This document shows positions 1-35,159 of a stretch of 35,159 nt of DNA, piece after piece; positions within the stretch are counted from its first letter, which is position 1; each line of letters starts with the position of its first letter. The DNA is taken from the NCBI GenBank assembly GCA_018816705.1, contig JAHIVG010000111.1, positions 1 to 35,159 of the forward strand. The letters are read 5' to 3'. Made by a program: the position numbers and the translations under genes. The notes beneath the pieces are model-generated. The model was not told the origin of the DNA, made no database searches, and saw nothing but the letters and a program-made list of their open reading frames with translations. The stretch comes from Nanobdellota archaeon (lineage in GTDB: Archaea; Nanobdellota; Nanobdellia; Woesearchaeales; JAHIVG01).

Positions 1-5
1 GGCTT

Positions 6-959
6 TTGACAAAAAAGCAGCTGGAAATCTCAATATGTTCATGTGAATTGCAGGACCTGATATTAACCTTGTTATCATCCTCTGACTGGAAATCTCCTGT
101 TTTAGAAGACCCAGAAAAGTGGTTAGCGATCAATCCCCACAGATATGATATCATTTCACCGCACGGAAAATTCATTCATGAAAGAATATCACCAGAAAGA
201 GAGAATGCTCCGATGCTTGAGATTGTTCTCTTTTGCCAAACACATTTTCGTCCTGGGGCACGTCAAAAAACAATCGCGCTTCTCCCGATGCACCATGATC
301 ATATTTTCCAAGCGGGGAAGACATTGATTGAATCCCAAAAATTTGATTTTCTTGGTATAGAAGGTTATACAGGAGCATATGAGATAATGCAGGGTGTATT
401 GAATACTACGTTCTGTGACGGCTCTCCTTTGAATTGCGCCACCTACATATTAGAAGAGAGCGATTGGTTCAGTATTCGGGCAGGGGAAAAATTGGAACAT
501 GAATTCAAATGGAGGCTTAACACTTATGGAATTGATGATTATGAGAAAGCGGGTCTGTTGCCAGAAGAAGAAAGGGATAGAATTGAATCAAAATTTGCTC
601 AGATATACTTTGATTATGCGATTTATAGGCAAAAATATGAACTTGGACTTGCCTCTGGAGAAAATCTTCAAGATAAAGCGCAAAGGGTGCTGAATAATTG
701 CCGTGTCATCTTTGAACAATATTATAAACTGTTAATTGAGAGGGGTCTTTCTGCTGCAAGGGTCGCTATACACCATATGATAGAAAAAAATCTTTATAAG
801 GGCCTTATTGTCTTCGGCGGCCTGCACTTCTTGCAGTTTAAAGAGATCTTTGATAGGTTCATTGATGATGAGGGCTTAAGGAAAAAGTTGGTCACTGAAG
901 CCAATGGAAATCCAAAAACTACCTTATCATATTGGATTTTTTTGCCTCATAATAGCTGA
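6..959 (+). CDS. hypothetical protein, possibly 5'-truncated by window edge (contains IVFGGLHF and LGIEGYTG motifs)
   Basis: 317 aa ORF; TTG start at window edge; no family recognised with confidence. Confidence 0.6.
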   Translation: MTKKQLEISICSCELQDLILTLLSSSDWKSPVLEDPEKWLAINPHRYDIISPHGKFIHERISPERENAPMLEIVLFCQTHFRPGARQKTIALLPMHHDHIFQAGKTLIESQKFDFLGIEGYTGAYEIMQGVLNTTFCDGSPLNCATYILEESDWFSIRAGEKLEHEFKWRLNTYGIDDYEKAGLLPEEERDRIESKFAQIYFDYAIYRQKYELGLASGENLQDKAQRVLNNCRVIFEQYYKLLIERGLSAARVAIHHMIEKNLYKGLIVFGGLHFLQFKEIFDRFIDDEGLRKKLVTEANGNPKTTLSYWIFLPHNS

Positions 960-970
960 TTAACCGCAAT

Positions 971-979
971 TAATAAAAA
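971..979 (+). promoter_or_regulatory. TATA-like box for tRNA-Ile
   Basis: taataaaaa ending 26 nt before tRNA position 1. Confidence 0.5.
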
Positions 980-1042
980 CCCTTGTTATTAACTCACATG
1001 TTCCGGGCCCGTAGCTTAGTCTGGTGGAGCGCTGCTCTTATA

Positions 1043-1061
1043 TGGGAGTGTTCTCGATGAC
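1043..1061 (+). other. tRNA-Ile intron 1 (19 nt, canonical 37/38)
   Basis: CTGCT|CTTA|TAT|GGGA-GTGT-TCTC|GATG|ACA|AGCAG: 3-nt bulges and inner helix; central helix has mismatches. Confidence 0.7.
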
Positions 1062-1083
1062 AAGCAGTGGTCGTGGGTTCAAA

Positions 1084-1096
1084 AGAAAGCTGAAAG
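1084..1096 (+). other. tRNA-Ile intron 2 (13 nt, T-loop 59/60)
   Basis: GTGGG|TTCA|AAA-GAAAGC|TGAA|AGT|CCCAC: bulge-helix-loop with perfect 4-bp TTCA/TGAA. Confidence 0.85.
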
Positions 1097-1111
1097 TCCC
1101 ACCGGGCCCAT

Positions 1112-3484
1112 TTATTTCATCACGAGCTGTATCTTTTCCTTCCTGTCCTTGTTCATCTCGTAGACGCCTGACAGCACTTCCATTGACCTCTGCTGGGGCG
1201 TGAAGTCAAAGTATGCTACATAATCCTTCCCTTGCTTCTGGAGCTTAAACCCGATCTCTTTCAGAGCCATGTTGTCAGCATATTTCGTCTTGTCACCTGA
1301 GATTGACGTATTCACTGCCACCAGCCGCACAGGCCTCCGCATCTCAGAGTCCAGCATCTCAAACACTATATCATAGCTGTTCAGCTCGAATATCATCGGC
1401 GCAATCTCATCGTAGCGGCTCTCTGCCCGCTTCACTGCATCGGGCGCGTCAATGGCAGCGTGGAATAGCCTCCTTTCCACCAGGTATTCATCCCCCCTGC
1501 TTAACGCATCGACAATCTTCCTGTATCCAGTAGGAGTGAGCGTGTGCTTACTATCCGCGACACCGACACTTGCCATGGACAGGAAGTTCTCGAATCTCAG
1601 TCCACTTGGCATGTCATCGGTATTGACTTGGCTGACGCAGGTTATCAAGGCCATCCCGTAACTCTCGACCAGGCCTGATTGGAAATAGCTCAGTCCTTTG
1701 TCCTCCCTTCTCAGCGCATTTAGACTGATTTCCCATTCATCCACGCTGTAGCCTGTGCAGTGTACCAGTTTTTTACCTTCACATGCCTCTATCTGATCCT
1801 TATATTTTGTTGCTTCCTCTTCAGGCAGCGTTATCCTCCCCTTTGCGGCCCTTGACATGCTGTGTATCTTTGCTATCAGGTCCTGGCTGCCTGATTCCAG
1901 GTGATGGAGGTGTTCCATTGCCTTCTTAAGTCCGGCTGCTGAGATGAACAATGGATGGTCGCGGTACTGCACTAATGTGTCTCGCGCTTTGAGGTCATCT
2001 GCAGTGAACTTCTCAAGGCTGCCGTAGTGGTTGAGCATGTCCTCGACATGGCTCTTGAAATCAGCCATTGAATCTACCTTCTTGCCGTTCTGTAACCTTT
2101 CCTCTGCGTCGAACCTTTCCCTTCCGAGGCTCCATTTGCCTGCGATGACACTCTTTACGAGCTGCCTTGCAGCCTTGTCAGTCTCTCCGCTGTATCCGCT
2201 GCTGAATTGCCCTGCCTTCCAGTTCCAGTAGAGCTGGTCCACGACCTTGGCAACATCGTTGCCTGCATCTTTCAATACTTCCCTTGCATTGGCCTGTCGG
2301 TCTTTCGCCAGCCCGGGCCTCACCCTCAGCGCAGACCACATTAGGACATATGGCACCGTCTCTCCTGCCAATGCACCCCTGACATTGATATAGCGCTCGA
2401 ATTCTGGATTATCGAGTTTCTCGTTCTTGGCCAAGAGCTGCAGGTCATCCATCACAGACCCCACTGTCTGCGTGACGTTCCCTGTCATCTGGCTCATCGC
2501 ATACCAATAGACGATAAGCTTGTTAGCATCAGGCACTGTTTCAACACGTGGATCCATCATCATCTCTAAGGAATTCCTCACAACAGCTGGAGCCTGTACC
2601 TGCTTGCGCATGAAATTGATGAGGTCTCCAGGTTTCTCGATGGCTTTCAGCATCACAGTGTAATCATTCGTGGCTTCAGCGTGTTCAAACAGCCTGTCCA
2701 GCTTCATCAGGACCCGGTAGTCCACCCCGAAGTTCACCTTCTTCGTTCTCTCTCCGTCCCTGATTATCTGCCGGGCCTCTTTGGCCACTCCCTCATAGTC
2801 CATCTCTCTTATCGACCTTATGAATTCCACTAGCTCATGATGCTTCTGCTTCTCGGACTCTGATAGCTCTTGTATCATCATTTGGGCCTTTGCCAGGTTC
2901 TGGCGTGCTGTCTCTCTGTGAAGAGCCAATGCTTTTGCTGCCTTCACATCTCTCCCTTCCGGTTCGAAATCGAAGTTCTGCCAGTGGTCATAACAGTCAT
3001 ATCCTGCCGACATCATCAGCTCGGGATCATTATCCCTGCTTTCGTATCCGCATGTGATTATGTTGCCTACCTCGGTAAGGCCGTGGAGGAAGCACCTGTT
3101 CTTCGGATCCTCCTTGTCGAGCGCGTAATGGGCGTTGATGGGAACCCACAGCTCTTTTGCTAGGAAATAATTGTCATGCCCTTGGCTGAGATCTACATCT
3201 CCTTTGCGAAGATCGAGGCCGAGGGTGTTCTTCGCCCTGATTAAGGGCAGCTTGTTATTCGCCCTGAGGACGTACTCAGCTGCCCAGCCGAAGATATAAT
3301 AATCGATTCCCAGCTCTTCTGGGAGGCCGTTAAGCATCTTTCCGAGCACGATCGCTCTCATCTTCTTTCCGCCTACCAGATAGTGGTCCAGGGCTTCTGC
3401 TGCGAGCATGGCTGCATCTGGGTCAGAACGCTTGAAATGCGACATGACCTTCCGCAATCTGCCTTCTAAATCGTTGTCCCCCAT
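1112..3484 (-). CDS. large hypothetical protein (790 aa)
   Basis: Long ORF, ATG start, no transmembrane-like stretches; stop 1 nt from the tRNA-Ile 3' end. Confidence 0.85.
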   Translation of the reverse strand: MGDNDLEGRLRKVMSHFKRSDPDAAMLAAEALDHYLVGGKKMRAIVLGKMLNGLPEELGIDYYIFGWAAEYVLRANNKLPLIRAKNTLGLDLRKGDVDLSQGHDNYFLAKELWVPINAHYALDKEDPKNRCFLHGLTEVGNIITCGYESRDNDPELMMSAGYDCYDHWQNFDFEPEGRDVKAAKALALHRETARQNLAKAQMMIQELSESEKQKHHELVEFIRSIREMDYEGVAKEARQIIRDGERTKKVNFGVDYRVLMKLDRLFEHAEATNDYTVMLKAIEKPGDLINFMRKQVQAPAVVRNSLEMMMDPRVETVPDANKLIVYWYAMSQMTGNVTQTVGSVMDDLQLLAKNEKLDNPEFERYINVRGALAGETVPYVLMWSALRVRPGLAKDRQANAREVLKDAGNDVAKVVDQLYWNWKAGQFSSGYSGETDKAARQLVKSVIAGKWSLGRERFDAEERLQNGKKVDSMADFKSHVEDMLNHYGSLEKFTADDLKARDTLVQYRDHPLFISAAGLKKAMEHLHHLESGSQDLIAKIHSMSRAAKGRITLPEEEATKYKDQIEACEGKKLVHCTGYSVDEWEISLNALRREDKGLSYFQSGLVESYGMALITCVSQVNTDDMPSGLRFENFLSMASVGVADSKHTLTPTGYRKIVDALSRGDEYLVERRLFHAAIDAPDAVKRAESRYDEIAPMIFELNSYDIVFEMLDSEMRRPVRLVAVNTSISGDKTKYADNMALKEIGFKLQKQGKDYVAYFDFTPQQRSMEVLSGVYEMNKDRKEKIQLVMK

Positions 3485-3543
3485 GAGTGGGGGGTAATGC
3501 GGAGGGGTTTAAAAAGGTTTTGAGGAATGCCTAATAAAAAAGC

Positions 3544-3550
3544 TTAAAAA
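3544..3550 (+). promoter_or_regulatory. TATA-like box for tRNA-Gly
   Basis: ttaaaaa ending 26 nt before tRNA position 1. Confidence 0.5.
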
Positions 3551-3575
3551 CAGGATGCCATTCCAAAAGGCCTGT

Positions 3576-3658
3576 GCGGCAGTAGTCTAATGGTAGGACA
3601 CTACCCTGCCAAAGATTGTAGATCGGTGGTAATCGGGGTTCGAATCCCCGCTGCCGCA
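3576..3658 (+). tRNA. tRNA-Gly(GCC), one intron
   Basis: Acceptor GCGGCAG/CTGCCGC, D stem GTCT/GGAC, anticodon stem CTACC/GGTGG, T arm CGGGG TTCGAAT CCCCG. Confidence 0.93.
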
Positions 3659-4374
3659 TTTCTTAGGACCTTCGCCTTCCTCGGATTAGAAAATCCAATC
3701 ATTTGATAAAAATCCTCCAGTTCCTTTTTTCGCACTGTGATTTCATAACAATCTCGACAATTCGGTCTTGAATCATGGATTTTGACCAATTTGTGGTCAA
3801 TAAATAATTTAAAAAGAATATTCGAAATTTGTTCCATAAGCACTTTTGATATTGTCTTTACTCTCACTCTATATGTGTCAGCGTGTCCGTCCGTGTCGAA
3901 AACACCTCTGACAAAATGAGTAATAAACTCATAAGAATACGTACCAACATCATGTTTCAAGCAGACATTCTCGATTTTCCGATTTATCACGAGGAATGAA
4001 TCAATCAAATCAAATATTTTCCTTGAATAGAACATTAACATGAGTTGTGTTTGACTTTTGTAATATATCTTAACTTCCTTATTGAAATTATCTTCAATAA
4101 GTCTTTTAAGGTATAAAGCATAATCATAATCCTGTTTAGCATGTAAATGTATAGTTATGGTATGATGCCCAGTCTTTCTATCGTGGAAATATGATCCATC
4201 ACCCGCAAAAACACCTAAAAATTCCCCGATAACTTTAGGATTTGTCGGGATTCTTACTTCATCATATTTCTTATTAAAAAACCTCTGATTATTATGCGAA
4301 TGTGATATTTTATCGACCAGTTCCATTTCATAATGTAATTGTCGATTAATCATTTCATTATTAATCATTTTCAT
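3601..4374 (-). CDS. LAGLIDADG-family homing endonuclease-like protein
   Basis: Two LAGLIDADG-like motifs (VIGEFLGVFAGDGSY, FVRGVFDTDGHA); C-terminal ~19 residues encoded antisense to tRNA-Gly. Confidence 0.8.
   Translation of the reverse strand: MKMINNEMINRQLHYEMELVDKISHSHNNQRFFNKKYDEVRIPTNPKVIGEFLGVFAGDGSYFHDRKTGHHTITIHLHAKQDYDYALYLKRLIEDNFNKEVKIYYKSQTQLMLMFYSRKIFDLIDSFLVINRKIENVCLKHDVGTYSYEFITHFVRGVFDTDGHADTYRVRVKTISKVLMEQISNILFKLFIDHKLVKIHDSRPNCRDCYEITVRKKELEDFYQMIGFSNPRKAKVLRNAAAGIRTPITTDLQSLAG
3612..3623 (+). other. tRNA-Gly intron (12 nt, 37/38)
   Basis: CTACC|CTGC|CAAAGATT|GTAG|ATC|GGTGG: minimal bulge-helix-loop; splicing gives loop CTGCCAC. Confidence 0.85.
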
Positions 4375-4509
4375 AGTAGATTAAAAAAATTCCATATTTA
4401 AATAGCTCATGTCAGCCTATGTCCAGTGACCAGTGGCATTCCTAATGATGAATATTATAACGTAAAAATGAAAGGCTCTATTACTTTAATAATTATGGGC
4501 CCGGCCGGA

Positions 4510-4553
4510 AGTTCGACCTTTGGTCACACGCCCGAAGGCGAACGCCTGAGGTT
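4510..4553 (-). other. tRNA-Val T-loop intron (44 nt)
   Basis: GCCGG|TTCG|AGA|ACCT...AGGT|CGAA|CTT|CCGGC: perfect BHB; splicing gives T-loop TTCGAGT. Confidence 0.9.
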
Positions 4554-4592
4554 CTCGAACCGGCGATCTTCGCCGTGTAAGGGCAACGTCAT

Positions 4593-4610
4593 GTATGGAG
4601 CCGAAGGCTT
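4593..4610 (-). other. tRNA-Val D-loop intron (18 nt)
   Basis: GTGG|CTA|AGCC-TTC-GGCT|CCAT|ACA: bulge-helix-bulge; splicing gives GTCTAGTGGCTATGAC. Confidence 0.88.
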
Positions 4611-4654
4611 AGCCACTAGACTACGGGCCCGCAGCGAAAAGTTATTTGATTAGG

Positions 4655-4662
4655 TATTTAAA
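4655..4662 (-). promoter_or_regulatory. TATA-like box for tRNA-Val
   Basis: minus-strand TTTAAATA, 25 nt from tRNA position 1. Confidence 0.5.
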
Positions 4663-4705
4663 TATAGCGATACTTTTATATATTGCCATCGACGGAATGG
4701 TTGAT

Positions 4706-5446
4706 ATGGAAGACAAGCTCTTCGAGATGTTGATGCAGGAGGATGACATCACCTGGCAGGCGATGATATACGAGCTTGTCCGCAAGGAGGGCTGGGATCC
4801 CTGGGACATCGACGTCTCTGCCCTCGCTCAGAGGTTCTTGGACATGCTGAAGAAGCTGAAAGAGATGAACTTACGCATCTCTGGCAAGATGGTGCTGGCA
4901 GCAGCTATCCTGCTGAAGCTGAAGTCCACCAGGCTGGTGGGAGAGGACCTTGATGAGTTCGACCGGATAATATCATCCTCAGAGACCACAGAAGATGAGT
5001 TCTATGATGAGCTTGAGGCAGCAGCCGCAAAGGAACAGGAGCATGACCCGGAGAACTTCCAATTAGTGCCCAAGACTCCCCAGCCGAGGAAGAGGAAAGT
5101 GTCTGTCTATGACTTGATGGATGCGTTGCAGAAGGCCATAGAAGTGAAGCGCCGCCGCGTCATCGATAGCATTCCCGCCGCACCCGAAGTCTCTGCTCCG
5201 AAGAAGCATGTGAACATATCCGAGATGATCCAGAATGTCTATAACCAGATCGCGATCTACTTCAAGGACCAGAAGGGCAGCAGACTGTACTTCTCCCAGC
5301 TCATCCCCTCTGAATCCAGGGAGGACAAGGTCCGTACCTTCATCCCTCTCCTCCATCTCACCCATCAACGCAGGATCAACCTTGATCAGGACGCCCACTT
5401 CTCAGACATCGAGATCTTTGTGAGGACACCTGAAAAGGCGCAGTAA
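4706..5446 (+). CDS. scpA: segregation and condensation protein ScpA (kleisin)
   Basis: MEDKLFEMLMQEDDITWQAMIYELVRKEGWDPWDIDVSALAQRFLDMLKK... N-terminal kleisin signature; start moved to ATG 4706. Confidence 0.85.
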   Translation: MEDKLFEMLMQEDDITWQAMIYELVRKEGWDPWDIDVSALAQRFLDMLKKLKEMNLRISGKMVLAAAILLKLKSTRLVGEDLDEFDRIISSSETTEDEFYDELEAAAAKEQEHDPENFQLVPKTPQPRKRKVSVYDLMDALQKAIEVKRRRVIDSIPAAPEVSAPKKHVNISEMIQNVYNQIAIYFKDQKGSRLYFSQLIPSESREDKVRTFIPLLHLTHQRRINLDQDAHFSDIEIFVRTPEKAQ

Positions 5447-5469
5447 ATCATTCCAGCCTCAACATGACT

Positions 5470-5550
5470 TTTTCAAAGGCCGACTACTTGTGGGCGGGTG
5501 GGGGTAAAGTGGAGGCAGCGGATGGGGACATGTAAGCCTTATAAGGGCTG
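5470..5550 (+). repeat. dispersed G-rich intergenic element, copy A
   Basis: AAAGGCCGACTACTTGTGGGCGGGTGGGGGTAAAGTGGAGGCAGCGGATGGGGACATGTAAGCC; resembles copies B-D. Confidence 0.6.
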
Positions 5551-5622
5551 GCGGCAGATCATCCAACAAATAATCAAAACCTATTTAAATGGCCCCTCAC
5601 CTATCCAGACAGGGGTTGACAT

Positions 5623-6573
5623 ATGCAGAGCGACATCCAATTAATCACCGGAACCGCGCATCCAGAGCTAGCCGGCAAGATAGCCAAGCAGCTCGGCATG
5701 AGGCTCGGGAAGTTGGAGCTGAAGCGCTTCGCCAACGGCGAGACCTATGCCCGCATCACAGAGACAGCCAGAGGGAGGGACGTTTTCATCATCCAGCCCA
5801 CTTGCCGCCCGGTGAACGACAACCTGATGGAACTCCTGATAATCATCGATGCCATGCGACGCTCTTCCGCCGGCAGGATCCATGCTGTCATACCTTGGTA
5901 TGGATATAGCAGGCAGGACCGCCAGGCCAAGTCCAGGGAGCCGATAACAGCTAAGCTTGTTGCCAACATGCTCTCTGCAGCAGGCGTTGACCATGTCCTT
6001 ACCATTGATCTCCACAGCGGTCAGACGCAGGGATTCTTCGATGTGCCTGTTGACCATCTCTACGGCCTTCCGGTGCTCGCAGAATACATCAAGAAGAAAG
6101 GCTTGAAAGACCTTGTGGTCGTCGGCCCCGACGTGGGTGCTTCCAAGAAGGCTGACAAGTTCTCCAAGACCCTGGGGGCTGACATCGCGATCGTCCATAA
6201 GTCCAGGCCCAAGCCGAACCAGGCGATAGCCCATTCAATAATCGGTAACGTAAACGGCAAGAACGTGGTCATCATCGATGACATGATAGATACGGGCGGC
6301 ACGATCGTCGAGGCCGTGAACCTGTGCAAGAAAGAGGGCGCTGAGGATATCTACGTCTGCGCCACGCACGCGGTCTTCTCCCCGCCCTGCGTCGAGAGAA
6401 TGTCGAAGCTGCCAGTCAAGGAGATAGTCGTGACAGACACGTTCCCTCTCCCGGAAGAGAAGCGATTCCCTTCCTTGGTGATAATTTCCATCGCTCCGCT
6501 GATCGCTGAGGCCATCAAGCGCATTCATGAAGAGAGTTCATTGACCCCGCTGTCAGACGGGAACATGACCTAG
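5623..6573 (+). CDS. prs: ribose-phosphate pyrophosphokinase
   Basis: Contains PWYGYSRQDRQ and PRPP loop VVIIDDMIDTGGTIVEA. Confidence 0.97.
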   Translation: MQSDIQLITGTAHPELAGKIAKQLGMRLGKLELKRFANGETYARITETARGRDVFIIQPTCRPVNDNLMELLIIIDAMRRSSAGRIHAVIPWYGYSRQDRQAKSREPITAKLVANMLSAAGVDHVLTIDLHSGQTQGFFDVPVDHLYGLPVLAEYIKKKGLKDLVVVGPDVGASKKADKFSKTLGADIAIVHKSRPKPNQAIAHSIIGNVNGKNVVIIDDMIDTGGTIVEAVNLCKKEGAEDIYVCATHAVFSPPCVERMSKLPVKEIVVTDTFPLPEEKRFPSLVIISIAPLIAEAIKRIHEESSLTPLSDGNMT

Positions 6574-6582
6574 GTGAAAATC

Positions 6583-6990
6583 ATGGTAGACGAGAAGAAG
6601 GTCCAGGAAAAATATATGGAATATCAGATGGTTGAGCAGCAGCTGAAGCAGCTCCAGCAGCAGATACAGGCTATCGACTCCAAGCTGGAGGAAGCCGCTG
6701 TATTGTTCAATTCCTTGGAGGAGATCAAGGCTGCCAAGCCCGGCTCTGAGGTATTGGTCCCGATGAGCAACGGCATCTTTGTCAAGGGCACCCTCACTGA
6801 TGCGAGCACGATGCTCGTCAACGTGGGCGGCGGTGTCGTCGTGGACAAGACTGTCCAGGAAGTGAAGGATCTGATTAAGACCCAGATCGACGAGATCCAG
6901 AAGGCCCGGGAACAGGCCGTCATCGAGTTCGAGAAGGTGCTTAAGAGCTATTCCGACATCGAAGAGCAGCTCAAGAAGATGGTAGAATAA
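6583..6990 (+). CDS. pfdA: prefoldin subunit alpha
   Basis: Coiled-coil plus VPMSNGIFVKGTLTDASTMLVNVGGGVVVDKTV. Confidence 0.92.
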   Translation: MVDEKKVQEKYMEYQMVEQQLKQLQQQIQAIDSKLEEAAVLFNSLEEIKAAKPGSEVLVPMSNGIFVKGTLTDASTMLVNVGGGVVVDKTVQEVKDLIKTQIDEIQKAREQAVIEFEKVLKSYSDIEEQLKKMVE

Positions 6991-6991
6991 G

Positions 6992-8341
6992 ATGTTCAAG
7001 TTCCTCAAGGACAAGCTGAAGAAGACGATTTCTAGGTTCTCGCAGAAGGTGAAGGAAGAGCTCGAGGAGAAGCCTGAGGAACCTACTGAAGAGAAACCAG
7101 AGGAGATCGAGAAACCAGAAGAGCCTGTCGGGACACCCGAGCCAAAACTTATTGAAAAACCCGAGGAGAAGGAGCCTGAAGAAGAGTCCCCTGAAGTTCC
7201 TGATGAAAAGAGTGAAGAGACCGAGGGACCGGAAGCACCCGAGGTCAAGGGACCCGCAGTCGGATCCGAGGAGCCTGTCGTCGAAGAACCCGAGCCTGAA
7301 CCGCAAGTTCCTGAGAAAGAGCCGGAACCCATTATAGAGAAAACAGGGGAAACGCCGGAGCCTGTCGAAGACAAACCTCTAGAAAGACTTGAGCCAGAGG
7401 AGGGAGCTGAAGAACCTGAGCCTGTAAAGCCGAAAAGATTCCTCGGCATCTTCAAGAAGAAGGAGAAACCCAAGGTCATCAAGAGGATCTCTGACACTTT
7501 TGTCACGAAGAAGCTCTCATCTGACAAGTTCGACCAGCTGTTCTGGGACCTCGAGGTCATGCTGATGGAGAACAATGTTGCGATGGAGGTCGTGGAGAAG
7601 ATAAAGGACGACCTGAAGGACCGCCTGGTCGACAAGCCCCTGAGGAGGGGCCAGCTCACAGAGGTGATCTCAGGCTCTCTCGCCGAGTCGCTGAACGGCC
7701 TGTTCTCGGTCGAGCCCATCGACCTTGTGGAAAAAGTGAAAGAGAAGAAGCCGTATGTCATCTGTTTCATCGGCGTAAACGGATCCGGAAAGACCACGAC
7801 CATCGCCAAGCTCACGCATTACTTCAAGGGGAAAGGGCTTGGCTGCGTCCTTGCTGCCGCTGACACCTTCAGGGCAGCTTCGCTAGAGCAGCTCCAGATC
7901 CATGCTGACAAGCTCGGCGTCAAGCTTATCAAGCATGATTACGGCTCAGACCCTGCTGCTGTCGCCTTTGATGCGGTTGAGCATGCCAAGGCCAAGGATA
8001 AGGATGTCGTCCTGATCGACACCGCGGGCAGGCAGCACAGCAACACTAATCTCATGGACGAATTGAAGAAGGTCATAAAGGTCGCGAAGCCTGACCTCAA
8101 GATCTTCGTCGGTGATTCCTTGACCGGAAACGACTGCGTAGAGCAGGCCCGTAACTTCAACGAGGCTGTCGGCATAGACGGTATCGTGCTATCAAAGGTT
8201 GACGTCGACGAGAAAGGAGGGGCTGCCATATCTGTCTCTTACGTGACTCGTAAGCCGATAATGTTCATCGGCACTGGCCAGGAATACCCCGACCTTGAGC
8301 CGTTTGAGAGCAGAAGGATATTAGAATCGCTTGGCATCTGA
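6992..8341 (+). CDS. ftsY: signal recognition particle receptor FtsY
   Basis: GVNGSGKTTTIAKL, DTFRAASLEQL, DTAGRQHSN, GTGQEYPDLEPF; long Pro/Glu-rich acidic N-terminus. Confidence 0.97.
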   Translation: MFKFLKDKLKKTISRFSQKVKEELEEKPEEPTEEKPEEIEKPEEPVGTPEPKLIEKPEEKEPEEESPEVPDEKSEETEGPEAPEVKGPAVGSEEPVVEEPEPEPQVPEKEPEPIIEKTGETPEPVEDKPLERLEPEEGAEEPEPVKPKRFLGIFKKKEKPKVIKRISDTFVTKKLSSDKFDQLFWDLEVMLMENNVAMEVVEKIKDDLKDRLVDKPLRRGQLTEVISGSLAESLNGLFSVEPIDLVEKVKEKKPYVICFIGVNGSGKTTTIAKLTHYFKGKGLGCVLAAADTFRAASLEQLQIHADKLGVKLIKHDYGSDPAAVAFDAVEHAKAKDKDVVLIDTAGRQHSNTNLMDELKKVIKVAKPDLKIFVGDSLTGNDCVEQARNFNEAVGIDGIVLSKVDVDEKGGAAISVSYVTRKPIMFIGTGQEYPDLEPFESRRILESLGI

Positions 8342-8342
8342 A

Positions 8343-9203
8343 TCATAAGAATTCTTCGTTGTTCTTCAGGTATCTTCTGTAATGATATTTCAAGAATTCC
8401 CACTCAGTCTTCTTGTCTGCCCTACGCAATGACTTATAGTATGATGTCCTTTTATTGAATTCGATGATCAATACAGGGTAGCCTCGCGCATTTAGGATAA
8501 AGTTCATTATGAGCCTCGCTATCCTGCCGTTCCCGTCCCCGAAAGGATGGATCTTAACAAACCTGTAATGGGCCATTCCGACCAATTCGACTGGATGCAA
8601 TTCTTTCTTGTTTGTGTTATACCATTGTAAGAACTCTTTTAACAGTCTTGGCACATCCTGCCAGTCAGGGCAGAGGTGATCTCCAACCCTCACCAGATAA
8701 TCCCTGACCTTGCCTGCAATTTCAGGTTTGGATTCCCTGAATATCTGCTTGTGCCATTCCATTACATTCTTCAGGCTGAGGTCATGGTATTCATTATCTA
8801 TGATATCTGAGAAGATTTTTGCGTGATTGATGCTTTCCTGGACGTCTGCCAGAGGTTTCTCAGGGGTTATATGATCCTTAAGCAGTCTTTTTGTCTCTTC
8901 TAAGGTTATTGTGGATCCTTCTATTGCATTGGTGTTATACGTGAAACGGGCCGTCAGTTCTTCATGTATCTTCTTTTTCACCGGAATTGGCAGTTTATTC
9001 CAGTTTTTCAGATAATTACTTTTTATCACATCGAATCGCTTGAACAAGGTCTCTCCCTGGATCAGTCCCAAGAATTGCTTCTTTATCTCTTCTAGGTTTT
9101 TTGGAATCCCTTTTCCGAGATACTTGTCCTTTGTTATGGTCTTACCATCGACTCTGAAAGAGGTTTGGAGATAATGATAACCGCGTTTTGTTATTATTCT
9201 CAT
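8343..9203 (-). CDS. Fic/DOC family protein
   Basis: HPFGDGNGRIARL Fic motif; TNAIEGSTITLEET inhibitory-helix-like motif. Confidence 0.92.
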   Translation of the reverse strand: MRIITKRGYHYLQTSFRVDGKTITKDKYLGKGIPKNLEEIKKQFLGLIQGETLFKRFDVIKSNYLKNWNKLPIPVKKKIHEELTARFTYNTNAIEGSTITLEETKRLLKDHITPEKPLADVQESINHAKIFSDIIDNEYHDLSLKNVMEWHKQIFRESKPEIAGKVRDYLVRVGDHLCPDWQDVPRLLKEFLQWYNTNKKELHPVELVGMAHYRFVKIHPFGDGNGRIARLIMNFILNARGYPVLIIEFNKRTSYYKSLRRADKKTEWEFLKYHYRRYLKNNEEFL

Positions 9204-9267
9204 GAGATTGTTATACCCTTACTTATTTATATATTTTTTCATATTCCGCATAAAAGTAAGGGTAGAA

Positions 9268-9930
9268 CTAGTAGAACTCGACTTTCCCCTCGAAAGCCAC
9301 CCCTTTCTTGAGCTCCACCGGCCTCCAACTGTCCAGGACGAGCTCTGCGCTGAGCCATTCTGCCAGCTCATCCGGGTTTCCTATCGTCGCTGACAGCCCG
9401 AGCATCTGCACCCCTTTCAGCTTCTCTTTCAATATCGTTATCAGTATTTCCAGGGTCGGTCCCCTGCCAGGGTCATTGAGCAGGTGTATCTCGTCGACGA
9501 CGACCAGGCCTATGTATCTCAGCCATGGCGCTTTGTGCCTTATCAAGGAATCAAGCTTCTCTGACGTGGTTATTATCAGGTCGTATTCCATCAGGAAGGG
9601 GTCTGCGCTGTCCAGGTCGCCGATGGACATGGCTATCCTGAAGAACTCGTCATATCTCTGCCTGAACTGCCTGAGCTTCTCGCTGGCAAGTGATTTCAGC
9701 GGCACGATGTAGATCACTTTCCGTCTCTTCTCGACGATGGTCCTTATGGCCGCCAGCTCCGCGATGAATGTCTTGCCCGAGGCTGTCGGTGTGCACACGA
9801 GCATGTTCTTGTCTTTCAGCAGGCCTGCCTTGATGGCTTTTTCCTGTGCCGGCCGCAGCTCGACAATTTCCTGCGCTAGCTTCAGGTAGATGTCCCTGGG
9901 AAGGTCTTTCGACAGGTCCTTGAGTTCCAT
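9268..9930 (-). CDS. Hel308/Ski2-like helicase, N-terminal RecA1 domain only
   Basis: RPAQEKAI, TPTASGKT, DEIHLL, SATIGN motifs; ORF ends after WRPVELKKGVAFEGKVEFY. Confidence 0.85.
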   Translation of the reverse strand: MELKDLSKDLPRDIYLKLAQEIVELRPAQEKAIKAGLLKDKNMLVCTPTASGKTFIAELAAIRTIVEKRRKVIYIVPLKSLASEKLRQFRQRYDEFFRIAMSIGDLDSADPFLMEYDLIITTSEKLDSLIRHKAPWLRYIGLVVVDEIHLLNDPGRGPTLEILITILKEKLKGVQMLGLSATIGNPDELAEWLSAELVLDSWRPVELKKGVAFEGKVEFY

Positions 9931-10000
9931 GGCGGCCTGGAGAGAATTATGATTTATAAGAGTTTAGGGGAAAAGTTAATAAAACAGGCCTATAACTTAC

Positions 10001-10543
10001 ATGCCCATGAGCTGGCTTACAGGCATCGGCGGCATTTTCAGAACGATATTCGGGTTCTTTTTCGGCTCAGGATCCGCCCTCGAGAAGGAGGTCAGGCATG
10101 ACAAGCACTTGGCAGACAAGATTGAAGAGCTGGAGACCAAGAAAAAGAACGCGGCCAAGGATGCCCACAAACGCATCTATGACATAATAAAGAAAGCGCA
10201 CACCCTCTATTCCTACCTGAAGAAGATCGAGCATGACTCCCGCGAGTGTGCTGAGGTCAGGGCATTGATGGAGCAGATAGTCATCGTCGAACGCATGACC
10301 TCTGCGAAAGAGATCAGGAATGAGCTGCGCATGTTCTATCAGAAGTATTGGAAACCGGCCTACGATGTCCTCCATAAGATGGCCCGTGACAGCAGGAACA
10401 GGAAGTTCAGGAAATATGTCGAGGGGATCGAGAAGGATTTTCACCGGCTGGCAAAAGACCTGAATGTCATAATTAAATCCACTGAAGAAGAGAAACCCGA
10501 GACTGCCGAATTAGAGCATGATGAAGAGCAGGAAGCTGCCTAG
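10001..10543 (+). CDS. hypothetical helical protein
   Basis: 180 aa ORF, charged helical composition; 3' end overlaps enolase stop by 4 nt. Confidence 0.7.
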   Translation: MPMSWLTGIGGIFRTIFGFFFGSGSALEKEVRHDKHLADKIEELETKKKNAAKDAHKRIYDIIKKAHTLYSYLKKIEHDSRECAEVRALMEQIVIVERMTSAKEIRNELRMFYQKYWKPAYDVLHKMARDSRNRKFRKYVEGIEKDFHRLAKDLNVIIKSTEEEKPETAELEHDEEQEAA

Positions 10544-11832
10544 TCCCCGTCCATGCACTCGTCTGATTCTGAGAAAGGCTTTGCCATCATGGCCCTGTCG
10601 CCTAGCTCTTCCTCGATCCTGAGCAGCTGGTTGTACTTGGCGTTCCTGTCAGACCTGGCTGGCGCGCCGAACTTGCTCTGCCCCGCATCCATGCCTACAA
10701 CGAGGTCTGCGATGAAGCTGTCCTCTGACTCGCCGCTCCTGTGCGACACAACGAGGCCCCATCCGTTCGCTTTGGCCAGCTTGCCCGCCCTGATGGCTTC
10801 GGTCACCGTCCCTATCTGGTTCACCTTCAGCAGAAGGGCGTTGGCTGCCTTCATCTCCAAGGCTTTCTTGATGAAGACCGTGTTGGATACGGTGAGGTCA
10901 TCCGCGACCAGTTGCATCTTGCCGCCGAGCTCTGACACCATCTGCGCCCAGCCTTCCCAATCATCCTCGGCCATGCCGTCCTCCATAGAGATTATGGGGA
11001 ATGTGCTTGCCAGTTCCTTGTAGAAGTCGATGAGCTCTCCTGAGGAGAAGGTCTTGTCCCCTATCGCGTATGTTCCGTCCTTGAAGAACTCTGATGAAGC
11101 GGCATCCAGGCCGATCTTTATCTTCCCGTCGTAGCCTGCATGCTCGATAGCGTCCATCATGAATTCCAGCCTGTCATGTATGTCCACCTGGGGCACGAAT
11201 CCTCCCTCGTCGCCGATGAGCTCTCCTGCTGGTCCGAAATGTGATATGAGGATCTTCTTGAGCGCGTGGTAGCTTTCAGTTCCCATCCTCAATGCTTCTG
11301 TGAAGTTCTTCGCGCCTGTGACGACGAGCATGTGCTCCTGGATGTCGTTCTCCTTGCCAGCGTGCCTGCCTCCGTTTATCACGTTCATCATCGGGACAGG
11401 GAGCGTTATGCCTCCGCTGCTGGACAGTTTTGCGATGTGTTCGTAGATCTTCTTTCCCTGGCCGTAAGCTCCTGCCTTGCATGCTGCCATCGAGACTGCG
11501 AGCATGGCGTTGGCTCCTAGCCGGGATTTGTTCTCTGTGCCGTCCAGTTCGAGCATGGCGTTGTCGATGGCATGCTGTTCCTTGCAGTCCATGCCTTTCA
11601 CGGCTTCGGCGATCTCCTCGTTGACGTTCCTGACGGCATTCTTGACGCCTTTTCCGCCGTAGCGTTCGTCCTTGTCCCTCATCTCGAGGGCTTCCCTCGA
11701 ACCGGTGGATGCGCCGCTGGGTACGATAGCCCTCGTGAGCATGCTTGGTGTGCTGAGCTCAACCTCGACAGTTGGGTTGCCTCTAGAATCGAGAACCTCT
11801 CTCGCCTTTATCCATTGGATGGTCGTGTCCAT
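10540..11832 (-). CDS. eno: enolase
   Basis: AREVLDSRGNPTVEVE, SGASTGSREALEMRD, VVSHRSGESEDSFIADLVVG. Confidence 0.98.
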   Translation of the reverse strand: MDTTIQWIKAREVLDSRGNPTVEVELSTPSMLTRAIVPSGASTGSREALEMRDKDERYGGKGVKNAVRNVNEEIAEAVKGMDCKEQHAIDNAMLELDGTENKSRLGANAMLAVSMAACKAGAYGQGKKIYEHIAKLSSSGGITLPVPMMNVINGGRHAGKENDIQEHMLVVTGAKNFTEALRMGTESYHALKKILISHFGPAGELIGDEGGFVPQVDIHDRLEFMMDAIEHAGYDGKIKIGLDAASSEFFKDGTYAIGDKTFSSGELIDFYKELASTFPIISMEDGMAEDDWEGWAQMVSELGGKMQLVADDLTVSNTVFIKKALEMKAANALLLKVNQIGTVTEAIRAGKLAKANGWGLVVSHRSGESEDSFIADLVVGMDAGQSKFGAPARSDRNAKYNQLLRIEEELGDRAMMAKPFSESDECMDGD

Positions 11833-11836
11833 TTTT

Positions 11837-12595
11837 TCACCCTATATAGCTTACATCCTTGCTCATCCCGAGCCTCTTGAACCTTTTCGGCAGGGCATCA
11901 GACATCTCTGACTCTATCTCTTTGATGTCGTTGTCCAGCGTCTTGAAATTGACCTTGAATCCGTATCTCTTGTCCAACACCTTGAGCAGCTCCTTCGAGC
12001 CCCTAAGCCCTAGGTACATCGGATGCCCGAATGTCTCCGCAAGCAACGCCACGGCCGGTATGTTCCGGGGTTTTGCCATGCCTACGAGCAGTCCAGTCAC
12101 GCCGACGATGGGTCCGACGAGGCCGTAGATCTTGTGCTGCAGCGGCAGCCCGTCCATGTATCGCTTCACTATCTTCTTGTCGTTCCCTGTTATGTATATC
12201 TTGGGCTTCTTTGGTGCTGATGGCAATCCTATCCCGCCGAGGGTGATTATTTCCGTGCATCCCATGTCGACAAGCTCGTCCAGCAGCTTCTTTGTGAACT
12301 CGTAGCATGACGGTTCGTCGATCGGTTGGGTGTCTCCGACGAGGAAGAGGAACTCCCCCTTTTTCGTGCTGGCGTGCAGTATGTCGATGCTGGGCATCTC
12401 CACGAGGTTGTTCTCGTTGACGAAGACTGAATGCGGCATGTAGTTGGACGAGAAATTGATCAACTTCTTGGCTTTTAGCTGCTCAGCGAGGTAGTCTACG
12501 GCCACCTTGCCGACGTTGCCGATGCCAGGTAGGCCTTCTATGAGGACAGGAGAATTGAGCCTTACCTCCTTTTTCCTGCTCACAACCCAGTTCAT
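11837..12595 (-). CDS. proteasome assembly chaperone family (PAC2) protein
   Basis: LIEGLPGIGNVGKVAVDYL ... LGGIGLP ... PAVALLAETFGHP. Confidence 0.88.
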   Translation of the reverse strand: MNWVVSRKKEVRLNSPVLIEGLPGIGNVGKVAVDYLAEQLKAKKLINFSSNYMPHSVFVNENNLVEMPSIDILHASTKKGEFLFLVGDTQPIDEPSCYEFTKKLLDELVDMGCTEIITLGGIGLPSAPKKPKIYITGNDKKIVKRYMDGLPLQHKIYGLVGPIVGVTGLLVGMAKPRNIPAVALLAETFGHPMYLGLRGSKELLKVLDKRYGFKVNFKTLDNDIKEIESEMSDALPKRFKRLGMSKDVSYIG

Positions 12596-12620
12596 AGTCG
12601 GGGAGAATGCACCTGGCCTT

Positions 12621-12803
12621 TTATGGTTTTCGCTTTATCAACCCTCTCTCCGACCGGTCTTCCATCTTTGCCATCCTCCTGTACCTGGCATACTTGTCTT
12701 GGGGAGAGTATTTGGGCGGCTGGGGCAGCACTGCCTTTCCGCCGCAGGGGCATTCTTCTTTCATCGTGTACCTGTCGCAACTCTTGCACTTCAGAAGTCT
12801 CAT
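12621..12803 (-). CDS. nop10: Nop10, H/ACA RNP component
   Basis: KCKSCDRYTMKEECPCGGKAVLPQPPKYSPQDKYARYRR. Confidence 0.95.
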   Translation of the reverse strand: MRLLKCKSCDRYTMKEECPCGGKAVLPQPPKYSPQDKYARYRRMAKMEDRSERGLIKRKP

Positions 12804-12903
12804 AAAATCACCGATTTTATGGCTACGAACGCTTCGGGCTCTGACCGAAGTGCCGAACGGAGGCGGAGCCGGAGTGACTGCATAGCGTAGCGGAGTGAGT
12901 GTA
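12804..12903. repeat. palindrome-rich intergenic spacer
   Basis: ATAAAATC-ACC-GATTTTAT; CTTCGG-GCTCTGA-CCGAAG; GGAGTGACTGCATAGCGTAGCGGAGTGAGTG. Confidence 0.5.
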
Positions 12904-13683
12904 TCATTTCTCTGCGCGGGTGAAGGCGTATTTCCCGCCGCTCTTCTCGATCTCTTTGGTGATCGTCTCGTTCAGCAGTTTCAGCCGTTTCTCTGCGTCC
13001 TTGTAGTTGCTGTCCACCAGCCTGACCTTGAAGTTGCCCCCTCCGAGGTATTTGATGTCTGTGTCCGGCACCTTCTTCTGTCCTTTCTTTATCGCTATCT
13101 TTATCAGTTCCACACCGTCGGGCTCGTAGCTCTTTATCGTGAACTTGCCGTCGACAGTTACTTCGAGCGGCTTTATCCTCTGCTTGGTGAGCTCTATGAG
13201 GTCTGGGATGAGCTCTTTCGGGAACTTGAGCTCCTCGAGCACGTTCTCGTTGGTTATCACTTCCTCGAATACGCTGTAGAGCAGGTCGTACTTGGAGTAG
13301 ACCTCCTTCTCGATCTTTGCGAAGATGTCCTTGATGTCTTGCTTGTGCTTCCGGGCTGCCATCTCCAGGATCTTCTCTGCCATCTGCTCCTGCTTGAGCT
13401 CGTTGACCTTGGAGCGGCGCTGCATCTCGGTGACCCTTCTCAAGGAGAGGTCGATGTAGCCGCGTTCCTTGTTTATCCTGAGGACCTTGCAGACGATGAC
13501 CTTGCCTTCCTTCACGTATTCCCTTATGTTGCGGATCCTGCCAGGAGCGACTTCTGATATGTGTACCAGGCCTGTGTCGCCGTACTCGTTCAGCTTGACG
13601 AAGACAGAATTATGGTGCACCTTGAGCACGGTGCACATAGCGAGTTCCCCCTCTTCCGGCAGGCCTGTTTTTTGGCGTAGCAT
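12904..13683 (-). CDS. translation initiation factor aIF2 subunit alpha
   Basis: S1 domain EGELAMCTVLKVHHNSVFVKL...GLVHISEVAPGRIRNIREYVKEGKVIVCKVL; start set to ATG at 13683, overlapping the S27e stop. Confidence 0.95.
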   Translation of the reverse strand: MLRQKTGLPEEGELAMCTVLKVHHNSVFVKLNEYGDTGLVHISEVAPGRIRNIREYVKEGKVIVCKVLRINKERGYIDLSLRRVTEMQRRSKVNELKQEQMAEKILEMAARKHKQDIKDIFAKIEKEVYSKYDLLYSVFEEVITNENVLEELKFPKELIPDLIELTKQRIKPLEVTVDGKFTIKSYEPDGVELIKIAIKKGQKKVPDTDIKYLGGGNFKVRLVDSNYKDAEKRLKLLNETITKEIEKSGGKYAFTRAEK

Positions 13684-13859
13684 TATTCCAGGACTTCCAG
13701 CACCCTTGCCTTGATCTTGGACTTGCCGCCCGAGCTTTCCACGAGCACCTTGCTGCAGACCAGGCATTTGACCTCTGTTGCTGCTTTGCCGAAGGTGATC
13801 TGCTCGTTCTTGCACTTCGGGCACCGTATCTTTATGAACTTGGATGATGGTTCTCTCAT
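13683..13859 (-). CDS. ribosomal protein S27e (58 aa, below ORF-track cutoff)
   Basis: Translated by eye: MREPSSKFIKIRCPKCKNEQITFGKAATEVKCLVCSKVLVESSGGKSKIKARVLEVLE; CPXCX..CXXC zinc ribbon. Confidence 0.93.
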   Translation of the reverse strand: MREPSSKFIKIRCPKCKNEQITFGKAATEVKCLVCSKVLVESSGGKSKIKARVLEVLE

Positions 13860-14164
13860 GTGAATTCAACCCTCTTGGCCCTGATGCCTTTCGATTGCAT
13901 GTGGCTTTTCTTGCATTCCTTGCACTCATACCTTAGGTCTGTCTTCTTGGTGGACTTCTTGCCTGTCATCTTGAATTTGGAGACTGCAGGCTTGGAGTAC
14001 CTGCCCCTGTTGCCGAAGCCGCGCGCCTTGCCCCGCCTGCGGGCCCTGACTTTTGAGCCGTAGCTCAGGCTGGAGGCGTTCTTCTTCTTGTTCTGGGTTA
14101 TCTTGTGCTCTGTGTGCTTCTTGCAGTGCGGGCACAGCCTCTTGGTAGTCTTAGGCCTCTTCAT
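13856..14164 (-). CDS. ribosomal protein L44e
   Basis: MKRPKTTKRLCPHCKKHTEHKI...DLRYECKECKKSHMQSKGIRAKRVEF; 4-nt overlap with S27e. Confidence 0.95.
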   Translation of the reverse strand: MKRPKTTKRLCPHCKKHTEHKITQNKKKNASSLSYGSKVRARRRGKARGFGNRGRYSKPAVSKFKMTGKKSTKKTDLRYECKECKKSHMQSKGIRAKRVEFT

Positions 14165-14239
14165 GCCCCGGAGAAACCCAGTTCCATTTAAAAAGTTTTC
14201 TGTCGATAGAACAGTGTTGAAAACCCGGCCTCTGCCCAT

Positions 14240-14302
14240 CAGCCACAAAGGCGACAAGCATGGGGGCGGGTAGGGGGTATGGGTGGACATTAAGAGGGGG
14301 CC
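14240..14302 (+). repeat. dispersed G-rich intergenic element, copy B
   Basis: CACAAAGGCGACAAGCATGGGGGCGGGTAGGGGGTATGGGTGGACATTAAGAGGGGGCC. Confidence 0.6.
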
Positions 14303-14337
14303 ATATAACGATACCTATTTGCGGGCGGGCCCTTGAC

Positions 14338-15075
14338 TTAAGATTTCACAAGCTGTGCCCTCTCCCGTGCTATCAGGACGTCGGCTATCGCTTTCGGCAG
14401 GTCTGCCACCTCACCCTCTTCATACGGGCCGAGGCTCTGGAGGTCCTGGCCCACGAAGCTAGGCACTGCCCTGAGGAACTTGATTGACATGAGTTCTGGC
14501 ATCCTGCTTGCATCTGCACTGCTTGTATCAACACTCGCTTGTTCTGCTCTTGGCATGGCCCCTTGCTCATCCCCTTTCTCTTCCTCTGTCCCTTGCTCTG
14601 ATGCTTTCTCTTCAAGCTTAGGATCTTGCGTGGCTGGTGGCGCTGGTTCGGGCTCTTGGGCTTGGGGTATAATAGCTGAAATTTCTCTTTGCAGCAGCGC
14701 CAGAAGGTTCTGCTTCCTCGATATGTCCAAGACCGAGACGAGGTCGTTGTAGAATTGCTCCTCCCACGGCAGCAATGATGATGTGTCGATGATGTTCGAC
14801 CTTGTACGGCTCTTGTTCAGGGCCAATAGGATTATCTTCTTCTCCCGCCTCTCGTATAGCTCCTTGAGGATCTTCTTGATGTTGCCCAGCTGCTTATGGG
14901 CATTCTCCTGCTCCTGGAACATGCCTAGCTTCTTCGAGGCCTGCGACTTCTCCTGCAGGTATCGTTTGACATCCTCCACAAAGGTATCGCTCAGCTTCTG
15001 CAGCTCTTCCCTGTTCTTCTCGCGGCGCAGCAGCTCGAAAAGCGTCTCATATGTAATCGCGATCTCTTCAGCCAT
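14338..15075 (-). CDS. GINS-family replication protein (archaeal Gins15/51-like)
   Basis: Helical ITYETLFELLRREKNREELQKL N-terminus, C-terminal B-domain-like IKFLRAVPSFVGQDLQSLGPYEEGEVADLPKAIADVLI. Confidence 0.75.
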   Translation of the reverse strand: MAEEIAITYETLFELLRREKNREELQKLSDTFVEDVKRYLQEKSQASKKLGMFQEQENAHKQLGNIKKILKELYERREKKIILLALNKSRTRSNIIDTSSLLPWEEQFYNDLVSVLDISRKQNLLALLQREISAIIPQAQEPEPAPPATQDPKLEEKASEQGTEEEKGDEQGAMPRAEQASVDTSSADASRMPELMSIKFLRAVPSFVGQDLQSLGPYEEGEVADLPKAIADVLIARERAQLVKS

Positions 15076-15154
15076 TTTCCCCCATGGAGGGATATCCTCC
15101 CCAGTATTTAAATTTTGCCAAGATTAATAAATATCCTAGGCTATCACACGCCGT

Positions 15155-16306
15155 ATGACGACCTTATCATTCAACAATATTGAGTTCACGAAGAAGGACG
15201 ACAGGCTTGAGGTGTGTTTCCTGAAGATATTCAAGGCAGATATGCCCCTGAGCAGCCATGAGGTGTCCAAGCACAGCATCACAGTGGATTCTGAGTCCCG
15301 CTTCATGATGCATCTTGATCAGGCCCTGAAGAACCTTACTAATACGATGACTGGCAAGCCTGCTGTCTATATCCATCGGAATTCTGGTATCCCGTTGGTC
15401 GGCAGCGGGGAGTTTGGCATTGTCGACCGCGGCACGAGCCTGCTCGAGGTCAAGCCTATCACCAGCTGCAACCTCAGCTGCATCTACTGCTCTATCGACC
15501 AGGACAGGAGGATGATTGACTTTGTGGTGGAGGCAGACTACCTTGTTGATGAGTTCAGGAAGATCGCTGACTTCAAGGACTGCCCGTTAGAGGCCCATAT
15601 AGGCACGCAGGGAGAGCCTCTGCTCTACGCCGACATCTTACACCTCATTGAAGGACTGGACAACATTGAGCAGGTTGAGCGCATCTCGATGGATACCAAT
15701 GCTACCATGCTCACGAAGAGGATGGTGGATGACCTGGTCAAGGCCGGCCTGACTCAGTTCAATGTCTCGTTGAACTCGATTACGAAGAAGACAGCCGATA
15801 CTCTTGCAGGCAAACCTTACCCTGTGAAACATGTGAAAGAGATGTGCTCCTACATCGCCAAGAAGGCTGACCTGACCTTGGCGCCTGTCTATGTGCCTGG
15901 CTTCAACGATGATGAGCTTGGCAGGATCGTAGAATTCGGGAAAAGGCTGAAAGCCAGGGTCGGCATACAGAACTTCCTGAACTACCGGTTCGGCCGGAAT
16001 CCTGTACGGCAGCTCCCCTGGCCGAAGTTTTACTCTATGCTGAGAAAGCTCGAGAGACAGCACGATATGAAGCTCATATTCAAGCCTGAGGATTTCAACA
16101 TAAGGCCCTGTAAGCAGCTGCCTAAGCCTTTCAAGAAGGGAGACATAATCAAGGCAGAAATAGTCTGCCCTGGAAGGCTTCCCAACGAGAGTATAGGGGT
16201 CGCAGAAGGAAGGAACATCACCATAATTGGCTGCAGGTCATCTGGCTCCTGCAGGGTGAAGATCCTCAGGTCTAAGCACAACATATTCTATGGAAAAAAG
16301 TATTGA
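15155..16306 (+). CDS. radical SAM protein with C-terminal TRAM-like region
   Basis: KPITSCNLSCIYCSIDQ CxxxCxxC motif; basic C-terminal GDIIKAEIVCPGRLPNESIGVAEGRNITI. Confidence 0.9.
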   Translation: MTTLSFNNIEFTKKDDRLEVCFLKIFKADMPLSSHEVSKHSITVDSESRFMMHLDQALKNLTNTMTGKPAVYIHRNSGIPLVGSGEFGIVDRGTSLLEVKPITSCNLSCIYCSIDQDRRMIDFVVEADYLVDEFRKIADFKDCPLEAHIGTQGEPLLYADILHLIEGLDNIEQVERISMDTNATMLTKRMVDDLVKAGLTQFNVSLNSITKKTADTLAGKPYPVKHVKEMCSYIAKKADLTLAPVYVPGFNDDELGRIVEFGKRLKARVGIQNFLNYRFGRNPVRQLPWPKFYSMLRKLERQHDMKLIFKPEDFNIRPCKQLPKPFKKGDIIKAEIVCPGRLPNESIGVAEGRNITIIGCRSSGSCRVKILRSKHNIFYGKKY

Positions 16307-16415
16307 TAAGAATCAGGAAAAAATAAAAATAATAATTTAAGTTAACCCCCTCACAAACAGCTCTATCTAATCCAATCAAAATAATAATAAGGAAAAAAAA
16401 TTAATTCAACCGGCT

Positions 16416-18926
16416 CTAGACTGTGTCGTCATCAACGGTGTCGTCATCAACGGTGTCGTCAACAACGGTGTCGTCCACTACTGGGACAGGCACTCCTACT
16501 GAGATGTCGCTCAGGGTCGTACCAGACACATCCACTTCGTCGCCTGTCAGCTGGGTCGCCCAATCAGTGTACTTGGCGAGCACGTGAGCTGCCCTTCGCG
16601 TATCCATCGCGCTGTAACCAGCAACAAGCATCGCTACGTTGTCACCGTTCATGTACAGCTTGATCTTCGCGTGGTTCGGCTGGAAGTCCTTGGCGCACGG
16701 GTCAGGGTCTCCCATCAGGGTCTTCGCTGCGCTGTTCACGCAGGGACCGCCTACGACAATCGCATTCACAGCGGTTATGTCGCTGACCTCGGTGTCGTAC
16801 TTGACTGCAGTCACCGGTATTGGCACTGGCTCCTTGGTCGTGATGTCACCACCGCTTCCTCCAGATGATGTCGCTCCGCTCGTCACGAAGAACGCTGCGG
16901 TCACTTGGTCATCCGGGTAGGTCCAGGTCGCATCATACTGGCCTGTTGTGGGCTGGTCGTACTTGTTATAGACACCAAACCTGGTGGAATAACCGATGTA
17001 GACATCCTTGTCGCCGTCCTTGATACCTGTGCCGGATGCCTGACTGTCGTCGAGGAATCCAGTCATTGAATTGATCTGCAGCTTACTGGACGAGTTGTCT
17101 CTGGTGAAGTTCACCGTCATCGTGTCTCGGACACTCGAGTCTTCGGTTGGCTCTGACTGCAACGTCATCGTGGCCATAGGCGTAACGTTGGTGAAGGTCA
17201 GTTTCGCACCATACTCCGTGTAGATGTAGTTACGCGAAGTTCCGATAACGATATCGTTTGTGCTGTCCGCTCCGCCAGTTACAGCATATGCAGTGCCTTG
17301 CAATGTCAAGGTCCCTGCACCAGTTGCGTCGTAGTTGACCTCGTACGTCTCGCCGCTGAACATGTCCTTTATCTTGTAAAGGTTGTCAGCGTTGTTCTGG
17401 CCCGTGAACTTCACGACATAGCCATAGCCGTACTCAACCCCGTCACCTATCATACCATACTCATTCTTGCTCAGGTTGACGGTTCCGCCGTTGTTCACCT
17501 TGATGGGCCTTAGGGTTGAACCTGATAGCTCACCAAGCATGATCAATCCTGAACCTGAATGCCATGAGAAGGTATCCATGTTCAGTTGGTTTTGATCCTT
17601 GTTCTTGAACTTGACCCTGTACGAGTTAGAGCCAGAGGGAACTATGGTGATATCCTCTGTATCCCCCACTTCCAGGCCCTTGAACTCAAAGTCGAATCCG
17701 TCCAAGAACATGTTGCCTGCCTTGCCATACAGCGCATCTGCAACAGCGCTCATGGTCTCGCCTTCAGCGAGATAGATATCATCGTCAGGCGTCATGTTGA
17801 TCTCGATGGCGCTGATTGATGTATCCGCATCATTTGCCAGCATGCCGTCCAGATTTGACTTGATCGACAGCTTCATCCAATCTAGTGATTGGCCGTTGAC
17901 CTTGACCGTGCCCACAGTGGTGTTTGCACTGAAGGTTCCAGCGTCCTCGAGCTCGACCTTGTTCGCGCCCAGGTAGAACTCTACCTTGTCGCCTTGGCCT
18001 GATTCAGCCAGGTTCTGGGCCAGGATGGTCTTGACACCGATGTCTGTCCCATCTGCCAACTGTTCGGTCTCTGACGCTTGTAGGCTGTTGGTGGTCTCGC
18101 CGTTCACGATGAATCGTGCTGTTGTCGCGCCGATGTAGTCTGCCTTGACCCTGTACTCCTTGTCACCCACTGTGACTACCTTCTCTTCGCCTTCCTCAAG
18201 GGTCTCGGTCTTGGATCCACCCATCAATATTAACTTGATGTAGTATGGGCTTGTGTGGTCTGCCCTCTGGATGGTGAACTCCTTGCCTAACAGGGTCAAT
18301 TTCTTGTCCCTGATGTCCTCGAGGTAGTTGCCGTTGGTGTCGTGGTCTGACTTCAGGGCCGGTGTGAACTGCACCTTATAGACATACGCGTCATGGTCCT
18401 GAGAGAACTTGACATGCGCAGCCGGCGTCTCTGTGTCAGTAGGGTCGTTCTGGTCTGTCCTGAAGAAGACAGTCCCGTTACCTAGAGCTATTGACTGACT
18501 GACTGTGACAGTCCCGAACTCGTTGGCGATGGTCGTGTCCTTCAAGGCTGCCAGGTCGCTTCCTGTTACGGAATGTATACCTGTTGACTTAAGGCCCTCG
18601 CTCAGCTCGAGCTTGTTAGTGCTCTGCTCAATCTTCTTGGCATCCCCAGCGACAGTTATCGTGGAATCGTCTCCGGTATCCACAACCACTGTCTTGAATG
18701 CGGCTGCCTGTAGCGCTCCCATGATGTTGGTAGCACCGATCGAATCAGCAGCTTTTGCGTTCTCACCGACCACGATTACGCCGTTGAAGACACCATCATT
18801 GTCTATAAACATCGGCTTTGGGAAATCAGCCATGTCAGCTGCTAATGCACCAGCCATGGTTGCACCCATCATCGCGACGCCAGTGCTGAACGCCATTATC
18901 CTTTGTATTGTCTTACGCACTCTCAT
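16416..18926 (-). CDS. S-layer protein
   Basis: N-terminal signal peptide; repeated NAIVVGGPCVNSAAK and GVIVVGENAKAADSIGATNI segments typical of archaeal S-layer proteins; Asp/Val/Thr repeat tail. Confidence 0.88.
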   Translation of the reverse strand: MRVRKTIQRIMAFSTGVAMMGATMAGALAADMADFPKPMFIDNDGVFNGVIVVGENAKAADSIGATNIMGALQAAAFKTVVVDTGDDSTITVAGDAKKIEQSTNKLELSEGLKSTGIHSVTGSDLAALKDTTIANEFGTVTVSQSIALGNGTVFFRTDQNDPTDTETPAAHVKFSQDHDAYVYKVQFTPALKSDHDTNGNYLEDIRDKKLTLLGKEFTIQRADHTSPYYIKLILMGGSKTETLEEGEEKVVTVGDKEYRVKADYIGATTARFIVNGETTNSLQASETEQLADGTDIGVKTILAQNLAESGQGDKVEFYLGANKVELEDAGTFSANTTVGTVKVNGQSLDWMKLSIKSNLDGMLANDADTSISAIEINMTPDDDIYLAEGETMSAVADALYGKAGNMFLDGFDFEFKGLEVGDTEDITIVPSGSNSYRVKFKNKDQNQLNMDTFSWHSGSGLIMLGELSGSTLRPIKVNNGGTVNLSKNEYGMIGDGVEYGYGYVVKFTGQNNADNLYKIKDMFSGETYEVNYDATGAGTLTLQGTAYAVTGGADSTNDIVIGTSRNYIYTEYGAKLTFTNVTPMATMTLQSEPTEDSSVRDTMTVNFTRDNSSSKLQINSMTGFLDDSQASGTGIKDGDKDVYIGYSTRFGVYNKYDQPTTGQYDATWTYPDDQVTAAFFVTSGATSSGGSGGDITTKEPVPIPVTAVKYDTEVSDITAVNAIVVGGPCVNSAAKTLMGDPDPCAKDFQPNHAKIKLYMNGDNVAMLVAGYSAMDTRRAAHVLAKYTDWATQLTGDEVDVSGTTLSDISVGVPVPVVDDTVVDDTVDDDTVDDDTV
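16423..16476 (-). repeat. 15-nt tandem repeat coding for acidic C-terminus (VDDDT)n
   Basis: gtgtcgtcatcaacg repeated about 3.5 times with minor changes. Confidence 0.85.
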
Positions 18927-18950
18927 ACTTTAACACCTCCGTGTTTTCTT

Positions 18951-18991
18951 TGGGCTATTAGCCACTTCCGCGTATAGCCAGGCTATACGCG
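18951..18991 (-). promoter_or_regulatory. two hairpins in the S-layer 5'UTR
   Basis: Perfect inverted repeat CGCGTATAGCC-A-GGCTATACGCG (18969-18991) and GGCTA-T-TAGCC, between a TATA-like TTTTATAAAT and SD-like GGAGGTG. Confidence 0.7.
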
Positions 18992-19214
18992 CCTATATGG
19001 AAACATCGTTCTGCCATCCATAGGTTCGATTCTCATTTATAAAATTTTCGTAACATGCCCCCTGCCCCCAAGGTCCCGTTTAAGGATTACGGGCTGAAAC
19101 CCTTGAATCCCGTGGAATCAACCGGTTATCACTCGAGAATAACTAATCATAAAATGTGCGTTTTATCAGGTTTCCTTTATAAGGCTGTATATAAAACACC
19201 TCCGAGGATGCCTG

Positions 19215-20567
19215 TCAGCATTTGTACAATATAAATGTTCCCCTCAGAGGATCATCAAGGCGCCTTATGGTCTCGCAGCTCTCCTCGGCAGCCGAGAATA
19301 CTTTAGGTATCGATCCTATGCCCTGCAGCGGCCTGAGAATGACCCAATCATATTCCCCTTCGCTTATCTTGATGGCGACCTCCTCTTCTGAGGCCAGTCC
19401 TGCCAGGAAGCGCATCTGGTTGGTGTCGATGAAGCTGTCGCATACCTCAAGGCCTGAGTGGAAGGTGAACATGGTTGCCGTGCTGTCGTCGCCGAATATG
19501 CAGTCTCCGGGCCCTGCCCTGTTCCCGAGCTCTTTCGCAAGTGTTATTCCGTCGTCGAACTGGGAGAAGTCTATCTTCCTGAGGTAGAGGCTGTCGGCTG
19601 CAGTGCTCCACAATGCCATCATGACACCGACGAGGATGATGTACTTCCAGCACCTCTTCTTGAGCAGGGTTGTCAGTGCTATGCCTCCGACGATGGCTAA
19701 GAATGGCGCTGACATGACGAAGTAATAGTTGAATATCTTGTTAAGCATGAGGAGGAACACCAGATACACCACAGCGACGGTGCCGAAGAATGCTGTTGCC
19801 TTCTTCTTCCTTGTCAGGAAGATGAGCGCAGCCGAGATGTACAATGGGAGATTACGTATGACCACGTCAACGAATACCTCGATGACATTGGAGGCTGCCC
19901 TCGGCTTCAGCAGGTGATACGAGAACACCTGGATGAAGAACTCTCCTTTGAAGGCTGCAAGCAGAACGAGGAAAGGCACTATGTATCCAATGATAAAGCC
20001 AAGACCCGTTTCATAAAGCCTCTTCCTGTCCTTGAGAAAGACCCAGCCCATTATTACTATTGCAGGTATCAATGCATAAGTGCGCATCATGCCTGCAAGG
20101 CCCAAGAACAGTCCTGCCCAGAACAGCCTTCCCTTAGTGAGAAGGGACACACCTAATATTATAAGTAAGGTGGCCTCGCAGACGCCTATCCCATATGTCG
20201 CCTCTAGCATGACTGAGTAGCTTGTGAAGAACAGGAAGGCCGCGATAAGCCCTGTAAGCCTCTTCTTCGGCAGGAGGAATACCAACAGCCCTGTGCCAAG
20301 TATGCTGAGGAAGGGTATCAGCTTCACTGCCAATACGCTGATCTTGATCGGTAATATATATAGTAATAGCTGGAGAGGCGGATGGGCGTAGAAGAAATCC
20401 CTGTATGGCAGCTTCCCCTGGGTTACCTGCTTGGACATGTAATAGTATACCCATTCATCACCGACGTCCTGGTTGGCAAGGCCTGGGGCTTCAACGAATA
20501 TGAACAGCCCTGCGATGATCACGAATCCCAGCCAGTACAGATGTCTTGCTTTCATCTTCTCCTCCAC
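19215..20567 (-). CDS. polytopic membrane glycosyltransferase (GT-C/GT39-like)
   Basis: N-terminal QDVGDEWVYYYMSKQVTQGKLPYRDFFYAHPPLQLLLY, multiple TM segments. Confidence 0.8.
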   Translation of the reverse strand: MEEKMKARHLYWLGFVIIAGLFIFVEAPGLANQDVGDEWVYYYMSKQVTQGKLPYRDFFYAHPPLQLLLYILPIKISVLAVKLIPFLSILGTGLLVFLLPKKRLTGLIAAFLFFTSYSVMLEATYGIGVCEATLLIILGVSLLTKGRLFWAGLFLGLAGMMRTYALIPAIVIMGWVFLKDRKRLYETGLGFIIGYIVPFLVLLAAFKGEFFIQVFSYHLLKPRAASNVIEVFVDVVIRNLPLYISAALIFLTRKKKATAFFGTVAVVYLVFLLMLNKIFNYYFVMSAPFLAIVGGIALTTLLKKRCWKYIILVGVMMALWSTAADSLYLRKIDFSQFDDGITLAKELGNRAGPGDCIFGDDSTATMFTFHSGLEVCDSFIDTNQMRFLAGLASEEEVAIKISEGEYDWVILRPLQGIGSIPKVFSAAEESCETIRRLDDPLRGTFILYKC

Positions 20568-22300
20568 AGCAACATGACTCCCATTATAGATAGTATGCTT
20601 ATGACCGCCCCTATTATAAAAGTGGCCGGCAGGTATCTGAACCTGACTGAGTGCTCCCCTGGCTCCAGCCTGACCCCTACTTTGCCTTCTACCTCAATCA
20701 CTTTCCCAGCATCCGAGTACCAGCCTTGGTCATAATTCTGGTTCAATACCAACGTGTCTTCTGTTCCGCTGGTTACCTCAACGGTGAACCTGTTGGGCGA
20801 GAACTCGACTTCAGGCTTTGCGTCCTGCCTGAGCAGGTAGGCCTCTCCCTTGTAGGCCGGGTTGAGCTCGCCCTCGTCGTTTGCCAGGGCTATTGCCCTT
20901 ACCTCAGGGTGCACCCGCTCGTAGCAGTTCAACGTGCCTATGTTCTGTAGCATGTTGACGTATTGGGTGCTGAACGGGTCTGACACCATGAGGTGGAAGA
21001 ACTCTTCGTTGTCCCTCACCTCAACTGCCTCGGTGGGGAAAGCATCCTTCAGGACGACAAGCCCTACCGTGCCCAGGTCGAGGATTATCACTCCTACCAG
21101 GATCCATGCGACAGTCTTGCCCTGCTTGAGCCTGCTCAGCCTAGACACTGTGAACCCGGCAAGCAGGGCCGCGAAGAATATCACCATTATGCTCATCCTG
21201 GAGGGGCCGTGCAGCGTGCTGAGAAATGGAAAGACGCTGAAGATCTTGAAAAGGTTCAACGCGGCGTAATCTCCGACGCCGAGCCAGAGGAATATCAGCA
21301 TCATCGCCAGCAGGTCCCAGACCCTGCGCCACCACAGGAAAGACACCAGCACGAGGGCCAGCACCACGTATCCTATATAGGCTCCGTACTCGTGCCAGCC
21401 CCATGGCACCTCTCCCCTGATTCTTGCCTCTATCAGCGAACCTGCCTCTTCCCTCGTGTGGTAGAACATCTGGTCCTGGGAGTACATGCCCTGGTTCCTC
21501 GACAAGTAGGAGTCGAACAGGGTCCTACCATCATAATATTGTATGTCTTCCCTCAGATTCGAGTGCTCCATCAGGAATGCTGTCATTGGCAGGAGCTTGA
21601 CAGCACTGGTCAGGGCGAAGGCAAAGAAAATCACCAGTATCATCAGCAGGGGCCTCCAGCTCCTTTTCCGCAAGGCCAGGACGATCGAGAACATGACCAC
21701 CAGGATGGGCGTGAAGAATATCATGTATATAGCCCCTGAGAAGAGCTGGACCGTGAGGAGGAGTCCTGCCAGCATGAGGTAGCGCCAGTCCTTGAGGCCT
21801 TTCATCATGCAGAGCATGACATATGGGACCAGGGACATATAGAAGAACAGCACGTGGCCCGCAACGATCTTGAGAGCGAACCAGCTGCTCAACATGAAGA
21901 TCAAGGCTGAGGCATAAGCTCCCTGGGTCGAGAATCTCATTCTCCTCGCCAATAGCCACATGCCCCACATGCCTATCGCCATGTGCAGGAGGATGCTGAG
22001 CTTCATCCCCACCGGAGCTCCGAACGCTAACACGAGCAGGAACATGGGCGAGAGCTGGGCTGACTGCGTGTTGGCCAGCAGTGGCGTGCCGCCGCAGTGC
22101 CACGGGTTCCACAGCGGGAGCTGGCCGTAATCCATTATCGTCTTCCTGGCCGCTCCTCTATAAAAGAACTGCTGGTCCCAGTCCTGGCTGCCCCAGTTGG
22201 TCATCCTTGAGAATATCGGTACCAGGAAAAGCACTGCGATTACCAAAAATACTGCGAGTGCCACCCATTTGTCAGACAGCCGTATCCTCATCCCGACCAC
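20552..22300 (-). CDS. polytopic membrane protein (YfhO/GT-C-like)
   Basis: LWNPWHCGGTPLLANTQSAQLSPMFLLV signature plus TM helices and C-terminal beta domain. Confidence 0.75.
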   Translation of the reverse strand: MVGMRIRLSDKWVALAVFLVIAVLFLVPIFSRMTNWGSQDWDQQFFYRGAARKTIMDYGQLPLWNPWHCGGTPLLANTQSAQLSPMFLLVLAFGAPVGMKLSILLHMAIGMWGMWLLARRMRFSTQGAYASALIFMLSSWFALKIVAGHVLFFYMSLVPYVMLCMMKGLKDWRYLMLAGLLLTVQLFSGAIYMIFFTPILVVMFSIVLALRKRSWRPLLMILVIFFAFALTSAVKLLPMTAFLMEHSNLREDIQYYDGRTLFDSYLSRNQGMYSQDQMFYHTREEAGSLIEARIRGEVPWGWHEYGAYIGYVVLALVLVSFLWWRRVWDLLAMMLIFLWLGVGDYAALNLFKIFSVFPFLSTLHGPSRMSIMVIFFAALLAGFTVSRLSRLKQGKTVAWILVGVIILDLGTVGLVVLKDAFPTEAVEVRDNEEFFHLMVSDPFSTQYVNMLQNIGTLNCYERVHPEVRAIALANDEGELNPAYKGEAYLLRQDAKPEVEFSPNRFTVEVTSGTEDTLVLNQNYDQGWYSDAGKVIEVEGKVGVRLEPGEHSVRFRYLPATFIIGAVISILSIMGVMLLWRRR

Positions 22301-22389
22301 AGAAAGCCGGTGGCGTTAAAAAGGTTTGTGATAAAGAGTGCAATCAAGCGGTCTCGGGCCCCAACCAACGCCTCATCTCCAATGCTTCT

Positions 22390-22478
22390 AAGGCAACCTA
22401 TATGGGGGAGGGTGGGGGAAGTGGTGGTGCAGCGAAATGGGACCAAAGTATGTGTTTTTGGTGGGTGGGGGTTGGGTG
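22390..22478 (+). repeat. dispersed G-rich intergenic element, copy C
   Basis: CTAAGGCAACCTATATGGGGGAGGGTGGGGGAAGTGGTGGTGCAGCGAAATGGGACC, then GGTGGGTGGGGGTTGGG. Confidence 0.6.
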
Positions 22479-22553
22479 ACCTGTGAGAAGGGAATTTGTA
22501 CTAATGTAAGTGGCAGGTAGTGAACAGATATAGAAAAAATGCGGGGAAAGGGA

Positions 22554-22592
22554 CTCTCTCACTGGCGTTCGGAGCATTATCGCCCGCCAATA
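22554..22592 (-). other. tRNA-Leu(CAG) T-loop intron (39 nt)
   Basis: GAGGG|TTCG|AAT|ATTGGCG...CGCCAGT(G)|AGAG|AGT|CCCTT; splicing gives TTCGAAT. Confidence 0.82.
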
Positions 22593-22624
22593 TTCGAACC
22601 CTCGTAAGCACTAAGCTACACGGC

Positions 22625-22640
22625 TTCTCCTGCTATGCAA
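22625..22640 (-). other. tRNA-Leu(CAG) anticodon-loop intron (16 nt, 37/38)
   Basis: CACGG|TTCA|GGT|TGC-ATA-GCA|GGAG|AAG|CCGTG; one A.G mismatch in central helix. Confidence 0.8.
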
Positions 22641-22656
22641 CCTGAACCGTGCCCGT

Positions 22657-22704
22657 TTGGTCGAAAAACCCGAGTTTTTCGAGCTCGAAAATCTCTGATT
22701 TTCG
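22657..22704 (-). other. tRNA-Leu(CAG) D-loop intron (48 nt)
   Basis: GGTC|AAC|GAAAA...TTTTTC|GACC|AAA; splicing gives GGTCAAACGG, identical to the uninterrupted D-loop of tRNA-Leu(UAG). Confidence 0.92.
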
Positions 22705-22726
22705 TTGACCGCTCCGGCATCCCCGC

Positions 22727-22775
22727 ATGCAAAGCGAGCGGGGGCCCAGCAATCTCTGATTGCTCGTGTCCCCGC
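22727..22775 (-). other. tRNA-Leu(CAG) leader hairpin with upstream copy of the acceptor strand
   Basis: GCGGGGACACGAGCAATC-AGA-GATTGCTGGGCCCCCGCTCGCTTTGCAT directly before GCGGGGATGCC. Confidence 0.7.
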
Positions 22776-22807
22776 AAGTATGCTTGCTTCATGAGAAAAT
22801 CAATTAG

Positions 22808-22815
22808 TATAAATA
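22808..22815 (-). promoter_or_regulatory. TATA-like box for tRNA-Leu(CAG)
   Basis: tataaata (plus), 33 nt from the upstream acceptor copy. Confidence 0.4.
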
Positions 22816-22829
22816 TTTAATGAAAGTGT

Positions 22830-23138
22830 CTATTCTAAAGGCTCCTCAACGAGCCCGCCGATGTCATCTGCATTCGCTGTAGCCATTTCAGGGGCATAAT
22901 ATTCATTCTGTGTATACACCTTTCCAGGGTCATTGTACATTATCATGCCGCCTTTGTTCAATCTTCGTTCTATGCACCCGCCCGGCCCTAGCATGCACGC
23001 CGCTAACGAGGTTACAGCAGCAAGACCTAATGTAATCTTGAGAGTCATGAAAAGACCCTTCCCGAAGCGGCTTGGTTCAGGTTTCGCTTCCTGTTTTTCT
23101 GGCTCATAATTTCCTGATGGTAGGTTTGCATATAACAT
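22830..23138 (-). CDS. small putative lipoprotein
   Basis: Hydrophobic segment ending in a lipobox-like LAAC; 102 aa. Confidence 0.55.
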   Translation of the reverse strand: MLYANLPSGNYEPEKQEAKPEPSRFGKGLFMTLKITLGLAAVTSLAACMLGPGGCIERRLNKGGMIMYNDPGKVYTQNEYYAPEMATANADDIGGLVEEPLE

Positions 23139-23172
23139 TTTAGGATGGATAGATTAGATGGATATTTATGTT

Positions 23173-23556
23173 TTACCCTGTTTTCTCAATCCCTTTAAGA
23201 ACCTTCATCGCCCCCTCGGCCTTCTCAACCGGCACGAAGAGGTGGTCATGATGGAACGCAGAGACTGTATTGACGCTGATGCCCGCCTCTGCCAGCTTCT
23301 CGGTGATCTTGGCCAGGAAGCCCACAGCCTCGAGGTCGGAGTGCACTGTCAACGTTATCCACGACCAGGCCCCATCATATTCTATCATCTTCTTGTCCGC
23401 AATCTCTTTCCTCAGGATGAGCGTCGTGCCCTCCTCTTCCTCGAACACCAGCACAGGCATTAGCGAAGGGTCGAAATCGGCCTTGCAGAAAACGTATTCA
23501 CCCTTGTTGAGCTTCGGGCTCATCGAGTTCAGCAGTGTCTTGAGGTCTTTTATCAT
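23173..23556 (-). CDS. ACT-domain protein
   Basis: WSWITLTVHSDLEAVGFLAKITEKLAEAGISVNTVSAFHHDHLFVP. Confidence 0.85.
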   Translation of the reverse strand: MIKDLKTLLNSMSPKLNKGEYVFCKADFDPSLMPVLVFEEEEGTTLILRKEIADKKMIEYDGAWSWITLTVHSDLEAVGFLAKITEKLAEAGISVNTVSAFHHDHLFVPVEKAEGAMKVLKGIEKTG

Positions 23557-23592
23557 TTCACTTCCTCCGTTACCACATAATTTTAGCGTGGC

Positions 23593-24174
23593 TCATTTTT
23601 CCACCAGCTTGATGATTGTCTCTTCACCGAAAACCACTAGACCCTTTATTGCATTTAAGGCTACCTTGTCCTCATTTTTGATGTTGCTCTTGAAATCTTC
23701 TCTTGTCTGGTATATAGGATGCAATTTCTTTACGTTTATTAGATTAATTTCTTCGATTTCCCTCTTTAATTGTGCAAATCGTTTTCGGTCTGTGATGAGA
23801 AGGACGTCGATATCCTTGGCCTCGTGTTTCTTCAGGACTGAACCGAACAAGATGGCAGAATCAGCGCTCTTGATTTTCCTGATGTCAGTGACCCATCTCT
23901 TCACGTGAGCTGTGACATGTTCGACCTCCCTCTTCAATAGGAATCTGATATACTGCTGCACATAATCATCCTCGATGTTCAAGGTATAATAAATTGCCCT
24001 GCCCATTAGTTTTGATTTGAGGATGTTCCCCTTCTCAAGTCTCCTTGCGATTTTCAGGGCACCCATCGCACTGATTCCGATATCCTTCGCGATACTGCTG
24101 GCATTATAATCTCTTTCAGGATTCTTGAAGATCCTCAGGACGAAATCCATTTCGTTGGCAGTGATATCCTTCAT
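23593..24174 (-). CDS. winged-helix plus nucleotidyltransferase-fold protein
   Basis: N-terminal HTH (SSIAKDIGISAMGALKIARRLEKGNIL); AILFGSVLKKHEAKDIDVLLIT NTase motif. Confidence 0.85.
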   Translation of the reverse strand: MKDITANEMDFVLRIFKNPERDYNASSIAKDIGISAMGALKIARRLEKGNILKSKLMGRAIYYTLNIEDDYVQQYIRFLLKREVEHVTAHVKRWVTDIRKIKSADSAILFGSVLKKHEAKDIDVLLITDRKRFAQLKREIEEINLINVKKLHPIYQTREDFKSNIKNEDKVALNAIKGLVVFGEETIIKLVEK

Positions 24175-24265
24175 TTAAACTCACAGTTTATATATATAAA
24201 CTCAAAGTTTAAATAGTTTTCGGTTTCAAAGTTGGCATGATTAGAAAAAAATGCGGAGAGCAGGG

Positions 24266-24285
24266 CTCTCGACACCGAAAGGCGC
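24266..24285 (-). other. tRNA-Leu(UAG) T-loop intron (20 nt)
   Basis: GCAGG|TTCG|AAG|CGCC-TTTC-GGTG(T)|CGAG|AGC|CCTGC; splicing gives TTCGAAC. Confidence 0.87.
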
Positions 24286-24317
24286 TTCGAACCTGCGTAG
24301 GGACTAACCCATCAGGT

Positions 24318-24335
24318 TTCACATGACAATGCCAC
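24318..24335 (-). other. tRNA-Leu(UAG) anticodon-loop intron (18 nt, 37/38)
   Basis: TCAGG|CTTA|GGG|TGGC-ATT-GTCA|TGTG|AAA|CCTGA; one U.U mismatch in central helix. Confidence 0.8.
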
Positions 24336-24373
24336 CCTAAGCCTGACCCGTTTGACCGCTCCGGCATCTCCGC

Positions 24374-24421
24374 AAGTAAAGCATGGACATCCAAGCAATC
24401 TCCGATTGCTCGTGTCTCCGC
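24374..24421 (-). other. tRNA-Leu(UAG) leader hairpin with upstream copy of the acceptor strand
   Basis: GCGGAGACACGAGCAATC-GGA-GATTGCTTGGATGTCCATGCTTTACTT directly before GCGGAGATGCC. Confidence 0.7.
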
Positions 24422-24444
24422 ATTAGGATTGGGTTGATAAGTGC

Positions 24445-24452
24445 TATAAAAA
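24445..24452 (-). promoter_or_regulatory. TATA-like box for tRNA-Leu(UAG)
   Basis: tataaaaa (plus), 24 nt from the upstream acceptor copy, not from the tRNA body. Confidence 0.5.
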
Positions 24453-24535
24453 TCTTCACTTTTTAAACCCGAACAACAACATATTTAAATTCTGGAAGAA
24501 TATTGACCTGATAATCATTTGATAGAAAAACAAGG

Positions 24536-25267
24536 GTGATCCCATTGGCCAAAAGACCAGTTCCGCTTTGCGTGCATCTAGAACGGATTGAGAATGCGCC
24601 AGGAGCGATAAAGGCTTATGCACAACAGATCAATAGGTTAGGTGGAGACTTTCCTGGCTTCGCGGCGTTAGAACCGGAAGACATCTCAAACCTCGACACC
24701 GCCGCTGCCCAAGCATTGGTGCTTGAGAACAATCTGTGGAATCCTGTCATCAGTGATTCTGTCGAGCGGCACCGCACAGCAGACGCCTCATACCGCACAG
24801 TCGAAGAGGTCTACCAGGAGCTGCTTGAAAGGGCCGGCGGCTGGAGGAGGCTCCTTCCCCAGCGGAGGGACCCTGCCCACAACGCCCAGCTCGACCATTT
24901 CGTGCCGCTCATAATGGAGACTCAAGACCTCCGGCGGAGAGGAGTATACGTGCCGGATAATTTTGTCACAATGACATTAGAGACTCCCGCGCTTGTAGGC
25001 ATCCCTTGCGCAGCGCTCATTTACCTTGCCACTTTGGTATGGCCTGAGACTTTCAGCCCGACTACGGATGCCATTGTGGAAGCGCTGAAGCAGCCGGAAA
25101 CCTACAGGGCCATCGCCCCTCAAGCGGGAATCATCTCTGCTTGCGGTGGATTATTTGCATCCGCTACCCGGTTCCCCAACGCAGGCAAGGAGCAATCCGT
25201 GTACATCGATAACACCATCGACCGGGCCATGGAACATGGCTATCTGCTGAGGCCAAAACCTTTTTAA
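24536..25267 (+). CDS. hypothetical protein
   Basis: 243 aa ORF, no family recognised; start uncertain. Confidence 0.7.
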   Translation: MIPLAKRPVPLCVHLERIENAPGAIKAYAQQINRLGGDFPGFAALEPEDISNLDTAAAQALVLENNLWNPVISDSVERHRTADASYRTVEEVYQELLERAGGWRRLLPQRRDPAHNAQLDHFVPLIMETQDLRRRGVYVPDNFVTMTLETPALVGIPCAALIYLATLVWPETFSPTTDAIVEALKQPETYRAIAPQAGIISACGGLFASATRFPNAGKEQSVYIDNTIDRAMEHGYLLRPKPF

Positions 25268-25291
25268 ACTACGACCTCCCTTACTTTGTGA

Positions 25292-25804
25292 ATGGAACAG
25301 CACAAGCACCACCACCTTTACCTGCTCTTGGTGGCCACCTTCCTGGTCGTCGTCCTATTATTCTTCGTCAACATGAGGGCTTCCGGAGCCAAGACCTTCT
25401 GCGCTTCCACGAGCGACAGGATCGACTGCTTCTCCTGTTCAAAGGTCTGCGACGGACGATGCGACAATAGCATATGCTCAGGTATCGACCCGGACTGCCT
25501 CAACGACGGCTCCCCGCTCGCGAGCTGCACAAATGCCAGATGCAGGGACGGCGAGTTCAAGGGCAGCTGCCTCGACCACAACACCATGCTGATCGACAAG
25601 AGGCAGATAGACTGCTGTACGGGATCGTTCTGCGCCGAGGAAGGGCAGACCGTGATATGCCGTGACCCCGACGATGATAAGCGAGTTTGCGATAATTTCT
25701 TCGACCCGCCGTACAACTTCAGGTGGAAGGATTTTGGAGGCACGAGCGACTGCTGCAGAGACGACCCAGTTGCCAAAGAGCAGCTCTGTCACCATAAGAT
25801 TTAA
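25292..25804 (+). CDS. membrane-anchored/secreted cysteine-rich protein
   Basis: N-terminal hydrophobic helix then 18 cysteines. Confidence 0.75.
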   Translation: MEQHKHHHLYLLLVATFLVVVLLFFVNMRASGAKTFCASTSDRIDCFSCSKVCDGRCDNSICSGIDPDCLNDGSPLASCTNARCRDGEFKGSCLDHNTMLIDKRQIDCCTGSFCAEEGQTVICRDPDDDKRVCDNFFDPPYNFRWKDFGGTSDCCRDDPVAKEQLCHHKI

Positions 25805-25840
25805 AAACCCTACTTAAAACCCCATACACGAGGTGCTTTT

Positions 25841-26065
25841 ATGGAAACTTCACGACCACTGGATGCGCTCAACCAAGCGAGGAACAAGCGGGTCATGATC
25901 GATCTGAAGAATAACAGGCAATACATAGGGAAGCTGAAGGCTTTCGACATACACATCAATGTCGTCCTGGAAGAGGCAGAGGAAATGGTGAATGGAGAGC
26001 TCTCCCGCAAGCTGGGAGTGATCTTCATAAGGGGCGACACGATCACTGTGATATCACCGTCGTAA
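25841..26065 (+). CDS. Lsm/Sm-like archaeal protein
   Basis: [44 protein letters not shown] ... [12 protein letters not shown]. Confidence 0.93.
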
Positions 26066-26084
26066 GATGAAAGGAACACCGTCA

Positions 26085-26228
26085 ATGGGTAAGAAGTCGG
26101 GGAAGAAGACCCATATAGTGTGCAGGCGCTGCGGCAAGAGGACATATCACTGTCGGAAGAAGAGATGCAGCTCCTGTGGTTTCGGCAAGACCGCCAAGAT
26201 GAGGAAATACAACTGGCAGAAGAAGTAA
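26085..26228 (+). CDS. ribosomal protein L37e (47 aa, below ORF-track cutoff)
   Basis: Translated by eye: [47 protein letters not shown]. Confidence 0.95.
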
Positions 26229-26229
26229 A

Positions 26230-26607
26230 ATGGCAACATCACAAGCAAGGAGCCACCTGAGCGTCTCAGGTTCGCTCTACAGGGACTATCGCAAGAAGAA
26301 GAAGTATGAGCACGGTTCCGTGCCCACCATGACCAAGCTGGACGAGCCCAAGCTGAAGGCGGTCAGGGTAATGGGCGACAACCGCAAGTACAAGCTGCTT
26401 AGGGGCAACGTGGCCAACGTATATGATCCCAAGTCGAAGAAGTATTCCAAGATCAAGATAAAGAACATCCTGGAGAACCCTGCCAACAGGCACTTCGTCA
26501 GGAGGAACATCATCACCAAGGGCACTGTCCTGGACACCGAGCTCGGCAAGGCAAGGGTTACTTCAAGGCCTGGACAGGACGGCGCCATCAACGCTGTGCT
26601 CATATGA
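26230..26607 (+). CDS. ribosomal protein S8e
   Basis: GSLYRDYRKKKKYEHGSVPTMTKLDEPKLKAVRVMGDNRKYKLL...NPANRHFVRRNIITKGTVLDTELGKARVTSRPGQDGAINAVLI. Confidence 0.93.
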   Translation: MATSQARSHLSVSGSLYRDYRKKKKYEHGSVPTMTKLDEPKLKAVRVMGDNRKYKLLRGNVANVYDPKSKKYSKIKIKNILENPANRHFVRRNIITKGTVLDTELGKARVTSRPGQDGAINAVLI

Positions 26608-26684
26608 AATCAGGGCTTTTCGATAAGGTCAGGGCAGAAGGCAGCTGAACTATTTTCTCAAAACACATTTTGATAGGTGATACT

Positions 26685-27626
26685 ATGCAGTTCGTCAAAG
26701 ACTTCAAGTGGAACAAGGGAATGAAGGCCAGCCAGTTGGTCGAGGGTTTTCGCAGCCTCGGCTACCAGTCCATCGAGCTGAGCAAGGCTTCGGACATATT
26801 CATGAAGATGAAGCATGACAACGCGAAGATCTTCCTGACCTTCACCTCAAACATGGTCACATCAGGCTTGAGGGGGTTCTTTGCCCAGCTTATCCGTAAG
26901 GGCATGGCAGATGTCATCGTCACCACCGTGGGTGGCATCGAGGAGGACATTATGAAGTCCGCCGGGGAGAAGTTCAGGGTCGGCAGGTTCACCGACGATG
27001 ATGTCGAGCTGCATGAGCATGGCATCAACCGTGTAGGGAACATCCTCATCACCAACGAGAGCTATATGCGCTTCGAGGACATGATGGGACCGATCCTCAA
27101 GAAGCTGTATCAGAAGAAGAAGCGCTGGCCAATATCAGAGATGCTCAAGGAGATAGGCCTCATGCTGGACGACGATGATTCCATCCTCTGCCAGGCAGCG
27201 AAGAAGAAGGTCCCGATATTCTGTCCTGCGATAACCGACGGTGCTTTCGGCTTCCACCTGTATCTCTTCCAGAAGAAGCATCCTGACTTCATTATAGATG
27301 TGGTCTCGGATTTCGGGAACATCCTGCTCAGCACGAGCCAGGACGAAAGGAAAGCCATCATCGCCCTGGGCGGCGGGATATCGAAGCATCATGCCATCCT
27401 CTGCACCCTCCTTAACGGCGGTGCTAATTATGCCGTCTACATGACCACGGCCAGGAGTACTTCCGGCAGCCTGAGCGGCGCAACCACCGACGAGGCCAAG
27501 TCCTGGGGCAAGGTCAAGGACGAGAGCGATGTAGCGACAGTCATCGGCGATGTGACAATCACTTTCCCGTTGGCCATGATTGCTGCATTAGAGAAGCTCG
27601 ACGAGGAGGGGCTTCTTGATGGATGA
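26685..27626 (+). CDS. deoxyhypusine synthase
   Basis: FLTFTSNMVTSGLRG, VTTVGGIEEDIMK, GGGISKHH, TTARSTSGSLSGATTDEAKSWGK; SD-like GGTGAT before ATG 26685. Confidence 0.95.
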   Translation: MQFVKDFKWNKGMKASQLVEGFRSLGYQSIELSKASDIFMKMKHDNAKIFLTFTSNMVTSGLRGFFAQLIRKGMADVIVTTVGGIEEDIMKSAGEKFRVGRFTDDDVELHEHGINRVGNILITNESYMRFEDMMGPILKKLYQKKKRWPISEMLKEIGLMLDDDDSILCQAAKKKVPIFCPAITDGAFGFHLYLFQKKHPDFIIDVVSDFGNILLSTSQDERKAIIALGGGISKHHAILCTLLNGGANYAVYMTTARSTSGSLSGATTDEAKSWGKVKDESDVATVIGDVTITFPLAMIAALEKLDEEGLLDG

Positions 27627-28809
27627 TTCTAAGATGGAACTAGGTTCCGGGTCGAAGACCGATTCTTCTGCATCTTGCCCGACTGAAACAACCAATAGTA
27701 GGGTGGGTGGGGGTTCGGGACGGAAGCGTATGGGGACTTGTAGACCTTGTACTTTAGAGGGGGCTCCCGCTGCCTGTAGAACGCCGCGCTTTGTCCTCTC
27801 AAAGAAGAAAGTCCTAGGACAGTTCCAAAAAGTTAGCCGGCTGGCTGACGTGGTATCCTACAGCTCGAAGACCAACCAGGACGTGACCAGGATCCTGGAA
27901 GACAGCACTGATTGCTGGTTCAGCATGCATCTCATCAATGAGCTGAAGCATGTCGAGGACATGAGCAGGATCCTATTTCTCGCTCACGCTTGGGACGACA
28001 GATTGATCGATAGGTTATTCAAGCTTGGCATAACTAAATTTGCCGTCGACAACGTGCCGGATCTCGAGCTGCTGCTGGCTTTCCTCGACGGCAACGATAT
28101 TAAGATTGACCTTTTCCTCAGGATAAGATTGCACGAGCTCACCGTCCGGACTGAGCGCTATTTTGTCTTCGGCATGTCAGCCGACACCATCAACGAGCTC
28201 ATACCCAAGCTGAGAGAGAATCCGAATATAGGCAGGCTCGGCGTCCATTTCCATCGTAAGACACAGAACATGAGCGAGTGGGACCTGGAGCATGACATCT
28301 CCGGGATGCTCGACGACAAGACCCTGGAAATGGTCGACTTCGTAAACATCGGTGGCGGCCTTCCGTCGGTATATGCCTCCACCAACAAGGACGTCCTCAA
28401 GAGCATCTTCGAGAAGATCTCTTCTTTCAAGGATTGGCTTGCCGAGAGAGATGTGAATATGGTCATCGAGCCCGGCCGCTTCATCGCAGCCCCTGCAGTC
28501 GAGCTTCACACCAGGATCATCAGGGTCTATGACAATAACATCGTCGTAGACGCATCTGTCTACAACACCGACATGGACGCCATAATCGTGCCTGTTAAGC
28601 TGTTGGTCGAAGGCGAGCTCGACAAGGGGAAAGGGAAGGCGTATGTCATCAAGGGCCTCACTCCCTGCTCCATGGACATCTTCAGGTACAGGGTCTATCT
28701 CAATGACCCTGAAGTAGGAGACAAAATCATTTTCCTCAACGCCGGCGCATACAACTTCTCCTCAGACTTCTGCGACCTGGAAAAGCTCGAGACCGAGATT
28801 GTTGATTGA
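27616..28809 (+). CDS. PLP-dependent group III (alanine-racemase fold) amino-acid decarboxylase, ornithine/DAP decarboxylase-like; start uncertain
   Basis: VSYSSKTNQDVTRIL (PLP lysine region), VDFVNIGGGLP, EPGRFIAAPA; N-terminal ~60 residues look like read-through of repeat copy D. Confidence 0.88.
   Translation: MMDDSKMELGSGSKTDSSASCPTETTNSRVGGGSGRKRMGTCRPCTLEGAPAACRTPRFVLSKKKVLGQFQKVSRLADVVSYSSKTNQDVTRILEDSTDCWFSMHLINELKHVEDMSRILFLAHAWDDRLIDRLFKLGITKFAVDNVPDLELLLAFLDGNDIKIDLFLRIRLHELTVRTERYFVFGMSADTINELIPKLRENPNIGRLGVHFHRKTQNMSEWDLEHDISGMLDDKTLEMVDFVNIGGGLPSVYASTNKDVLKSIFEKISSFKDWLAERDVNMVIEPGRFIAAPAVELHTRIIRVYDNNIVVDASVYNTDMDAIIVPVKLLVEGELDKGKGKAYVIKGLTPCSMDIFRYRVYLNDPEVGDKIIFLNAGAYNFSSDFCDLEKLETEIVD
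27698..27775 (+). repeat. dispersed G-rich element, copy D
   Basis: GGGTGGGTGGGGGTTCGGGACGGAAGCGTATGGGGACTTGTAGACCTTGTACTTTAGAGGGGGCTCCC. Confidence 0.6.
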
Positions 28810-28824
28810 GCAATACCTACCTCA

Positions 28825-29820
28825 ATGATTTCTAGCAAACAATTAAAAAGGAGTGCATCATCACTTCCTGCCATGAAACACCGACTGGAACTTGTCAGCT
28901 GTAACCTGTGCGGAAAGGACAAGCCGAGGCTGAAGTGGCGCATAAAGAGCAGCATGTACTATCCGAAGCTCATGAACGCGCTGTCCAAGGTGGGCCGTGA
29001 CCCGCCTGAATATTTTGATATTGTGCAGTGCCGGCATTGCGGCTTAGTCTACACCAATCCTAGATACAGCTCAGAAGACCAGACAGAATCATATGAATCG
29101 CAAAAGCCAGGCAAGGCAAAGGAAACTTTCATCCAGAAGCTCAGGAAGACTTCCGAACGCAACCGTCTCAATTCCAGGATGCAGGAGATCGAGAGATATG
29201 CGAAGGGCATTCTCCTCGACGTGGGCTGCGCCGACGGCAAGCTCTTGACTGTCGCAAAAGAACGGGGCTGGAAGGTAATAGGCGTTGAACCCTTTGGAAA
29301 GGAGGCTGCTGCCTGCAGGAAGCTGGGGCTTGACGTCAAGACAGGCACGCTGGACACTGTCAAGCTGAAGGCCGACAGCATCAACGCCACAAACCTTAGT
29401 GACGTCATCGAGCACCTGCCCGATCCATCAAAGACCCTGGAACAGGTCCATCGCATCATGAAGAAAGGCGGCCTGCTATTGGTGTCCACGCAGGATATCG
29501 GCTCGTTCAATGCCAGGACCGGAGGCAAGGGCTGGGACCTCATCTCACCGGCTTCCCACCTGTACCAGTTCGACAAGAAGACATTGAAGGCCATGGTCGA
29601 GAAAGCGGGCTTCAGGACGATAAGGCTTTACAGGGACAACAACATGCTTCGGCATTATCTCAACTTCGCATTCGCCATGCTGTCAAGGTCTATCGTCTTC
29701 GCCAAGCTATTCCTTTACAGGTTGACCAAATCAAGATCTCTCAGGAGCCAGCTCAAGAAGACCACCTTGAGGTATTGGCCACCTCTCAATGACCATGTCA
29801 TTCTTTTGGCGAGGAAATGA
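28825..29820 (+). CDS. class I SAM-dependent methyltransferase with N-terminal zinc-ribbon-like CxxC pairs
   Basis: CNLCGKDK...CRHCGLVYTNPR; LLDVGCADGKLL; DVIEHLPDPSKTLEQVHRIMKKGGLLLVSTQD. Confidence 0.92.
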   Translation: MISSKQLKRSASSLPAMKHRLELVSCNLCGKDKPRLKWRIKSSMYYPKLMNALSKVGRDPPEYFDIVQCRHCGLVYTNPRYSSEDQTESYESQKPGKAKETFIQKLRKTSERNRLNSRMQEIERYAKGILLDVGCADGKLLTVAKERGWKVIGVEPFGKEAAACRKLGLDVKTGTLDTVKLKADSINATNLSDVIEHLPDPSKTLEQVHRIMKKGGLLLVSTQDIGSFNARTGGKGWDLISPASHLYQFDKKTLKAMVEKAGFRTIRLYRDNNMLRHYLNFAFAMLSRSIVFAKLFLYRLTKSRSLRSQLKKTTLRYWPPLNDHVILLARK

Positions 29821-31317
29821 CTACTTCCTCCACACCCATTCAACCAAAGGTCTGGCCGGCGTGCTGAGCAGGTATCTCCTTATGATGTCCTGTTCCATCC
29901 TGTCGAAGACCTTGAACACAATCAGCAATGCACCGTAGAATGCTGCGCCGAAGGCCATGGTTACGAGCTTGAAGATGAAGGTCGACGGGTTTAGGAGGAA
30001 TACTGCAACTCCCATTATTACCGAGGCCAGCGCTATCCTCGCCGGCTTGACGTATCTCCAGTTCCACACCATGTACTTCTTTGCGAAGAAGAACGTGAAG
30101 AGGAACATGTACACATAACTCAGGATGTTCGCTGTTCCAGCGCCATAGATCCCCCACTTGGGTATCAGGACCAGGTTAAGTATGATGTTGAACACGGCTC
30201 CCGAGAAAAGTATGGCTCCGAGCTTACCTGTCTTGTCACGCAATAGCAGCTGCTGCCTGAAGAGATAGATGAGGAAGAAGAACAGCGGGTACCACACGAT
30301 TATCGGCAATAGCGTCGCGGACTGTGCGTATTTCACTCCTGACATCATGGTTATGATCTGCTTTCCCAAGGCGAGTATGCCTATTATACACGGAGCGATT
30401 ATGACCAGGCCGTATTTCAGCGCTGAGCTGAAGAGCATGTTGTGATCCTTCTTCAGGTTCCATCTCTCAGCAATATGAGGATAGAGTGTTGTGGTGACAG
30501 CGCTGCCGAAGGTGCTGACCAATGTGACCAGTGCATATGCTAGGCCGTAGATGGCCACGCTCTCCGAGCCGTGATAGCTGTTGAGGAAGTATCTGTCGAC
30601 CACCCTGACTGTCCACGGACCGATTATTGCCGGCACCAATGGTATGGCAAATATGAATCCTGTCTTCACCTGGCTGAATCTCACCAGTCTCAGCGCGAAC
30701 TCTTTCCTCGCCAGGAGGAAGAGCATCGACAGGATGATGGTGATTATGAAGCCGGCCAGCCAGATGATCATCGTCGTCTGGACCGTGAACCTCTTGAAGG
30801 CGATAAAGACGGTGATGAGGGACAATGTGAGTATCACGTTCGGAAGGATGTCGGTAATGGCCTTGAACTCCATGCGCTTGTTGCCCACGAGCAGGGAATT
30901 CACCACGCGGAATAGTATGCTGAGCGCAGCGACGAAGAGCATCGTATCAAAGGCAGCTCTGTATCCCTGCAAGCCGAGGAGGTTTATCCCTGCCTCGTGC
31001 ACATGCGGTATGAAGGCTATGGCCAATAGGACTGCCACGATCAGGAAGTGGAAGAGCAGCAGCGAGGATGAATATGTCAGCTTATCCTTCTTTCGCATGC
31101 CTGGCAGCTTTGTTATTATGAACTGCGATATGCCTAAGTCAAGTATCACTCCGGCCAACACTGCAGTGGTTGCTAGCAATGTGTAGACGCCGTATTCCTC
31201 GACAGATAGTATCCTTGTGAGGATGGCCAGCAGCACCGGCGAGATTATCATGCCGACCACCAGGGAGAAGTATGAGAAGGTGAGGTGTCTCGTCATGGTT
31301 ATGTCGTCTGATACCAT
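29821..31317 (-). CDS. polysaccharide flippase/transporter (Wzx/MATE-like)
   Basis: About 12-14 hydrophobic segments; LTRILSVEEYGVYTLLATTAVLAGVILDLGISQFIITKLPG. Confidence 0.88.
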   Translation of the reverse strand: MVSDDITMTRHLTFSYFSLVVGMIISPVLLAILTRILSVEEYGVYTLLATTAVLAGVILDLGISQFIITKLPGMRKKDKLTYSSSLLLFHFLIVAVLLAIAFIPHVHEAGINLLGLQGYRAAFDTMLFVAALSILFRVVNSLLVGNKRMEFKAITDILPNVILTLSLITVFIAFKRFTVQTTMIIWLAGFIITIILSMLFLLARKEFALRLVRFSQVKTGFIFAIPLVPAIIGPWTVRVVDRYFLNSYHGSESVAIYGLAYALVTLVSTFGSAVTTTLYPHIAERWNLKKDHNMLFSSALKYGLVIIAPCIIGILALGKQIITMMSGVKYAQSATLLPIIVWYPLFFFLIYLFRQQLLLRDKTGKLGAILFSGAVFNIILNLVLIPKWGIYGAGTANILSYVYMFLFTFFFAKKYMVWNWRYVKPARIALASVIMGVAVFLLNPSTFIFKLVTMAFGAAFYGALLIVFKVFDRMEQDIIRRYLLSTPARPLVEWVWRK

Positions 31318-31340
31318 GGTCTTGAAATGGGCGGGATGGT

Positions 31341-31925
31341 TTATAAGTCTTTTGGGGCCAGTCCGTGCTGCTGCAGGATCTCAATCGTCCTCTCCAGGTC
31401 TTTTGACGGGGGCACGACTGTTGCAGAATATCCGAGCTGTCCGAGTATGTCGAGGACTGGCTTCGGGTCTGCTGTCAGCACGTCTCTGTATGCGATCTCC
31501 CCGCTGACATCCACTGAGGGAATCTCTTTGTAGACCGGTATCTTTTGCTTCAAGACCGTTAAGTCTATCCTCTCTTTCTTATGATATGCCAACATCCATC
31601 TTTCTTTTGGTATCTCGGATAGGACTTTTGTCGTCAGAATTACATCGATCGTCATCGAGAACGGATAATATCCTTCCACCCAGAAGGTATCACCTGATGT
31701 CTGTCTTGTATCCATCTCCAGTTCCCCATATCTTTGTGTCAGTTCAGCGACGATGTCGCCTTTTAGCCTGTTGAGATAATATTTGAAAGTGATTAGGTAT
31801 GCGAAATCGTCGAACCCATAACCCAGCTTGGCTTCTCTTTTGCTGTCTAGGAAAGGTTCCTTTTCTTCCAGGTATCCAGCTAGGTCCCCTTCGCCCTTGA
31901 TAGTTCTCTTGAACTCAATCCTCAT
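31341..31925 (-). CDS. tandem paralog family, unit 5
   Basis: MRIEFKRTIKGEGDL ... IPVYKEIPSVDVSGEIAYRDVLTADPKPVLDILGQLGYSATVVPPSKDL. Confidence 0.8.
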   Translation of the reverse strand: MRIEFKRTIKGEGDLAGYLEEKEPFLDSKREAKLGYGFDDFAYLITFKYYLNRLKGDIVAELTQRYGELEMDTRQTSGDTFWVEGYYPFSMTIDVILTTKVLSEIPKERWMLAYHKKERIDLTVLKQKIPVYKEIPSVDVSGEIAYRDVLTADPKPVLDILGQLGYSATVVPPSKDLERTIEILQQHGLAPKDL

Positions 31926-33067
31926 CTCATCATCTTCCCCAGTGTTTTCCAGACCGCCTGTTCGAACTGATCCGGCAGCGTGACGAGGTCGGTGTCATAG
32001 CCGAGCTTCACGAGCGCGTCTAATACCGGCGCAGGATTGGCATCCGGCTCCTGATAGGTCAGCTCTCCCTTGATCTCGACTTGGGGAAGCTCCCTGTATA
32101 GCGCCGGTTTTGCCTTTTGCACGCCTGATATTTTTTCCATCCTGTCGATCGGGAAATAATGAGGTGCTTTATCAGTCCTGGTCATCTCCAGCCTCAATAT
32201 GAATTCATACGGTGTCGTGGCACGCAACTTGTCATAAGCGATCCTTTGTGTCGGATGTTCTACTGCATCAAGCTCATGTGCAATCGCTTGGGTCAGCTCC
32301 TGCCCCAGTGACCTGAAATCATAGTAGAGCATTTGGAGATCGATATGTTTATGTATTCCTTGATGGTAAATCCCCTTATGAAGCTCCCCGTCGCTGATGT
32401 AGGGCTGCAGCTCTGCCTCCCCTGCCATTGTCTTGGAAAAGGCTATCCTCTGCCTCCCCTTGAGCACCTGCTGGAGCATCGGGCCGAATTGCTCTGCGAG
32501 CTTCTCGACCAGGGGAACGAGGTCTTCTGGTGTGGTTACGGTCTTTGCTGAATAACCCAACTCCTTGAGTGCGGTCAAGGCAGGCGCGGGGTCCGCCTCC
32601 CATAGGTCTTGATAGACTATCTCCCCCTTGATGCTTACTGAAGGTATCTCATTGTATATTAGTACCTTCTTGCCTATCTCTCTCTTCTCCCTAAATACTT
32701 TCTCTTCAGGTGTGGGCTCCCGTTCCCCGACTTTTTCGCTGGAATGATAAAATACATCGACATTGTTATTTCGAAACATGTCTGGACTTGAGTTATCGGA
32801 GTAGGGCGATCTGGCCTCCAATCTGAGGGAGAACTCATGAGGTGATTCGGCCCATAGCGTGCTCGCTGAAGCGATGTTCGGCACCTGGTAGCGGACCAGG
32901 GTCTCGCTAAGTTCTTTCAGGACGTGGGATTCTATCCCGTTCTTGTCATACTGCCATTGTCTCAGGTCACATTTCTCCCAACCGACGTCCTTTGTCACAA
33001 ACGGTTTATGAATATAATCTGCCAGCTCCGCTTCCCCGGTCATCCGCTTCTCGAACTCAATCCTCAT
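31922..33067 (-). CDS. tandem paralog family, fused units 3+4
   Basis: Two copies in one ORF: MRIEFEKRMTGEAEL...LIYNEIPSVSIKGEIVYQDL...ELGYSAK, then RIAFSKTMAGEAEL...LYRELPQVEIKGELTYQE...LGYDTDLV; start moved to ATG 33067. Confidence 0.8.
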   Translation of the reverse strand: MRIEFEKRMTGEAELADYIHKPFVTKDVGWEKCDLRQWQYDKNGIESHVLKELSETLVRYQVPNIASASTLWAESPHEFSLRLEARSPYSDNSSPDMFRNNNVDVFYHSSEKVGEREPTPEEKVFREKREIGKKVLIYNEIPSVSIKGEIVYQDLWEADPAPALTALKELGYSAKTVTTPEDLVPLVEKLAEQFGPMLQQVLKGRQRIAFSKTMAGEAELQPYISDGELHKGIYHQGIHKHIDLQMLYYDFRSLGQELTQAIAHELDAVEHPTQRIAYDKLRATTPYEFILRLEMTRTDKAPHYFPIDRMEKISGVQKAKPALYRELPQVEIKGELTYQEPDANPAPVLDALVKLGYDTDLVTLPDQFEQAVWKTLGKMMR

Positions 33068-33645
33068 TTCTTCAGCTCCGCCAACAGCTTCTCCAGCAGC
33101 GGCACAGCGTCCTTGGATGTGGGTATGACTGTCCACCCATAGCCCAGTTCTTCGAGAATCGACAATACCTGGGTAGGGTCCGGATCCAGAAGGTCCTTGT
33201 ATGCTATCTCCCCGGAGATGTCCACGCAAGGTATCTCCTGATAGATGGGGATTTTTTCTTTAGCATTTTCATCTTTTTCAGGCTCTCTCTCCCAAATCTT
33301 TTCACAGGAATTTTTAAGGATCCATGTGGCTTCATTAAAGATTTTATTCTGATCAGAATCAGGTTGTGGCAATTCTGCATCAAGGGTCAATGCGAACTCG
33401 AGAGGGACTTTCACCCAAAAGGAAGCCTTTGATGCCTTGTACTGCATCTCATTCCTGGTGAAGGCCTGCCCCATTTCATTCATGAGATATCTCTGCAGGG
33501 CTTGAAGATCATAATCCCATCCCCTTACATCGATATGCTCGTGCCCATGAACCCAAGCATTTTCCAATTTGTTTTGGTACAGCTTCTTCAGGAAAGGCTT
33601 CAAATCACCCTCGCCGGTCATCCGCTTGCTGTAGGTTATCCTCAT
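33064..33645 (-). CDS. tandem paralog family, unit 2
   Basis: MRITYSKRMTGEGDL...IPIYQEIPCVDISGEIAYKDLLDPDPTQVLSILEELGYGWTVIPTSKD. Confidence 0.8.
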   Translation of the reverse strand: MRITYSKRMTGEGDLKPFLKKLYQNKLENAWVHGHEHIDVRGWDYDLQALQRYLMNEMGQAFTRNEMQYKASKASFWVKVPLEFALTLDAELPQPDSDQNKIFNEATWILKNSCEKIWEREPEKDENAKEKIPIYQEIPCVDISGEIAYKDLLDPDPTQVLSILEELGYGWTVIPTSKDAVPLLEKLLAELKK

Positions 33646-34238
33646 CCTGCTTTCATCTCCCTCAATAGCTTTTCAATGATCGGCCTCAAGTCCTTGGTCA
33701 CTGGCTTGACTGTCGCATCGTAGCCGAGCTCGTTGAGCGCTGCAAGCGCCGGCGAAGGATCGGGCGCGAAGAACTCCTTGTAGCTTATCTCGCCCTTGAC
33801 GACCAGCGCAGGTATCTCCTCATAGATGGGAATTTTCTCTTGTCTTGTCTCTTCGTCAAGTTTCGGCTCCCGTTCCCCGACTTTCTCCCAGCATTCCTTT
33901 GGTATTTGCGTAGGATTATTGATAGAATTGTATTGTGGGCTTAAGTCGCCATGAGCGTGCTGTATCTTTAGCTCAAGCGAGAACTCATGCGGAGATCTCA
34001 CCCATAAGGAATCCTTGGAACTTTCTTGATTGGGCATTTCATGTCGGTCGAAGGACTCGCTGAGCTCTTGAATGAAGTCCTGATACAGCTTACCCAAGTC
34101 ATATGCCCACAGCCTCAATTCTCTGTCCCATTCCGGGAACTGTTCACTCCGATACGATTGCGTCATCCGTTGGTATTCCTTCCTATACGGCTCCAGCTCC
34201 CCGCGCCCCTCCAGCCTCTTGCTGAATTCAATCCTCAT
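33642..34238 (-). CDS. tandem paralog family, unit 1
   Basis: MRIEFSKRLEGRGEL...IPIYEEIPALVVKGEISYKEFFAPDPSPALAALNELGYDATVKPVTKDL; start moved to ATG 34238. Confidence 0.8.
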   Translation of the reverse strand: MRIEFSKRLEGRGELEPYRKEYQRMTQSYRSEQFPEWDRELRLWAYDLGKLYQDFIQELSESFDRHEMPNQESSKDSLWVRSPHEFSLELKIQHAHGDLSPQYNSINNPTQIPKECWEKVGEREPKLDEETRQEKIPIYEEIPALVVKGEISYKEFFAPDPSPALAALNELGYDATVKPVTKDLRPIIEKLLREMKAG

Positions 34239-34442
34239 AGCGAGGGAGAAGCCACCATGATTTATAAAGTTAACTATCCCGCAGTGGCAATTAACCATAT
34301 TGCGAAATCATTTGAAGAGCCATTCAAGGAACCTTAACAATCCGTACATTATGCAAGCAGAGACCATGAGTTTCAGGTGGAAGAGCCTCATGTTTCATCC
34401 TTTTGCACAAATGATATAAATTATTATTGACACCACACTTGG

Positions 34443-35084
34443 ATGAACCCATTATACCGCCTTTACCAGGAGCTACTGAATCTTCACGGCCCGCAGGGCT
34501 GGTGGCCCATCACTTCGATGGCCGGAAAGCCGGGCTTTGATGACCGCGGCTATCACAATGGCGATTACAGCTTCCCAAAGACACCGCAGCAGCGCTTCGA
34601 AGTCATCCTCGGCGCAATATTGACCCAGAACACGGCATGGAAGAACGTGGAGAAAGCCCTACTAAATCTCAAGAATACAGTCTTGTTATCGAGGGAAAAA
34701 ATCGAAAATCTGCCAGAGAAAAAGCTAGCCCAACTGATCAGGCCTGCCGGCTACTTCAACCAGAAGGCCAAGAAGATAAAGCTTTTCCTCAAAGCAAGGC
34801 CAGGCCCGGACAGGGAAGAACTTCTTTCAGTCTGGGGCATCGGCCCTGAGACAGCTGACTCAATCCTCCTCTATGCCTTCCACAAGCCGATATTCGTCGT
34901 CGACGCCTACACCAAGAGGGTCCTCCTGAGCAGAGGCCTGTGCAAGAAAGACGCATCCTATGACGAACTCCAGGACTTATTCAACAAATCCCTGCCAAAA
35001 GACCACAGGCTCTTCAACGAGTATCATGCCCTGCTGGTGGAGCATGCTAAAAGTGGAAAGATCATTAAAACTGGAAATAGATGA
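34443..35084 (+). CDS. endonuclease III-like HhH-GPD DNA glycosylase
   Basis: FEVILGAILTQNTAWKNVEKAL; LLSVWGIGPETADSILLYAFHKPIFVVDAYTKRVLLSRGL; no C-terminal 4-Cys cluster. Confidence 0.9.
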   Translation: MNPLYRLYQELLNLHGPQGWWPITSMAGKPGFDDRGYHNGDYSFPKTPQQRFEVILGAILTQNTAWKNVEKALLNLKNTVLLSREKIENLPEKKLAQLIRPAGYFNQKAKKIKLFLKARPGPDREELLSVWGIGPETADSILLYAFHKPIFVVDAYTKRVLLSRGLCKKDASYDELQDLFNKSLPKDHRLFNEYHALLVEHAKSGKIIKTGNR

Positions 35085-35159
35085 ACCTTATATCTGAAAC
35101 GGCACCGATCTCGATGAACAAGAAGAAAAGGATCAAGTAAAAGACCATCTGGATAAAAA

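Follow-up and report, generated by a model that had tools for sequence, protein, structure and literature searches.

The tRNA-Ile with a UAU anticodon, absent from almost all archaea, appears from the genes found here to be widespread in a phylum that, judging by its genomes, has as a whole lost TiaS, its usual AUA enzyme. The gene that was followed up lies in a stretch of 35,159 nucleotides from a Nanobdellota archaeon, referred to below as the window. The more unusual part, which had gone unnoticed in the original prediction, is an intron at position 37/38 that is near-obligatory in the tRNA-Ile(UAU) genes of these genomes, a feature that is new here. Compensatory changes indicate that intron positions i2–i4 (GRC) are constrained to pair with nucleotides 30–32 of the tRNA, and a base-paired intron start with compensating mutations points to a function for the intron. 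It is likely that the UAU tRNA reads AUA without TiaS, that the intron is kept together with its paired start and that the resulting hairpin sets the fate of U34, a joint judgment that is weighted towards the demonstrated parts.

The window gene is matched from end to end by the Rfam tRNA model RF00005 (48.9 bits, E 1e-7; gathering score 29). It was not called by ARAGORN, because of its introns, and was parsed by manual reading and with a small intron-aware parser (Table 1). The parse is GGGCCCG TA GCTTAGTCTGGTGGAGC G CTGCT CTTATA^A AGCAG TGGTC GTGGG TTCAAA^T CCCAC CGGGCCC A, where ^ marks the intron sites in the anticodon loop (CTTATA^A) and the T-loop (TTCAAA^T). All 17 of the 17 base pairs in the acceptor (GGGCCCG/CGGGCCC), anticodon (CTGCT/AGCAG) and T (GTGGG/CCCAC) stems are Watson–Crick, the variable loop is TGGTC, and CCA is not encoded at the 3' end. 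The second intron has a central helix TTCA/TGAA and two bulges of 3 nt, AAA and AGT, and its site, 59/60, is occupied in 39 of 107 parsed tRNA-Ile(UAU) genes. The gene recurs, with introns at both of these sites, in G010 (locus L037), a genome of another family that is complete in a single contig, and the window tRNA is therefore no chance match. By its sequence, then, the gene encodes a tRNA-Ile body with the spliced anticodon UAU, and the model match and the parse both agree with the UAU anticodon, A73 and two introns originally proposed. Other splice sites, which are arithmetically possible from the sequence, would give the anticodon UAA or UGA and a tRNA of another amino acid. This is extremely improbable: the short variable loop rules out Leu and Ser, the acceptor and A73, like the D-arm, are those of the relatives' tRNA-Ile(GAU), the canonical splicing motif of the relatives sets the cuts at 37/38, and CTTATAA can be read directly in intronless UAU genes.

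Table 1. Features of the tRNA-Ile(UAU) gene and of other regions, in window coordinates.
Feature	Position	Strand	Basis
tRNA-Ile(UAU) gene, unspliced	1005–1110	+	RF00005, 48.9 bits; manual parse
Exon 1, positions 1–37; anticodon TAT at 1039–1041 (34–36)	1005–1042	+	parse
D-arm, GCTTAGTCTGGTGGAGC	within exon 1	+	parse
Predicted exon–intron hairpin, C30 U31 C32 (1035–1037) with GGG at i2–i4 (1044–1046), loop UUAUAU	1035–1046	+	covariation; minimum-energy fold
Splicing helix, U33–U36 (1038–1041) with AUGA (1057–1060), 4 pairs including one U.G	1038–1060	+	sequence
Intron 1 at 37/38, TGGGAGTGTTCTCGATGAC, 19 nt	1043–1061	+	parse; same site occupied in 151/152 genes examined
Exon 2, positions 38–59	1062–1083	+	parse
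Intron 2 at 59/60, AGAAAGCTGAAAG, 13 nt	1084–1096	+	parse
Exon 3, positions 60–73, discriminator A73	1097–1110	+	parse
tRNA-Gly(GCC), short 37/38 intron; ARAGORN label 'tRNA-???'	3576–3658		
Convergent ORF, 257 aa, LAGLIDADG homing endonuclease-like by eye; ends inside the tRNA-Gly(GCC) gene	3601–4374		
tRNA-Val-like gene (UAC), at least two introns	4556–4630	-	tRNA model, only 16 bits
Tandem paralogous proteins, ~190-aa units, start MRIEF/MRITY...GEG/GEAEL	31341–34298	-	

In most archaea, AUA is read by tRNA-Ile2(CAU), which carries an agmatidine made by TiaS. The original prediction held that this genome may lack tiaS, and the loss turns out to extend well beyond it. In the host genome (1.74 Mb, 114 contigs, 94.4% complete) the TiaS profile PF08489 has no match even at E <= 1, while four archaeal controls score above the cut-off. 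The profile is likewise without a match in the phylum sample of 371 genomes, including the 243 with a completeness of 90% or more; these are mostly metagenome-assembled, and an absence from one means little, from hundreds a lot. Within the order (Woesearchaeota-type), TiaS is missing from 287 of 288 genomes. The sole match (L018; G125:C73:535–876) lies on a 12-kb contig with a GC content of 0.465 versus 0.515, in an assembly that is 73% complete and that also has a tRNA-Ile(UAU) gene (L109). In view of the small contig, its different GC content and the incomplete assembly, this match was set aside as probable contamination.

AUA makes up 37% of the Ile codons (243/655) in the main open reading frames of the window, and the codon must therefore be read. 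Without TiaS in the lineage, the agmatidine-34 form of tRNA-Ile2(CAU) cannot be made, and it is nearly certain, as far as gene content can tell, that tRNA-Ile(UAU) reads AUA instead. One could also imagine that an unrelated enzyme modifies a tRNA-Ile2(CAU) to read AUA, with the UAU tRNA secondary. A search of 145 genomes with the 5'-half pattern described below, with the anticodon swapped to CAU or GAU, found none with two distinct elongator-type CAU genes with an intact 5' half, and the only second copy was a tandem duplicate of the same sequence; CAU genes with an intron in the 5' half or D-arm would slip past this pattern. The combination of TiaS and tRNA-Ile2(CAU), which had been named as the outcome that would overturn the proposal, was thus not found within the reach of the search, and with a dedicated UAU tRNA conserved across the class, an alternative CAU-based solution is very improbable. 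The system found here shares its codon with the archaeal agmatidine system; the enzyme of the latter is absent, and its tRNA gene was not seen by pattern.

How widespread is the UAU tRNA? The genes were sampled with a strict 5'-half pattern (TAGCTYAG..GG..GAGY......YTTATA) that stops at nucleotide 37, and so does not demand an intron, and that favors genes without D-arm introns. It matched in 143 of the 288 genomes of the order, with a single match in each, and in 108 of 211 in a sample of the class that included its other orders (related genomes being counted separately, with families stated where relevant); a reversed-pattern control gave no match. On general taxonomic grounds, the class is presumably the one holding Nanoarchaeum. 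A covariance model built from 70 tRNA-Ile(UAU) 5' halves, run on 30 near-complete pattern-negative genomes, recovered the gene in 19, most of them with an extra D-loop intron, which breaks the strict pattern and explains why they were missed; in the other 11, a UAU gene was found by neither method. Outside the class, a GTDB scan gave pattern matches in Micrarchaeota, Diapherotrites, one Thermoplasmata, one Marsarchaeota and many bacteria (mostly CPR), and the bacterial matches that were parsed have no intron.

Archaeal tRNA-Ile(UAU), the Ile3 of tRNAscan-SE 2.0, has been treated as two isolated cases, gained separately by N. equitans and K. cryptofilum and found in 2 of 167 genomes (PMC6000648, PMC8450103). 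In Korarchaeum, the UAU gene has an intron and the GAU gene has none (PMC6000648, PMC8450103). The genes described here resemble both in having a UAU anticodon and no need for Ile2(CAU), and the window gene resembles that of Korarchaeum in carrying an intron; unlike these cases, the tRNA is here widespread in a TiaS-less phylum and has an intron start that covaries with the anticodon stem. In the open-licence part of PubMed Central, no literature was found that brings together tRNA-Ile(UAU) and DPANN. What was a rarity of two archaeal species would thus become a widespread tRNA of a large phylum without TiaS.

The 37/38 intron is present in all 112 tRNA-Ile(UAU) genes sampled in the order, with lengths of 17–58 nt, and in 39 of 40 further genes, 34 of the 40 being from other orders, or 151 of 152 overall. 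The exception (L213 in G360, of another order) is an intronless gene with a clean tRNA-Ile(UAU) parse. Other tRNAs of the order retain an intron at this site less strictly: it is found in 26 of 44 tRNA-Ile(GAU) genes and lacking in 18 (Fisher p 1e-12 for the comparison with UAU), and found in 19 of 22 elongator tRNA-Met genes and lacking in three (p 0.007), relatedness not being corrected for in either test. Intronless UAU tRNAs also occur in some Micrarchaeota, one Thermoplasmata and one Marsarchaeota, and the intron is therefore dispensable for a UAU tRNA in general. The archaeal intronless genes (L213, L264, L297, L307 and L323) are natural controls for the role of the intron.

In the relatives, the intron is flanked by a bulge-helix-bulge in the canonical register, with two 3-nt bulges and a 4-bp helix between positions 32–35 and UAAG at i-6 to i-3; position 32 is paired in 112 of 112 genes, 33 in 110, 34 in 106 and 35 in 89. 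The window gene forms two of the four pairs in the canonical register and all four when shifted by one. The ATGA at the end of its intron would pair perfectly with TCAT, and was considered as a fossil of a CAU anticodon; this was rejected, as the introns of relatives end in TAAG, matching CTTA, with A opposite U34 in 101 of 112. Many families also share a stretch YGTTYYRNRCA within the UAU introns, at i7–i17, a loose form of which is found in 56 of 151.

At the other end of the intron, a second pairing is conserved. In most relatives, G30 U31 C32 pairs with G R C at i2–i4, the intron starting T-G-R-C. The 32–i2 pair is C–G in 112 of 112 genes, and 30–i4 is complementary in 111, including eight C30–G(i4) genes, that of the window among them. 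Position 31 is U with R at i3 in 99 of 112, and two genes with G or C at 31 have the matching C or G. That C30 should be accompanied by G at i4 was predicted in writing before the genes of other orders were read. In this test set, C30 was found with G at i4 in 11 genes, with A in three and with C in none, and G30 with C in 23, with A in two and with G in none. Among all 189 distinct genes there are 152 with G30–C, 23 with C30–G and three with contrary C/G combinations. In the pair table, 88.9% of the cells are paired, versus 11–47% when the partner is slid, and there are 18 double changes versus 4.3 in shuffles. Genes with C30–G(i4) belong to at least nine families (f1, f5, f39, f44, f63, f70, f82, f89 and f106), which makes a single inherited event unlikely. 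One family (f28; L375 and L378) has kept the 37/38 intron with G at i4 opposite G30, and its 30–i4 pair is broken. An extension of the helix to 29–i5 was rejected, as the covariation seen there in the first 112 genes did not hold in the test genes (T opposite A29 in 1 of 6). A second decoy hairpin between the 3' end of the intron and the 3' exon, taken from the fold of L120, was weak and not general, i-10:40 and i-7:i-1 being the only pairs that clearly exceeded expectation. In the open-licence PubMed Central literature, no description of an exon–intron covarying helix in archaeal tRNA-Ile(UAU) was found.

Short as it is, at three pairs, the helix places the anticodon within a loop of six bases, U33–A37 and i1. 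Since C32 and the 5' strand of the anticodon stem are taken up in it, the helix excludes both the anticodon stem (27–31/39–43) and the bulge-helix-bulge. It is part of the predicted minimum-energy fold of the unspliced window RNA. In folding models, its mean pair probability is 0.86 for a transcript that ends at i8 and 0.56 for one that reaches the end of the intron, versus 0.03 with a shuffled intron; with the 3' exon present, it averages 0.32 versus 0.55 for the anticodon stem. The helix is thus predicted to dominate the nascent transcript until the 3' exon has been made.

Why has the intron been kept? The simplest answer would be that it is an old, functionless bulge-helix-bulge intron that was inherited throughout the class and is rarely lost, its GRC start serving only to help the RNA fold for splicing. 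All tRNAs of these genomes very commonly carry introns, and i2 and i3 have further partners, i-7 and i-8, within the splicing motif's inner helix (the i2/i-7 pair is G–C or G.U in 108 of 112 genes). However, i4 pairs with i-9 at about the level of chance (40/112) and with nucleotide 30 in 111 of 112, the 30–i4 pair covaries, and the tRNA-Ile(GAU) genes of the order, besides often lacking the intron, show no conserved start, GRC-type or other, in the introns that were inspected. Such an idle intron is rather unlikely.

A role for the intron is suggested by the decoding problem itself. Reading AUA as Ile without misreading AUG has received domain-specific answers, namely lysidine, agmatidine, and inosine or pseudouridine. 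In yeast, the intron of tRNA-Ile(UAU) is required for Pus1 to make pseudouridines 34 and 36, and it prevents Elongator from forming ncm5U34, a modification that would permit the reading of AUG (PMC9602550, PMC11408192, PMC4090602). The S. pombe pre-tRNA-Ile(UAU) is predicted to fold unlike the splicing motif (PMC11912914). The archaeal case is like the eukaryotic one in the tRNA, the 37/38 intron, the need to tell AUA from AUG and the presence of a wobble-U enzyme (Elongator in one, Elp3 in the other, the latter in 84 of 89 genomes of the order, the host genome included), and it shares with S. pombe (PMC11912914) a predicted fold other than the splicing motif. Unlike in eukaryotes, there is no Pus1/TruA enzyme in the order, and the conserved extra pairing involves a strand of the anticodon stem and not the anticodon. 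The family profile (PF01416) matched none of 89 genomes of the order, the host genome among them, while 12 of 14 control genomes were positive. A straight copy of the yeast system, which needs Pus1, is thereby excluded, and a Pus1-type enzyme acting on this tRNA was rejected. (With TruA, Pus1 and Pus3 all belonging to the missing family, pseudouridine 38/39 is presumably absent or the product of another enzyme.)

Could U34 and U36 nevertheless be pseudouridylated in the yeast manner, by some stand-alone synthase that recognizes the intron-containing pre-tRNA? The tRNA, the intron site and the decoding problem are all as in yeast (PMC9602550, PMC11408192, PMC4090602), but the reading is improbable: with PF01416 absent from 89 of 89 genomes against its presence in nearly all of the controls, it would need an H/ACA guide or a synthase from outside that family, and introns down to 17 nt are too short for guides.

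Introns that guide modification are known in archaea, the box C/D intron of tRNA-Trp being one. Like this intron and that of N. equitans tRNA-Met, the tRNA-Ile(UAU) intron would putatively have its target in the anticodon loop of the tRNA that carries it; unlike them, it lacks a kink-turn and C/D boxes, and its length can be as little as 17 nt, too short for a guide RNA. In the parsed introns, read by eye, no kink-turn, C/D boxes or H/ACA pocket was seen, unlike in the tRNA-Met introns described below, and a box C/D or H/ACA guide was rejected on geometry and on length.

The reading preferred here is that the pre-tRNA would pass through, or be held in, the alternative 30–32/i2–i4 hairpin before it refolds for splicing, and that this hairpin would set the fate of U34. 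It might do so by keeping the wobble-U enzyme Elp3 off until splicing, or by presenting U34 to a modifying enzyme outside the Pus1/TruA family; by analogy with the eukaryotic system, shielding from a wobble-U enzyme and a different modifying enzyme are both possible. The outcome would be a mature tRNA-Ile(UAU) that reads AUA and not AUG. Control of U34 by the intron through the alternative hairpin is a tentative proposal, with somewhat less than an even chance of being right. Its fuller form, a switch in the pre-tRNA in which the intron and the 5' side of the anticodon stem form a decoy hairpin that must be resolved before splicing and that decides U34 modification, is about as tentative. If true, this switch would be an intron-based solution to the AUA/AUG problem that is independent of, or older than, the eukaryotic Pus1 solution. 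In either event, the near-obligatory intron and its covarying helix provide a sequence handle on how an archaeal UAU tRNA may stay AUA-specific, and a parallel to the intron-dependent system of eukaryotes, whose enzyme family is missing here.

Intron-containing tRNA genes are common in these genomes. Only nine genes reach the Rfam tRNA cut-off in the 94% complete host genome and 14 in the complete genome G010, and the remaining tRNA genes of both have several introns, their sites being the D-loop, 37/38 and 59/60. A tRNA count made with a standard finder will therefore fall far short in these genomes. The introns of elongator tRNA-Met in the order (L016:1501–1650, corresponding to G000:C114:4712–4860, and L193–L212) contain a kink-turn-like element, GATGAGGC..GCCGATGA, preceded by TGAGCG or a similar sequence that is complementary to nucleotides 30–35 of the same tRNA. 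A C/D RNA in a tRNA-Met intron has a precedent in N. equitans (PMC3491384). In the introns of the order, it is C34 that lies opposite the fifth base upstream of the box, as the N+5 rule would require if C34 is 2'-O-methylated.

Follow-up and report, generated by a model that had tools for sequence, protein, structure and literature searches.

Three predicted introns in a tRNA-Leu(CAG) gene of a Woesearchaeales archaeon, and the single EndA gene found in its genome

Our analysis of a 35,159-nt contig from an uncultured Nanobdellota archaeon of the DPANN order Woesearchaeales (JAHIVG010000111.1; here, the window) identified a tRNA-Leu(CAG) gene whose D-loop, anticodon loop, and T-loop are each interrupted. 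Very probably this is a functional gene, with three BHB or relaxed-BHB introns that EndA removes from one precursor and RtcB joining the exons. Triple-intron tRNAs are already known, and this gene adds another case; its main interest is the enzyme.

Anatomy of the tRNA-Leu(CAG) gene

An earlier note on this DNA, which gave no strand for the gene, described introns of 48, 16, and 39 nt, together 103 of its 187 nt; the coordinates, sequence, and lengths all hold, and the gene lies on the minus strand. It is laid out below with the neighboring tRNA-Leu(UAG).

22540..22726 (-): pre-tRNA-Leu(CAG), three introns, 187 nt (exact self-match)
22705..22726 (-): exon 1; acceptor 5' strand, D-stem 5' strand, D-loop up to GGTCAA
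22657..22704 (-): D-loop intron, 48 nt, at about position 21/22; core GGTC/GACC; bulges 5' AA^C and 3' AA^A; long imperfect hairpin inside
22641..22656 (-): exon 2; D-stem 3' strand through G37, with anticodon CAG
22625..22640 (-): anticodon-loop intron, 16 nt, at 37/38; core UUCA/GGAG (U.G, U-A, C-G, A.G); bulges GG^U and AA^G; inner stem UGC/GCA
22593..22624 (-): exon 3; N38 to A59, including the variable arm and UUCGAA
22554..22592 (-): T-loop intron, 39 nt, at 59/60; core UUCG/AGAG (U.G, U-A, C-G, G.A); bulges AA^U/AG^U; inner stem AUUGGCG/CGCCAGU
22540..22553 (-): exon 4; T-stem 3' strand, acceptor 3' strand, discriminator A
24252..24373 (-): tRNA-Leu(UAG), 122 nt, uninterrupted D-loop; internal control

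With the introns taken out, the tRNA is complete. Joined, the exons make an 84-nt molecule in which every arm pairs and which ARAGORN calls as Leu(CAG); it is identical at 75 of 84 bases (89%), with zero gaps, to an uninterrupted tRNA-Leu(CAG) from another family of the same order (L005). Its D-loop equals the uninterrupted D-loop of tRNA-Leu(UAG), GGTCAAACGG, just as the earlier note had claimed. This neighbor, 1.5 kb away, is itself interrupted by an 18-nt intron at 37/38 and a 20-nt intron at 59/60, in the T-loop. As it stands, tRNA-Leu(CAG) went undetected by Rfam and ARAGORN run on the window, and there were zero Rfam matches from 22500 to 24450. Group I introns were considered and rejected: inserts of 16-48 nt are too short for a self-splicing catalytic core, and none has an Rfam match.

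All three introns have 3-nt bulges, with the predicted cut after the second base. The central GGTC/GACC helix of the D-loop intron had been called perfect, and 4 of its 4 positions do pair. The 5' splice site had been set directly after GGTC; homologous introns fix this boundary instead after GGTCAA, because the two bases preceding the 3' site vary (AG, AT, TA, and so on) while the exon AA is constant. The spliced product proposed earlier is unaffected by this shift.

In the anticodon and T-loop cores, three positions pair and the fourth is a mismatch of two purines. Between the D-loop helix and the D-stem lies a 4 x 3 internal loop, with a 4-nt GAGC opposite the 3' bulge. A strict BHB, with helices flanking both bulges and four standard core pairs, was found at none of these introns, which we class as relaxed because of the fourth-pair mismatches and the discontinuity between the D-loop helix and the D-stem. 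At minimum free energy, the pre-tRNA is predicted to form the D-loop BHB, including its two 3-nt bulges (z = -4.84; 0 of 200 shuffles did as well), and in the T-arm RNAfold prefers a register two bases off the predicted T-loop register.

Taken together, these features suggest that the gene would be transcribed as a single precursor, with a BHB or relaxed-BHB element arising wherever an intron pairs with its own exon. EndA would then cut every 3-nt bulge behind its second base, and the exons would be ligated by RtcB into the 84-nt Leu tRNA; the order in which the introns leave is likewise something we infer.

Intron pairing across Woesearchaeales

We surveyed 359 genomes of the order using a D-loop pattern that fixed exon bases only and left the intron side free. 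Matches were found in 66 of the 359, and chance matches from uninterrupted genes were removed by hand. A separate scan with GRCY fixed in the pattern presupposes pairing and was excluded from the covariation analysis. For tRNA-Leu, the survey yielded 69 different introns in the D-loop, ranging in length from 17 to 48 nt.

The earlier note had named BHB pairing in related genomes as the check on its reading, and this pairing is conserved, with central helices showing compensatory change across the order in the D-loop, T-loop, and anticodon cores. In 56 of the 69 D-loop introns, all four bases of the exon GGYC pair with the predicted intron tetramer, compared with 22 of 1335 control tetramers from the same introns. 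The third core pair covaries (T-A 31 and C-G 28 versus C.A 5 and T.G 2; Fisher p = 4.6e-11); the intron sequences are related, so these counts overstate the number of independent events, yet many families are spanned. Of 61 D-loop introns, 46 have an inner helix of 3 bp or more that starts where predicted, versus 13 of 183 shifted controls.

Of 12 T-loop introns, 6 have A-U and 4 have G-C at pair 57, the exceptions being G.A in the gene described here and A.C in L124. The register at 59/60 is common to 11 other introns; the G.A at the fourth pair is shared by none of the relatives, and the core here is weaker than theirs. In the anticodon core, whether G-C, C-G, or U-A stands at position 34 depends on the anticodon. 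Pair 4 is A.G in 19 of 45 introns, this one included, and A.G is the most frequent state among Leu(UAG) introns. Separately, the anticodon introns of many Leu(UAG) and Leu(CAA) genes share something like GTGATGAGC...GCGATGA (L101, L119, L120, L121, L123, L153, and L154), which could form a kink-turn-like internal loop.

Overall, the sequence comparisons support the interpretation of the gene as one with three introns. A decaying pseudogene, in which insertions have broken the tRNA and CUG codons are read by wobble with Leu(UAG), is very improbable. In its favor, a tRNA-Leu(UAG) gene that could read CUG lies 1.5 kb off, relatives have a stronger T-loop core, and the genome has hairpins akin to the D-loop intron at other places. 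However, such a relic would not keep three boundaries exactly where intact relatives have them, all arms of the spliced tRNA pair, and the exons match an intact gene of another family at 89% identity without gaps. A T-run immediately downstream of the gene also speaks against decay, as does the finding that, apart from the UAG gene, no other gene with this Leu D-arm was found.

It is likewise very improbable that only some of the segments are introns and that one is a structured expansion retained in the mature tRNA. The D-loop insert folds by itself into a stable hairpin, as such an expansion might, but its core helix and boundary are common to 68 other inserts of very different length and sequence, and its core covaries; the T-loop insert, for its part, sits at 59/60 in the register of 11 others.

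The D-loop intron of tRNA-Leu(CAG) also aligns with that of a tRNA-Leu(CAA) gene in another genome (G016; region 1501-1641 of L103), with a score of 30 versus a best of 3 among 500 shuffles; judged by this alignment, the two introns are clearly homologous. Three Leu(UAG) genes (L055, L067, and L077) carry long introns resembling it. From these similarities, introns seem to have spread between isoacceptors.

EndA and RtcB genes

The genome, which is 1.74 Mb and 94% complete, contains one EndA gene (PF01974, 6.5e-32) and RtcB (3.2e-168). The EndA reading frame, at about 178 aa, is consistent with an alpha subunit, and in alignment it has the Y, H, and K of the EndA triad. Among solved structures, the closest is chain A of the Nanoarchaeum equitans enzyme (3IEY, 1.2e-34), followed by the enzymes of M. 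kandleri and M. jannaschii; 3IEY chain B matches the same gene at 6e-16. Aligned with the A. pernix alpha subunit, it has a 9-residue gap at the A. pernix insertion, which we take to be the Crenarchaea-specific loop (CSL). No second, beta-type EndA gene, three-unit protein, or CSL/ASL loop was found in this 94% complete genome, although a beta gene may have diverged strongly or lie in the remaining 6%. Among 40 relatives, EndA is present as one copy in 36, as none in 1, and as two matches in 3, and two of these last three include a contig-end fragment.

The N. equitans EndA is an (alpha-beta)2 enzyme of broad specificity (PMC6379350; PDB 3IEY). The EndA here is closest to its alpha-like chain, but a beta-like second gene was not found. 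Crenarchaeota likewise have (alpha-beta)2 enzymes, whereas here there is apparently a single alpha-type subunit without the CSL. According to one review, relaxed BHB introns are efficiently removed only by (alpha-beta)2 and epsilon2 enzymes (PMC6379350). This raises two possibilities: either an alpha-only EndA has a wider specificity than expected, or the search missed a partner that has diverged. We consider it evenly balanced whether the single alpha-type EndA of Woesearchaeales, probably an alpha4 tetramer lacking CSL/ASL and accepting relaxed motifs, removes relaxed-BHB introns at many tRNA sites. If it does, the accepted tie of relaxed introns to (alpha-beta)2 or epsilon2 enzymes would be broken. 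With one alpha-type EndA in nearly all the genomes checked, the order offers a direct test of the two-subunit or loop requirement for relaxed introns.

tRNA intron load and repeats near tRNA genes

Introns in the D-, anticodon, and T-loops occur together in 6 of 84 distinct tRNA-Leu genes parsed (the present gene, L012, L050, L067, L073, and L124), a proportion that is not a rate, the sample having been drawn largely by D-loop introns. Other tRNA-Leu genes combine an anticodon-stem intron and an anticodon-loop intron with one in the D- or T-loop. The earlier statement that triple-intron tRNAs are rare is right in general and does not apply within this order.

None of the four tRNA genes seen in the window appears to be free of introns: Leu(CAG) has three and Leu(UAG) has two, and two further genes were read by eye.

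1005-1110: Lys-like tRNA, two introns
3576-3658 (+): Gly-like tRNA, one intron

An ORF with a LAGLIDADG domain (PF14528, 2.6e-15; 3601-4374, minus strand) overlaps at its 3' end the antisense, intron-containing tRNA at 3576-3658 (+), and from this arrangement could possibly be a homing endonuclease aimed at a tRNA.

Genome-wide, only 9 tRNAs score above the Rfam cut-off, and intact T-arms (GGTTCRAAYCC) number 6, versus 2 for the reversed control pattern. One relative (G008) also has 9 tRNAs above the cut-off, and 23 others have 10 to 42. Standard tools miss genes of this kind, so that the tRNA counts of these genomes are too low.

Up to three introns per tRNA are established in Thermoproteales (PMC4033280, PMC4390854). 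The Pyrobaculum islandicum tRNA-Pro(UGG) has introns at 25/26, 37/38, and 56/57, and the P. calidifontis tRNA-Glu(UUC) is also triple (PMC4090602, PMC4390854). Like these, the present gene has three short BHB-type introns, one of them at 37/38 and two elsewhere as in the P. islandicum gene; unlike them, it encodes a different tRNA, with the other sites at about 21/22 and 59/60. Among insertion points already listed are 37/38 and 59/60, as well as 20/21 and 22/23, which flank the D-loop site (PMC4090602).

In the Asgard lineages Atabeyarchaeia and Freyarchaeia, 92-95% of tRNAs have introns, more than half of them several (PMC11291895); these archaea share with ours an intron-rich tRNA set with non-canonical sites, found from genomes, although the lineage is unrelated. 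A tRNA-Ile of the red alga C. merolae has the same three arms interrupted (PMC9602550). The likeness to Leu(CAG) lies in these arms; this is an unrelated gene of a eukaryote with a Sen-type endonuclease. A heavy tRNA intron load with recurring triple introns thus extends to Woesearchaeales, besides Thermoproteales, some Asgard archaea, and a red alga. We found no report of such a load in Woesearchaeota or DPANN in the literature searched, in which coverage of subscription papers was thin.

Both Leu genes in the window are preceded by a short module (22727-22775 and 24374-24425, both minus strand), as are several tRNAs elsewhere. The module opens by repeating the 7 to 14 initial bases of its tRNA; a hairpin follows, then in most cases the complement of the repeated bases, and last a spacer. 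Modules were also seen at L021, L025, L067, L077, L120, L132, and L133, an example being GCGGGGACACGAGCAATCAGAGATTGCTGGGCCCCCGC ahead of the GCGGGGA tRNA. Two stand in tandem at L077 and L132, and a tRNA-Ser (L023) has a mirror-image module downstream. Exact 7-base copies lie upstream of 8 of 59 Leu genes, one of which (L056) looks like chance; judged by the 7-mers of other genes, 0.42 would be expected. When one mismatch is permitted and the complement must be present, there is a weak excess (8 versus 5). A transposon with target-site duplication was set aside as the source because, in most modules, the complement of the copied end of the tRNA is present too.

The hairpin core of the D-loop intron, AAATCAGAGATTT (22689-22701, minus strand), has 4 copies in the genome, versus 0 for the control, in hairpin-rich stretches; it recurs at L085, L086, and L087. 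The shorter AATCAGAGATT also occurs within the upstream module (22751-22761, minus strand). On the strength of these repeats, the D-loop intron may derive from such a repeat.

Follow-up and report, generated by a model that had tools for sequence, protein, structure and literature searches.

Hairpin-bearing leaders of two tRNA-Leu genes in a Nanobdellota archaeon as probable miniature palindromic insertions

The window analysed here, the whole 35,159-nt stretch of contig JAHIVG010000111.1 from a Nanobdellota archaeon, belongs to a genome assembly of 1.74 Mb in 114 contigs and carries two tRNA-Leu genes on its minus strand. ARAGORN, and Rfam at its gathering score, overlook both genes because of their introns; we regard both as real because ARAGORN names each of them once the inserts are removed by hand. 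The two tRNAs are collinear and complete, being neither split nor permuted. The features of the two loci are listed below, with T denoting the end of the gene that is copied and T' the complement of T.

22540..22726, minus strand: tRNA-Leu(CAG), with apparent D-loop, anticodon-loop and T-loop introns; the spliced form is tRNA-Leu(cag) by ARAGORN
22659..22706, minus strand: insert of 48 nt in the D-loop of Leu(CAG), containing two perfect hairpins (CGAAAATC-AGA-GATTTTCG and TCGAAAAAC..GTTTTTCGA), as compared with the uninterrupted D-arm of Leu(UAG)
22727..22737, minus strand: spacer of the Leu(CAG) unit, TCGCTTTGCAT, which is like the spacers of the tRNA-Thr and tRNA-Asp units described below
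22738..22743, minus strand: T' of the Leu(CAG) unit, CCCCGC, an intact complement of the outer copy
22748..22764, minus strand: hairpin of the Leu(CAG) unit, AGCAATC-AGA-GATTGCT
22769..22775, minus strand: outer copy T of the Leu(CAG) 5' end, GCGGGGA, identical to 22726-22720
22808..22813, minus strand: TATA-like TTTATA, 5' of the Leu(CAG) unit
24252..24373, minus strand: tRNA-Leu(UAG), with apparent anticodon-loop and T-loop introns; the spliced form is tRNA-Leu(tag) by ARAGORN
24374..24380, minus strand: spacer of the Leu(UAG) unit, TTTACTT
24381..24387, minus strand: decayed T' of the Leu(UAG) unit, TCCATGC
24394..24410, minus strand: hairpin of the Leu(UAG) unit, AGCAATC-GGA-GATTGCT
24415..24421, minus strand: outer copy T of the Leu(UAG) 5' end, GCGGAGA
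24445..24450, minus strand: TATA-like TTTATA, 24 nt 5' of the Leu(UAG) outer copy

Two other tRNAs with apparent introns lie on the plus strand of the window, one at 1005-1110, which has inserts in its anticodon and T loops and no ARAGORN match, and one at 3576-3658, which ARAGORN detects and cannot name. An 836-aa protein encoded at 16416-18926 (minus strand) matches the S-layer outer domain (PF05124).

Both tRNA-Leu leaders open with an exact copy of their own gene's first 7 nt. That of Leu(CAG), 49 nt long, runs from T (GCGGGGA) through CACG, the hairpin, GGG/C, T' (CCCCGC) and the spacer to the tRNA, which starts at 22726 with the same GCGGGGA. The 48-nt leader of Leu(UAG) has the same layout with a decayed T', and its tRNA starts at 24373 (GCGGAGA). 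The general plan is T-hairpin-T'-spacer-T-tRNA. The original prediction had described leaders of 48-49 nt that begin with a copy of the gene's own acceptor strand, and a TATA box 24 nt from the upstream copy at Leu(UAG) (TTTATA, 24450-24445); both descriptions are accurate. It had also taken the two copies to have co-changed. The G/A difference between them does match the respective acceptors, but we explain this match by each copy having been made from its own gene. The T' and spacer of Leu(CAG) were additional to that prediction, as were the similar 5' and 3' units at other tRNAs of the genome. In both the window and the genome, the motif CACGAGCAATCNGAGATTGCT is confined to the two Leu leaders when up to three mismatches are allowed (0.01 matches expected in the window). 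Perfect hairpins in the window number nine, compared to four in shuffled sequences, and four of the nine fall within the two Leu loci.

Similar units stand at other tRNAs of this genome. The leaders of tRNA-Thr(TGT), on contig C35, and of an Asp-like tRNA, on contig C95, contain a 10-14 nt copy of the gene's own 5' end, together with a hairpin, a T' mismatched at one position and, as spacer, TCGCTTCGCTC or TCGCTACGCTC. The mirror image of this arrangement is found at the 3' end of a tRNA-Ser on contig C6, in the order tRNA-TAGCGAAGCGAA-GCCGGGACTGGG (T')-hairpins-CCCAGTCCCGGCGT (copy). Its spacer is reversed relative to the RNA; therefore, the orientation of the unit tracks the end of the gene, not the transcript.

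The units extend well past this genome. We read 111 tRNA-Leu genes from Woesearchaeales, the order to which this genome is taken to belong because the named relatives with the same hairpin are Woesearchaeota. Eight of these genes are preceded by an exact copy of 7 nt, where shuffling the acceptors would give 0.3, and a phylum-wide pattern scan of 371 genomes returned about 27 tRNA-Leu units, mostly in Woesearchaeales, with a few in another order of the same class. Among 73 tRNAs of four genomes, a copied 3' end occurs downstream of 11 (0.27 expected), mostly in genome G171, and a 5' copy with one mismatch allowed occurs at 6 (2.1 expected). The excess of 5' copies in this sample is small, yet the Thr and Asp cases of the present genome are clear. 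Some of the G171 3' copies form exact 97-bp or 113-bp tandem repeats; at two loci (L143 on G171:C27 and L188 on G171:C53), such repeats lie 3' of tRNAs and each terminates with the copied 3' end of the tRNA. The units are 43-75 nt long, non-coding and palindromic, with inner stems mostly of 6-9 bp, and the exact duplications at Leu 5' ends measure 7-14 nt. T' is absent or weak in several units, among them that of Leu(UAG) and some of the G171 3' copies.

The positions of promoter elements indicate where the unit lies with respect to the functional gene. In genes that lack a unit, TATA-like boxes peak at -35 from the tRNA; in genes that have one, the peak is at -35 from the outer copy, and no TATA-like box was found at -65 to -25 from the tRNA. 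Because the box is spaced normally (about -35) to the outer copy, we conclude that the unit entered between the promoter and the tRNA. The outer copy thus marks the original start position. The original prediction had this copy as the 5' end of the transcript; promoter spacing argues for a start near it, short of proving that the two coincide. The inner copy is the authentic acceptor strand, and outer copies drift: six Leu units have differing copies, and in all of them the inner one pairs fully with the 3' strand of the acceptor, whereas the outer one is mismatched in five.

Several observations bear on mobility. In genus g37, orthologous tRNA-Leu loci, grouped by homologous flanking proteins, include both occupied and empty members, and occupied loci of different groups have a common core, CAnnCAAAAAT...ATTTTTGGGCCGTCAC. 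This core recurs at the 3' ends of tRNAs, in one case on the opposite strand (L288) and in another with a 14-nt duplication (L283), and it also lies 5' of a gene for a 297-aa protein, where a 13-nt duplication, AAAATTCGGAGGC, is accompanied by T' (L275). At the start of another protein gene (L278), a related hairpin sits between two copies of the ribosome-binding site plus ATGCCT. Two-unit arrays in which the copy of the tRNA end is repeated occur in G036, with different hairpins, and in G018, with one hairpin and different spacers. The occupied and empty loci, the cores at varied sites, the units at protein genes and the arrays therefore favor a mobile element over an RNA device specific to tRNAs. 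The suggestion in the original prediction that an element had been inserted with a short duplication is supported by the same facts and by the 3' mirror units. As in MITEs and other palindromic elements, there is a short non-coding palindrome with a flanking target duplication, related copies reside at unrelated sites, and orthologous sites are found both occupied and empty. The tRNA end is duplicated on both sides of the insert, as it is by tyrosine recombinases; inserts at 5' ends measure about 35-60 nt and those at 3' ends about 60-130 nt, and a kilobase insert with an integrase gene was not found at either. In g37, T' shows an identical mismatch at several loci, and the copying of T' from the target is therefore not fully consistent. 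Nor would an ordinary target duplication be expected to yield a T'.

We consider it probable that the leaders are miniature palindromic insertions, each derived from a short, non-coding hairpin element. More generally, the units are most likely mobile elements of a miniature palindromic type, which copy a gene end both directly and inversely, a view built on sequence comparison, mostly of metagenome assemblies. Such an element would insert at the target, with joining producing the direct copy of the target end and fold-back copying yielding the inverted copy, T'. The unit would then be transcribed as a 5' leader. Pairing between T and T' would keep the outer copy out of competition for the 3' strand of the acceptor, and the leader would be cut off by RNase P before the inner T. 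Later, the outer copy would drift and the hairpin would be either kept or lost to decay, as with the decayed T' of Leu(UAG). The fit of T' to its own T agrees with this model: its summed score is 143, compared to a mean of 114 and a maximum of 136 in 5000 permutations of T, a comparison that gives no clean probability because the units are related by descent. The genome encodes RNase P RNA (156 bits), Rpp30 and a tRNA splicing endonuclease, so neither leader removal nor intron removal poses a problem; maturation without RNase P, as in Nanoarchaeum equitans, is ruled out by the same RNase P components.

Could the leader instead be a functional RNA? On this hypothesis, T-hairpin-T' forms a conserved minihelix resembling a tRNA, which would guide 5' processing or regulate the maturation of tRNA-Leu, and T' would alternate between the outer strand and the authentic one. 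Some of our results point in this direction. Where the first 8 nt of the outer and inner copies differ, T' fits the outer copy better in 12 of 13 units, for example in G015 (GCGGGC/GCCCGC), G196 (GCGGGT/ACCCGC) and G266; in several units the difference is confined to position 8. Given this tracking, the hairpin is either recent or maintained. Stems are kept while loops differ between G003 and G130. In partition-function folding, T' raises pairing of the authentic acceptor from 0.00 to 0.69 in Leu(UAG) and from 0.01 to 0.87 in G227, and raises it also in G196, G266 and G015; no such rescue was seen in G357, G403, G451, G182 or G171. The units are sporadic, however: most Leu genes do without them, as do orthologous loci in the same genus. 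The 3' mirror units, with their spacer reversed relative to the RNA, the units at protein-gene starts and the decay of T' in Leu(UAG) also fit poorly with such a role, which we consider unlikely. Two causes put forward in the original prediction, a mimic of the 5' end and a decoy for the 3' acceptor strand, are not supported as the origin of the leaders: most relatives lack the copy, units exist where there is no tRNA 5' end, and the copy no longer matches the tRNA in G015, G196, G266, G115, G248 and G104.

A second alternative takes the outer copy as the real 5' exon, with the hairpin and the inner copy spliced out by the tRNA splicing endonuclease. The enzyme and many tRNA introns are present in the genome, an outer copy at +1 agrees with the spacing of the promoter, and in folding the outer copy often pairs with the acceptor 3' strand. 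The five mismatched outer copies noted above speak against this alternative, since in those units it is the inner copy that pairs fully. Moreover, the inner gene is complete without splicing and has its own full acceptor 5' strand. Hand inspection revealed no canonical bulge-helix-bulge junction, only relaxed look-alikes in some units, and like units are found at protein-gene starts. We therefore hold splicing at this position to be quite improbable.

It is very improbable that the leader is the remnant of a second, tandem tRNA-Leu gene after an internal deletion: T and T' do resemble an acceptor stem, and the genome does have, at another site, a degenerate tandem tRNA-like copy (L240, near position 1500, before a tRNA-like gene with a hairpin insert in its D-loop), but T' reaches beyond the acceptor, complementing positions 8-12 of tRNA-Thr and tRNA-Asp and the T-stem of tRNA-Ser, extensions that no tRNA 3' or 5' end has, and the hairpins have no similarity to a tRNA body and also occur at protein genes. 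Three other ideas were set aside. No interpretation of the internal loop as a kink-turn, a bulge-helix-bulge or a C/D box was consistent across units; a T-loop intron in the G171 3' copies was dropped because the T-loop-like string is antisense; and a double snap-back at replication would make the spacer the reverse complement of the promoter side, which, by eye, it is not.

MITEs, the Rickettsia palindromic elements and the double-hairpin elements of fungal mitochondria are likewise short, non-coding, palindromic and dispersed, and some of them insert in RNA genes. The present units differ from these in that the target end is also inverted, making the target part of the hairpin. Literature searches returned no description of such units. 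The nearest case they returned is mobile-element integration at tRNA-Thr-F of Caldiarchaeum, where a complete tRNA gene is preceded by a 5' tRNA fragment that retains the original upstream sequence (Sugahara et al. 2012, PMC3293823). There, too, an insertion separates the 5' fragment from the complete tRNA, but that insert spans 1.8 kb and has a predicted recombinase, whereas the units described here are 35-60 bp, non-coding and hairpin-forming, include an inverted copy of the target, and sometimes form arrays (compare PMC3293823). Partial copies by or near complete tRNA genes are also known as tRNA gene fragments; unlike our units, those are left behind when phage or island-sized DNA integrates (van der Gulik et al. 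2023, PMC9897764). Finally, work from 2010, as it is cited in PMC4033280 and PMC4090602, found near-identical short inserts in different tRNAs, with the mechanism unknown. As cited there, those inserts are bulge-helix-bulge introns within genes, whereas the units here are located at gene ends, duplicate that end and need no splicing.

The same elements may give rise to tRNA introns, the mechanism of whose gain in archaea has been described as unknown (PMC4090602). In several Woesearchaeota, tRNAs have 49-nt inserts in the T-loop that start with the leader-type hairpin. A scan of named genomes for the exact hairpin gave matches in Woesearchaeota and was informative mainly for tRNA introns. The T-loop inserts of a tRNA-Val (L011, 2999-3019 and flanks) and a different tRNA (L013, 7019-7039 and flanks), from two Woesearchaeota assemblies, are identical over 49 nt, and a family of near-identical inserts occupies two tRNAs of ARS1199 (L012, L016). 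The D-loop insert of Leu(CAG) is possibly the same kind of element as the leader units, placed inside the gene. We propose that insertion in a loop may produce introns and insertion at an end may produce leaders or trailers. The fuller proposal, that Nanobdellota hairpin elements copy the target end directly and, by a fold-back step unknown in other transposons, inversely, and that they create new introns when they land in tRNA loops, is one that we advance tentatively and think could well be wrong. If true, it would mean that a large group of uncultured archaea hosts a class of mobile elements that alter the edges of essential genes yet do not destroy these genes, because the gene end is recreated. 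It would also provide a concrete, testable source of archaeal tRNA introns and partial tRNA copies, and it would mean that promoters in such genomes can stand 45-60 nt of structured insert away from the tRNA. Clusters of nested perfect hairpins similar in style to the tRNA units, such as CACAAAATCTTTGATTTTGTTGTG and GCAAGACTCCGTCTTTGC, also occur in intergenic DNA at L231 (G000:C27) and L233 (G000:C33).
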